Source: Cellulomonas fimi
Lineage (GTDB): Bacteria; Actinomycetota; Actinomycetes; Actinomycetales; Cellulomonadaceae
DNA length: 44,624 nucleotides
Reading direction: 5' to 3'
Assembly: GCF_012952065.1 (NCBI RefSeq)
Contig: NZ_JABCJJ010000021.1
Coordinates: forward strand, 1 to 44,624
The notes under the pieces were generated by a model that was not told the DNA's origin, did not search any database, and saw only the letters and a list, made by a program, of their open reading frames with translations. Of this stretch, positions 1 through 44,624 are shown piece after piece. Each line of letters opens with the position of its first letter. Position 1 is the first letter of the stretch. Both the position numbers and the translations under genes were made by a program.

Positions 1-72
1 TTGCCATCGAACAGATGCCCTTCGATCTGGGACCTGAGAACCTCAACAAGCCTCATTTTCCCAGATCAGGGG
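1..72 (-). mobile_element. 5' end of an IS1380-like element, reading out of the window
   Basis: Read on the minus strand, the sequence runs from a terminal-repeat-like start (TGATCTGGGAAAAT, from about 72 leftward) through a short leader ending GGGCATCTGTTCG and then ATG at 7-5; only two codons fit before the edge. The arrangement matches the element at the right edge (44523-44624), where the leader ends GGGCATCTCGTCG followed by ATG and an IS1380-like N-terminus. Inverted arms 10-20/70-80 (AACAGATGCCC) and 24-32/59-67 (GATCTGGGA) would fold the leader into a long hairpin. The family call rests on similarity to the right-edge copy. The two copies differ at many positions, so they are related elements and not the same one. 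Confidence 0.6.
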
Positions 73-124
73 CATCTGTTCATTCCGCGACACACCCACC
101 AAACCGCACTACTCGCGGATCTGG

Positions 125-258
125 GTCTGACACGTCAAGCGCATCCCGACGTGTCAGACGTGGCGCGCGCCCGGGGACGCGCTAGGTCTGACACGTCAAA
201 CGGTTCCCCGCGTGTCAGACCTGCCGCGCGCCCGGCCACGCGCTAGGTCTGACACGTC
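125..258. repeat. Array of GTCTGACACGTC inverted and direct repeats
   Basis: GTCTGACACGTC at 125-136 faces its exact reverse complement at 148-159. GGTCTGACACG at 185-195 faces CGTGTCAGACC at 211-221. A third GGTCTGACACGTC lies at 246-258. The blocks ending in this motif (about 163-197 and 224-258) are near-identical 61-bp-spaced copies that share CGCGCGCCCGG and ACGCGCTAGG. Each pair could form a 11-12 bp hairpin. The array lies between an IS end and ftsE. It resembles an extragenic palindromic repeat family; function (terminator, protein site or IS target) is unknown. From 259 to 441 I see no gene, only a possible -10 box TACTCT at 379-384 before ftsE. Confidence 0.75.
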
Positions 259-441
259 GGGGGAGGGGAGGACCTCGAACCGGGCATATCCGCCCGGAAG
301 CCGCGCGGCGTCGTCGGCGGCGTGGTCCTCGCGGGTGGGGCGCGGCGTGTCCGGTGAGGATCGTGCTCGCGCCCTGCTTACTCTCGAGACGGCCACGCTC
401 CGCTGCACGATCCCTGTCCCCGACTCTGGCCACCGGCACCC

Positions 442-1131
442 GTGATCCGATTCGAGAACGTCACCAAGGTCTATGCGCGCGGCGCACGGCCCGCCCTCGA
501 CCAGGTCACCCTGGAGGTCGAGCGCGGGGAGTTCGTGTTCCTGGTCGGCACCTCGGGCTCCGGCAAGTCGACGTTCCTGCGCCTCGTGATGCGCGAGGAG
601 CGGCCGACGGGCGGCCAGGTGTTCGTGGCGGGGCGTGACCTCTCGGCCCTGTCGACGTGGAAGGTGCCGCACCTGCGCCGCCAGATCGGCGTCGTGTTCC
701 AGGACTTCCGCCTGCTGCCCAACAAGTCCGTGTTCGAGAACGTCGCGTTCGCGCTCCAGGTGATCGGCAAGCCGCGGCACCACATCATGACCACGGTCCC
801 GGACGTGCTCGAGATGGTCGGCCTCGCGGGCAAGGAGAAGCGGCGGCCGCACGAGCTCTCCGGCGGTGAGCAGCAGCGCGTCGCGATCGCCCGTGCCTTC
901 GTGAACCGGCCCTCGATCCTGCTCGCGGACGAGCCGACCGGGAACCTCGACCCCACCACGTCCCTCGGCATCATGCGGCTGCTGGACCGGATCAACCGGA
1001 CCGGCACCACCGTGGTGATGGCGACCCACGACGACGAGATCGTCGACCAGATGCGCAAGCGCGTGATCGAGCTCGACACCGGTGCGATGGTCCGTGACCA
1101 GTCGCGCGGCGTGTACGGCTCGGCACGCTGA
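442..1131 (+). CDS. ftsE: Cell division ATP-binding protein FtsE
   Basis: ABC-type ATPase (229 aa) that pairs with FtsX at the membrane and is known to control peptidoglycan hydrolases during division. All motifs are present: Walker [10 protein letters not shown] at 36-44, Q-loop Gln87 in the FQDFRLL stretch typical of FtsE, signature LSGGEQQR at 139-146, Walker B ILLADE at 159-164 followed by PTGNLD, and His196. The length is normal. The start is GTG at 442, which gives the usual [11 protein letters not shown] beginning; no strong Shine-Dalgarno sequence precedes it. ftsX follows 10 nt after the stop. In many actinobacteria prfB lies just upstream, but here the upstream region is a repeat array and an IS end. 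Confidence 0.97.
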
Positions 1132-1141
1132 GGAGCTCACG

Positions 1142-2056
1142 GTGAGACTGCAGTTCATCCTGTCCGAGATCGGCATCGGTCTACGGCGCAACCTGTCGAT
1201 GACCGTCTCGGTCATCCTCGTGACGTTCGTGTCGCTGACCTTCGTCGGCGCCGCCGCGCTGCTCCAGCAGCAGATCTCGCAGATGAAGGACGACTGGTAC
1301 GGCAAGGTCGAGGTCTCGGTCTTCCTGTGCCCGCGCGGGTCGGAGCTGCCGAGCTGCGCGGGCGGTGAGGCGACGCCCGAGCAGATCGAGACGGTCAGGG
1401 CCGAGCTCGAGTCACCCGAGCTCGAGCCGTACATCCAGACCGTCTACTTCGAGACCAAGGAGCAGGCGTTCGAGTCGTTCCAGGAGAAGCTCGCGGACCA
1501 GCCGTGGGCGGCCGCGGTGACGGCGGACGACATGAACGCCTCGTACCGCGTCAAGCTCGCCGACCCGGAGAAGTACCAGGTCGTCGCGGACGTGCTCTCG
1601 GGTCGGCAGGGCGTCGAGGAGGTCCTCGACCAGCGCCGGATCTTCGACTCGCTGTTCCTCGTGCTCAACCGCGCGACGTTGCTGTCGGTCGGGCTGGCAG
1701 CGGTGATGCTGCTCGCCGCGGTGCTGCTGATCACCACGACGATCCGCCTCTCCGCGATGAGTCGACGCAAGGAGACAGGGATCATGCGGCTGGTCGGGGC
1801 GTCCAACCTCTTCATCCAGCTGCCCTTCATGCTCGAGGGAGCGATCGCCGCGACCCTCGGCGCGGGCCTCGCGGTCGGCGGGCTGTACCTGGGGGTGAAG
1901 TACCTCGTCACGGACTGGTTGGCGGGGTCGGTGACGTTCGTGGACTACATCGACACCAGCAACGTGCTGTCCATCGCGCCGATCCTCGTCGGTGTCGCCA
2001 TCGTGCTGGCCGCGATCTCCTCGGTCGTCACCCTGAGCCGGTACACGAAGGTCTGA
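1142..2056 (+). CDS. ftsX: Cell division protein FtsX
   Basis: Integral membrane partner of FtsE (304 aa), a type VII ABC-like mechanotransmitter. A transmembrane segment near residues 20-43 is followed by an extracellular domain of about 130 residues holding two cysteines (LCPRG and SCAGG). Three C-terminal membrane helices follow, with the cytoplasmic stretch SAMSRRKETGIMRLVGAS between the first two, a conserved FtsX feature. The frame is open upstream to 1082, but GTG at 1142 is chosen because AGGAG at 1131-1135 sits 6 nt before it and the protein then begins RLQFILSEIGIGLRRN as in homologues. It is translationally linked to ftsE (gap 10 nt). Confidence 0.96.
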   Translation: MRLQFILSEIGIGLRRNLSMTVSVILVTFVSLTFVGAAALLQQQISQMKDDWYGKVEVSVFLCPRGSELPSCAGGEATPEQIETVRAELESPELEPYIQTVYFETKEQAFESFQEKLADQPWAAAVTADDMNASYRVKLADPEKYQVVADVLSGRQGVEEVLDQRRIFDSLFLVLNRATLLSVGLAAVMLLAAVLLITTTIRLSAMSRRKETGIMRLVGASNLFIQLPFMLEGAIAATLGAGLAVGGLYLGVKYLVTDWLAGSVTFVDYIDTSNVLSIAPILVGVAIVLAAISSVVTLSRYTKV

Positions 2057-2077
2057 GCCGACGACGCAGCCTCGAGG

Positions 2078-2602
2078 TCATCGACCTGCCTGGGAACGGC
2101 CGGCCGGGATCGCCCCGCAGGCCTGCAGGCGGTTCTCGGGGTCGATCTTGGGCGCGATCTTCTCGAAGATCTTCCTGAGCTGCCGCGTCTGCGCCGGGGT
2201 GAGGTCGTCGAACACGAGGGTCTGGACCGTCTCGACGTGACCGGGTGCCGTCGCCACGATCTTGTCCCAGCCGGCCTCGGTGAGCACCGCCATCGTGCTC
2301 CGCCCGTCGCCAGGGACGGGTTTGCGCTCGACCCAGCCCGCGGCCTCCAGGCGGTCGACCAGGTGGGAGAGGCGCGACATGCTCAGGCTCGCCATGTGCG
2401 CGAGGCGGCTGAGCCGGATCGTCCGCTCGGGTGCCTCGGACAGCGCGGACAGGACGCCGTAGCCCGCGTGGGTGAGGCCGGCGTCGCGCTGGAGCTGGGC
2501 GTCGAGCGCCCCGGGCAGCAGCAGCATGGCTGCCATGAGAGGGCGCCAGGCATCCTCCTGCTCCTGGCTGAGCCATCGGGTGTCCTGGTCCATGGGGTTC
2601 AT
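2078..2602 (-). CDS. MarR-family transcriptional regulator
   Basis: Winged-helix regulator of 174 aa. The core GYGVLSALSEAPERTIRLSRLAH, then LSMSRLSHLVDRLEAAGWVERKP, then GDGRSTMAVLTEAG is the standard MarR helix-turn-helix plus wing. The N-terminal helix (WLSQEQEDAWRPLMAAMLLLPGAL) is a typical dimerisation helix. ATG at 2602 is used, and an in-frame ATG at 2593 is an alternative. The gene is convergent with ftsX (21-nt gap) and divergent from the oxidoreductase at 2729. Palindromes in the shared 126-bp control region suggest it represses itself and that neighbour. The ligand is not deducible. Confidence 0.9.
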   Translation of the reverse strand: MNPMDQDTRWLSQEQEDAWRPLMAAMLLLPGALDAQLQRDAGLTHAGYGVLSALSEAPERTIRLSRLAHMASLSMSRLSHLVDRLEAAGWVERKPVPGDGRSTMAVLTEAGWDKIVATAPGHVETVQTLVFDDLTPAQTRQLRKIFEKIAPKIDPENRLQACGAIPAGRSQAGR

Positions 2603-2689
2603 GTTACCCGAGTAACAGTTGATCTCTCAAGTAAAGAGGTTGACAGTTCAAGTAATCACGCGTAGCGTCGCACTTGTTGGTTCAAGTGA
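2603..2689. promoter_or_regulatory. Divergent MarR control region with promoter and candidate operators
   Basis: A consensus-like promoter for the rightward gene is visible: TTGACA at 2640-2645, a 17-nt spacer and TAGCGT at 2663-2668. Related half-sites flank it: CTCAAGTAA (2626-2634), TTCAAGTAA (2647-2655) and TTCAAGTGA (2681-2689). The last pairs with CACTTG at 2671-2676. GTTAC-N4-GTAAC (2603-2616) abuts the marR start codon. This placement over the -35/-10 region is what autorepression by a MarR dimer would need; binding is inferred. Confidence 0.6.
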
Positions 2690-2728
2690 CCAAGCCGCCC
2701 GCGGACCCCCCGCGGCGTCGGCACTGAC

Positions 2729-3379
2729 GTGAGAAGGAGTTCCTCCCTGAGCACCATCACCATCCTCGGCGCCGGCAACATGACCCGCGGCATCGCGACC
2801 CGCGCCCTCGCCGGCGGCTACGACGTCCAGATCCTGGCCCGCGACGAGTCGGAGGCCGGCACGCTGGCGAACGAGCTCACCGGCTCAGTGTCGACGGGCG
2901 CGTTCTCGACGCCGATCGCCGGGGACGTCGTCGTCCTGGCGCTCCCGTACGACGCCGCGCTCAGCGTGGCGGGCGAGCTGCGCGACGCGCTCAACGGCAA
3001 GGTCGTCGTCGACATCACGAACCCGGTCGACTTCGCGACGTTCGACCGCCTCGTGACGCCGGACGACTCGTCGGCCGCGCAGGAGATCCAGAAGGCGATC
3101 CCGGCCGCCAAGGTCGTCAAGGCGTTCAACACGACGTTCGCGGGCACCCTGGTCGCGGGAGCGGTCGACGGGCAGAAGCTCGACGTGCTGGTCGCCGCCG
3201 ACGACGCCGAAGCGAAGGCCGCGGTCGTCTCGCTCGTCGAGGCCGGTGGCATGCGGGCGCTCGACGCCGGCCCGCTCAAGCGCGCGCACCAGCTCGAGGG
3301 CGTGGGCTTCCTCCACATGGCGCTCCAGGGCCAGCTCGGCAACACCTGGAGCACGGGCGTCAAGGTCGTCGGCGCCTGA
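2729..3379 (+). CDS. NAD(P)-binding oxidoreductase, F420-dependent NADP reductase-like
   Basis: A protein of 210-216 aa with an N-terminal Rossmann fold: TITILGAGNMTRGIATRAL is the dinucleotide-binding loop, then VVVLALPYDAA, VVVDITNPVD and AKVVKAFNTTFAGTLVAG, the pattern of the NADP oxidoreductase coenzyme F420-dependent family (PF03807). The cofactor partner (F420 or another acceptor) cannot be told from sequence; no F420 biosynthesis gene is in the window. GTG at 2729 opens the frame, but the Shine-Dalgarno sequence AGAAGGAG (2732-2739) sits inside it. An in-frame CTG at 2747 lies 7 nt downstream and would give the conserved beginning STITILGAG, so CTG may be the real start. It is divergent from marR and probably under its control. 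Confidence 0.85.
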   Translation: MRRSSSLSTITILGAGNMTRGIATRALAGGYDVQILARDESEAGTLANELTGSVSTGAFSTPIAGDVVVLALPYDAALSVAGELRDALNGKVVVDITNPVDFATFDRLVTPDDSSAAQEIQKAIPAAKVVKAFNTTFAGTLVAGAVDGQKLDVLVAADDAEAKAAVVSLVEAGGMRALDAGPLKRAHQLEGVGFLHMALQGQLGNTWSTGVKVVGA

Positions 3380-3467
3380 TTGCCCGCCGACCCCCGGGCA
3401 CGCCCCGGCGGGTGGTCAGAGCTGGGTGACGCTCCAGGCTCACATCACTCGGACAACTCGTAGTCTC

Positions 3468-3505
3468 CCGGCCCGTGCCGCGTCCCCTTGCGCGGCACGG
3501 GCCGG
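3468..3505. terminator. Strong hairpin, probable terminator
   Basis: A perfect 15-bp stem (CCGGCCCGTGCCGCG at 3468-3482 and its complement at 3491-3505) with an 8-nt loop. It lies about 90 nt after the oxidoreductase stop in the 387-bp gap before smpB. The run after the stem (TCGTTCG) is only weakly T-rich, as in many high-GC terminators. The rest of the gap (3506-3754) shows no convincing gene. Confidence 0.6.
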
Positions 3506-3754
3506 TCGTTCGAACCTGGCAGCCGCGCGAGTGGCGGGTGCGGCGCGTGGGGCTGGGGTGACGCCCCTCGCGCACCGGCGGTCTCAGGAGTCACGCGCGC
3601 GGCTGTCCGGGTCGGTGGGGCCCGGTCGACCCGGTCGCTGCGGGCCGACCTCCGGCCCGACGCCGGCCAGCCCGACGCGGACCATCGCCGACGCCGGCCA
3701 TCCGCCAGCCCAGCCACCGCCGGGACTCGCCGTCCCCCGCTCACGCGTGTCACC

Positions 3755-3769
3755 TAGGCTTGCCCGGTG
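3755..3769 (+). promoter_or_regulatory. Leaderless promoter of smpB
   Basis: The -10 box TAGGCT (3755-3760) is followed after 6 nt by the GTG start of smpB at 3767. No Shine-Dalgarno sequence fits, so transcription probably starts at or next to the GTG. No clear -35 box is visible. Confidence 0.6.
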
Positions 3770-4237
3770 GCCAAGGATCAGGGACGGAAGCTCGTCGCGA
3801 GCAACAAGAAGGCCCGGCACGACTACTTCATCGAGGACGTGCTCGAGGCCGGCGTCGTGCTGGCCGGCACCGAGGTGAAGGCGCTGCGTGCGGGCCGGGC
3901 CTCGCTGGTCGACGGCTTCGTCTCGATCGACCGGGGCGAGGCGTGGCTCGAGGGCGTGCACATCCCCGAGTACTCGCAGGGCACCTGGACCAACCACGCG
4001 CCGCGGCGCAAGCGCAAGCTGCTGCTGCACCGCCAGGAGATCGAGCGGCTCGAGTCGAAGACGCGCGAGAGGGGGCAGACGATCGTGCCCCTGTCGCTGT
4101 ACTTCCTCGACGGTCGCGCCAAGGTCGAGATCGCGGTCGCGCGAGGCAAGAAGGAGTACGACAAGCGGCACACCCTGCGCGAGAAGCAGGACGAGCGCGA
4201 GGCGCGGCGGGCCATCTTCAGCCGCAACAACCGCTGA
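3767..4237 (+). CDS. smpB: SsrA-binding protein SmpB
   Basis: Binds the tRNA-like part of tmRNA and delivers it to stalled ribosomes in trans-translation. The 156-aa length is normal. Family blocks are all visible: [79 protein letters not shown] and the basic tail region [25 protein letters not shown]. The GTG at 3767 gives the standard beginning and is preceded by a leaderless-type -10 box. Its RNA partner ssrA is about 8 kb downstream. The next gene starts 6 nt after the stop, so the two are likely co-transcribed. Confidence 0.97.
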
Positions 4238-4242
4238 CGCCC

Positions 4243-6237
4243 GTGACGAGCCCTGCCGCGTCGCCGGCCGCACCGGCGCTGCACCCACTCGCGCTCGGCG
4301 GTCGTCGCCTCGTCCTGGCGACCGTCGCCGTCGTCGCGCTGGTCGCCGCGCTGCTGCTCGCGCTCGCGCTCCCAGCCGGGGCCGCGACGTCGGGCAACGA
4401 GATCACGCGGTACGACGTCGAGGTGGACCTCGCGCGCGACGGCACCATGGACGTGGTCCTCGACCTCGACTTCGACTTCGGCGACGACCCGGGGCGCGGG
4501 CCGTACCTCACGTTCCCGACCTCGATGCGCTTCGACGACGACTCCGACCGCGTGTTCGCCTACTCGAACGTGACCGCCCGGTCCGACGACCCCGCGGCCG
4601 CGCCCGACGACGTGAACCTCGAGGAGGAGAGCGGCTGGCTCCAGGTCCGTATCGGCGACGAGGACGTGGACGACGTCGAGGGAGTCCACCGCTACCGCAT
4701 CACCTACACGGTCCGCGGCCTGGTCAACGGGACGAGCACCACGGGCGGCGACGACGAGCTCTTCTGGAACGTGCTCAGCGACACCGCGATCCCGGTGGGT
4801 GACCTGAGCGTCACCGTCCGCGGCCCGGCTGACCTCACCGGCATCGAGTGCGTCACAGGACCGCGCGGCGCGAGGAACCCGTGCGACGACGCCCGCGCCG
4901 ACGGCTCGACCGCGACGTACGCGCTGGGCGCGTTGCCCGAGGGGCAGGCGCTCACGGTGCTCGCCCAGTTCCCGGCCGGGACGTTCCGCGACGTGGAGCC
5001 GGTGCTGCGCGAGCGGTGGCAGCTCGGCAAGGCCTTCTCGCTCACGCCCTGGACGGGCGTGGCGACCGCGGCCGTGCTGCTCGTCGGTCTCGGGGTGGCG
5101 CTCGGCCGCGTGCGCCAGCGCGGCCGCGACGCGCGCTACCTGCACCAGGTCCCGGGCACGACGCCGGAGCCCGGGTCGGGCGGCGTCGCCTCCGTCGGCC
5201 TGGGGTCGAGCTCGCGCGAGATGCCGATCGCGGTGCACCTCGCGCCGCCCGCGGGCTTCCGGCCCGGGCAGCTCGGCACGCTCGTCGACGAGCGCGCGGA
5301 CCCGCACGACGTGACGGCGACGCTCGTCGACCTCGCCGTGCGCGGCTACCTCCGGATCGAGGAGATCGAGCCCGGCCGGTCCGGGGCGGCCGAGGGGGAG
5401 GACGGCAGCGAGCGAGAGAGCGAGGACGGCGAGGTCGACGAGGACACGACCGCCGACGCGACCGGGCTCGCGTCGAGCTGGCGGCTCATCCGTGAGCGCG
5501 CTCCCGACGACGCGCTCGTCCCGTACGAGCGAGCCCTGCTCGAGGCGGTCTTCACGGACCGCTCCCGCGTGAGCCTCACTCAGCTCAGGGCGACGTTCGC
5601 CAGCTCGATGTCCGCCGTGCAGAGGCTGCTGTACGAGGACGTCACCGCGCGCGGCTGGTTCCGCGGCAACCCGTCTGCCGTGCGGCGCAACTGGTACGTC
5701 ACCGGCACGGTGCTCACGCTGGTCGGCCTGCTGCTGACGTTCTTCCTCGCCGTCCTGACGCGGTGGGGGCTCGTGGGCCTCGCGGTGCTGGTGGTCGGCG
5801 TGGTGGTGCTCGCGGTCGCGCACGCGGCGCCGGCGCGGACCGCCGAGGGCACCGCCGTGCTGTCGCAGACCCTCGGCTTCAAGCAGTACCTCGCGACCGC
5901 CGACCCGGACCGGCTCCGGATCGCCGCCGGCGAGGACCTGTTCAGCCAGTACCTCCCGTACGCGATCGCGTTCGGGATCACCGAGCAGTGGGCGGGCGTG
6001 TTCCAGGAGGCCGCGGCCCGCGGCGCGAGCGTCCCGGCGCCGACGTGGTACGCGGGGGCGTCGGGCTACAACCCTGCGCTCTTCTGGGCGGCCGGCGGCT
6101 TCGGGCAGTCGGTCGACCAGTTCTCCGAGGCCGCGACGCAGTCGATCTCCGCACCGACGCCTGGCACGACCGGCTCGTCGGGCAGCGGCAGCTTCTCAGG
6201 CGGCGGCGTCGGTGGGGGCAGCGTCGGCGGCTGGTGA
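4243..6237 (+). CDS. DUF2207 domain membrane protein
   Basis: Predicted 664-aa membrane protein. An N-terminal hydrophobic segment (about residues 19-45, LVLATVAVVALVAALLLALALPAGA) acts as signal peptide or anchor. An extracellular beta-rich domain (NEITRYDVEVDLARDGTMDV to ALTVLAQFPAGTF) follows, then a helix (ATAAVLLVGLGVALG), a cytoplasmic region with an acidic insert, two close helices near residues 490-530 and a Gly/Ser-rich tail ending GGGVGGGSVGGW. This is the layout of the DUF2207 family, whose biochemical role is not established. GTG at 4243 is chosen because it follows smpB by 5 nt and starts just before the signal segment. The 3' end overlaps the convergent gene by 42 bp. Confidence 0.85.
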   Translation: MTSPAASPAAPALHPLALGGRRLVLATVAVVALVAALLLALALPAGAATSGNEITRYDVEVDLARDGTMDVVLDLDFDFGDDPGRGPYLTFPTSMRFDDDSDRVFAYSNVTARSDDPAAAPDDVNLEEESGWLQVRIGDEDVDDVEGVHRYRITYTVRGLVNGTSTTGGDDELFWNVLSDTAIPVGDLSVTVRGPADLTGIECVTGPRGARNPCDDARADGSTATYALGALPEGQALTVLAQFPAGTFRDVEPVLRERWQLGKAFSLTPWTGVATAAVLLVGLGVALGRVRQRGRDARYLHQVPGTTPEPGSGGVASVGLGSSSREMPIAVHLAPPAGFRPGQLGTLVDERADPHDVTATLVDLAVRGYLRIEEIEPGRSGAAEGEDGSERESEDGEVDEDTTADATGLASSWRLIRERAPDDALVPYERALLEAVFTDRSRVSLTQLRATFASSMSAVQRLLYEDVTARGWFRGNPSAVRRNWYVTGTVLTLVGLLLTFFLAVLTRWGLVGLAVLVVGVVVLAVAHAAPARTAEGTAVLSQTLGFKQYLATADPDRLRIAAGEDLFSQYLPYAIAFGITEQWAGVFQEAAARGASVPAPTWYAGASGYNPALFWAAGGFGQSVDQFSEAATQSISAPTPGTTGSSGSGSFSGGGVGGGSVGGW

Positions 6238-8940
6238 CCTGACGGTGCGGCTGCCGGCGCTGCGGGTGAGGGTCCTGCGGGTGAGGGTCCTGCGGGTGAC
6301 GGTCCTGCGGGTGAGGACCCTGCGGCGGACCAGCGCCGGCACGCGCGTCACGAGGCCCCAGTACGCGACGCCCGCCACCAGCGACGCGACCACCGCGACC
6401 GCCGGGTGGATCCCCACGAGCTCGGGATACACGAGCCACTGCACCAGGTACGCGTACAGCGACGCGCTCGCGAGCACGCCGAGCGGGCGGTGCAGCACCG
6501 CGGGCAGCCGCACGGTCGGGACCCAGGCGAGGAGCAGCAGCCCGGCCAGGACGACCGCCTCGCGCCGCGGGTCGTCGAAGAAGCCGGGCACGCTCACCAG
6601 GGCGACGACCGAGAGCGCGAGGCGCCGCGGCGTCGTCGTCGTGCGCGAGAGCGCCCAGCCGAGCGCGAAGAGCCACAGCACCGGCGCGGTGTGCGGGACG
6701 CCGGGGTCGACGACCTCGAAGCGCGTGAGCAGCCCCGCGCCGAGGATGGCGACCGGCAGGCCGAACGGGAAGCGACGCTCGACGCGGTCGCCCCACGGGG
6801 TCGCGAGCAGCGCGCCGAGACCGACGAGCAGGTAGACGAGCACCTCGACGAACCAGAACTGCCAGGTGGTCGACCACGTCTCGGGCCCCACGACCGCGTT
6901 GAGCAGTACGACGTTCGCGAGGCTGTACCGGTCCGTCAGGAGGTACGCGGCGCCGATGAACGCGACGCTCGGCACCACGATGCGCGCGAGGCTGCGCAGC
7001 TGGCGCCGGAGACGGTGGAGTCGCTCGCCGCCGAGCTGGAACCGCGCGAAGTTGTACCCCGCGAGCGCGATCAGCACGTGCGCGGTGCCCGGCCACGCGA
7101 ACAGCTTGGCGTGCGTGCCGACGATGAGCACGATCGCGAGCGCCCGCAGCACGATGCCCGTCTCGATCGGCGCGGCGAGTCGCGCGAGCCGGCGGCGGAG
7201 CGGGCTCGCGGGCGTGGCGGGACGTGGGACGAGGTCGCGGATCGGGGTGACGTGCCAGTCGGCGGGCAGGTGGCCGAGCGCCTGCTCGAGCCGGACCGAG
7301 GTGGCGACGTAGGAGAGGGAGTCGCCCTCGAGGCCGACGAAGGTGTCGTCGTCGGTGACGTGGGGGTGCTCGAGCTCCTCGGCGTAGATGCGGCGGACGA
7401 CGGCGGTCGCGTCGGTGGGCTGCGTCGCCGGGACGGGTGCGGGCGTGGGGCTGCCGGGAAGCTGGGCGAGGGCGTCGGCCGGGCGGGTGTCGCCGGCCGG
7501 GCCCCGCCGCGCGGCGTCGAGCGCGAGGACGGCCGCGTAGTCGGTCTTCCCGCTCGCCAGCCGCGGCAGGGCGCTGACCCCGTGCACGACGACGGCCGCG
7601 CGGGGCAGGCCCAGGCGCTCGGCGAGGACCTTGCTCACCAGGGCGTCGTCGTCTGGGTCGGCCTGGGAGGCGCGCTCGACGGCGACCACGAGGCGCTCGT
7701 CCGTGCCGGTCGCCGCCGCGGCGAGGCCCCGCTCGACAAGGCCCAGCTCGGCGAGGACCTCCTCGACCCGCGCGAGGTCGACGCGCAGGCCGACGAGCTT
7801 GAGGAACCGGCTGCGGCGTCCGACGATCTCGTAGAGGCCGTCCGGCCGTTGCCGCGCGAGGTCGCCGGTGCGGAGCTCGTCGACGGTGCGGCCGAGCGCA
7901 AGGTCGGCGGGGCTCTCGGCGTAGCCCAGCATGACGTTGGGGCCCGCGTAGACGAGCTCCCCGGCGTCGTGCCCGTCGACCGGCTCGATGCGGAAGGCGC
8001 CACCTGGGACCGGGACGCCGATGGTTCCGGGGTGCTCGGCGGCGAGGCCGGGAGGGAGGACGCCCATGCGCGCGGTCGCCTCGGTCTGGCCGTACATGAC
8101 CACGAGGTCCCAGCCGCACGCGGCGCCGAGCTCGGCGTAGCGGCGCACGGTCTCGGGCGCGAGCCGGCCGCCCGCCTGGGTGACGTAGCGCAGGCTCGGC
8201 AGGTCGAGGTCGGGGAAGCCCACGCGGTCGAGCAGGTCGAACGTGTACGGGACGGCGGCGAACGACGTGCCGCGGGCGCGCCGGACGAGGTCCCAGAAGC
8301 ACGGGTCGACGACCGAGAGGGTGGTGAGGACGAGCGTCGCGCCGCGCGCGAGGTGGCTGTGGATGACCGAGAGGCCGTAGCAGTAGTGCATCGGCAGGGT
8401 CGTGACGGCGCGGTCGGCCGGGGTGATGCCCAGGGAGTCGGCGATCGCCTCGGCGTTGGCCTGCAGGTTGGCCTGCGACAGGCGGACCAGCTTGGGCGAG
8501 CCGGTCGAGCCGGACGTGCTCAGCAGGAGCGCGAGGTCGGGGTGCAGGTCGTGCGCGGTGCCCGGGTGCCGCTCGTCGAGCCGGGTCTCGGCGAGGCCGG
8601 CGGAACGGCCGGCATGGACGACGACGTCGGGGCGGTACGTCGCGAGGATCGGGTCGAGCGCCTCGGGGCGGTCGGCGGGAGCGAGGACGACCGGGTGCCC
8701 GCCGGCCAGCGCGGCGAGGTACGCGACGATCGACGCGACGTCGTTGCGGACGGTGACGGCGACGAGGCGGCGGGTCGTCCCGAGGCGGGCGGCGAGCTCG
8801 CCGACGCGGTCCGCGAGCTCCGCGTAGGTGAGGGACTCGTCGTCGTGCACGAGGGCGAGGGCATCGCCGTGTCGGGCGAGGTCGGCGGCGAAGGGCACCG
8901 CCGCCGTCGGGGGTGCGAGGAGCGTTGCGGGCGTCGGCAC
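6196..8940 (-). CDS. Adenylation - ACP - acyltransferase 3 fusion protein
   Basis: A 914-aa three-part protein. Residues about 15-500 form an AMP-binding acyl/aminoacyl adenylating domain with all core motifs: TSGSTGSPK at 142-150, MYGQTEATARM, RTGDLARQRPDG, RSRFLKLVGLRVDL and the C-terminal lysine motif LPRLASGKTDY. A carrier domain with phosphopantetheine Ser541 (GLEGDSLSY) follows. The last part from about residue 600 is a polytopic acyltransferase-3 domain beginning LRALAIVLIVGTHA, with the FWFVEVLVYL helix. The inferred reaction is activation of a carboxylic acid, loading on its own carrier, and transfer at the membrane. An iron box overlaps the promoter, so iron starvation probably induces it. 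GTG at 8940 follows a -10 box by 9 nt. The basic tail is built from 15-bp repeats. Substrate unknown. Confidence 0.88.
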   Translation of the reverse strand: MPTPATLLAPPTAAVPFAADLARHGDALALVHDDESLTYAELADRVGELAARLGTTRRLVAVTVRNDVASIVAYLAALAGGHPVVLAPADRPEALDPILATYRPDVVVHAGRSAGLAETRLDERHPGTAHDLHPDLALLLSTSGSTGSPKLVRLSQANLQANAEAIADSLGITPADRAVTTLPMHYCYGLSVIHSHLARGATLVLTTLSVVDPCFWDLVRRARGTSFAAVPYTFDLLDRVGFPDLDLPSLRYVTQAGGRLAPETVRRYAELGAACGWDLVVMYGQTEATARMGVLPPGLAAEHPGTIGVPVPGGAFRIEPVDGHDAGELVYAGPNVMLGYAESPADLALGRTVDELRTGDLARQRPDGLYEIVGRRSRFLKLVGLRVDLARVEEVLAELGLVERGLAAAATGTDERLVVAVERASQADPDDDALVSKVLAERLGLPRAAVVVHGVSALPRLASGKTDYAAVLALDAARRGPAGDTRPADALAQLPGSPTPAPVPATQPTDATAVVRRIYAEELEHPHVTDDDTFVGLEGDSLSYVATSVRLEQALGHLPADWHVTPIRDLVPRPATPASPLRRRLARLAAPIETGIVLRALAIVLIVGTHAKLFAWPGTAHVLIALAGYNFARFQLGGERLHRLRRQLRSLARIVVPSVAFIGAAYLLTDRYSLANVVLLNAVVGPETWSTTWQFWFVEVLVYLLVGLGALLATPWGDRVERRFPFGLPVAILGAGLLTRFEVVDPGVPHTAPVLWLFALGWALSRTTTTPRRLALSVVALVSVPGFFDDPRREAVVLAGLLLLAWVPTVRLPAVLHRPLGVLASASLYAYLVQWLVYPELVGIHPAVAVVASLVAGVAYWGLVTRVPALVRRRVLTRRTVTRRTLTRRTLTRSAGSRTVRSPAADAAPTDAAA
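6260..6319. repeat. Four tandem copies of a 15-bp unit
   Basis: Unit CTGCGGGTGAGGGTC at 6260-6274, 6275-6289, 6290-6304 and 6305-6319, the last two with single changes, then a degenerate fifth. On the minus strand it encodes a repeated TRRTL/TRRTV pentapeptide in the basic tail of the acyltransferase fusion. The unit keeps the frame, so copy-number change would alter tail length only. Confidence 0.9.
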
Positions 8941-8949
8941 GGACGCGAG

Positions 8950-8970
8950 GGTATAGCAAGCCTTACCTAA
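8950..8970 (-). promoter_or_regulatory. Promoter with DtxR/IdeR-type iron box for the acyltransferase fusion
   Basis: On the minus strand TTAGGTAAGGCTTGCTATA (8970-8952) matches 13 of 19 positions of the iron-box consensus TTAGGTTAGGCTAACCTAA, with the left half nearly perfect. The -10 box TATACC (8955-8950) lies within it and 9 nt before the GTG start. Occlusion of the -10 by iron-loaded DtxR/IdeR is the expected mode. The regulator gene itself is not in the window. Confidence 0.6.
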
Positions 8971-9009
8971 CCTGCGAGGGTGTGTCCATCACACGGCCGT
9001 GCCGCTGCG

Positions 9010-9573
9010 TCAGCCGCGGCGGCCGAACAGCGCGAGCAGCTGGGTCTGCTGGTCGTCCGACGGCGTGCTGGGGAGCGGGTCCCCGAACATCGGGCTGTGA
9101 CGCAGCTGGTCGACGCGGCCGCTCCACTCGATGAGGAGGCGCTCGACGGTCGGCGGGTCGATGGTCTCGTCGACGTGCAGGGCGGTGGCGAGGTCCCAGC
9201 CGTGGATGGCCAGGTCGGTGACCATCTCCTCGAGGTACTCGCGCGCCGGGCGCGGGCCGGACGAGAGCTCGACGGTGCGGTCGAGGGCGCCGTCCGCGGC
9301 GAAGGCGGCCAGGGCGGCGTCGACCGCGAGACGCCACGAGGTGACGGGGTCGTCGCCCAGCACGTCGCCGTCGAAGCGGTCGCCCACCTCGGCGGGGGTC
9401 CGGCCGGCGAGCAGCTCGGGCGCCCAGAGCTGCTCGGAGGTCAGGTGGGTGACGAGCTGGCGCACGGACCAGTCGGCGCACGGGGTGGGGGAGTCCCAGT
9501 GGTCTCCGACGGCGGCGACCAGGTGGGTGACGTGATCGGCGTTGACGCGATGGAGGTAGAGGAGCTCGTCCAT
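9010..9573 (-). CDS. TIGR03086-type / mycothiol-dependent maleylpyruvate isomerase N-domain-like metal-binding protein
   Basis: A 187-aa protein of the DinB/MDMPI superfamily. The N-terminal helix MDELLYLHRVNADHVTHLVAAV, then TPCADWSVRQLVTHL (histidine metal ligand), and later EYLEEMVTDLAIHGWDLATAL (second histidine motif) are typical of TIGR03086 proteins found in mycothiol-making actinobacteria. These enzymes often act as thiol-dependent transferases or isomerases; the substrate here is unknown. The frame is open far upstream, but ATG at 9573 is chosen because homologues begin at this helix and CTGGAG precedes it. It is divergent from the sigma-factor gene, with a 170-bp gap. Confidence 0.82.
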   Translation of the reverse strand: MDELLYLHRVNADHVTHLVAAVGDHWDSPTPCADWSVRQLVTHLTSEQLWAPELLAGRTPAEVGDRFDGDVLGDDPVTSWRLAVDAALAAFAADGALDRTVELSSGPRPAREYLEEMVTDLAIHGWDLATALHVDETIDPPTVERLLIEWSGRVDQLRHSPMFGDPLPSTPSDDQQTQLLALFGRRG

Positions 9574-9743
9574 GGCTCCAGGGTGGTACGGGTGCGCGGT
9601 GGTCGCACGGCGAGGGCGGGGGAGAGGCGGGCGGGCGGTGGCGCATCCGTCCGGATCGCCGACCGGAGACGCGAGTGGCACGCTGACAAAGGTGGAGAAA
9701 GGGGGCCAGAGCGGGCAGTGGGGGTGCCCGGAGAGGCGGCGAC

Positions 9744-12263
9744 ATGAGCGTGGAGCCCGGGACGAGCGCGGGGCGCGGGAGGCACGCGGAAGCGGCGGCG
9801 CCCGGGCGGCCCGCCGGCTCGGCCAGGCCTGTGCCCGAGAACGGCGAGATGGCAGGTAAGGCCGAACCCTCCGACGTCGACCTGGTGGACGCGGCGCAGC
9901 GCCATGTTCCCGGCGCATTGGAGGCGTTGCACCAGCGTCACAGTGACGCGGCCCGCGTCGTCGCCCGCCAGTACACGGCGTCCGACGCCGACGCGGACGC
10001 CCTCGTGAGCCGGGCGCTCGCGGGAGTCGACGCGGCGGTCCGTGGCGGGGCCGGGCCGGAGGTGACCTACCGTCTGCATCTCCTTGCGGCGGTCCGCCGG
10101 CTCGCCGTGGCGCGGTGGAGGGCGGGCGATGCGGGTTCGGCGCTTCCGGCGGCGGGTTCGTCCCTCCCGCGGGCCGGGTCGGAGCTGCCGTCGCGGTTCG
10201 ACGCTGCGGGCGCGCTCGGCGCCGGGGTCGCTGGAGGCGCGCTCGTCGACGCGGACGACGGGCCCACGGCTGCCGCCTTCGCGTCCCTGCCCGAACGGTG
10301 GCAGGCGCTTCTCTGGTACGTGGAGGTCGACCAGCTGCCCCCGGCGCAGGTCGGCCGCCTGCTCGGGCTGACGGTGGCGGAGGTGGTCGCCCAGACCCAC
10401 CTCGCTCGGGAAGGGCTGCGGAACGGGCTGCTGGCGCGGCTCGACGCCGCGGCGACGCCCGAGTGCGAGGCGGTGCGCGGGCTGCTGTCGGGGTACGTGC
10501 GCGGGCAGCTCGGTCGGCGCGACACGACCCGCGTGCGCGAGCACCTCGACGTCTGCGAGCAGTGCCGGGCGACCACGCGCGACCTGCAGGACGTCGACCA
10601 CGACGTGCGCGGCGTCGTCGCGCCGCTCGTCATCGGCGCGGGCGTGCTCGGCGCGCTGGCGGGACCGCTGCCGGTCGGCGGGGTGACCGTGGGCGCTGGT
10701 GGGCTCGGCGCCTCAGGAGGGGGCGCGCTCGGGATGGCGGCCGCTGCTGGTGCGGACACGGGCGCCGGCGTGATGGCGGGTGCAGGGGCGGTGGGTGCGG
10801 GTGCGGGTGCGGGTGCGGGTGCGGACGGCGTCGAGGGGGCCGGCGTGGCTGCGGTGGAGGCGGCGGCTGGGGACGCCTCGGGCGGGGCGGCGTCGGTCGG
10901 CGAGTCAGCGGCGGCGGAGGCCGCAGTGTCGGGGTCGGCGGTGGAGCCGGTGGTCGAGGCTGCCGGTGGCGTTGCCGCTGCGGAGACGGCGGGCGCTGCT
11001 GTGGCGGCGTCGTCCGTCCCGGTCGGCGTGGTGGCCGCGGCCACCGCCGGCGTCGTGGCCGTGTCGTTGGCGGTCGCCGGGGTGCTGGACCAGCAGTCCG
11101 AGGACGACGCCGGTCTCGCCGGTGCCCCGGAGGAGTCGCAGGAGACCGTGGAGGAGGACGACGGCGGTGCCGGCGCCGACGATGTCCTGACGGCACCCGA
11201 GCCGCCGCCGGTCGAGGCGCCCGCGCTCGAGCCGCCACCGCCTGGCGCCGAGCCGCCTCCGACCCCGGAGCCGACACCCGAGCCGGACGCCGAGCAGGCC
11301 CCGCCGACGTCGCGCTCCCGCGATCGGCAGCCGCCCGCGGAAGCGCAGGGTCCCGCCGTCACCCCCGTCGTCACCAACGACGCGGTGGTCGCTCCGGTGG
11401 AGGACCCGCCTCTCGCTCCTGCGCCCGACCCCGCGAACCTCAGCGTGTCGTTCCCGGGCGACACCGTGGCGCTCACCCCGGGGGCTGTGCAGACGCTCGA
11501 CGTCGGCATGGTCAACACGGGCGACGCGGTCGCAACCGAGTTGCGGGCCGAGCTCACCATGCCCGACGGCGTGGTCATGGACGGCGTGCCCGCCGGCGAC
11601 GGCTGGGTCCAGTGCGGCGACGCGCCGGTCCAGCTGTGCCTGGCCGAGCTGCCCGCGGGTGCGTCGTCGTCCCTCGGCGTGCCCGTCCGCGTGGAGGACA
11701 CCGCCGCCGTGGCGCCGGGCGCCGCGGTCGTCGTGACGCTCACCGCTGCCGGCGTCGATCCGGTGGAGCTCGTCGTGCCGGTGAGCGTCGCGGTGGCGGA
11801 GCCGGAGCTCACGGTCGGCGCGCCCGAGGGTGTGGTGCTGGTCGTCGGAGAGCCGCTTCGGGTCGGGTTCACTGTCGGCAACGCGGCCGAGGCGCCGGCG
11901 GTCGACGTCGAGGCCGTCGTGTCGCTCCCGCCGGGGGTGCGCTGGGCGGGCTCGGCCGGCGAGGCGGCGGGGTGGGTGTGTGAGTCGGGGGACGCGGGCG
12001 TGCGGTGCTCTGTTGCGGAGATCTCCGGCGCCTCCGACGGCGTCTCGTCGGAGCTGACGTTGCCGTTGACCTTGGTGGCCGGAGTCGAGGCCGTGGGGGT
12101 GCCCGGGTTGGTGGAGCTCACCGTGCGGGCGGAGAGCGGCGGGTCCACGCGGACGGTCACGACGGCGGTGGAGGTGGTGGAGGCGGTGCCGGTTGTCGAG
12201 CCGCCGCCGGTCGTCGTCATGGAGCCGGCGCCGGACGGTGTCACGGAGCCGCCGACCGGGTGA
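9744..12263 (+). CDS. Sigma factor - zinc finger - membrane - extracellular repeat fusion
   Basis: 839 aa. Residues about 45-125 resemble sigma-70 region 2 and 178-232 region 4 (SLPERWQALLWYVEVDQLPPAQVGRLLGL with a downstream helix). Directly after comes an anti-sigma zinc finger: Cys241, then His267-x3-Cys271-x2-Cys274. An Ala/Gly-rich stretch leads to a membrane helix at about 424-448, a Pro-rich spacer (485-570) and two beta-sandwich DUF11/CARDB-like domains to the C-terminus. The layout suggests a membrane-tethered transcription factor carrying its own inhibitory finger and outer sensor; release by proteolysis would be an inference. ATG at 9744 has GGAGAGG 7 nt upstream. Codon use fits its neighbours. 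Confidence 0.8.
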   Translation: MSVEPGTSAGRGRHAEAAAPGRPAGSARPVPENGEMAGKAEPSDVDLVDAAQRHVPGALEALHQRHSDAARVVARQYTASDADADALVSRALAGVDAAVRGGAGPEVTYRLHLLAAVRRLAVARWRAGDAGSALPAAGSSLPRAGSELPSRFDAAGALGAGVAGGALVDADDGPTAAAFASLPERWQALLWYVEVDQLPPAQVGRLLGLTVAEVVAQTHLAREGLRNGLLARLDAAATPECEAVRGLLSGYVRGQLGRRDTTRVREHLDVCEQCRATTRDLQDVDHDVRGVVAPLVIGAGVLGALAGPLPVGGVTVGAGGLGASGGGALGMAAAAGADTGAGVMAGAGAVGAGAGAGAGADGVEGAGVAAVEAAAGDASGGAASVGESAAAEAAVSGSAVEPVVEAAGGVAAAETAGAAVAASSVPVGVVAAATAGVVAVSLAVAGVLDQQSEDDAGLAGAPEESQETVEEDDGGAGADDVLTAPEPPPVEAPALEPPPPGAEPPPTPEPTPEPDAEQAPPTSRSRDRQPPAEAQGPAVTPVVTNDAVVAPVEDPPLAPAPDPANLSVSFPGDTVALTPGAVQTLDVGMVNTGDAVATELRAELTMPDGVVMDGVPAGDGWVQCGDAPVQLCLAELPAGASSSLGVPVRVEDTAAVAPGAAVVVTLTAAGVDPVELVVPVSVAVAEPELTVGAPEGVVLVVGEPLRVGFTVGNAAEAPAVDVEAVVSLPPGVRWAGSAGEAAGWVCESGDAGVRCSVAEISGASDGVSSELTLPLTLVAGVEAVGVPGLVELTVRAESGGSTRTVTTAVEVVEAVPVVEPPPVVVMEPAPDGVTEPPTG
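10793..10822. repeat. Five tandem GGGTGC hexamers
   Basis: Exact copies at 10793, 10799, 10805, 10811 and 10817 encode the (GA)n run at residues 350-360 of the sigma fusion. Slippage here would change spacer length without a frameshift. Confidence 0.9.
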
Positions 12264-12339
12264 GGCCCAACGATCTCGGGGCCTGGAATGTTGCTGCGAC
12301 GGGGGTGGTTGAGGACTACGCTAGACACGCTCCGAGCGT

Positions 12340-12358
12340 CGGCCGCCCCGTGCGGCCG
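12340..12358. other. Hairpin between the sigma fusion gene and ssrA
   Basis: CGGCCGC (12340-12346) pairs with GCGGCCG (12352-12358) around a 5-nt loop. There is no T tract. It lies in the expected precursor leader of tmRNA or after the sigma fusion gene. A possible ssrA -10 box, TACGCT, is at 12317-12322. Either role is a guess. Confidence 0.35.
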
Positions 12359-12386
12359 GCGGGAGGAGCGATTGACAACTGCACAT

Positions 12387-12750
12387 GGGGGTGATCGGTT
12401 TCGACGGTGATCGTCGATCCAGGAGAAGCGGGCCGAGGATGCAGGGTTATCTCGTCAACGCTCCCTGCAAACCAATAGGTGCCGATTCCAAGCGCACCGA
12501 CTTCGCACTCGCCGCCTGAGCGAGTCCTGAAGTCCGTCAGTCCGAGTTCGCTCTCGCCTCGGTAACTGGCGTCATCTAGAGAGCCACTGCTCCCAACGTT
12601 CGTCGTCGGCGTTGGGGGGACTCTGAGGCGACTGAGCCTGTCAGCGACATGTCTGCTAGATCGTTGGGGCTGAGAAAAGCGCAGCAGACTGCGCCCGGAG
12701 AAGTCCTGGTTCACAGTCATCGGACGCGGGTTCGATTCCCGCCACCTCCA
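12387..12750 (+). ncRNA. ssrA: Transfer-messenger RNA (tmRNA)
   Basis: Rescues stalled ribosomes together with SmpB. The 5' end GGGGGTG (12387-12393) pairs with CACCTCC (12743-12749), making the acceptor stem, with discriminator A at 12750. The conserved 5' part GATCGGTTTCGACGG and the T-arm GGTTCGATTCC are present. The tag frame runs from 12481 to the TGA at 12517-12519 and reads ADSKRTDFALAA, a typical actinobacterial degradation tag. CCA is not fully encoded. The last 20 nt of the RNA form one copy of the island direct repeat, so the gene stayed intact after integration. Confidence 0.97.
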
Positions 12751-12751
12751 C
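12731..12751 (+). other. Left attachment repeat (attL) in the ssrA 3' end
   Basis: A 21-bp sequence beginning TTCGATTCCCGCC, covering the T-loop, T-stem and acceptor strand of tmRNA. It is repeated exactly at 16950-16970. The 4 bases GCGG two positions upstream also match in both copies. tmRNA 3' ends are well-known tyrosine-integrase target sites. Confidence 0.85.
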
Positions 12752-12830
12752 CCGTTCGGTCCCGTGTGATGCCGTCGCGTTCCAGCGGATCGCTTCGGGA
12801 CGCCGTCGATTCCGTCGGGATCTGTTGGTG

Positions 12831-13106
12831 TCATGGCGAGGCGTCCGGCGCCCGCGCAGTGGCGCGCTGACGGTCCGTCGGCCGTGCTTGGCACGACGGC
12901 GTACCGCGTTTGCCCCGCGCACCTGTGTCGAGCACAAGGCCGAGGTCGACCGCAGCGTCGCTCACGGAGCTTGGCTCGGGCGTGGCGGTGATGCCGAGGA
13001 GGCCTGCCAGCACGGTCTTGGGGCCGTCGATCAGCATGTTCACCTTGTCTGGGTGTTCCTCGGGAGTGAACATGAGCGAGTCTGAACGCAGAACCATGGA
13101 ACGCAA
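12831..13106 (-). CDS. Possible small protein downstream of the primase-helicase
   Basis: An open frame of up to 91 aa that starts 11 nt after the primase-helicase stop on the same strand, with TTG at 13106 or ATG at 13097. The first half (LMFTPEEHPDKVNMLIDGPKTVLAGLLGI, written here only as a pattern of acidic and hydrophobic positions) looks protein-like; the second half is Arg/Pro-rich and less so. There is no Shine-Dalgarno sequence and I recognise no family. It could be a third island component, a remnant, or not coding. The stretch 12751-12830 holds nothing I can identify. Confidence 0.3.
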   Translation of the reverse strand: MRSMVLRSDSLMFTPEEHPDKVNMLIDGPKTVLAGLLGITATPEPSSVSDAAVDLGLVLDTGARGKRGTPSCQARPTDRQRATARAPDASP

Positions 13107-13117
13107 GCCGTGCCAAC

Positions 13118-15484
13118 TCAGGAACGAGCGTTCTCAAGCTGCTCAAAGCCGAGGGCGCGGTACCCGGGCCTCCGGCGCTGCAGGGAGACCGCAAGGATGG
13201 GCACCGCAGCATCGTGGTAGTCGTGCACCTCGGCGATGGCCTTGCCCGGCGCTGAGCGCACGACCCGTCCGGCGCATTGCACCAGCAGCCCGGGGAACGA
13301 GATGGGTGCGGCGAGGAAGAGCGTGTCGAGCGCGGGAGCGTCGAAGCCTTCGCCGATGAACGGCGTCGTGCCGAGCACCAGCACGCCGTCGCCCGCGTTC
13401 GCCGCCGCGAGTCGCTCTACCGCCGCCCTCCGGTCGGTGACCGACATGCCGCCCCGCATCACGAGTGCGTCATGCCCACGCGAGGCGAGCTTCGACGCGA
13501 GGGCGTCGAGGTGTGCGACCCGGCGGGTCAGAACCAGGCAGTTGCGTCCGCGGGCAAGCGCGGCGGCCACATCGTTCACGATCTGCCCGTTGCGCTCCTC
13601 GTCCGCCGCGAGAGCCCCGTGGACCGCGGCGATGGCACCTGGCTCGGACAGATCGACGACGGCCGAGAACCGCGTCTGATGGACGTGGAGCACCCGGCGT
13701 GGACCCGGTTCAGCTGACCAAGCCTCGGTCAGGGTGCCCGGCTCCGCGTCCGTCACCGTGTGCCGGATGGGACCGAGCTGCCACGTCACCAGGTCACCGA
13801 GTCCGTCGCGCCGGTCGGGGGTCGCCGTCAGGCCGAGCCAGAACTGCGCGCCTATCCGCTTGACGGAATGGTCGTAGGCGGCAGCGGCCAGGTGGTGGCA
13901 CTCGTCGACGACCATCTGCCCGTAGCTTCTCGTCAGCTCCACGACGTCCGCGTGCCGGGCCAGAGAAGGCATCATCGCGATGTCGACGACGCCGGTGAGC
14001 TTGCGTCGTCCCCCGCCGACCTGACCGGGCCGGACTCCGAGCAGCTCGGTGATCCGGGTGCGCCACTGCTCGGCGAGGGCCTTGCGGTCGACCAGGACGA
14101 GTGTCGACGTCGAGCGCTCGGCTATCACGGCGCAGGCGATGACGGTCTTGCCCGAACCGGGCGGGGCGACAAGCACGCCGTCGTCGTGGGCGAGCAGAGC
14201 ACTGACAGCCGTGGTCTGCGGTGCGCTGAGCTCAGCCTGGAACGCGACACCGATCTCCTCGCCCGCGTTCCGGACGTCGGTCAGGTCGAGCCGGGAGCCG
14301 GCGCGCTCCACGATGTCGGCGACCACGTGGCGAAGTCCCCTGGGGAGCACAAGCTGGTCGTCGACGGTGACGTCGTAGCCACGGACGAACCGCGGCGTGT
14401 CCCAGGTGGATTTCCGCAACCGCTGGAGCTCGTAGAACTTCGGGTTAGCCATCGACGCTGCGTGCTTGAACGTCGCTATCGCGGCCGGGGTGAGGCGCGC
14501 CGTGTCGAGCACGAGACCTGCACCCAGCTCAGCACGGACCACGGCAGGCAGGCGCGGCCGCACCCTGCTTGCGGTCGGGGGGCTCAGCGTCCGGACGTCC
14601 GCTCCTACTGCCGCGCGGCTCGCCCTGCGTGCGATGAGGGCCGCGTCACGCGAGCTCAGCCGATCGAGCGTGGACAGGAACGCCCACTGGTCCTCGTACG
14701 GCTCGAGCGTTCCCAGGTCCAGGAACAAGGTCAGGCCGTCCTGACGCCGACGGCCTTGCATCGGCGCCGCGATGAGGTTGCCGAAGCCCCCGTCGGGCAG
14801 CACATCCTGGTTCGGGAACAGCCGGTCGTAGGAGCGCAGGTCCATCGACCCGCGCAGCACCATCGCCTCGTGCACCAGCGCCGTCCCGATCGCTCGCGCG
14901 GTGCTCGCCGGCACCCGGTCGGCGAAGAACGCCCACACGTGAGCGCCGCGTCCCGACTGCGAGATCTCCAGGGTGGTGGGGACGTCGTTGGCTCGCGCCG
15001 CCTTCGTGTAGGCGAGCGCGTCGAGCATCGCGGCCGGGCCGTCGAAGTCTGCGACGAGGAAGCGGCAGCTGTTGTCCCGCAGCAGGGGGTACAACCCCAC
15101 GAAGACGTCCCCGAGCAGGTGCGAGGCGATCACCTGTGGCGTCAGCGGCAGGTGCCGGGCGCTCTTGCTGTCCATCCCCTTTCGCCAGCCTCCGGCCACC
15201 GCAGGCATCCACCCGCTGGCTCCGGTCCGGGCGTTCTCCCAGCGGACGGCGTGCACGTCGGTGCGCGCGTGGAACAGGTCTGCGTAGAGCGCGAGCTTGT
15301 CGGCCACGGGGGAGGCCATCGTCACCACGCCGCTGGGTGCGAGCCCCGCTGTCGGTTGCTCCGGAGCCGGCGTGGTGTCCTGTCCGCGCAGATCGAGCAA
15401 CCGGGTCAGGCGTTCGTTCTCCGCGCGGAGCCTGCGCAACTCGTCGCGCAGCTGGCCGACCTCGTCCGACGGGGTCACGTACAC
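13118..15484 (-). CDS. TOTE conflict-system-type primase-helicase
   Basis: About 788 aa. A short N-terminal coiled coil ([20 protein letters not shown]) is followed by an archaeo-eukaryotic primase domain (about 65-330) with VADFDG, the acidic catalytic pair, and the family hallmark FPNQD then [14 protein letters not shown] superfamily 2 helicase of XPB/UvsW type (about 395-780) has Walker [14 protein letters not shown] box, LTATP and motif [10 protein letters not shown]. Such fusions are the core of predicted TOTE conflict systems, thought to act on replication of invading DNA. All key residues are kept. No nuclease partner is evident. The frame is open to 15607; GTG at 15484 is chosen because the coiled coil follows directly, and GTG at 15478 is also possible. 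Confidence 0.85.
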
Positions 15485-15673
15485 CGTCGCATCGTTGCAT
15501 GGCCTCCGGGATACGCCGACTACCGCGTGAGCCGCCTCGTCGAATCGTTCCGAGGTTCGCAAGCGCCCGATGTCGGCCCCATCGCACTCGGTGCGTCGAC
15601 ACACCAACTCAACGCGACAAACGTGTCAAGATAGGGCTCCGTTAGCATCTTTCTCGGGTTTGATGGGGGGATC
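15485..15673. promoter_or_regulatory. Divergent control region between the primase-helicase and fic
   Basis: TTGACA on the minus strand (complement of TGTCAA at 15624-15629) could be a -35 box for leftward transcription, and TAGCAT at 15643-15648 a -10 box for fic. A short inverted repeat GACA-N4-TGTC spans 15616-15627 beside both. One regulator could therefore act on both genes; none is recognised in the island. Confidence 0.4.
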
Positions 15674-16720
15674 GTGCAGTCCTTCGTGGACTTGGACACG
15701 CTGGTCGGGAGCGTGCCGTTCGCCATCGTTCGCGACCTCAGGATCGTCGACACCGGCGCCGGCTCCGAGGCGCTGTACCGCGACAAGCTTCCCGCTCTGT
15801 TGACCACCCTCGCTGCGCGCGCCCGGGTAGCCAGCATCGAGGCATCCTCCGCGATCGAGGGTGTCGTCGTCGAGGACCGAGCGCGGGCCGCAGCGATCGT
15901 CGCCGGTCGGGCGGACCACCTGCGCAACCGCAGCGAGCAGGAGCTCGCCGGGTACCGGGCCGCCCTCGACTACCTGTATCAGGAGCAGTGGCGGCCGCTC
16001 AACGTGGGCCTCTTGCTGCACCTGCACCGGCTGCTGTTCCAGTACACGCAGCTGCCTGGCGGCGCTCTGAAGCAGACGGAGAACGTTGTGGTGGACCAGA
16101 TGCCCGACGGGACGAAGGTTAAGCGATTCACGCCCGTGTCCGTCGGGCAGACACCCGGGTACCTCGAGGAGCTCGTCGCCCGGTTCAGAGCCGCCGAGAC
16201 AGCGGGGCAGCACCACCCGGTGATCCTCGTGGGGCTGTTCGCCCTGGATCTGCTGACCATCCACCCGTTCCTGGACGGCAACGGCCGCATCACGCGGGCT
16301 CTGACCAACGCGCTGCTGCAGGACGCCGGGTACGACGTCACCCGATACGTGTCGCTGGAGACGTCCATCGCCGCGTCCGACGACGCCTACTACGGGGCGC
16401 TGCTCACCTCCACCGAGGGGTGGCACGAGGGCAAGCACAACCCGTGGCCGTGGCTGCGCTACTTCGTCGGCCTGGTCGCACGGTCCTACGAGCAGTTCGC
16501 CTTGCTCACGGACGCCGAGCGGTCCGGCGGCAGCAAGCAGGACCGGGTCCGCGACTACGTCCTTCACCATGCGCCGGCGAGGTTCACCATCGCAGACGTG
16601 CGCGCGGCCCTGCCCGGGGTCAGCGACCAGACCATTCGGATCGCCCTCGGACAGCTCAAGGCAGCAGGGAAGGTGTCCGCTGACTCCACCGGCCGCGGAG
16701 CCAGCTGGTCCCGCCTCTGA
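15674..16720 (+). CDS. Fic family protein with winged-helix C-terminus
   Basis: A 348-aa Fic domain protein, a family that mostly transfers AMP from ATP to target proteins. The catalytic motif HPFLDGNGRITR is complete at 197-208. The inhibitory motif S-x3-E-G is at 58-63 (SSAIEG), N-terminal to the Fic core, so this is a self-inhibited class II Fic. A helical N-terminal Fic_N-like region precedes it, and a winged-helix-like C-terminus (RFTIADVRAALPGVSDQTIRIALGQLKAAGKV) could bind DNA. GTG at 15674 follows a G-rich ribosome site. It is divergent from the primase-helicase within the island. The target is unknown; a regulatory or toxin role are both possible. Confidence 0.92.
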   Translation: MQSFVDLDTLVGSVPFAIVRDLRIVDTGAGSEALYRDKLPALLTTLAARARVASIEASSAIEGVVVEDRARAAAIVAGRADHLRNRSEQELAGYRAALDYLYQEQWRPLNVGLLLHLHRLLFQYTQLPGGALKQTENVVVDQMPDGTKVKRFTPVSVGQTPGYLEELVARFRAAETAGQHHPVILVGLFALDLLTIHPFLDGNGRITRALTNALLQDAGYDVTRYVSLETSIAASDDAYYGALLTSTEGWHEGKHNPWPWLRYFVGLVARSYEQFALLTDAERSGGSKQDRVRDYVLHHAPARFTIADVRAALPGVSDQTIRIALGQLKAAGKVSADSTGRGASWSRL

Positions 16721-16949
16721 TCTCGACAGAGAGGAATGAGCTGCTGCACGCAGCGGCGCCGCAGATTCGCCGGATGCACTGGTTGTCGGCCGGTGTCAGA
16801 AGAAGCAGCGATCTCAACGATCCGAGCGCACCCAGCCCGTTGACGCCGTCAACCGATCGACCCCGTATCGCAGCGTGACCCGACAACACAACCAGATGAG
16901 GCCGTACGTCAGGGCCCCGGAGCGCCGTGTCGCCACGCCTTCCAGCGGC

Positions 16950-16970
16950 TTCGATTCCCGCCACCTCCAC
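16950..16970 (+). other. Right attachment repeat (attR)
   Basis: Exact 21-bp copy of 12731-12751. The base before it is C (16949) where tmRNA has G (12730), which would break a T-stem pair, and no other tmRNA part is present. It is therefore a displaced 3'-end copy and not a second tRNA or tmRNA gene. Confidence 0.85.
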
Positions 16971-17154
16971 GTCGCGCCGGACCGCAAGGTCTGGCGCGCA
17001 CTCGAAGGCCGTCATCCCTCTCGCCGGGGGTGGCGGCTTCTCGTGTGTCTGGGCTCGCGGGGAGAGCGCGGGCGCAGCGACGGGGCGCTACCGTTCGCCG
17101 TCCTCGGCCGCGACACGAGACGCCGCACGCGAAGCGGTGGTCGCCGACGAGGGA

Positions 17155-17174
17155 ATCAGAGATTCTGATACGCT
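17155..17174 (+). promoter_or_regulatory. Operator and leaderless promoter of the vapB-like gene
   Basis: Inverted repeat ATCAGA-N3-TCTGAT (17155-17169) runs into the -10 box TACGCT (17169-17174), which precedes the GTG start by 6 nt. Toxin-antitoxin operons of this type are usually autorepressed by the antitoxin at such palindromes. Confidence 0.65.
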
Positions 17175-17180
17175 CCCCGC

Positions 17181-17438
17181 GTGCGAACCCTCACTGCCAC
17201 TCACGCCTCACGCGGGTTCTCCGAGCTGCTCGACCGGGTCGAGCGCGGGGAGACGATCCGCATCACACGGGCAGGGCATGTCGTCGCCGAGCTGCGGCCC
17301 GTCGCGCCCACGACCGGGCGAGCCCTGCGCGAAGCCCTCGCGCGGACGCCGGGCCTGGACGACGACTTCGAGGCGGACATCGCCGCAGCGACCTCGCTGC
17401 TCACCACCGACGAGAGCGACCCATGGCGCGCCGGCTGA
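17181..17438 (+). CDS. Phd/YefM-type antitoxin of a VapBC-like pair
   Basis: An 85-aa antitoxin. The N-terminal half (VRTLTATHASRGFSELLDRVERGETIRITRAGHVVAELRPV) has the Phd/YefM fold signature, with the SRGFSELLDRVERGE helix and the ITRAGHVVAEL strand that binds DNA. The C-terminal tail (acidic, DDDFEADIAAATSLL) would wrap the toxin. The GTG start is set by the leaderless -10 box 6 nt upstream. It overlaps the toxin gene by 16 bp. It lies 210 bp beyond the island's right repeat, so it is just outside the island as defined. Confidence 0.9.
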   Translation: MRTLTATHASRGFSELLDRVERGETIRITRAGHVVAELRPVAPTTGRALREALARTPGLDDDFEADIAAATSLLTTDESDPWRAG

Positions 17439-17821
17439 TCCTCGACACCAACACCCTGATCGCGTACGAGCGACAGCGCTTCGACATCACCACGCTGGAC
17501 GAGGACGACCTTGCGATCGCGGCTGTCTCGGTTGCCGAGTTCCGGACCGGCATCGAGCTCGCCGACAACCCGCGGCGCGCCGCTGACCGTGCACGCGTCC
17601 TGGCTGCCATCACCGCCACGGTCGCCGTACTCGACTACACCGAGGCGACCGCCGCTGAACACGGGCGGCTCCTGGCGCACGTGCGACGTGAAGGCATCCC
17701 TCGCGGTGCGCACGACCTGATCGTCGCTGCGCACGCCGTGGAGGACTCCCGGGCGGTCCTGTCCTTGGACGCGAAGGCGCGGTTCGGAGACCTGCCGGGC
17801 GTCCTCGCCCTGACTCCGTAG
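17423..17821 (+). CDS. PIN-domain toxin, VapC-like ribonuclease
   Basis: A 132-aa PIN-domain protein, expected to cleave RNA with Mg2+ when free of antitoxin. The acidic set is in place: LILDTNTLIAYE (first Asp), VSVAEFRTGIEL (Glu), GAHDLIVAAHA (Asp) and LSLDAKARFGDLPGV (last Asp region). The frame is open upstream, but ATG at 17423 is chosen because it overlaps the antitoxin's end as in most such operons and gives the conserved beginning. The 240 bp to the next gene show nothing I can identify. Confidence 0.92.
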   Translation: MARRLILDTNTLIAYERQRFDITTLDEDDLAIAAVSVAEFRTGIELADNPRRAADRARVLAAITATVAVLDYTEATAAEHGRLLAHVRREGIPRGAHDLIVAAHAVEDSRAVLSLDAKARFGDLPGVLALTP

Positions 17822-18048
17822 GCTGACGACACCGCACCGGAACCGCGTTCGTGAGGCATCCGCGGTCGGAGCGGCAGGGAGCCCGTCAGCAGTCTCGGAT
17901 CACCGCGCCATTGTTGTCCCGCGCCTCGTCGTAGCCCCCAGCGGGACAGGTAGTACGCCGACACCCGCCGGCACGCAGCGGCGACCCGAACGCCGCCGTT
18001 CCCGCATGACGATCCGCTCGGATCCTGGCCCGCCGAGGGGCAGGTGAC

Positions 18049-18061
18049 TACGATTTAGGTC
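18049..18061 (+). promoter_or_regulatory. Leaderless promoter of the relB-like gene
   Basis: The -10 box TACGAT (18049-18054) is followed after 7 nt by ATG at 18062. No Shine-Dalgarno sequence is present. No clear operator palindrome is visible here. Confidence 0.55.
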
Positions 18062-18322
18062 ATGTCTACGACGACCTCGCTTGCTCACGTCAAGGCGCAT
18101 CTCTCGGCCATCGTCAGCTCGGTGCACGACACCCACGAGCGCGTCGTGATCACGCGCAACGGCGAGCCGGCCGCCGTTCTCATCTCGCCCGACGACCTCG
18201 CAGCCCTCGAGGAGACCGTCGACATCCTCTCCGACTCGGCAGCGATGTCGAATTTGCGTGAAGCGGGCGCCGAGATCGAGGCCGGCACGACCGTCGAGCT
18301 GACCGAGTTCCCGCGCCGGTGA
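18062..18322 (+). CDS. Phd/YefM (RelB-like) antitoxin
   Basis: An 86-aa antitoxin with the Phd/YefM signature: SLAHVKAHLSAIVSSVHDTHERVVITRNGEPAAVLISPDDLAALEETVDIL, where the ITRNGEPAAVLIS strand and following helix are diagnostic. The acidic tail (EAGAEIEAGTTVELTEF) is the expected toxin-binding part. It overlaps the toxin start by 4 bp. The gene follows the VapBC-like pair by 240 bp; the two antitoxins are related in fold but clearly different in sequence, so this is not a recent duplication. Confidence 0.92.
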   Translation: MSTTTSLAHVKAHLSAIVSSVHDTHERVVITRNGEPAAVLISPDDLAALEETVDILSDSAAMSNLREAGAEIEAGTTVELTEFPRR

Positions 18323-18582
18323 CCTACCGCATCCGCTGGGCCTCACCCGCCCGACGAGCGATCGAGAACGCACTGCCCGAGGCAGTCGCCGCCGCCGTGT
18401 GGGAGTTCGTCAACGGCCCGCTGGCCGAGAACCCGCACCGCGTGGGTAAGCGGCGGGTGCGCGACCTCGCCGGTTACTGGTCGGCCCGGCGGGGTCAGTA
18501 CCGGGTCATCTACGTCGTCGACGACCAAGAAGTCGATGTCACCATCGTGGCCGTGGATCACCGCCGCGACGCCTACCGCTGA
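18319..18582 (+). CDS. RelE/ParE-family toxin
   Basis: An 87-aa RelE-fold toxin, expected to cut mRNA in the ribosome or to act on gyrase if ParE-like. The conserved C-terminal core RVRDLAGYWSARRGQYRVIYVVDD, then VTIVAVDHRRDAYR, matches RelE, including the basic Arg cluster and the HR-x2-Y end. GTG at 18319 overlaps the antitoxin stop in the arrangement GTGA, so translation is coupled. Confidence 0.92.
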   Translation: MTYRIRWASPARRAIENALPEAVAAAVWEFVNGPLAENPHRVGKRRVRDLAGYWSARRGQYRVIYVVDDQEVDVTIVAVDHRRDAYR

Positions 18583-18613
18583 GCCGTCCGCAGGCGGCGC
18601 CACGAAGCAGCGG

Positions 18614-18778
18614 TCAGGCGCCCGCGTTCCTCAGCATGAACTCGGTGTCCGTGTCCCGACCCATCCGCGGGTCGGGCGCGGGATCGACCTCCTGGGTCGC
18701 GATCATCTGATCGAGGCGGATCGGCTCCGGGAGGTGCTGGAAGTCGTTCTGCTCGTCGTTCGCCTGGTGCTCGGTCAT
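18614..18778 (-). CDS. Small acidic hypothetical protein
   Basis: A 54-aa frame starting at ATG 18778 (MTEHQANDEQNDF) with GGAGGG 7 nt upstream. It is acidic and rich in Gln/Asp/Pro, with no membrane segment and no recognised domain. It is convergent with the RelE-like gene, 31 bp away. The Shine-Dalgarno spacing and codon use favour a real gene. The 205 bp upstream, to the lipoprotein start, hold no further gene. Confidence 0.55.
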   Translation of the reverse strand: MTEHQANDEQNDFQHLPEPIRLDQMIATQEVDPAPDPRMGRDTDTEFMLRNAGA

Positions 18779-18971
18779 CGCCAGACCCTCCGCCCTCGAA
18801 GCCACCCGCGTACCGGCGACGCTACAGCGTCACCCTCAGCAGCACAGTCAGAGCTGGGGAGATCCGCATCCCGCCATCCTGGGGCCACCCTGCGGCCGGC
18901 GTCACCGCTTTCCCGTCCGGACGGCGTTCGCCGGCGACCCGCGACCGCGGCACCACGGCGGACACATGACC

Positions 18972-18986
18972 TAGCGTGTCCCGGTG
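18972..18986 (+). promoter_or_regulatory. Leaderless promoter of the lipoprotein gene
   Basis: The -10 box TAGCGT (18972-18977) precedes the GTG at 18984 by 6 nt. The lack of a ribosome site fits a leaderless mRNA. Confidence 0.55.
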
Positions 18987-20873
18987 ACAGATTCCCGACA
19001 GCTCACCCGCGCCCTGGCGGTGGCGGTCGCCGGGATCCTGGCCGTCGGTGCCTGCAGCTCGGACGGCCAGACGCCGACGCCGTCGCGCAGCGCTGAGCCC
19101 TCGACCTCGCCGTCGCCCTCCCCCTCGCCCGAGCCGTTCACCGTCACGACGTCGAGCCCGGCCGCGCCACTCACCGTCGTCGCCGAGGGGACCGACGTCG
19201 CGGCGTCGCTGCGCACGAGCCGCGCGCTGTTCGCGAAGTCGTCGGTCGCGGTGGTGGCGCCGACGGGCCAGCCCGAGGCGCAGCGACTCGCGGCCCGGGT
19301 GTCCGTCGGCGTCGGCGTGCCGCTGCTCGTCGGCGGCGCCGCGCCCGGCGCGCAGGACACCCCCGACCCGGCGCTCGCCGACGAGCTCGAGCGGCTCGCT
19401 GTCTCGGCGGTCGTCGTGGTGGGCGACGTCGCGGGGTTCGCCGCCGACGACGTCGCGGACGGCGACGCGACCGCCTCACCTGGGCCGACGGCGTCGTCCG
19501 CGTCCGGGGCCACCGACGGCGGCGACGGGACCGGCCCCGACGCGACCGGCGGTGACGAGGACGTCGTCGTCGTCCGGAGCGAGGCCACCGCCGCCGCGCT
19601 CGCCCAGGCGACCGGGCTCGCGGTCGAGGCCCCCGCTCCGGCCGACCCCGCGACGTTCGCGGCCGAGGTGGCCGCGCTCGTGCCCGGGACCGCCCCAGCC
19701 ACGGCCGCGCCGAGCGGCACCGCGCCGAGCGGCACCGCGCCGAGTGACGCCCGGACGAGCGCCACGTCCCCGTCCACCACACCCGTCGCGAACGACGACC
19801 AGCTCCCGGACCTCACGACCGTCACGCGAGGCGCCCCGGTGACCGACGTCGTCGCGCTCGCGATCGACGACCCGCTGCACGTCGCCGCGATCGCCACCGC
19901 CCGAGCCGCCGAGGTCTCGGTGCACCTGGTCCCGGCGTCGGCCCCGAACCCGCAGGCCCATGCCGGCGTCATCGAGGCGCTCCAGGCGGCCGCGGCGCCG
20001 AAGACCCTCGCCGTGGGCGCAGCATTCGGCGCGGAGCCCGCCCTCGACTGGAAGGTGCGCTCGGCACGCAGCGGCGCGCAGCTGCTCGGCGGCGGCCAGC
20101 TGCTGTTCCCGCAACGCCAGTACGTCGCGCTCTACGGCACGCCGGCCACCGGCGCCCTCGGCGTGCTCGGCGAGCAGCCGGTCACCGCGGCCGTGCAGCG
20201 CGCCCGCGAGCACGCGGCGCCCTACCAGGCGATGACGGCCAAGACCGTGGTCCCGACGTTCGAGATCATCGCCACGGTGGCCTCGGCGGGTCCGGGGGAC
20301 GACGGAAACTACTCGAACGAGCAGTCCGTGGACCTCCTGCGCCCCTGGGTCGACGAGGCGGCCGCCGCCGGCATGTACGTCGTGCTCGACCTGCAGCCCG
20401 GACGCGCCGACTTCCTCAGCCAGGCCAGGCTCTACGAGGAGTTGCTGCTGCGGCCGAACGTCGGGCTCGCGCTTGACCCGGAGTGGCGCCTCGGCCCGGA
20501 CGAGGTCCCGCTCCAGCGCATCGGCTCGGTCGGTGCAGCGGAGGTCAACCAGGTCGTGACGTACCTCGCCGACCTCACGAACGCCAACGACCTGCCGCCC
20601 AAGATGCTCGTGCTGCACCAGTTCCAGCTGCGGATGCTGCCCGACCGCGCGGCCATCGACGTCACGCGCCCCGAGCTCGCCGTCGTCATCCACGCCGACG
20701 GCCAGGGCGGGCAGGTCGCGAAGCAGGACACCTGGCGCGTGCTGCACCAGGACGCGCCGGCCGGTGTCGCGTGGGGCTGGAAGAACTTCTACGACGAGGA
20801 CAAGCCGATGCTCACACCCGAGCAGACGGTCCAGACCGTGACCCCGGTGCCGGACCTCGTCACCTACCAGTAG
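18984..20873 (+). CDS. Lipoprotein with cell-wall-binding-repeat-like region
   Basis: A 629-aa secreted lipoprotein. Signal peptide residues 1-23 end in the lipobox LAVGAC, followed by a Ser/Pro/Thr linker. Residues about 55-150 (SSVAVVAPTGQPEAQRLAARVSVGVGVPLLV, then LERLAVSAVVVVGDVAG) resemble cell-wall-binding repeat 2, where clusters of such units recognise wall polymers. After an acidic, Ala-rich insert comes a long conserved C-terminal domain (about 400-629) whose alternating strands and helices (VVPTFEIIATVAS, YVVLDLQPG, NVGLALDPEW, MLVLHQFQLRML, LAVVIHADGQG) suggest a TIM-barrel, possibly glycosidase-like. Catalysis is unproven. GTG at 18984 follows a leaderless -10 box. HD-GYP follows after 88 bp. 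Confidence 0.75.
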   Translation: MTDSRQLTRALAVAVAGILAVGACSSDGQTPTPSRSAEPSTSPSPSPSPEPFTVTTSSPAAPLTVVAEGTDVAASLRTSRALFAKSSVAVVAPTGQPEAQRLAARVSVGVGVPLLVGGAAPGAQDTPDPALADELERLAVSAVVVVGDVAGFAADDVADGDATASPGPTASSASGATDGGDGTGPDATGGDEDVVVVRSEATAAALAQATGLAVEAPAPADPATFAAEVAALVPGTAPATAAPSGTAPSGTAPSDARTSATSPSTTPVANDDQLPDLTTVTRGAPVTDVVALAIDDPLHVAAIATARAAEVSVHLVPASAPNPQAHAGVIEALQAAAAPKTLAVGAAFGAEPALDWKVRSARSGAQLLGGGQLLFPQRQYVALYGTPATGALGVLGEQPVTAAVQRAREHAAPYQAMTAKTVVPTFEIIATVASAGPGDDGNYSNEQSVDLLRPWVDEAAAAGMYVVLDLQPGRADFLSQARLYEELLLRPNVGLALDPEWRLGPDEVPLQRIGSVGAAEVNQVVTYLADLTNANDLPPKMLVLHQFQLRMLPDRAAIDVTRPELAVVIHADGQGGQVAKQDTWRVLHQDAPAGVAWGWKNFYDEDKPMLTPEQTVQTVTPVPDLVTYQ

Positions 20874-20961
20874 CCGAGCGCCAGTGGCCGAGCGCGCACC
20901 CGATCGGGGGAATCTCGCCCGCACGGCTCATCGGAACGCCGCCGCGTGCCGATGCGGAGAC

Positions 20962-22893
20962 ATGACCACGGGGCCGACGCAGAACTACGACGACCCCACC
21001 CTCGGCCAGTGGAAGCCCTACCCGGCCCTCGCGTTCTGCGTCCGGCTGCTGGTGGCCCTGCTCCCGCCGATCGTGGCGATCGGGTTCGGGCTGGCCGCGA
21101 TGCGCTGGGCGTCGCCCGTGCGGCTCGGCGTCAACCACTGGGCGTGGCTCGCGGTCGAGATCGTCGTGGCGACCGCACTGCTCCTCGTGATGGCCCGGAT
21201 GGCGCGCAAGCTGCTCCCGCTGAGCACGCTGCTGCGCCTGACGGTGTACTTCCCCGACCGCGCCCCGTCGCGGTTCGCGCTCGCGGTGAGCCGGTACTCG
21301 CCCGACGTCCTGCGCCGGCGCGTCCAGGACGTCGCCGAGGGCCCGCCCGCCGACGAGCGCGACGACCTCTCGTACCGGCAGGCCGCGATGCTGCTCGACC
21401 TCGTCGCCTCGATCGACGAGCACGACCACAACACGCGCGGGCACTCCGAGCGCGTCCAGGCGTACGCCGCGCTGATCGCGACCGAGATGGGGCTGTCGAA
21501 GCGTGAGTCCGCCGAGCTCAGCTGGGCGGCGCTGCTGCACGACGTCGGCAAGATCCACACCCCCGTGGAGCTCCTCACCATGACCGAGCGCCCGACCGGG
21601 ACCGACTGGCAGATCATCTCGGCGCATCCGGTCAAGGGACGGGCGCTCGTCGAGCCGCTGGCCGAGTGGCTCGGACCGTGGATCGACGTGGTCGACCAGC
21701 ACCACGAGCGCTGGGACGGCGGCGGCTACCCGCGCGGCCTCGCCGGGACGGAGATCAGCCTCGGCGCGCGGATCGTCGCGGCCGCCGACGCCTTCGACGT
21801 CATCACGTCCGCCCGGTCGTACAAGAAGCCCCTCTCGGCGTCGGCCGCGCGCGAGGAGCTCGCGCGGTGCGCGGGCGAGCAGTTCGACCCCGACGTCGTG
21901 CGGGCCTTCCTCGCCCTGGGCCTGGGCCGGCTCCAGCTCATCGCCGGTCCGGCGTCCCTGCTGTCCGGCGTCCCGGTCCTCAGCTCGCTGCCGACGCCGG
22001 CCTTGCCCGCGCTCGCCTCGGGATCGGCCGGCGCGCTCGCCGGCTCGGCCGTGGTCGCAGGCGGCCTGGCGAGCGCGGCGATCGTGCTCGCCGGCCCGAC
22101 CTTCGCCTTCCCGGAGCCGACGCCGGACGCCCCTGCCGTCGCCGCGCCGGCACCCCAGGCGGGTGGGGCGGTGGAGGGCACCGACGGCACCCGATCCGAC
22201 GACGCCCCGGCGAGCGCCGAGCGGCAGGGGCACGGTCCCGCGGACCTGCCGTCCGACGAGGGCCGAGCCTCCGGTCCTGTGGCCGGTGCCCCGCTGGCAC
22301 AGGACGGCGGGTTGCCGGCCGGTCAAGACGCCCCGGGTGGGCAGGCGCCCGGAGCGACCGTCCCCGGCGCACCGGCTCCGGGACCGCCCGCCGCCGGTGG
22401 CGCCGCGCCCTCCACGCCCCGAACGGACCAGCCGCCGTCGGCCCCGTCCGGCACGCCGGCGCAGCCCGGTCCCGGCACGCCGCCCAGCTCGACGTCTCCC
22501 GCCACACCGTCGATCACGCCCCCGCCGCCGCCACCGCCTGCCTCCGTCTGCGACGCGGTCGCAGCAGGCGGATCGGCGGACGGGAAGGACGTGTCGAAGT
22601 GCAACTTCAACGGCAGGACGATCACCGGAGACCTCTCGGGAGCCCAGCTCGCCGGGGTCGACTTCAGCAAGGCCAACCTGTCCGGCGCGAACTTCACGAA
22701 CGCCACGCTCAACGGTGCCGACTTCGGTGGCGCCACGATCGCCGGGACGACCTTCGACGGGGCGCGGCTCCAGGGGGCCAAGTTCGACAAGGCCACGATC
22801 ACCGGGTCGCGCTTCGTCGGTGCAACGACGACCCCCAAGATGTTCGACGGCGCGTACGTCTCGCCGGACACGGTCTTCGGCTCAGCATCCTGA
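20962..22893 (+). CDS. Membrane HD-GYP domain protein with C-terminal pentapeptide repeats
   Basis: 643 aa. Two N-terminal membrane helices (about 25-48 and 60-80) are followed by an HD-GYP domain (about 135-310), a class that hydrolyses cyclic-di-GMP. Motifs are intact: TRGHSERVQAYA, HD at 193-194 in LLHDVGK, HHERWDGGGYPRGL at 247-260 and DAFDVITSARSYKKP. A third hydrophobic stretch near 340-370, a long Pro/Gly/Ala linker and pentapeptide repeats (LAGVDFSKANLSGANFTNATL and on) complete it. With three helices the repeats would lie outside the cell. ATG at 20962 follows GCGGAGAC. Its first about 340 residues are closely similar to the protein at 28253-29908, even at DNA level, but the C-termini differ. 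Confidence 0.92.
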   Translation: MTTGPTQNYDDPTLGQWKPYPALAFCVRLLVALLPPIVAIGFGLAAMRWASPVRLGVNHWAWLAVEIVVATALLLVMARMARKLLPLSTLLRLTVYFPDRAPSRFALAVSRYSPDVLRRRVQDVAEGPPADERDDLSYRQAAMLLDLVASIDEHDHNTRGHSERVQAYAALIATEMGLSKRESAELSWAALLHDVGKIHTPVELLTMTERPTGTDWQIISAHPVKGRALVEPLAEWLGPWIDVVDQHHERWDGGGYPRGLAGTEISLGARIVAAADAFDVITSARSYKKPLSASAAREELARCAGEQFDPDVVRAFLALGLGRLQLIAGPASLLSGVPVLSSLPTPALPALASGSAGALAGSAVVAGGLASAAIVLAGPTFAFPEPTPDAPAVAAPAPQAGGAVEGTDGTRSDDAPASAERQGHGPADLPSDEGRASGPVAGAPLAQDGGLPAGQDAPGGQAPGATVPGAPAPGPPAAGGAAPSTPRTDQPPSAPSGTPAQPGPGTPPSSTSPATPSITPPPPPPPASVCDAVAAGGSADGKDVSKCNFNGRTITGDLSGAQLAGVDFSKANLSGANFTNATLNGADFGGATIAGTTFDGARLQGAKFDKATITGSRFVGATTTPKMFDGAYVSPDTVFGSAS

Positions 22894-22919
22894 CTCGCAC
22901 TCCAGGAGGTCGGCGGCGG

Positions 22920-22935
22920 GGCACCCGCGGGTGCC
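22920..22935. terminator. Possible terminator hairpin between convergent genes
   Basis: GGCACC (22920-22925) and GGTGCC (22930-22935) enclose CGCG in the 114-bp gap between the HD-GYP gene and the convergent binding-protein gene. There is no T tract, so the call is tentative. Confidence 0.4.
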
Positions 22936-23007
22936 GCGATGCCGGGATGACGTACGCGTGCTGCCGATCAAGAAGGCGGTGCGTCGCGCTGCTGCCCGCC
23001 GGGGTCC

Positions 23008-24039
23008 TCAGCCCTGCCGGGCGGCCACGGCCTCCGCGAGCTGCGCGACGACGTCGTCCAGGCTCCACGGGAGCGACAGCGCGGTGGGCGGCGACACCGA
23101 GGCGATGAACTCCTCGCCGACCAGCCCCGCGACGGCGCCCGACCGCACCTGCGGCATGACCTGCGCGTAGGGGGCGCTCAAGAACGCCTGGAGCTCCTCC
23201 TCGGTCGTGCCGTAGGCCACCAGCACGTCGCTCTGGAGCTCGTCCAGGCGCTCGTAGCTCATCGTGAAGTAGAACGTGGACTCGTCGGTGTCGAGCGCGT
23301 CGACCGCCTCAGGGTTCTCGAAGCCCAGGTCGAGCATGAACTCCACGCGCGGGTCCTCGTCCGCGTAGACGTAGAACGTCCCCGCGAGGTCCCAGACGGC
23401 GGCCAGCGTCAGGCCCGCGAACTCGGGGTGCGCCTCACGCTGCTCGGCGAGCCGGCCGTCGATGCCCGCCAGGACCTCCTCGGCCTCGGCGTTCTTGCCG
23501 AGCGCCTTGCCGCTGATCGTCACGACGTCGCGCCACGGCGTCGACCACGGCTCGTCCGGGTACGCGACGACCGGGGCGATCTGCTCGAGCGTCGCGTACT
23601 GCTCGGCCGTGAGGCCCGAGTACGGCGCGAGGATGAGGTCCGGCTCCGCGGCCGCGATCTCCTCGAACGGCACGTCGTCGCCGGTGTCGGGCAGGACGGT
23701 CGGGATCTCGTCGCCGCTCTCCTCGAGCGCCTCGCGGATCCAGGGCAGCACGCCCGCCTCGTCGCCGCCGTACGCCTGGAACGGGATGGCCACGGGGGTG
23801 ACGCCGAGGGCGATCGCGGCGTCCGCGGCACCCCAGCCCCAGGTCACGACGCGCTCGGGCTGCTTCTCGATGGTCGCCGAGCCCAGTGCGTGCTCGATCG
23901 TCACCGGGAACGCGCCCTCCTGCGCGGCAGCGGGTGTGCTCGGCGGCGGGTCGCCGGCAGGAGAGCCGGAGCAGCCGGCGAGGGCCAGCGCGCCGAGGGT
24001 CGCGACGACGGCGACGAGGCGCCCGGGGTGAGATCGCAC
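23008..24039 (-). CDS. Iron-siderophore ABC transporter substrate-binding lipoprotein
   Basis: A 343-aa FecB/FhuD-type (cluster A-II) binding protein. The signal peptide ends in the lipobox LALAGC. The core has the expected order: VTIEHALGSATIEKQPERVVTWGWGAADAAIALGVTPVAI, EEIAAAEPDLILAPYSGLTAEQYATLEQIAPVVAYP and the long backbone helix. It delivers ferric siderophore to the permease pair upstream. GTG at 24039 has GGAG 6 nt ahead. The gene comes after the ATPase gene on the same strand but has its own promoter region with an iron box, so it can be made in excess of the other parts. Confidence 0.94.
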   Translation of the reverse strand: MRSHPGRLVAVVATLGALALAGCSGSPAGDPPPSTPAAAQEGAFPVTIEHALGSATIEKQPERVVTWGWGAADAAIALGVTPVAIPFQAYGGDEAGVLPWIREALEESGDEIPTVLPDTGDDVPFEEIAAAEPDLILAPYSGLTAEQYATLEQIAPVVAYPDEPWSTPWRDVVTISGKALGKNAEAEEVLAGIDGRLAEQREAHPEFAGLTLAAVWDLAGTFYVYADEDPRVEFMLDLGFENPEAVDALDTDESTFYFTMSYERLDELQSDVLVAYGTTEEELQAFLSAPYAQVMPQVRSGAVAGLVGEEFIASVSPPTALSLPWSLDDVVAQLAEAVAARQG

Positions 24040-24101
24040 GAGAGCTCCAGGATGGTCGGCCGCACGCCGGCGGCACGAAGACCGCCCACACCGGCGGTTC
24101 G

Positions 24102-24120
24102 ATAGGTGAGGCTAGCCTAA
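24102..24120 (-). promoter_or_regulatory. DtxR/IdeR-type iron box before the binding-protein gene
   Basis: ATAGGTGAGGCTAGCCTAA matches 16 of 19 positions of TTAGGTTAGGCTAACCTAA, the best of the three boxes. It overlaps the stop codon of the ATPase gene (24117-24119), so the operator is embedded in the end of the upstream gene. Iron-dependent repression is inferred from the consensus. Confidence 0.8.
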
Positions 24121-24956
24121 GGAAGGGTCGCCTTGCCAACGGCTCCCGGGTCGTTCCCGCGGGCCACCTGCCGCGACCGCGGCAGGATCACCGGACGCCC
24201 GGTGTCCGGGTCCTCGAGCACGCGCGCGCGGATGCCGAACGCCTTCCCCACCACGTCCTCCGTGAGCGTGCGCGCCGGCTCGCCGCGGGCGATGATCCGC
24301 CCCCCGGCCAGCACGACGACGTGATCCGCGTAACGGGCCGCGAGGGTCAGGTCGTGCAGCACGAGCACGACCGTCCGGCCGCGCGCGACCTCGCTGCGCA
24401 GCACCTCGAGCACCTCGACCTGGTGCGCGACGTCGAGCGCGCTGGTCGGCTCGTCGAGCAGCAGCACCTCCGGCTGCTGGGCGAGCACCATCGCGATCCA
24501 GACGCGCTGGCGCTGGCCGCCGCTCAGCTCGTCGACGCGGCGGTCGACCAGAGACCCGGCGTCGGTCGCGGCGAGCGAGGCGGCGACCACGGCGTCGTCG
24601 TCGCTGCGGTGCCCGCGGAAGAAGGACCGGTGCGGGTAGCGGCCGTGCGCGACGAGGTCGCCGACCCGGATGCCGTCGGGCGCGACCGGGGACTGGGGCA
24701 GCACGCCCACGGTCCGCGCGACCCGCCGCGGCGAGAGCGAGCCGAGATCCACGCCGTCGAGGGTCACCCGCCCGCTCATCGGGGCGAGCAGGCGGGCGAG
24801 CCCCCGCAGCAGGGTCGACTTGCCGCTCGCGTTCGCGCCCACCAGCACCGTCAGGGAGCCGGGCGTCACGTCCAGGTCGATGTCGTGGACGACCGGCGTC
24901 CGGCCGTAGCCGAGGCTCAGCCCGTGCGCGCGCAGGAGGGGTCCGGTCGCGGTCAT
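24117..24956 (-). CDS. Iron-siderophore ABC transporter ATP-binding protein
   Basis: A 279-aa FecE/FhuC-type ATPase that powers uptake. Walker A is GANASGKST (Ala-Ser in place of the more common Gly-Cys, still functional in form), signature LSGGQRQR, Walker B VLLLDEP followed by TSALD, and the switch histidine in VLVLHDLTLAARYADH. The frame stays open far upstream, but ATG at 24956 is chosen because it overlaps the permease stop by 4 bp and starts just before the first strand (LLRAHGLSLGYGRTPVVHDIDL). It lies third in the minus-strand reductase-permease-permease-ATPase run. Confidence 0.95.
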   Translation of the reverse strand: MTATGPLLRAHGLSLGYGRTPVVHDIDLDVTPGSLTVLVGANASGKSTLLRGLARLLAPMSGRVTLDGVDLGSLSPRRVARTVGVLPQSPVAPDGIRVGDLVAHGRYPHRSFFRGHRSDDDAVVAASLAATDAGSLVDRRVDELSGGQRQRVWIAMVLAQQPEVLLLDEPTSALDVAHQVEVLEVLRSEVARGRTVVLVLHDLTLAARYADHVVVLAGGRIIARGEPARTLTEDVVGKAFGIRARVLEDPDTGRPVILPRSRQVARGNDPGAVGKATLP

Positions 24957-26023
24957 GCGGGTGCCTCCTTGCGCCGCTCGCCTCGCACGAGCAGCCAGAT
25001 GAGGAAGGGCGCGCCGAGCGCGCCGGTGACGAGACCGGCGGGCGGCTCGAGGCTCCCGGGGACCAGGTGCTGCGCCACGAGGTCGGCGCCGACGACGACG
25101 ACTGCGCCGACGAGCGCGGCCGTCACCAGCGCGGGACCTCGGCCGCGCAGCCTGCGGGCGATGGGCCCGGACACGAACGCGACGAAGGCGATCGGGCCCG
25201 CGACCGCGACGGCGACCGCCGCCAGCACGCTCGACACGAGGATCGCGCCGACCCGCGTCGCGACCGGGCGTGCGCCGATCGACCGCGCGCTGTCGTCGTC
25301 GAGCGCGAGGGCCCCGAGCGGCCGGCGGGCCACCACGAGGACGAGCGCGGCGAGGGCCAGCACGGCGCCGACCCGCAGGACGTCCCCCCACGGCGCGGTC
25401 CCGACGCTGCCGACGAGCCAGAAGAACGCGGACTGCGCCTCGGTCAGGCTTGCCCGGGTGAGGGCGTAGCCGAGCACGCCGTTCGCGAGGAAGGCGATGG
25501 CGACGCCGACGACGACGAACCGCGTCCCGGTCACGCCTCGACCGCTCAGCGCGAACACGGCCACCGCCGCGGCGAGTGCACCGGCCAGCGCCGCCGCGTC
25601 GACCGCGCGCCCGACGAGCCCGGCGGACAGCGCGAGCACCGCGGCAGCGCTCGCACCCCCGGTGAGCCCGACGATGTCGGGGCTCGCGAGCGGGTTGCGG
25701 ACGACCGACTGCAGCAGCGCACCCGCGAGGCCGAGCGCGGCCCCGACCACGGCCGCCAGGGCGAGCCGGGGCAGGCGCAGGCCGGTGACGATGAACGTCG
25801 GGGCGCCCTCGACGCCGAGCAGCGCGTCGACCACCTCGCGGGGGCCGAGCACGACCGACCCGACGGCGAGCGCCACCGCGGCCAGCGCGGCCAGCCCGGC
25901 GAGCAGCGCCGTCAGGACGGTCGCGACCCGGCGCGCATCCACACGTCGCAGGCGCGCCACGTCGGCCGCGGCCCGCGCGGTGGTGTCGCCCGCGGGGTGC
26001 GGGTCGAGCCGGGTCGCGCTCAC
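24953..26023 (-). CDS. Iron-siderophore ABC transporter permease (FecCD family)
   Basis: A 356-aa polytopic permease. After a hydrophilic N-terminus come about nine to ten helices with the FecCD landmarks LRLPRLALAAVVGAALGLAGALLQSVVRNPLASPDIVGLTGGASAAAV and the ATPase-contact region near LDDDSARSIGARP. The conserved end GLVTGALGAPFLIWLLVR is present. It pairs with the neighbouring permease to form a heterodimeric channel. It overlaps both neighbours by 4 bp, so translation is coupled. Confidence 0.95.
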   Translation of the reverse strand: MSATRLDPHPAGDTTARAAADVARLRRVDARRVATVLTALLAGLAALAAVALAVGSVVLGPREVVDALLGVEGAPTFIVTGLRLPRLALAAVVGAALGLAGALLQSVVRNPLASPDIVGLTGGASAAAVLALSAGLVGRAVDAAALAGALAAAVAVFALSGRGVTGTRFVVVGVAIAFLANGVLGYALTRASLTEAQSAFFWLVGSVGTAPWGDVLRVGAVLALAALVLVVARRPLGALALDDDSARSIGARPVATRVGAILVSSVLAAVAVAVAGPIAFVAFVSGPIARRLRGRGPALVTAALVGAVVVVGADLVAQHLVPGSLEPPAGLVTGALGAPFLIWLLVRGERRKEAPA

Positions 26024-27066
26024 AGGCCGACCGCCCGGCGCGATCGGACGATCGCGATCAGCAGCGGCGCCCCGGCGGCCGCGACCACGATCCCGGCCTC
26101 GAGCTCGCCCGGCGGTGCGACGACGCGTCCGAGGCTGTCCGCCAGCAGCAGCAGGGTCGCGCCCACCACGGCCGCCACGGGCAGGAGACGCACGTGGCCG
26201 CCACCGGCCAGCGCGCGCGCCCCGTGCGCGCCGACGAGACCGACGAACACGAGTGGTCCGGCGAGCGCCGTCGCGGTCCCGGAGAGCAGCACCACCGCCC
26301 CGATCGCCGCCGCGCGCGTCGGCAGCAGCCGGAAGCCCAGCCCGCGCGCGACGTCGTCCCCGAGCGCGAGCGCGTCGAGCGCCCGGGAGAGCGCGATCGC
26401 GACCACGGTGCCGACGAGCACGAGGGGCGCGAGCGTCGCGGCGGTGTCGAGCCCGCGTCCGGTGAGCGAGCCGACGGTCCAGAACCGGTACCGGTCGAGC
26501 GCGGCGGGGTCGCCGAGCAGCACGAGGTTGGTGAGCGAGGTCAGCCCGGCGGTGATCGCCGCGCCGGCCACGACGAGCAGCGCGGGAGTCGTGCCGGCCC
26601 GCGCGGACGCCGCGACCGCCGTGATGAGCGCGGCCGCGCCGAGCGCCCCGACGAGCGCGAACCCCGCGAGCGGGACCGCGCCGGTCACCCCGAGCAGGCT
26701 GATCCCGAGCACGACGACGAAAGCGGCGCCCGCGTTGACGCCGAGCAGGCCCGGATCGGCGACGGGGTTGCGCGTCACGCCCTGCATGAGGACGCCCGCG
26801 AGGCCCAGGGCGCCGCCGGCGAGGAGCCCGATCACCGTGCGGGGCAGGCGCAGGTCCCGCACCGCGACGGCGTCGGCGGCGGGTACCGAGCCGGGGTCCA
26901 GCAGCGCCGAGACGACCGTCAGCGGGCTGGTCACCCGCGCACCGACCGCGAGGCTGATCGCCACCGCGACGAGCAGGCCGGCCGTCAGGAGCACGGTCCT
27001 CGCCCGTGCCGGGCGCCTGCCGGTCGCCACGCGCAGGACGGTCTCGGGGGAGAGCGTCCCCGTCAC
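26020..27066 (-). CDS. Iron-siderophore ABC transporter permease (FecCD family)
   Basis: A 348-aa second permease subunit. The signature LRLPRTVIGLLAGGALGLAGVLMQGVTRNPVADPGLLGVNAGAAFVVV and the coupling region LALGDDVARGLGFRLLPTRA are clear, as is the end VAAAGAPLLIAIVRSRR. Homologous to, but well diverged from, the downstream permease, as usual for FecC/FecD-type pairs. GTG or ATG choice: the frame starts at 27066 with MTGTLSPETVLRVATGRRP. It follows the siderophore-interacting gene by 55 bp on the same strand. Confidence 0.95.
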   Translation of the reverse strand: MTGTLSPETVLRVATGRRPARARTVLLTAGLLVAVAISLAVGARVTSPLTVVSALLDPGSVPAADAVAVRDLRLPRTVIGLLAGGALGLAGVLMQGVTRNPVADPGLLGVNAGAAFVVVLGISLLGVTGAVPLAGFALVGALGAAALITAVAASARAGTTPALLVVAGAAITAGLTSLTNLVLLGDPAALDRYRFWTVGSLTGRGLDTAATLAPLVLVGTVVAIALSRALDALALGDDVARGLGFRLLPTRAAAIGAVVLLSGTATALAGPLVFVGLVGAHGARALAGGGHVRLLPVAAVVGATLLLLADSLGRVVAPPGELEAGIVVAAAGAPLLIAIVRSRRAVGL

Positions 27067-27121
27067 CGGGCCGCTGGCCTGTCGAGCAGCGCCTGCGTCA
27101 CCGGCCCGTCGAGCGGCTCCC

Positions 27122-28126
27122 TCACTGTGCTTCGGAGCGACCGAGTCGCCAGTACCCCATGAACGCCACGTTGGACCGGGCCACGCCGAGCTCGCTCACG
27201 AGGTGCCGACGCAGCGCCTTGACCGTCGCCGCCTCGCCCGCGATCCAGGCGTAGAAGTCGCCCGCGGTCGGGTCGACGGGCGAGTCCCACAGGAGCTCGG
27301 TGTCCACGTCGACGTCCTCGAGGGCCTGGGGCGTGGCGCTGACGACGCTCGCGAGCTCCCTCATGTGCCGTGGGAGCCAGGTGTGGACCGCCTGCGTCAC
27401 GAGCACACCGTGCGGCGCGACCGCCTCGAACCCCTCGGCGGTCTCGCACCCCGCGTCACGTGCGACCCACGCGACGCGCGACCGGCCGCGCGGGTACACG
27501 GTGAGGATGTCGGCGCCCGTGGGCACCTCGATGAACGCCTGGGCGCTCACGTGCTCGGGAAGCTGCTCGACGATGCTGCAGATCGCGGGCGCCGCCGTCT
27601 CGTCGCCGACGAGCAGCAGGTGGCGCGCCGCGCCCGGCCGCCAGTCGAGCCCGACGGTCGGGTCGGCCGTCCGTGCATCGGGGCCGACGACGACGACGCG
27701 GTCACCGACCGACGCGCGGCGCAGCCACGCCGCCGCGGGCCCGTCGGGCTGCCCGGCCGTCGGGTCGTGCAGCACCATGTCGACGTCGAGCTCGCCCCGC
27801 TCGGGGCGGATCGCGCGGACCGTGTAGGTGCGGAACGGGTTCCGCTCGCCCTCGGGGAGCGCCTTCCACCGCGCGTACCAGGAGCCGTCGCGGAGGCAGT
27901 CCTCGTCGCTCGCGCCGACGTCGCAGACCCGGCCCTCGGCGTCGGGCAGGAGGAGCTTGATGCGCTGGTCCAGACCGGCGGTGCCGAAGACGGCGAAGTC
28001 GTCGCACAGGAACGTCACGCGCACGAAGTGGGGGCTGAGCCGCAGGACCCGCCCGACGGTCGCGTCGTACGGGCGGTACGCGGGGTAGACCGGTACGACG
28101 ACCGTCGTCTCGTGCGAGGTAAGCAT
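27122..28126 (-). CDS. Siderophore-interacting protein, FAD-dependent ferric reductase
   Basis: A 334-aa protein of the SIP/ViuB family, which reduces ferric siderophores in the cytoplasm to free iron. The FAD-binding motif RTYTVR and the preceding NPF are present, then a Rossmann-like NAD(P)H part (ARHLLLVGDETAAPAICSIVEQLP) and the family C-terminus YAWIAGEAATVKALRRHLVSELGV followed by FMGYWRLG. ATG at 28126 lies inside an iron box. It heads the run reductase-permease-permease-ATPase, so the iron it frees comes from the neighbouring importer. Confidence 0.96.
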   Translation of the reverse strand: MLTSHETTVVVPVYPAYRPYDATVGRVLRLSPHFVRVTFLCDDFAVFGTAGLDQRIKLLLPDAEGRVCDVGASDEDCLRDGSWYARWKALPEGERNPFRTYTVRAIRPERGELDVDMVLHDPTAGQPDGPAAAWLRRASVGDRVVVVGPDARTADPTVGLDWRPGAARHLLLVGDETAAPAICSIVEQLPEHVSAQAFIEVPTGADILTVYPRGRSRVAWVARDAGCETAEGFEAVAPHGVLVTQAVHTWLPRHMRELASVVSATPQALEDVDVDTELLWDSPVDPTAGDFYAWIAGEAATVKALRRHLVSELGVARSNVAFMGYWRLGRSEAQ

Positions 28127-28138
28127 CGCCTAACCTTA
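28120..28138 (-). promoter_or_regulatory. DtxR/IdeR-type iron box at the siderophore-interacting gene
   Basis: On the minus strand TAAGGTTAGGCGATGCTTA (28138-28120) matches 14 of 19 consensus positions; the half GGTTAGGC is exact. It covers the ATG start codon (28126-28124). It probably controls the whole reductase-permease-ATPase run. Confidence 0.65.
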
Positions 28139-28177
28139 GCTTAGCGCCCGGGCGCGCGGAACCCCCTGCGGACGGGT

Positions 28178-28246
28178 GTCCGGTGCACCGGACGGGGGAC
28201 GGACGCACCGGACCGGTCGCCGCGACGCGCCTCGCCACGGTAGGAA
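28178..28246 (+). promoter_or_regulatory. Palindromic operator candidate and leaderless promoter of the second HD-GYP gene
   Basis: A perfect 16-bp palindrome GTCCGGTGCACCGGAC (28178-28193) is followed 20 bp later by its half GCACCGGAC (28205-28213), extended to GACCGGTC (28211-28218). A -10-like TAGGAA (28241-28246) lies 6 nt before ATG at 28253. The 20-bp spacing puts the sites on the same helix face. The binding protein is unknown. Confidence 0.5.
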
Positions 28247-28252
28247 TGGCCC

Positions 28253-29908
28253 ATGACGTCAGGGCCGACGCAGAACTACGACGACCCCACGCTGGGTCAG
28301 TGGAAGCCGTACCCCGTCCTGGCCCTCGCGATCCGCGTCGGCGTGGTCGCCGTCCCGCCCCTGGTCGCAGTCGCGTTCGGTCTCGCCGCGGTGCGCTGGG
28401 CGCCGCCCCAGCGGCTCGGGGTGAACCCCTGGGCCTGGCTCGTCGTCGAGGTCGCGGTCGCGACGGTGCTGCTCCTCCTCCTGGTGCGCCTCGCGCGCCG
28501 CGCCCTCCCGCTCGGCACGCTGCTGCGCCTGACGGTCTTCTTCCCCGACCGCGCGCCGTCGCGGTTCGCGCTCGCGGTCCGGCGCTACTCGCCCGACGCC
28601 CTGCGGCGGCGGATCGAGCGCGTGCGCGCGGGCCGGGCGCCGTCGGACGAGACCTACCGGCACGCGGCGGCGCTGCTCGACCTCGTCGCGTCGATCGGTC
28701 GGCACGACCCGGGAACCCGCAGGCACTCCGAACGGGTGCAGGCGTACGCCGCGCTCATCGGCGCGGAGATGGGCCTGTCCGAGGTCGAGTGCGCCGAGCT
28801 GAGCTGGGCCGCGCTGCTGCACGACGTCGGCAAGCTCCGCACGCCGACCCACGTGCTCAACACGACCGGTCACCCGAGCGCGGCCGACTGGCGCCTGCTG
28901 TCCGAGCACCCGGCGCAGGGGCTCGAGATCGCCGCGCCGCTGGCCGGCTGGCTGGGCGAGTGGGTCAACGTGATCGACCAGCACCACGAGCGCTGGGACG
29001 GCGGGGGCTACCCGCAGGGTCTCGCGGGCACCGGGATCAGCCTCGGCGCGCGGATCGTGGCCGTGGCCGACGCGTTCGACGTGATCACCTCGGCACGGCC
29101 CTACAAGCGGCCGCTCTCGGCGTCGGCCGCGCGCGCGGAGCTGGCGCGGTGCTCGGGGGAGCAGTTCGACCCCGAGGTGGTGCGGGCGTTCCTCGCGGTG
29201 GGCCTCGGGCGGCTGCAGCGGGTCGCGGGACCGTCGTCGCTGCTCTCGGGGCTGCCGGCGCTCGGCTCGGTGCCCATGCCGAGCCCGACGCCGTTCGTGG
29301 GCGCCGCGGCGCACGGCAGCTCCGCGGGGGTCGTCGCCGCGGCGGTGAGCGGGGTGGTGGCGACCGGGCTGTCGCTGACCGGTGCGGCGCCGGCGATCGG
29401 GACCGCCGACGTCGTGGCGGCCGTGGCGAGCGATGCGGTGGCCGCGGAGAGCTTCCCCGTCGTGCGCGGCGAACCGATGACCGACGGAGCGCCTGTGGTG
29501 GCCGAGGCGGTGCCGGAGGCGCTGCCGTCCCCGGTCACGGCACCCGCTCCGGCGGCACCGGGCGTCGCAGGGCACGGCGCGCCGTCTTTTCCCGAGGTCG
29601 CGTCGAAGCCCGGTCCGGCCGAGCCCGCGCTCACGTCGTCCGCGCCGGCCCCCGCAGTGGCGAGCGAGATGTCCTTCTCGGACGGCCTCGCCGACGTCGG
29701 TCTGGTGGCCGGGCCGGGCGGTGTCGGCGTGGATGCCGACGTCGCGGGAGTCGCCGTCGCGGAGGTGGACGTCGGGCTGCGCCCCCGCGACCTCGGAGCG
29801 AGCGTCGGGGTGGGCGTCCTGGGCAACCCCTTGCTCGGCCTCGACGTCGGCGGCCCCGGTCTCGGCGTGGAGGTGCCGCGCTCACGCGCTGGCGACCCCA
29901 CCGCCTGA
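28253..29908 (+). CDS. Membrane HD-GYP domain protein, paralogue of 20962-22893
   Basis: 551 aa. It shares the beginning TSGPTQNYDDPTLGQWKPYP, the two N-terminal helices, the linker and the whole HD-GYP domain with the upstream paralogue. Motifs are intact: TRRHSERVQAYA, LLHDVGK, HHERWDGGGYPQGL, DAFDVITSARPYKRP. It should cleave cyclic-di-GMP. A third hydrophobic stretch near residue 350 leads to an Ala/Val/Pro-rich tail with no pentapeptide repeats, so the outer parts differ. It is divergent from the siderophore-interacting gene and overlaps the convergent NYN gene by 27 bp at the 3' end. Confidence 0.92.
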   Translation: MTSGPTQNYDDPTLGQWKPYPVLALAIRVGVVAVPPLVAVAFGLAAVRWAPPQRLGVNPWAWLVVEVAVATVLLLLLVRLARRALPLGTLLRLTVFFPDRAPSRFALAVRRYSPDALRRRIERVRAGRAPSDETYRHAAALLDLVASIGRHDPGTRRHSERVQAYAALIGAEMGLSEVECAELSWAALLHDVGKLRTPTHVLNTTGHPSAADWRLLSEHPAQGLEIAAPLAGWLGEWVNVIDQHHERWDGGGYPQGLAGTGISLGARIVAVADAFDVITSARPYKRPLSASAARAELARCSGEQFDPEVVRAFLAVGLGRLQRVAGPSSLLSGLPALGSVPMPSPTPFVGAAAHGSSAGVVAAAVSGVVATGLSLTGAAPAIGTADVVAAVASDAVAAESFPVVRGEPMTDGAPVVAEAVPEALPSPVTAPAPAAPGVAGHGAPSFPEVASKPGPAEPALTSSAPAPAVASEMSFSDGLADVGLVAGPGGVGVDADVAGVAVAEVDVGLRPRDLGASVGVGVLGNPLLGLDVGGPGLGVEVPRSRAGDPTA

Positions 29909-31000
29909 CCGCACCGCCCGACGGCTCCGTCGCGGGGCGCTGTGGCCCTCCCCCTTGACCAGCCCGCCGCTCACCCACCCGCGGATCGCGGCGACGTCCT
30001 GCGGGCTCAGCTCCATCCGGGCACCCCGGCACAGCCCGACGACGTTGTCGGCCCAGGTCTCGGCGATCTTGCGCGCCGTCGTCTTCCTGGCGAGGTCGAG
30101 CCCGGAGTACAGCACCCCCGCGATCACCGTGTTCACCGAGGACCGACCGATCGGCTCGCCGGCCGCCTGGCACGCGTCGCGGACCCGGCGCGACGTCTCC
30201 GGCCGGTCGAACGGGTGCGCGTCGACGTCGTCGGCCAGCGCCTCCAGGAGCACGCGGTACCGCTCGGGCGGCAGGTTGGGGATGTCCGTGACCTCGACGA
30301 CCTGCCGCTGCAGAGGGGGCAGCGGCGGGAGCTCAGGCGCCGGCTTGCGGGACGTCGTGGTCCCCGACCGCGCCGTGCCCGACGACGTCGCGGTGGTCTC
30401 CCCGGCGACCGGCCCCGCCGCGGGGGCGGCCGCGGTCGAGACGGCGCCCGACGGCTCGTCCTGCGGTGCCTTCACGAGCTCGGCGAGCTCGTCGGCGGTC
30501 ACGACCGAGTCCGCGACCGCCCGGTACGCGCTCGCGGCCGGGCCCGCGGTGACGATCGTGACGCGGCGGTCCTCCGCGCGGCACCGCAGCGCGAGCGGCG
30601 TGAAGTCGGCGTCCGCCGAGAGGATGACGAACTCGTCGTACCGCGTGTGCGCGCTCAGCGCGTCGACGGCGTCCAGCACGAGGTTGATGTCGGCGCTGCT
30701 CTTGCCCTGCTGCGTGAGCGAGGGGCAGTCGACGACGCTGAACCCGGCACGCGTGAAGTTGGGCCGGAAGTGCGAGAACGCCGACGGGTTCAGGTAGCAC
30801 GACCGCACGAGGAAGCGCCGGGTGAACGGGCCGTCGGCGTCGACGCCGTCCTCGAGCGCCGCGAGCCAGTGCCCGGGCGAGCTCGCGAACGCCTCGGCGG
30901 CGTCCGGGTCGAGGCGCTGGAGCCCGATGTAGACGTTGTCGAAGTCGACGAACAGGGCGCAGCGCAGGCGGCGAGTCTCAGGGGTCGCGGTGGTGGTCAC
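29882..31000 (-). CDS. NYN domain protein (predicted ribonuclease)
   Basis: A 372-aa protein. The N-terminal NYN (PIN-like) domain has the acidic residues in CALFVDFDNVYIGLQ, KSSADINLVLDAVDAL and FVILSADADFTPLALRC, arranged as in LabA-type RNases. An Ala/Thr-rich linker of about 50 residues leads to a C-terminal helical domain (PPERYRVLLEALADDVD to SPQDVAAIRGWVSGGLV) resembling OST-HTH/LOTUS-type RNA-binding modules. GTG at 31000 has GGAAGGA upstream and precedes the first strand directly. The same frame stays open 116 codons further upstream. RNA target unknown. Confidence 0.85.
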   Translation of the reverse strand: MTTTATPETRRLRCALFVDFDNVYIGLQRLDPDAAEAFASSPGHWLAALEDGVDADGPFTRRFLVRSCYLNPSAFSHFRPNFTRAGFSVVDCPSLTQQGKSSADINLVLDAVDALSAHTRYDEFVILSADADFTPLALRCRAEDRRVTIVTAGPAASAYRAVADSVVTADELAELVKAPQDEPSGAVSTAAAPAAGPVAGETTATSSGTARSGTTTSRKPAPELPPLPPLQRQVVEVTDIPNLPPERYRVLLEALADDVDAHPFDRPETSRRVRDACQAAGEPIGRSSVNTVIAGVLYSGLDLARKTTARKIAETWADNVVGLCRGARMELSPQDVAAIRGWVSGGLVKGEGHSAPRRSRRAVRSGGGVASA

Positions 31001-31348
31001 ACCCGCATCCTTCCCGACGACCGGCTCGCGGGCACCATGGCCCTTTCCCTCATGCGTCGCCGCGTCGCGACCGTCGGATGCTGCGGCCCGACGCCGTCCG
31101 CGAGCGACCCGGCCGTCCGTGGGCGACCCGGCCAGCCGCGCGAGCGAGCGCACGACCTCGGCCTCCTCCTCGCCGGTGGGCACCTGGAGCCGCACCCCCG
31201 TCTCGGCGGTGACGAGGACCAGGTGCACGGTGTCCGACCCCGCGTCCAGCACACCGAGGCGCGCGGTCCCACGCCGGTGCGCACCGGTGCACCGGGCCAC
31301 GAGCGGCAGGCGCGCCCGGCCCGTGTCACGCTGAAACGGACGAATCAC
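31001..31348 (-). other. Open in-frame extension with a Ppx/GppA-like stretch
   Basis: This part of the 368-bp gap before the alcohol dehydrogenase is open in frame with the NYN gene. It encodes RLGVLDAGSDTVHLVLVTAE, which resembles the start of exopolyphosphatase Ppx/GppA proteins (VLDVGSNTVHLLV), then about 35 residues with coding-like third positions that I cannot place, then Arg-rich sequence. It may be a separate small gene, an N-terminal extension or a relic. The evidence is a short motif only. Confidence 0.35.
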
Positions 31349-31368
31349 CTGAGCCGAAGGCGGTACCG

Positions 31369-32517
31369 ATGCGCGCCATGGTCTATCGCGGCCCGTACAA
31401 GATCCGGGTCGAGGAGAAGGACATCCCGAGGATCGAGCACCCGAACGACGCCATCGTGCGTGTGACGCTCGGGGCGATCTGCGGCTCCGACCTGCACCTT
31501 TACCACGGGATGATGCCGGACACCCGGGTCGGCACGACCTTCGGGCACGAGTTCATCGGCGTGGTCGACCAGGTGGGTCCGTCGGTGCGCAACCTCGTGC
31601 CCGGCGACCGGGTCATGGTGCCGTTCAACATCTACTGCGGGTCCTGCTACTTCTGCGCGCGCGGACTCTTCTCGAACTGCCACAACGTCAACGCCAACGC
31701 GACGGCGGTCGGCGCGATCTACGGCTACTCGCACACCTCCGGCGGGTACGACGGCGGGCAGTCGGAGTACGTGCGAGTGCCGTTCGCCGACATCGGGCCG
31801 ACGATCATCCCCGACTGGATGGACGACGAGGACGCGGTGCTCCTCACGGACGCGGTCGCGACCGGGTACTTCGGCGCGCAGCTCGGCGACATCGTGGAGG
31901 GCGACACCGTCGTCGTGCTCGGTGCGGGACCGGTCGGGCTGTTCGCGGCGAAGTCGTCCTGGCTCATGGGCGCGGGCCGCGTCATCGTGATCGACCACCT
32001 CGAGTACCGGCTCGAGAAGGCGCGCAGCTTCGCGCACGCCGAGACGTACAACTTCGCCGAGTACGACGACATCGTCGTGCAGCTGAAGAAGATCACCGAC
32101 CACCTGGGTGCGGACGTCGCGATCGACGCGGTGGGCGCCGAGGCCGACGGCAACCTCCTCCAGCACGTCACCTCGGCGAAGCTCAAGCTGCAGGGCGGAT
32201 CGCCGGTCGCGCTGAACTGGGCGATCGACTCGGTGCGCAAGGGCGGCACGATCTCGGTGCTGGGCGCCTACGGCCCGATGTTCAGCGCGGTCAAGTTCGG
32301 CGACGCGATGAACAAGGGACTCACGCTGCGGATGAACCAGGCGCCGGTGAAGCGGCAGTGGCCCCGGCTGTTCGAGCACATCCAGAACGGCTACCTCAAG
32401 CCGAACGACGTCGTGACCCATCGCATCCCGCTCGAGCACATCGCCGAGGGGTACCACATCTTCTCCGCGAAGCTCGACGGCTGCATCAAGCCGCTCATCC
32501 TCACCGCCGCGGCCTGA
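31369..32517 (+). CDS. Zinc-dependent alcohol dehydrogenase (formaldehyde dehydrogenase-like)
   Basis: A 382-aa medium-chain dehydrogenase. The catalytic zinc site is formed by ICGSDLH, FGHEFIG and the later Asp/Glu region; the structural zinc site has the Cys set CGSCYFCARGLFSNC. The Rossmann loop VVVLGAGPVGLFAAKSSWLMGAGRVIVID binds NAD. Overall length and the LKLQGGSPVALNWAIDSVRKGG region are as in FdhA-like members acting on small alcohols or aldehydes; the actual substrate is not deducible. ATG at 31369 gives MRAMVYRGPYKI. A small partner gene follows 42 bp downstream. Confidence 0.93.
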   Translation: MRAMVYRGPYKIRVEEKDIPRIEHPNDAIVRVTLGAICGSDLHLYHGMMPDTRVGTTFGHEFIGVVDQVGPSVRNLVPGDRVMVPFNIYCGSCYFCARGLFSNCHNVNANATAVGAIYGYSHTSGGYDGGQSEYVRVPFADIGPTIIPDWMDDEDAVLLTDAVATGYFGAQLGDIVEGDTVVVLGAGPVGLFAAKSSWLMGAGRVIVIDHLEYRLEKARSFAHAETYNFAEYDDIVVQLKKITDHLGADVAIDAVGAEADGNLLQHVTSAKLKLQGGSPVALNWAIDSVRKGGTISVLGAYGPMFSAVKFGDAMNKGLTLRMNQAPVKRQWPRLFEHIQNGYLKPNDVVTHRIPLEHIAEGYHIFSAKLDGCIKPLILTAAA

Positions 32518-32559
32518 CGCCCGCGGCTGCCGGCGACGTACCAGACCGAGGGAGTGACC

Positions 32560-33135
32560 ATGCCGTACACGGCGGACAAGCCGTCCCGGGCCGAGTCCAG
32601 CGAGCAGCTGCGCGCCCGCATCCCGGGCTGGGGTGCCGACCTCGACCCGCGGATGCGGCCCTCGGTGCCGAAGGAGCGGTTCGACCCCGGCCTCAACGGG
32701 GCCCACTGGGAGTTCCCCGACCGCCAGCCCGAGACCCGGCCGCGCGAGCGGTCGATCGAGCACGCGTTCCTCACCCCGGTGTTCGGGACGTCGGCGCCAC
32801 CCAAGGGCCTGTCGGGGGTGATCCGGAGGTACGCGTACCGGAGGTTCAGCGAGGGGCGGGCCGCGCACTGGCTCCTGCTGCTCGGCGCCGACCGGGTCGA
32901 CGCCGTGGAGAGCCACCTCGCGTCGTTCGTGACGCTGCGGCCGGACAACCCGATCACCGAGACGGGTGTGGTCGCCGAGCCGTCGCACCACCCGGTCGCC
33001 TCGCGGGTAGGCCAGAAGCGGGCCGACCTCGCGCACCTGCCGCTCGACCCCGTGCTGGTGGTGGGGCCGTGGCTGCTCGCGGGGGGTCTGGTGCTCGCCG
33101 GGGTTCGCGCGGTCGTCCGGGCCGTCCGTCGCTGA
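32560..33135 (+). CDS. Conserved hypothetical protein, alcohol dehydrogenase partner
   Basis: A 191-aa protein that starts at ATG 32560, preceded by GAGGGAG at 5 nt. A Pro/Arg-rich soluble part (GWGADLDPRMRPSVPKERFDP, RYAYRRFSEGRAAHWLLLLGADRVDAVES) ends in one membrane helix (PVLVVGPWLLAGGLVLAGVRAVV). I recognise no domain with known function. The 42-bp spacing from the dehydrogenase implies a shared mRNA. The terminator follows at 33141. Confidence 0.75.
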   Translation: MPYTADKPSRAESSEQLRARIPGWGADLDPRMRPSVPKERFDPGLNGAHWEFPDRQPETRPRERSIEHAFLTPVFGTSAPPKGLSGVIRRYAYRRFSEGRAAHWLLLLGADRVDAVESHLASFVTLRPDNPITETGVVAEPSHHPVASRVGQKRADLAHLPLDPVLVVGPWLLAGGLVLAGVRAVVRAVRR

Positions 33136-33140
33136 GCCCC

Positions 33141-33178
33141 GGGGGTGGCCGCCGCCTCACGACGACGGCGGCCCCCCC
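33141..33178. terminator. Bidirectional terminator hairpin
   Basis: GGGGGTGGCCGCCG (33141-33154) pairs with CGGCGGCC plus CCCCC (33166-33178) with one bulged T. It fills the 54-bp gap between two convergent genes. Confidence 0.7.
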
Positions 33179-33189
33179 AGGTCGGTCGG

Positions 33190-34809
33190 TCAGCTCAGCA
33201 TCGCCGCCTCGTCACCACCCCTCAGCGTCGCGTTGCGAGGCGTCCGGATCGGGCGGTCGTCCGGCGTGACGACGCCGTTCACCGCGGACGTGTCCGTCGC
33301 GAGCGTCGCCACGGCGTAGGCGATGGCGTCCGAGTTGACGTCGAGGGCACGCAGGTTGACGTTGCCCTGGAGCTCGTAGAGGGCTCGCAGCTCGGTGTAC
33401 GGGTCGTCCGGGAGGGCGTCGTCGTCCAGCGAGTCGCACGCGTGGTAGCACGGGTCGTACGGGACCCCTGCGAGACCGCCGTACTTGGCCACCTGCTCCT
33501 CGGTCTTGGGAAGCCCCGCACCGGTGAAGAGGCCGCCGGCCGGGATGTCGTTGAGGATGAACTCCTGGTAGTCCGACTGCCCGCTGAACTCCGAGTCGTC
33601 GAACGGGTGGCCGCGGTCGGCGTAGAACTCCTGGAAGACCTCCTCGATAGCGGCCGACCCCTCGGGGATCACGACGCCGTCCTCGACGGCGGTGCCGCCC
33701 GAGTCGTCACCGTCGAAGATGCCGAAGAAGTAGTTCGGCGAGGCGACCATGTCGAAGTTCAGGTACAGCGCGAGCTGGTCCTTCTCGGCACCGGTCAGGT
33801 TCTGGACGTAATACTCCGAGCCGAGCAGCCCGGACTCCTCCGCGCCCCACCACGCGAACCGAACCGCATTGGGCACCTGGCTGCGCCCGATCTGCTTCGC
33901 GACCTCGAGCAGCGCGGCGCTGCCGCTGCCGTTGTCGCTGATGCCGGGACCCGTCATGTCGCTGTCGAGGTGCGCGCCGGCCATGACGACGTTGTCCGGG
34001 TCGCCGAAGCGCGTCTGCGCGATGACGTTGTACGTGGGCCGCTGCTCGGCGAGGAACGACACGTCGATGCGGACCATGACGCCCGGCGTCTGCGCGAGCT
34101 GCACGCCGAGGTCGAACGTCACGCCGATCACGGGGATGGTGAGCTGCGAGCCCTCACCGCCCATGCCGGGCACGTCGGTCCGGTTCGGCTGCCCCTCGTT
34201 CATGATGATGACGCCTGCCGCCCCGGCCGTCTGCGCGTTCAGCGCCTTGAGATCGAAGTTGCAGGTGCCTCGCTGGATGAGCGCGATGGCGCCGGCGGGG
34301 AAGCCGGCGAAGTCTGCGGCCTCGCACCCGCTGGGGCTGGTCCCGGCCTCGGCGGGCGGCGGGATGGTCAGGTTGACGGGGACCACCGTGCCGGTCGCCT
34401 CGGCCTGCGGCCCGTCGGTGAACGCGTTCCGCACGAAGTCCTCGCCGTTGACGTACGTGGTGGGCGTGGGCGAGACCTGCTCGAACGACGAGTTGTCCTC
34501 CTCGTACTGGAACATGAACTCCTGCACCTCGGCCCGATAGCCCGCGCGGCGCAGCTCGAGCACGACGTAATCGACCGACGCCTGGTAGCCAGGGGTGCCC
34601 GAGGCGCGCGTGCCGCCGTTCTCGTCGGCGATCTCCTGGAGCTCCTCGATGTGGTCGAGAACGCGGGGGAGCCTGACCTGGCTCTCCATCCTGCTCGCGA
34701 GGTCGGGCTTCCCGGGGGTCGCCGTCGCCGGTGCGGTGAGCGAGATCGTCGCCACCATGGCTGTCGCGAGTGCTCCGTACGCCACTCGTCTGTGAACCTG
34801 TCGTCCCAC
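33190..34809 (-). CDS. Secreted M28 family aminopeptidase with PA domain
   Basis: 539 aa. The signal peptide (about residues 1-31, ending APATATP) sends it outside. A protease-associated domain is inserted (about 130-260, IALIQRGTCNFDLKALNAQTAGAAGVIIMNEG). The M28 zinc site follows: AGAHLDSDMTGPGISDNGSG (His, Asp), WWGAEESGLLGS (catalytic and metal Glu), LNFDMVASPN (Asp). A cysteine pair lies in YDPCYHACDS, whose His is the likely last ligand. It resembles Streptomyces-type aminopeptidases that remove hydrophobic N-terminal residues. GTG at 34809 has AGGAGG 5 nt ahead. The 204 bp upstream include a hairpin GGGGGC-N4-GCCCCC at 34898-34913. Confidence 0.93.
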   Translation of the reverse strand: MGRQVHRRVAYGALATAMVATISLTAPATATPGKPDLASRMESQVRLPRVLDHIEELQEIADENGGTRASGTPGYQASVDYVVLELRRAGYRAEVQEFMFQYEEDNSSFEQVSPTPTTYVNGEDFVRNAFTDGPQAEATGTVVPVNLTIPPPAEAGTSPSGCEAADFAGFPAGAIALIQRGTCNFDLKALNAQTAGAAGVIIMNEGQPNRTDVPGMGGEGSQLTIPVIGVTFDLGVQLAQTPGVMVRIDVSFLAEQRPTYNVIAQTRFGDPDNVVMAGAHLDSDMTGPGISDNGSGSAALLEVAKQIGRSQVPNAVRFAWWGAEESGLLGSEYYVQNLTGAEKDQLALYLNFDMVASPNYFFGIFDGDDSGGTAVEDGVVIPEGSAAIEEVFQEFYADRGHPFDDSEFSGQSDYQEFILNDIPAGGLFTGAGLPKTEEQVAKYGGLAGVPYDPCYHACDSLDDDALPDDPYTELRALYELQGNVNLRALDVNSDAIAYAVATLATDTSAVNGVVTPDDRPIRTPRNATLRGGDEAAMLS

Positions 34810-35013
34810 GGTCGCCTCCTGGCGGTAGGTCGTGTCGTGCTGGCCCGGCGCCGTTGCCGGGCTCTGCGAACGTAACCGGGGGGTGTGATGGGGGATAGGG
34901 GGCTGTTGCCCCCGTTCACGCGGATCGCGTGGAGAAGGTGGTTGCGCGTAGCATCCGTCGTGAGCGGCGGGTCCCGGTCGTCTCCGTCGCCTGGCCCTCG
35001 CCTGGGAGGCGCG

Positions 35014-36966
35014 ATGAGCATCCGGTCAGTGCACCCACCCCGCCCCGCACAGGTCGACGAGGTCGACGAACGCACCGCACGGGCGGTCGCCGAGGCGGCC
35101 CGTGAGACCGAGTGGACCCGGCCCAGCTTCGCCAAGGGGCTGTACCTGGGGGCGTTCGACTTCTCCCTCGTCCACCCGTACCCGCTGCCCGACCCCGAGA
35201 AGGCGGCGCTCGGCGACGCCTTCCTGGTCGAGCTCGAGGCGTACTGCCGGACGCTCGACGGCGGCCGGATCGAGCGTGAGGACCGCGTGCCCGACGAGTA
35301 CCTCGCGGGACTGACCCGCCTGGGCGCGTTCGGCATGAAGATCCCGACGCGGTACGGCGGGCTCGGGCTCTCGCTGGTCCACTACGGCCGCGCGCTCATG
35401 CTGGTCAGCTCGGTGCACCCGAGCCTCGGCGCCCTCCTGTCGGCGCACCAGTCGATCGGCGTCCCCGAACCGGTGCGGATGTTCGGCACCGAGGCGCAGA
35501 AGGAGGAGCTGCTGCCGCGCTGCGCGCAGGGCGCGATCTCGGCGTTCCTCCTCACCGAGCCGGACGTCGGCTCCGACCCGGCGCGCATGGGGTCGACGGC
35601 GACGCCCACCGAGGACGGCTCGGCGTACCTCCTCGACGGGGTCAAGCTGTGGACGACGAACGGGCCGATCGCGGAGCTGCTCGTGGTGATGGCGAAGGTG
35701 CCGGCCCACGCGGGCGGGCGCGGTGGCATCAGCGCGTTCGTCGTCGAGGCCGACGCGCCGGGGATCACGGTCGAGCGCCGCAACGCCTTCATGGGGCTGC
35801 GCGGGATCGAGAACGGCGTGACCCGGTTCCACCAGGTGCGCGTCCCGGTCGGCAGCCGCCTCGGACGCGAGGGGGAAGGGCTCAAGATCGCCCTGACAAC
35901 GCTCAACACCGGCCGGCTCTCGATCCCGGCGATCTGCGCGGGCGGCGGCAAGTGGGCGCTCAAGATCGCCCGCGAGTGGTCGGCCACGCGCGTGCAGTGG
36001 GGCAAGCCGATCGGCGAGCACGAGGCCGTCGCCACGAAGCTCGCCTTCATCGCGGCGACCGCGTACGGGCTGGAGTCGGTCTTCGAGCTCTCGGCGGCGA
36101 TCGCGGACTCCGGGCAGAAGGACGTCCGGATCGAGGCCGCGCTCGCCAAGCTGTGGTCGAGCGAGCTGGCCTACCGGGTGGCGGACGAGCTGGTCCAGCT
36201 GCGCGGCGGTCGGGGCTTCGAGACGGCGGACTCGCTCGCGGCGCGCGGCGAGCGCGCGGTTCCCGCCGAGCAGGTGCTGCGCGACATGCGGATCAACCGG
36301 ATCTTCGAGGGGTCGTCCGAGATCATGAGGCTCGCGATCGCGCGCGAGGCCGTGGACGCGCACCTCGCCGCGGCAGGGGACCTCGCCTCGCGCGACGCGA
36401 CGATGTCCGCCAAGGCGCGGGCCGCCGTCGGCGCCAGCGGGTTCTACGCGCGCTGGTTGCCGACGCTCGTGACCGGTGCCGGGCTGCGTCCCGACGCCTA
36501 CGCCGAGCTCGGGCCGCTCGCCCGGCACGTGCGGTACGTCGAGCGGGCGTCGCGGCGGCTCGCGCGGCGGACCTTCTGGGCCATGGCGCGGCACCAGGCG
36601 GGCCTCGAACAGCGCCAGGCGCTGCTCGGCCGGGTCGTCGACATCGGCGCCGAGCTGTTCGCAATGTCCGCCGCATGCACGCGGGCGGAGCTGATGCGGA
36701 GACAGGACCCGGTCCAGGGCGCGTCCGCCCAGCGCCTCGCCGACGCCTTCTGCGAGCAGGCGAGCGCCCGGGTCGAGGAGCTGTTCCGTCGGCTGTCGGA
36801 CAACACCGACCGGCGGGACCGCGCCCTGGCGACGGTGGTCCTGAAGGGTGACGCGGCGTGGCTCGAGCGGGGGGTGATCGACGCGTCCGAGGGCACCGGC
36901 CCGTGGATCGCGGACACGGCGCGCGGCCCGTCCGCCGTCGAGACGGTCCGCCGCCGCTACCGCTGA
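35014..36966 (+). CDS. Acyl-CoA dehydrogenase, long form
   Basis: A 650-aa flavoprotein that introduces the alpha-beta double bond into acyl-CoA in beta-oxidation. FAD/substrate motifs AFLLTEPDVGSDPARM, LWTTNGPIAELLVVMAKV, the quinone-facing FMGLRGIENGV and GRLSIPAICAGGGK are present; the catalytic Glu is in RIFEGSSEIMRLAI. About 170 extra C-terminal residues (ASRRLARRTFWAMARHQ to end) give the length of very-long-chain or FadE-type enzymes that dimerise at membranes. The frame is open upstream, but ATG at 35014 has GGGAGG at 35004-35009. No operon partner is seen. Confidence 0.92.
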   Translation: MSIRSVHPPRPAQVDEVDERTARAVAEAARETEWTRPSFAKGLYLGAFDFSLVHPYPLPDPEKAALGDAFLVELEAYCRTLDGGRIEREDRVPDEYLAGLTRLGAFGMKIPTRYGGLGLSLVHYGRALMLVSSVHPSLGALLSAHQSIGVPEPVRMFGTEAQKEELLPRCAQGAISAFLLTEPDVGSDPARMGSTATPTEDGSAYLLDGVKLWTTNGPIAELLVVMAKVPAHAGGRGGISAFVVEADAPGITVERRNAFMGLRGIENGVTRFHQVRVPVGSRLGREGEGLKIALTTLNTGRLSIPAICAGGGKWALKIAREWSATRVQWGKPIGEHEAVATKLAFIAATAYGLESVFELSAAIADSGQKDVRIEAALAKLWSSELAYRVADELVQLRGGRGFETADSLAARGERAVPAEQVLRDMRINRIFEGSSEIMRLAIAREAVDAHLAAAGDLASRDATMSAKARAAVGASGFYARWLPTLVTGAGLRPDAYAELGPLARHVRYVERASRRLARRTFWAMARHQAGLEQRQALLGRVVDIGAELFAMSAACTRAELMRRQDPVQGASAQRLADAFCEQASARVEELFRRLSDNTDRRDRALATVVLKGDAAWLERGVIDASEGTGPWIADTARGPSAVETVRRRYR

Positions 36967-36992
36967 CGCCGGCCGCCGCTGGCGCCGGAGGG

Positions 36993-37475
36993 TCAGCCGG
37001 CGAGGAGCTCGTCGAGGCGCTCGTAGCCCTCGTTGACCCCGACCTCCATGCCGCTCACGACGAACGCGTCACGGCCCTCGAACGAGTCGACGAGCGAGGT
37101 CGTGGTGAGCCGCGTGCGCCCGTCGCCGAGGTCCTCGAGCAGGAGCGTCTCGAGCGCGACGGCGTCGGGGTAGCCCTCGAACGTGAACGTCTGGACGATG
37201 CGCTCGGACGGCCGGACCTCGTGGAACGAGCCGTGGAACCAGTACTCCTCGCCGTTCTCGGCCTGCACGTAGCGGTAGGACCCGCCGGTGCGGCAGTCGT
37301 AGTGCTCGACGCGCATCTCCAGGCCCCGCGGGCCGAGCCACCTCGTGACGAGCTCGGGATCGGTGTGGGCGCGGAAGACCTTCTCGGCAGGCGCGTCGAA
37401 CTCGCGCACGATCCGGACGAGCGGGACGGTCGGATCGGAGGTGATGGTGGTGTGGTGCGTGCTGGGGCTGGTCAT
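36993..37475 (-). CDS. AHSA1/SRPBCC domain protein
   Basis: A 160-aa protein of the AHSA1/START-like fold, with REFDAPAEKVFRAHTDPELVTRWLGPRG, then GSYRYVQAENGEEYWFHGSFHEVRPSERIVQTF and the C-terminal helix VGVNEGYERLDELLAG. Such proteins bind small hydrophobic ligands; ligand unknown. ATG at 37475 overlaps the stop of the ArsR-type gene by 4 bp. Pairs of ArsR regulator plus AHSA1 protein are common in actinobacteria, the second often affecting the first's response. Confidence 0.92.
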   Translation of the reverse strand: MTSPSTHHTTITSDPTVPLVRIVREFDAPAEKVFRAHTDPELVTRWLGPRGLEMRVEHYDCRTGGSYRYVQAENGEEYWFHGSFHEVRPSERIVQTFTFEGYPDAVALETLLLEDLGDGRTRLTTTSLVDSFEGRDAFVVSGMEVGVNEGYERLDELLAG

Positions 37476-37867
37476 GGCCGGTCTCCTGCTTCGGGTCCGG
37501 ACGCCGGTGCCGGCGTCGCGGTCGGGGGGAGGGGGGCGACGTCGTCGGGCAGGGTTGCCAGGACGTCGTCGAGACGGCGGTAGCGAGCCTCGGCCTCGCG
37601 GCGGTAGCGCTCGATCCACTTCGTCATGAGGTCGAGCACCTCCGCCTCCAGGTGGACGGGGCGACGCTGCGCGTCCCGGGTGCGGCTGACGAGGCCGGCG
37701 TCCTCGAGCACCTTGAGATGCTTGGACACCGCCTGCACAGTCACGTCGTAGGGCTCGGCGAGGTCGTTGACCGTGGCGTCGCCCGCGAGGGCGAGCCGGG
37801 CCACGATGTCCCGCCGGGTGGGGTCGGCGAGGGCCGAGAACACCCGCGAGAGCGCATCCGCGGTCAA
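37472..37867 (-). CDS. ArsR-family transcriptional regulator
   Basis: A 131-aa winged-helix repressor: VFSALADPTRRDIVARLALAGDATVNDLAEPYDVTVQAVSKHLKVLEDAGLVSRTRDAQRRPVHLE is a textbook ArsR core. The metal-binding cysteines of metal sensors are absent, so it senses something else. TTG at 37867 is chosen because AAGGAGG lies 7 nt before it; the in-frame ATG at 37891 would put that ribosome site inside the gene. It overlaps the AHSA1 gene by 4 bp. Two CAACC/GGTTG palindromes around its promoter suggest autorepression. Confidence 0.88.
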   Translation of the reverse strand: MTADALSRVFSALADPTRRDIVARLALAGDATVNDLAEPYDVTVQAVSKHLKVLEDAGLVSRTRDAQRRPVHLEAEVLDLMTKWIERYRREAEARYRRLDDVLATLPDDVAPLPPTATPAPASGPEAGDRP

Positions 37868-37884
37868 CCCTCCACCTCCTTGGA

Positions 37885-37942
37885 CAACCATTCGGTTGAA
37901 CTCGACGGTAAGGCCCGGTGGGAGCCATCGTCAACCAGGTTG
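37885..37942 (-). promoter_or_regulatory. Promoter and two palindromic operators of the ArsR-AHSA1 operon
   Basis: On the minus strand TTGACG (37934-37929), an 18-nt spacer and TACCGT (37910-37905) form a clear promoter. CAACC-A-GGTTG (37932-37942) overlaps the -35 box and CAACC-ATTC-GGTTG (37885-37898) lies at the expected transcription start. The same half-sites at both places point to one dimeric regulator, most simply the ArsR protein itself. Confidence 0.65.
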
Positions 37943-38153
37943 TGAATGGATTCGGCAGGCTGCTCCTGAGCAGCGTGGCGAGGAGCTCGACGGTCGACGG
38001 GAGGACCGCGGGCGCGGCGAACGCGCCCGAGCCGCCGGCGACGCGGGATCTCGACCTGCGAGGGCGCGGACCCTCCCGCATGCTGGGTCGTGGGCAGCAG
38101 TCCGGAACGGCGCTGCACCCTCCGTGCCACCGAGATCCGTGTGAGGAGATGTC

Positions 38154-38900
38154 ATGACGACCAAGGTCGAGAAGTCCGTCATGGTGAACGTCCCTGTGAG
38201 CGTCGCCTACAACCAGTGGACGCAGTTCGAGGAGTTCCCCCACTTCATGGGTGGGGTCAAGAGGGTGACCCAGCTGAGCGACGACCGGCTGAAGTGGGTG
38301 GCCGAGATCGCCGGCGTCAAGCGTGAGTGGGAGGCGCGCATCCTCGAGCAGGCCGCCGATCGCAAGGTCGCCTGGGCAGCCACGGAGGGTGCGACGAACG
38401 CCGGCGCGGTCACGTTCGAGGACGTCGGTGGTGGGCAGACGCAGGTCCACCTCTCGCTCGAGTACGAGCCCGAGGGTCTCGTCGAGAAGGTCGGCGACAA
38501 GCTCCACGTGGTCGAGAAGCAGGCGGAGGGCGACCTCGAGCGGTTCAAGGCGTTCATCGAGGCCGAGGGCTACGCCACCGGTGCGTGGCGGGGCACGGTC
38601 GGTGCGGGCGGCGGTGTCGGCACCCCCGGCGTCGACGACGCCGCGGCGTCGCGCGGTGACAAGGGCAAGGCGGGGATCTCGGGCACGGCGGCCGCAGCGG
38701 GTCTCGGCGTCGCGGCTGCGGCGGCCGCCGCGGTCGCGGGTGCGACCAAGGCGTCCTCGAGCGACGAGGTGACCGAGGTCGACGTGGCGTACGTCTCGGA
38801 GCCGACCGAGCCTGTGGTCGTCGTGGACGAGGTCGAGGCCGTCGACGTGCCGATCACGCAGACGGAGGACGTCCTGCCGGACGACCAGAGCCGCCTCTGA
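38154..38900 (+). CDS. SRPBCC (polyketide cyclase/dehydrase-like) protein with acidic tail
   Basis: A 248-aa protein. Residues 1-145 form an SRPBCC domain (VEKSVMVNVPVSVAYNQWTQFEEFPHFMGGVKRVTQLSDDRLKW, then EWEARILEQAADRKVAWAAT and the long C-terminal helix ERFKAFIEAEGYATGAWRG), a fold that binds hydrophobic ligands. The remainder is an Ala/Gly stretch (GLGVAAAAAAAVAGAT), which could be a weak membrane helix, and an acidic Val-rich tail. ATG at 38154 follows GTGAGGAG. It is a separate unit from the ArsR operon, which runs the other way. Role unknown; related proteins are often stress-associated. Confidence 0.85.
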   Translation: MTTKVEKSVMVNVPVSVAYNQWTQFEEFPHFMGGVKRVTQLSDDRLKWVAEIAGVKREWEARILEQAADRKVAWAATEGATNAGAVTFEDVGGGQTQVHLSLEYEPEGLVEKVGDKLHVVEKQAEGDLERFKAFIEAEGYATGAWRGTVGAGGGVGTPGVDDAAASRGDKGKAGISGTAAAAGLGVAAAAAAAVAGATKASSSDEVTEVDVAYVSEPTEPVVVVDEVEAVDVPITQTEDVLPDDQSRL

Positions 38901-38968
38901 GCACTCGGCCTTCTGAACACCCAGCCCGGCGGTCGGTCGCCGGACGCCGGGCCGGGTTCGACGACCGG

Positions 38969-39009
38969 GGGGAACCGAGGGAGCGCACGTGCCGCTCTCT
39001 CGGTTCCCC
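38969..39009. terminator. Terminator hairpin between convergent genes
   Basis: A 17-bp stem with one G-T pair: GGGGAACCGAGGGAGCG (38969-38985), 7-nt loop, complement at 38993-39009. A smaller hairpin CCCGGCG/CGCCGGG lies just before it (38925-38931 and 38945-38951). The pair fills the 123-bp gap. Confidence 0.75.
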
Positions 39010-39023
39010 TCGGTACGTGCCCC

Positions 39024-41213
39024 TCAGGGCGCCTGGTCGCCCGTCACGTGCGCGATCACGTACGCGGGCTCGCCGTGGCGGTCCGTGACGACCGCGGCGC
39101 GGACCCGGGCCGGGACCGCGCTCCCGTCCTGGTGCAGGTACCGCTTCGCGACCTCGTGGGCGTGGACGCCGCCGGACAGGATCTCGGCGAGGTTGTCGTC
39201 GTCCTGCCGGCGGTCGTCGGGATGGGTGAGCTGGGCGACCGTGCTGTGGACCAGGTCGCCCGGCTCGCGCCCGAGCAGGTCGGCGAACGCGGCGTTGACA
39301 CGCAGGACGCGTCCGTCGAGGCCGGTGAGCGCCATGCCGATGGGCGCCCCGTCGAACGCGTGCCGGAACTTCGCCTCGCTGTCCTCGAGCGCGTCCTGCG
39401 CCTCGACCGCCTGGGTCACGTCGTGGCCCAGGCACAGGATCTCGAGCGTCGTCCCGTCGTCGCCGCGCAGGCCCGTCGTCGCGAGGTCGAGCCACCGACG
39501 GCTCCCGTCCGCGTGCCGCAGGCCATGGCGCCGGCGGTCGTCCGGCAGCACCGGCGTGACGCCTGCTGCCACGCCCGGTCCGAGGACGACGTGATCGGGG
39601 AGCCGCGTCCCGACGAGCTCCTGCGGGCGCATGCCGAGGATCGAGGAGCTCGTCGACGAGGCGTACGTGATGGTCCAGTCGGGGGTCGTGACCAGCACGA
39701 GCTCGTCGGGGGCGCCGAACCCCACCGGGACGCCGACGTCGAGCGACAGCTCCGGCCGCTCGACCGGAACCGCGCGCAGCGACCGGGTGAGGCGCGCGGA
39801 CGGAGCCTCAGGACGTCCGAAGAACCAGCCCTGCGCCGAGTCGCAGCCCATGGCGACCAGCTGGCGCGCCTGCTCGGCCGTCTCGATGCCCTCGGCGCAC
39901 ACCCGGAGCCCGAGCGTGTGCACCGCCTCGATCACGAGCCTGACCAGCACGGCGTCCTGGGCCGACCGCGCGACCTTCTCGACGAAGGAGCGGTCGATCT
40001 TGACGACGTCCACCGGCAGGGCCCGGAGCAGGGTGAGTGACGAGTGCCCTGTGCCGAAGTCGTCGAGCGCGATCCGGACGCCCCGGCGACGGAGCTCCGC
40101 CAGCCGGGTCGCGGTCTCGTGGAGATCCGCGATCGCGGCGGTCTCCGTGATCTCGAGGCACAACCGGTGCGGCGCGAGACCGGAGTCGGCGAGCGCCTGG
40201 CTGACGACCTCGACGAACTCGGGCAGCACGAGCTGGACCGGGGAGACGTTGACCGAGACGCTCGTCGTCGGGTCGACCTCCGGCGGCCAGGACGCCGCCT
40301 CACGGCACGCGGTCCGCAGCACCCACGCCCCCAGGTCGTGGATCAGCCCGGTGGTCTCCGCGAGCGGGATGAACACGTCCGGCGGCACCGCGCCGAGCTC
40401 GGGGTCGTGCCAGCGCGCGAGCGCCTCGACGCCCACGACCCGGCCCGACGGCAGCTCGACGACCGGCTGGTAGTGCAGCCCGAGGCCGCACGCACCGATC
40501 GCCGCCCGGAGCCTGCGCTCCATGTCGCGCCGCCCGAGCGTCGCCTCGGCGGACCGGAGCGCGGCGTGCAGCGCGGGGTCGTAGTGCGCGACCCGGCCGC
40601 GCCCGTGCTCCTTCGCACGGTGCATCGCGGCGTCGGCCTGCTTGAGGAGGCCTTCGAGGTCCCAGCCGCCGTCCTGCGCGGCGTCCGTGCCGACCCGTGC
40701 GATGCCCACGCTCGCGCCGATCGTCACCGCGTGCTCCGCGGTCTCGTGGCGGCCGTCCGGCACCTCGACGACGAACGGGGCCGCGGCGGCGCGGACCACC
40801 TGGTCGCCGAGCATGCGGCTCCGCTCCTCGCTCGCGTCGTCGGTCAGCAGCACCGCGAACTCGTCGCCACCGAGCCGGACGACGACGTCGCCGGGGGCGG
40901 ACAGCGCCCGCAGACGCTCGGCGAACTCGGCGAGCACCTGGTCCCCGGCGGTGTGGCCGTGCTGGTCGTTGACGTCCTTGAACCGGTCGAGGTCGACGTG
41001 CAGGAGGACCGGCTGACGGTGCGTGCCCAGCGCGTGCTGCACCTGCTCGGTGAGGTGCCGCCGGCTGGGCAGCCGGGTGAGCGGGTCGTGCACCACCGTC
41101 GCCGCTCGCGCCGAGGCAGGGGCGCTCGCGTCCACCGGCACGGGGTTGGTCACCTCCACGCGATCGGCGGCCGGGTCGGTCTCCTGAGGGTTCCGGCGAC
41201 GTCCGGTCACCAT
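39024..41213 (-). CDS. Cyclic-di-GMP enzyme: GGDEF - EAL - PAS - PAS
   Basis: 729 aa. The GGDEF domain (about 35-215) has VDLDRFKDVNDQHGH and an intact RLGGDEF, so diguanylate cyclase activity is possible; no RxxD inhibitory site is seen before it. The EAL domain (about 225-475) keeps VVGVEALARW, VSVNVSPVQL, LCLEITETA, LDDFGTGHSS, KIDRSFV and CAEGIET, so it can also cleave cyclic-di-GMP. Two PAS domains follow (about 490-605 and 610-729; YVIAHVTG at the end). Sensor domains at the C-terminus reverse the usual order. No membrane helix, so it is cytoplasmic. ATG at 41213 overlaps the end of the GH6 gene by 7 bp. Confidence 0.93.
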   Translation of the reverse strand: MVTGRRRNPQETDPAADRVEVTNPVPVDASAPASARAATVVHDPLTRLPSRRHLTEQVQHALGTHRQPVLLHVDLDRFKDVNDQHGHTAGDQVLAEFAERLRALSAPGDVVVRLGGDEFAVLLTDDASEERSRMLGDQVVRAAAAPFVVEVPDGRHETAEHAVTIGASVGIARVGTDAAQDGGWDLEGLLKQADAAMHRAKEHGRGRVAHYDPALHAALRSAEATLGRRDMERRLRAAIGACGLGLHYQPVVELPSGRVVGVEALARWHDPELGAVPPDVFIPLAETTGLIHDLGAWVLRTACREAASWPPEVDPTTSVSVNVSPVQLVLPEFVEVVSQALADSGLAPHRLCLEITETAAIADLHETATRLAELRRRGVRIALDDFGTGHSSLTLLRALPVDVVKIDRSFVEKVARSAQDAVLVRLVIEAVHTLGLRVCAEGIETAEQARQLVAMGCDSAQGWFFGRPEAPSARLTRSLRAVPVERPELSLDVGVPVGFGAPDELVLVTTPDWTITYASSTSSSILGMRPQELVGTRLPDHVVLGPGVAAGVTPVLPDDRRRHGLRHADGSRRWLDLATTGLRGDDGTTLEILCLGHDVTQAVEAQDALEDSEAKFRHAFDGAPIGMALTGLDGRVLRVNAAFADLLGREPGDLVHSTVAQLTHPDDRRQDDDNLAEILSGGVHAHEVAKRYLHQDGSAVPARVRAAVVTDRHGEPAYVIAHVTGDQAP

Positions 41214-42364
41214 GCGGCGTTCCTTGCCAGCTCGAGCAGGTGGTCCTCCCAGTACCGGCCGGCCGGCGGGCCGCCGTTGCACCGGCCGTCGCTGAGGCCG
41301 ACGGTCTTGATCCACAGGTCGGCGACGTGCGCGCCGTCGTCGAGGACCCGGGGCGGGTCACCCAGCGCGCGGCCCGGCGGGTTGCACCAGACGACGCCGT
41401 CGTCGTCCCGCAGCGGGCCGTTGCCGTTGCGTGACGTGTCGACCACGAAGCGCGCGCCGTCGAGCAGCGCGGCCAGGGCGTGGCCGTAGGCGCGCTCGTC
41501 GTCGGACGTCTGGAAGTTCGAGACGTTGGTCACGAAGCCGGCGACGTCCCGGACGCCCGCGCGCTCGAGCCGCTGCGCCATGTCCGCCGTGGCGTCCGGG
41601 GCGTGGCCGAAGCTGTTGCTGCTGCCGGCGTCGAGGTACACCTCGGCCCCCGCGGCGGCGTACCGGGCCGACGTCTCGCGCAGCAGCGCGAACCGCTCGT
41701 CGGCGTCGCCGCAGCGGTAGACCTGCAGCAGGGAGTCGGGCTCGACGACGACGACGGCGCGCGCGCCCGCCAGGCCGCGCGCCACCCCCTCGGCCCACGT
41801 GCGGTAGTCGCTCGCGCCGAACCCGCCCGCGGACTCGCTGCCGCAGTCGCGGTCGGGGATCGCGTAGGTCACGAGGACGGGCGTCCGGCCGGCCGCTCGC
41901 GCCGCCCCGGCGTAGTCGCGCACGGCCTGCTCGACGTCGTCGGGGTGGTCCGCCGTCGTCAGCCAGCGCGCCGAGCCCTGCGCCGCCGCCTTCTCGAGCA
42001 GCGCGGCGTCGTCGTCGCGACCCTCGGCGCGTGCGATCCGCGCGGCGCGCGCCGCCGGGGAGTCCGGGTTCACGTACGGCGGGGCCTCGCGCAGGTAGCT
42101 CGACGCCGGCGCCTCGACCGGTGGCTCGCCCGGCGCGCCCGTCGGTGCGGTCGTGTCGCCCCCGGTCGCGCGCCCGCCCGACCGGTCGTCGGAGCGGCTG
42201 CCCAGCCAGGAGCCGACACCGAGCGCGACCGCGACCAGGACGCACGCGCCGAGTACCACCGCGAGGGTCGTCAGCCGGCTCCAGGGGGTCGGGCGGCCCG
42301 CTCCAACGGGTCGGGCCGCCGGGGACCGGGGGCGCGACGGCTGGTCGGCGGTGGGGGGAGACAT
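41207..42364 (-). CDS. Membrane-anchored glycoside hydrolase family 6 (beta-1,4-glucanase)
   Basis: 385 aa. The N-terminal helix ([25 protein letters not shown]) anchors it outside the cell after a short basic cytoplasmic tail; no lipobox and no cellulose-binding module. The GH6 core is complete: [27 protein letters not shown] (Asp), [10 protein letters not shown] (acid Asp), [29 protein letters not shown] (Asp) and [10 protein letters not shown], then [14 protein letters not shown]. It cleaves beta-1,4-glucan, as endoglucanase or cellobiohydrolase. ATG at 42364 is chosen since TACCGT (42379-42374) lies 9 nt upstream; the frame is open to 42466. It overlaps the cyclic-di-GMP gene downstream and is divergent from recQ. 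Confidence 0.92.
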
Positions 42365-42442
42365 CGGTCGTCCACGGTACGTGACCCAGGGCCGGGGTCC
42401 GGTCGCGTGGGGACGCGGCGCTGGCCGGGCACCGGCGGCTCG

Positions 42443-42458
42443 TAGGGTGGGTGCCGTG
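42443..42458 (+). promoter_or_regulatory. Leaderless promoter of recQ
   Basis: TAGGGT (42443-42448) lies 7 nt before the GTG at 42456, and no Shine-Dalgarno sequence is present. Confidence 0.5.
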
Positions 42459-44285
42459 ACCGCCACCGCCCTCGACGTGCTCGCGCGCGTGTTCGGCTAC
42501 GACGCGTTCCGGGGCCAGCAGGCCGAGATCATCGACACCGTCGTCCAGGGCGGCGACGCGATCGTGCTCATGCCGACCGGTGCGGGAAAGTCCCTCTGCT
42601 ACCAGGTGCCGGCGCTCGTCCGGCCGGGCACCGGCGTCGTCGTATCGCCGCTCATCGCTCTCATGCAGGACCAGGTGGACGCACTGTCCGCGCTCGGCGT
42701 CCGGGCCGGGTTCCTCAACTCCACGCAGGACGGCCACGCGCGTCGCCAGGTCGAGGAGGCGTTCGCGGCGGGCGAGCTCGACCTGCTGTACCTGGCGCCC
42801 GAGCGGCTGCGGGTGCCGAGCACCCTCGAGCTGCTCGACCGGGGGACCGTCTCGCTGTTCGCGATCGACGAGGCGCACTGCGTCGCGCAGTGGGGTCACG
42901 ACTTCCGCCCCGACTACCTCCAGCTGTCGCTGCTGCACAAGCGCTGGCCGACCGTCCCGCGCATCGCGCTGACCGCGACGGCCACCGAGACGACGCACGC
43001 CGAGATCGCCCGACGCCTCCAGCTCGAGGACGCACGGCACTTCGTCGCGAGCTTCGACCGGCCGAACATCCAGTACCGGATCGTGCCCAAGGACAACCCG
43101 CGCGCCCAGCTCCTCGAGCTGCTGCGCACGGAGCACCCGGGGGACAGCGGGATCGTCTACTGCCTGTCGCGCGCGTCGGTCGAGCAGACCGCGCAGCACC
43201 TCGTCGACCAGGGCATCCCCGCGCTCCCGTACCACGCGGGCCTCGACCGCGAGGTCCGGGCGACGAACCAGTCCCGGTTCCTGCGCGAGGACGGCCTCGT
43301 GATGGTCGCGACCATCGCGTTCGGCATGGGCATCGACAAGCCCGACGTCCGGTTCGTGGCGCACCTCGACCTGCCGAAGTCGGTGGAGGGCTACTACCAG
43401 GAGACCGGCCGGGCAGGTCGGGACGGCCTGCCCGCGACGGCGTGGCTCGCGTACGGGCTCCAGGACGTCGTGCAGCAGCGGCGCATGATCGACACGTCCG
43501 ACGGCGACGCCGCGCACCGCCGTCGGCTCGGGGCGCACCTCGACGCGATGCTCGCGCTGTGCGAGACGGTCGAGTGCCGCCGGGTCCGGCTGCTCGCGTA
43601 CTTCGGGCAGCCGAGCACGCCGTGCGGCAACTGCGACACGTGCCTCGCGCCGCCCGAGTCGTGGGACGGGACGGTGGCCGCGCAGAAGCTGCTGTCGACG
43701 ATCGTCCGCCTCGAGCGCGAGCGGGGCCAGCGGTACGGCGCCGGACACCTCGTGGACATCCTGCTGGGCAAGCGCACGGCCCGGGTCACCCAGCTCGGCC
43801 ACGACTCGCTCACGGTGTTCCGGGTCGGGACGGAGCTCACGGAGCCCGAGTGGCGCGGCGTGGTGCGCCAGCTGCTCGCGCAGGGGCTGCTCGCCGTCGA
43901 CGCCGACGGGTACGGCACGCTGCGGCTCAGCGTCACGAGCGCCGACGTGCTCACCGGCGCCCGGCAGGTCGAGCTCCGGCGCGAGGTCGTCCGCTCACGG
44001 ACGCGCGGGCCGCGTGGGTCGGCGCAGGGCTCCGCCCGCACGGGTGGAGCGGCGCCCGAGCTCGACGCCGCGGCGAGCGCGGTCTTCGAGCGCCTGCGGG
44101 CGTGGCGCGCATCGACCGCCAAGGAGCAGGGCGTGCCTGCCTACGTCGTCTTCCACGACGCGACGCTCCGGGAGATCGCGACGCGGGCTCCCGCCTCGCT
44201 CGACGAGCTCGGCACGGTGACCGGCGTCGGCGTCACGAAGCGCGAGAAGTACGGTCCGGCGCTGCTCGAGGCGCTGCACGCCTGA
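42456..44285 (+). CDS. recQ: ATP-dependent DNA helicase RecQ
   Basis: A 609-aa 3'-5' DNA helicase for recombination and repair. The helicase core has [37 protein letters not shown] (motifs 0 and I), DEAHC, the aromatic loop [15 protein letters not shown] and [10 protein letters not shown]. The zinc site has [12 protein letters not shown] then CGNCDTC; a winged helix follows and an HRDC domain ends it ([32 protein letters not shown]). All domains of full-length RecQ are present. The frame is open upstream, but GTG at 42456 gives the usual start and has a leaderless -10 box. Confidence 0.96.
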
Positions 44286-44346
44286 CCTGGGTCGGACATC
44301 GATGGTCACCGCACGGCAGCGTGAACTCGCCCGACGACCCCGGGGC

Positions 44347-44384
44347 CGGCGCACCTGCGTCGCGAAACCCGTTCCGGTGCGCCG
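44347..44384. terminator. Possible terminator after recQ
   Basis: CGGCGCACC (44347-44355) pairs with GGTGCGCCG (44376-44384) around a 20-nt loop, about 60 nt past the recQ stop. No T tract. The rest of the gap to 44520 holds no gene I can identify. Confidence 0.4.
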
Positions 44385-44522
44385 TCAGGCGGTTCGCCCG
44401 CAGCATCGACGCCCCCGGTACCGGACCGTCACCGCGTCAGCCGCCAAAGCCAGGGTGGCGGCCTGAACCTCGATTCACCGATGGGCTGATTGCCGCGGGG
44501 TGGGCGTGGGAACGCGAGAATG

Positions 44523-44624
44523 CCCTCCTGACTTGGGAAGATACGACTTGTCGAAGGTCCGTATCGCCAGTTCAAGAAGGGCATCTCGTCGATGCAACTT
44601 TCTCACACCCGTCCGGTCGTGTCC
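44523..44624 (+). mobile_element. 5' end of an IS1380-family element, cut by the window edge
   Basis: The terminal-repeat-like start CCCTCCTGACTTGGGAAGAT is followed by a leader of about 50 nt and the transposase start. ATGCCCT (44520-44526) and AGGGCAT (44578-44584) form the base of a nested hairpin, with CTTG/CAAG and GATAC/GTATC inside it. The same plan is seen at the left edge of the window in the other orientation. Only the first end is available, so length and target duplication cannot be judged. Confidence 0.7.
44592..44624 (+). CDS. IS1380-family transposase, first 11 codons
   Basis: The frame opens at ATG 44592 and reads MQLSHTRPVVS to the window end. This matches the usual N-terminus of actinobacterial IS1380-family DDE transposases as I know them (MQ-S-HTRPVVSA... 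then FDDPNLVS). The preceding IS-end-like sequence supports the call. It is partial at the 3' end because of the window border only. Confidence 0.65.
   Translation, partial: MQLSHTRPVVS

What the first reader, a model, noticed from the sequence alone, without database searches (positions are those of the whole stretch)
12731..16970. Integrase-less 4.2-kb island in the tmRNA gene carrying a TOTE-type primase-helicase and a Fic protein
The sequence shows an exact 21-bp direct repeat of the ssrA 3' end at 12731-12751 and 16950-16970, enclosing just two solid genes on opposite strands. tmRNA 3' ends are established integrase targets. The lack of any recombinase suggests a satellite-like defence cargo moved in trans, or a trimmed remnant. 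A minimal element built around TOTE and Fic is, to my knowledge, not described.
Basis: partly seen in the sequence, partly recalled or inferred. Interest (0 to 1): 0.85.

Follow-up and report, generated by a model that had tools for sequence, protein, structure and literature searches.

The report
Integrase-less defence islet behind tmRNA
A 4.2-kb piece of foreign DNA with two probable defence genes sits exactly at the end of the tmRNA gene; it has the landing-site sequences of a known kind of mobile element but not the enzyme that moves it, so it was probably brought in by a helper element or is what is left of a larger one.

Summary
The exact 21-bp repeat (25 of 26 bp) marks a site-specific insertion between ssrA and its terminator: the hairpin right of the second repeat is an exact 34-mer behind the single-copy ssrA of relative G022. 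The island holds a TOTE-type primase-helicase and a Fic protein, no recombinase.

New is the end anatomy. The right end carries GTTGACGCCGTCAAC about 110 bp inside the repeat, as at ssrA in 11 family relatives, 9 of them with one type of tyrosine integrase behind ssrA. The left end resembles a second left-arm type that heads integrase-less, toxin-antitoxin-bearing segments in tandem behind integrase islands.

TOTE recurs this way: 14 of 83 TOTE loci lie between repeats of tRNA/tmRNA sequence, 13 of 14 without a detected integrase. The TOTE-Fic pair is unique among 221 family genomes.

Best reading: a non-autonomous islet moved in trans by ssrA integrases, now probably stranded; decay of an integrase island is the main rival. 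Integrase-less ssrA islands are in print for Dehalococcoides: new variant of a known kind. Mobility and defence untested.

The parts
12387..12752 (+). ssrA (tmRNA gene), the target
   Evidence: ARAGORN, tag ADSKRTDFALAA
12731..12751 (+). left copy of the attachment core (attL), end of ssrA
   Evidence: exact direct repeat
12753..12850 (+). left arm, second type; degenerate palindrome CGGGACGCCGTCGAT at 12796-12810
   Evidence: local alignment to arms of G021 (47), G018 (42), G013 (39), G090 (34), each reached by 0 of 1000 shuffles; weaker to G010 (25, 4 of 1000) and a second G021 arm (23, 14 of 1000)
13118..15484 (-). TOTE-type archaeo-eukaryotic primase fused to an SF2 (XPB/RadD-like) helicase, 788 aa
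   Evidence: Pfam PF22548 E 2.5e-74, ResIII, Helicase_C; motifs present; XPBII as nearest solved helicase by sequence
15485..15673 (.). 189-bp gap between the two divergent starts, presumed promoter region
   Evidence: gene coordinates and inferred TOTE start
15674..16720 (+). Fic protein, 348 aa, with HPFLDGNGRITR and SSAIEG
   Evidence: Pfam Fic E 1.7e-14, PADLOC SoFic E 4.4e-28, motifs
16839..16853 (+). right-arm palindrome GTTGACGCCGTCAAC, 111 bp before the right core
   Evidence: same sequence at 110 +/- 1 bp in 11 relatives
16950..16970 (+). right copy of the attachment core (attR)
16971..17040 (+). native ssrA terminator region: two hairpins, including the 34-mer 17004-17037
   Evidence: fold z -4.75 for 16968-17062, 0 of 200 shuffles as stable; 34-mer exact in G022, its last 32 bases in G023

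Best explanation
A small non-autonomous integrative element that belongs to the range of one ssrA-specific tyrosine-integrase family. Shown: it is bounded by the duplicated end of ssrA; its right arm has the family's palindrome at the family's distance; its left arm is of a second type that also heads integrase-less, TA-bearing segments behind integrase islands; it has no integrase; and the seven fetched tyrosine recombinases of its genome are only distant relatives of the ssrA integrase. Inferred: an integrase from a co-resident or incoming ssrA island acted in trans on these ends, brought the islet in, and was lost or never stayed; the degenerate left palindrome suggests that the islet is stranded now. 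Inferred cargo action: TOTE loads on and unwinds or primes invading DNA, and Fic AMPylates a host target to halt growth; Fic is the toxin-like partner here, where other TOTE islets carry AbiE, PIN, GNAT or HigB-like partners.
For: Borders and terminator. Right-arm palindrome exact in G007, G010, G013, G016, G018, G019, G021, G032, G090, G110, G159; an integrase ORF behind ssrA is seen in 9 of these 11 (in two pieces in G019), fragments only in G016, not seen in the 2.5 kb fetched of G090. Left arm like that of G021, G018, G013, G090. G021: 3.7-kb segment between two exact cores with AbiEi, AbiEii and a weak second AbiEii, no match to the integrase queries, directly behind an integrase island; G018: same arm, then AbiEi, AbiEii, HEPN. 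13 of 14 tRNA/tmRNA-bounded TOTE islets without a detected integrase. L062: both arms duplicated in its neighbour, core included 90% over 264 and 84% over 235 columns, no integrase in the islet. Nearest home recombinase about 30% identical to the ssrA integrases over ~390 aa.
Against: No excision, circle or transfer was seen. Left palindrome degenerate. No helper in this genome. The search of 221 genomes with the G021 arm did not return the window. Only one second-type segment (G021) has both exact ends in view, and in G021 a similar arm also follows the last core, so native flank of another lineage is not fully excluded. 3 of the 8 distal cores of G013 have no such palindrome and a fourth has it at -120. 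69 of 83 TOTE loci were not found in such islets.
Confidence: 0.55

Rival explanations
1. Decayed remnant: an integrase-bearing ssrA island lost integrase and left arm by deletion or recombination and kept two genes and attR; a cis-mobilizable element at best.
For: Integrase islands with the same right arm occupy ssrA in G001, G002, G004 of the same genus. Clear remnants exist elsewhere: 135-aa truncated integrase in G072, fragments in G016. The window's left palindrome is degenerate. CIMEs are described as decayed ICEs or IMEs (PMC5704250, passages seen).
Against: No integrase fragment in the island; the left arm is not an eroded integrase-type arm but matches another recurring type; integrase-less TOTE islets recur at many tRNA genes.
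Confidence: 0.33
2. Plain defence cargo brought to ssrA by homologous recombination with another element's arms; the repeat is inherited from an older island and the genes have no link to integrase action.
For: ssrA is a crowded site: 19 of the 112 genomes that hold the exact 20-mer have two or more copies on one contig; G013 shows a tandem array with nine copies.
Against: Both ends are element-type ends and nothing of another element remains between them.
Confidence: 0.07
3. TOTE itself drives insertion or excision (primase-helicase-based mobility) and no integrase is needed.
For: TOTE is the gene shared by the 14 tRNA/tmRNA islets. AEP genes are common on integrated elements (PMC5862659, passages seen).
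Against: Ends follow the arm pattern of a tyrosine-integrase family; a TOTE-free segment (G021, AbiE) has the same kind of ends; TOTE relatives are on 101 of 72,556 plasmid records and 69 of 83 TOTE loci were not found in such islets; L059 has an integrase.
Confidence: 0.03

Closest known systems
ssrA genomic islands of Dehalococcoides without integration module (PMC3146451; passages seen)
   Same: Islands behind ssrA bounded by ssrA direct repeats; the paper reports 15 ssrA islands without integration module and suggests cis-mobilizable elements
   Different: Serine recombinase system and dehalogenase cargo there; tyrosine integrase family, arm palindrome, second-type left arm and TOTE/TA cargo here
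CIME, cis-mobilizable element (PMC5704250; passages seen)
   Same: attL and attR kept, no integration or transfer genes, tandem accretion with functional elements
   Different: CIMEs are defined as decay products; here the left end has a type of its own that recurs in other integrase-less segments
tmRNA-integrated defence islands of Pseudomonas, satellites of a jumbo phage (PMC12595487; passages seen)
   Same: Integration directly behind tmRNA, direct repeats, defence-like cargo, no transfer genes
   Different: Those encode their own tyrosine integrase; this one does not and is far smaller in gene content
AEP-bearing integrated elements, PrimPol-PV1 supergroup (PMC5862659; passages seen)
   Same: AEP primase on elements in tRNA genes, and one in a tmRNA gene, with direct repeats
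   Different: Other AEP families; whether TOTE is among them was not tested; integrase genes are drawn on the maps there

Membership tests
CIME (cis-mobilizable element) | attL and attR retained | tested here: met
   exact 21-bp cores; right-arm palindrome
CIME (cis-mobilizable element) | no integration and no transfer genes | tested here: met
   two genes only, TOTE and Fic; no match to integrase queries
CIME (cis-mobilizable element) | derived by decay of an ICE or IME | tested here: inconclusive
   same right arm as integrase islands but another left arm and no integrase trace
ssrA tyrosine-integrase island of this bacterial family | core in the end of ssrA and palindrome about 110 bp inside the right end | tested here: met
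   16839-16853 and 16950-16970; 11 relatives
ssrA tyrosine-integrase island of this bacterial family | GTTGAC pair at about +49 and +71 of the left arm | tested here: not met
   no GTTGAC in the window's left arm; both sites in G001, G002, G004, G007, G013, G110, G159, one in G032 and G063, other spacing in G072 and G095, none as GTTGAC in G021
ssrA tyrosine-integrase island of this bacterial family | integrase gene (MASxRERRR, about 400 aa) behind ssrA | tested here: not met
TOTE AEP family (Pfam PF22548) | AEP-TOTE domain | tested here: met
   E 2.5e-74, 250 bits against a cut-off of 27
TOTE AEP family (Pfam PF22548) | AEP DxD and H motifs and helicase Walker A and DEAH-type box | tested here: met
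   [26 protein letters not shown] in the window and in nearly all of 82 aligned proteins; members were picked by the SGxGAHxW motif, so that one is conserved by construction
TOTE AEP family (Pfam PF22548) | function in conflict with phages or plasmids | not testable with these tools
   name of the Pfam family only; no paper on it found in the held library
SoFic adenylyltransferase (NCBIfam equivalog NF046030) | score above the curated cut-off | tested here: not met
   25.8 bits against 550; PADLOC SoFic profile E 4.4e-28
SoFic adenylyltransferase (NCBIfam equivalog NF046030) | Fic catalytic motif and N-terminal inhibitory motif (motifs recalled) | tested here: met
   HPFLDGNGRITR from residue 197, SSAIEG from residue 58
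Phage satellite (PICI type; features recalled) | own integrase and packaging or capsid genes | tested here: not met
   only TOTE and Fic between the cores; no TOTE relative in 50,697 phage records, none confirmed in viral contigs

The most novel reading that the evidence does not exclude
TOTE primase-helicases mark a broad class of actinobacterial satellites of integrases: islets of about 4-9 kb at many tRNA genes and at ssrA that carry copied arm sites, a TOTE gene and interchangeable toxin modules, have no integrase, and are moved by whatever integrase of the same site is present, with TOTE maintaining the excised circle.
Probability: 0.2. Interest if true: 0.8.

Novelty: new variant of a known kind. 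Interest (0 to 1): 0.52.

Why it matters
If right, defence genes can spread as very small cassettes that need only a pair of end sequences and borrow another element's integrase. Island finders that start from an integrase beside a tRNA or tmRNA gene (Islander, PMC4383910, is of that kind by its abstract in the search listing) would pass over them. The end pattern found here makes trans-mobilisation testable with one integrase and one marked islet.

Tried and rejected
TOTE-Fic as a conserved pair: rejected. TOTE on phages or viral contigs: no match in the phage records; one pattern match in viral contigs, not confirmed. A printed account of TOTE: none seen in the held library; what the name stands for I do not know. 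G110 at tRNA-Val as a helper case for L129: its post-tRNA sequence resembles the L129 islet's left end, but no element with a second core or integrase could be defined there; dropped. The similarity of window 16838-16979 to G004 resolved into palindrome plus core. The second-type left arm as mere native flank of another genus: single-copy sites show other terminators and the arm carries the palindrome, but G021 has a similar sequence behind its last core too; not fully excluded.

Controls and dropped rows. With the same repeat scan, among the repeats shown tRNA-gene sequence flanks 0 of 17 fetched Fic homologues (of 19 found outside this genome; one, L135, lies at a contig edge) and 1 of 20 fetched AbiEii homologues at 20 bp or more (L158, 42 bp), 2 of 20 if the 16-bp tRNA-Pro repeats of L161 are counted. 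The flanks searched were longer than for TOTE. Two more of the 20 (L170, L171) lie behind ssrA. Direct repeats around TOTE that are not tRNA-gene sequence (among them L031, L052, L054, L071, L072, L083) were not counted as islets, nor the 15-bp tRNA-Met repeat of L104. L128 is taken as the same contig as L027 (same length and match) and not counted twice. No structure prediction was run.

Full report
Observation. tmRNA is at 12387-12752. The 21-bp repeat at 12731-12751 and 16950-16970 is exact and extends to 25 of 26 bp. It has no third copy in the window at up to 3 mismatches (0 in 100 shuffles) and no third exact copy in the genome. The two genes are a TOTE-type AEP primase with an SF2 helicase and a Fic protein. 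PADLOC profiles give PrimPol (1.4e-73) and SoFic (4.4e-28). GC inside is 0.692 against 0.750 and 0.747 outside.

The borders are real. Behind the right repeat stand two hairpins (16968-17062: z -4.75, 0 of 200 shuffles as stable); the left inner flank folds no better than shuffles (z -0.48, 60 of 200). The second hairpin is a 34-mer found unchanged behind the single-copy ssrA of G022; its last 32 bases are in G023, and G112 has it with one change by eye. So the island separates ssrA from its terminator. Of 15 fetched relatives with one exact core, 14 have no tblastn match to the four integrase queries in the 6.9-8.8 kb fetched; the fifteenth, G019, has an integrase in two pieces and a variant second core. 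In the window's own genus (5 genomes held) G001, G002 and G004 have an integrase ORF of 403-406 aa behind ssrA and G003 has none (nearest PF00589 match in G003 about 65 kb from ssrA). In these four genomes TOTE gives only helicase-domain matches and Fic none.

Use of the site in the family. Of 221 genomes 112 hold the exact 20-mer, and 19 of those hold two or more copies on one contig (counted by me from the list). Of the 18 others I fetched 11 and parts of G018. In 8 of the 11 an integrase-like ORF of 321-447 aa beginning or starting within a MASxRERRR-type protein lies behind ssrA; G072 has a 135-aa truncated one, G016 only fragments, and G109 none, its two cores looking like a duplicated ssrA. 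Part of the listing was cut; one search printed the loci that were missing.

Arm pattern. Beside that integrase two direct GTTGAC lie about 49 and 71 bp from the core start in G001, G002, G004, G007, G013, G110 and G159; one of them in G032 and G063; other spacing in G072 and G095; none as GTTGAC in G021. At the far end GTTGACGCCGTCAAC lies 110 +/- 1 bp before the core, exact in G007, G010, G013, G016, G018, G019, G021, G032, G090, G110 and G159, and slightly changed in G002, G004 and G063. Exceptions: in G013 three of eight distal cores lack it and one has it at -120; G072 and G095 have other sequence and spacing. The window has it exactly at 16839-16853. That these are integrase arm sites is inferred from place and symmetry.

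The left end. The window lacks the integrase-type left arm. Its first 100 bp resemble a second type of left arm: G021 (score 47), G018 (42), G013 (39), G090 (34), each reached by 0 of 1000 shuffles; G010 (25, 4 of 1000) and a second G021 arm (23, 14 of 1000) are weaker. A search of 221 genomes with the G021 arm gave 44 genomes at E <= 0.01, most with matches of about 20-40 bp; only G021, G018, G013 and G010 (E <= 4.1e-15) and G090 (1.4e-5) stand out, and the window itself was not returned. In these five the arm directly follows a core that has the right-arm palindrome. In G021 it opens a 3.7-kb segment between two exact cores with AbiEi, AbiEii and a second weak AbiEii hit and no match to the integrase queries; in G018 it is followed by AbiEi, AbiEii and a HEPN protein. 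The G021 arm has GTTGACGCCGTCAAT, the window CGGGACGCCGTCGAT: the inner nine bases are kept, the outer ones changed.

No close helper at home. The seven G000 regions fetched around its PF00589 matches encode recombinases whose nearest, L217, is about 30% identical to the ssrA integrases over some 390 aa.

TOTE elsewhere. The 80 loci (148 relatives found, best 80 kept), the window, and L129 and L130 of the same family make 83; some are cut by contig ends, so islets may be missed. In 14 the TOTE gene lies between direct repeats of 20 bp or more of tRNA or tmRNA sequence: ssrA (window), Arg (L041, L046, L050), Val (L129; in L045 the repeat starts 3 bp behind the tRNA), Lys (L059), Ala (L062), Thr (L086, L091), Pro (L093, L094, L096), Leu (L100). 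The tRNA was called by ARAGORN in L045, L059, L086, L091, L093, L094, L100 and L129 and read by eye from the letters in L041, L046, L050, L062 and L096, where no intact copy was called, as would be expected in tandem arrays. Thirty proteins from 12 of these islets (not all their ORFs; L094 was not scanned) gave one integrase (L059) and otherwise AbiEii, AbiEi, nucleotidyltransferase, HTH plus PIN, GNAT, Gp49/HigB-like plus HTH, Schlafen-type, AAA_14/DUF4143, SNF2, FtsK, small unknown families, or nothing. Tblastn of ten integrase queries over all 14 islets again found only L059. Small or diverged recombinases could be missed. In L062 both arms are duplicated in the neighbour (core included, 90% over 264 and 84% over 235 columns), and the neighbour's left arm abuts a 192-aa ORF that looks like an integrase C-terminus by motif (not checked by Pfam). 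The controls, with 0 of 17 and 1 (or 2) of 20, are in Tried and rejected.

Proteins. In 82 aligned TOTE proteins, picked by the motif SGxGAHxW, the AEP DxD, Walker A, DECHH and TATP motifs are nearly invariant and present in the window; the end of motif VI varies. Nearest solved structures by sequence are XPBII for the helicase and 7nqf (E 3.9e-5; a CRISPR-linked primase by recall) for the AEP part. Fic matches 8uqu nearly over its length (E 4.8e-66). It has HPFLDGNGRITR and SSAIEG, by recall the catalytic motif and the N-terminal inhibitory motif of self-inhibited Fic proteins, which would explain the absence of an antitoxin gene. TOTE relatives are on 101 of 72,556 plasmid records at under 60% identity and on none of 50,697 phage records.

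Mechanism. Shown: precise insertion, end types, absence of integrase. Inferred: trans-action of an ssrA integrase, present stranding, and the cargo's role in defence. Trans-mobilisation (0.55) is preferred to decay (0.33) because the left end has its own recurring type, no integrase trace remains, and the architecture recurs with TOTE at other tRNA genes.

Known or new. Dehalococcoides ssrA islands without integration module (15 in PMC3146451, passages seen) are the nearest printed precedent, and CIME is the nearest named class (PMC5704250, passages seen). Searches for printed TOTE systems or TOTE islets in the held open library found nothing relevant (listings only). I rate it a new variant of a known kind.

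Taxonomy.

Noticed in passing
17181-18582: Two TA-like pairs lie just right of the island: Phd-like with PIN, and Phd/YefM with ParE. The second pair is about 76% identical to copies lying among the ssrA cores of G013, so a second, decayed islet may follow; no third core was found.
   Followed up: partly
L184, L185, L186 (G013): Tandem array around ssrA with nine exact 20-mer copies; neighbouring copies are as little as 1.8 kb apart, with TA genes between some of them.
   Followed up: partly
L158:9387-10304: A 0.9-kb segment with an AbiEii-like fragment between two 42-bp copies of tRNA-Pro-like sequence.
   Followed up: no
L046:5455-6603, L050, L059, L071, L072, L091: A ~380-400-aa protein starting MSEYQYYEF recurs beside TOTE; no Pfam match in the copies of L046, L059 and L091 that were scanned. 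Candidate TOTE partner.
   Followed up: no
L093:5829-6950, L094, L095, L104: Mycobacterial TOTE loci share an HTH_17 protein and a PIN protein directly upstream of TOTE (Pfam for L093), beside tRNA-Pro or tRNA-Met.
   Followed up: partly
L059:6980-9333: The one islet with an integrase has a TOTE match spread beyond its longest TOTE ORF of 377 aa, so the gene may be broken there.
   Followed up: no
L191 (G109): The two exact cores 5.0 kb apart have the same ssrA sequence before them, which looks like a duplicated ssrA rather than an island.
   Followed up: no
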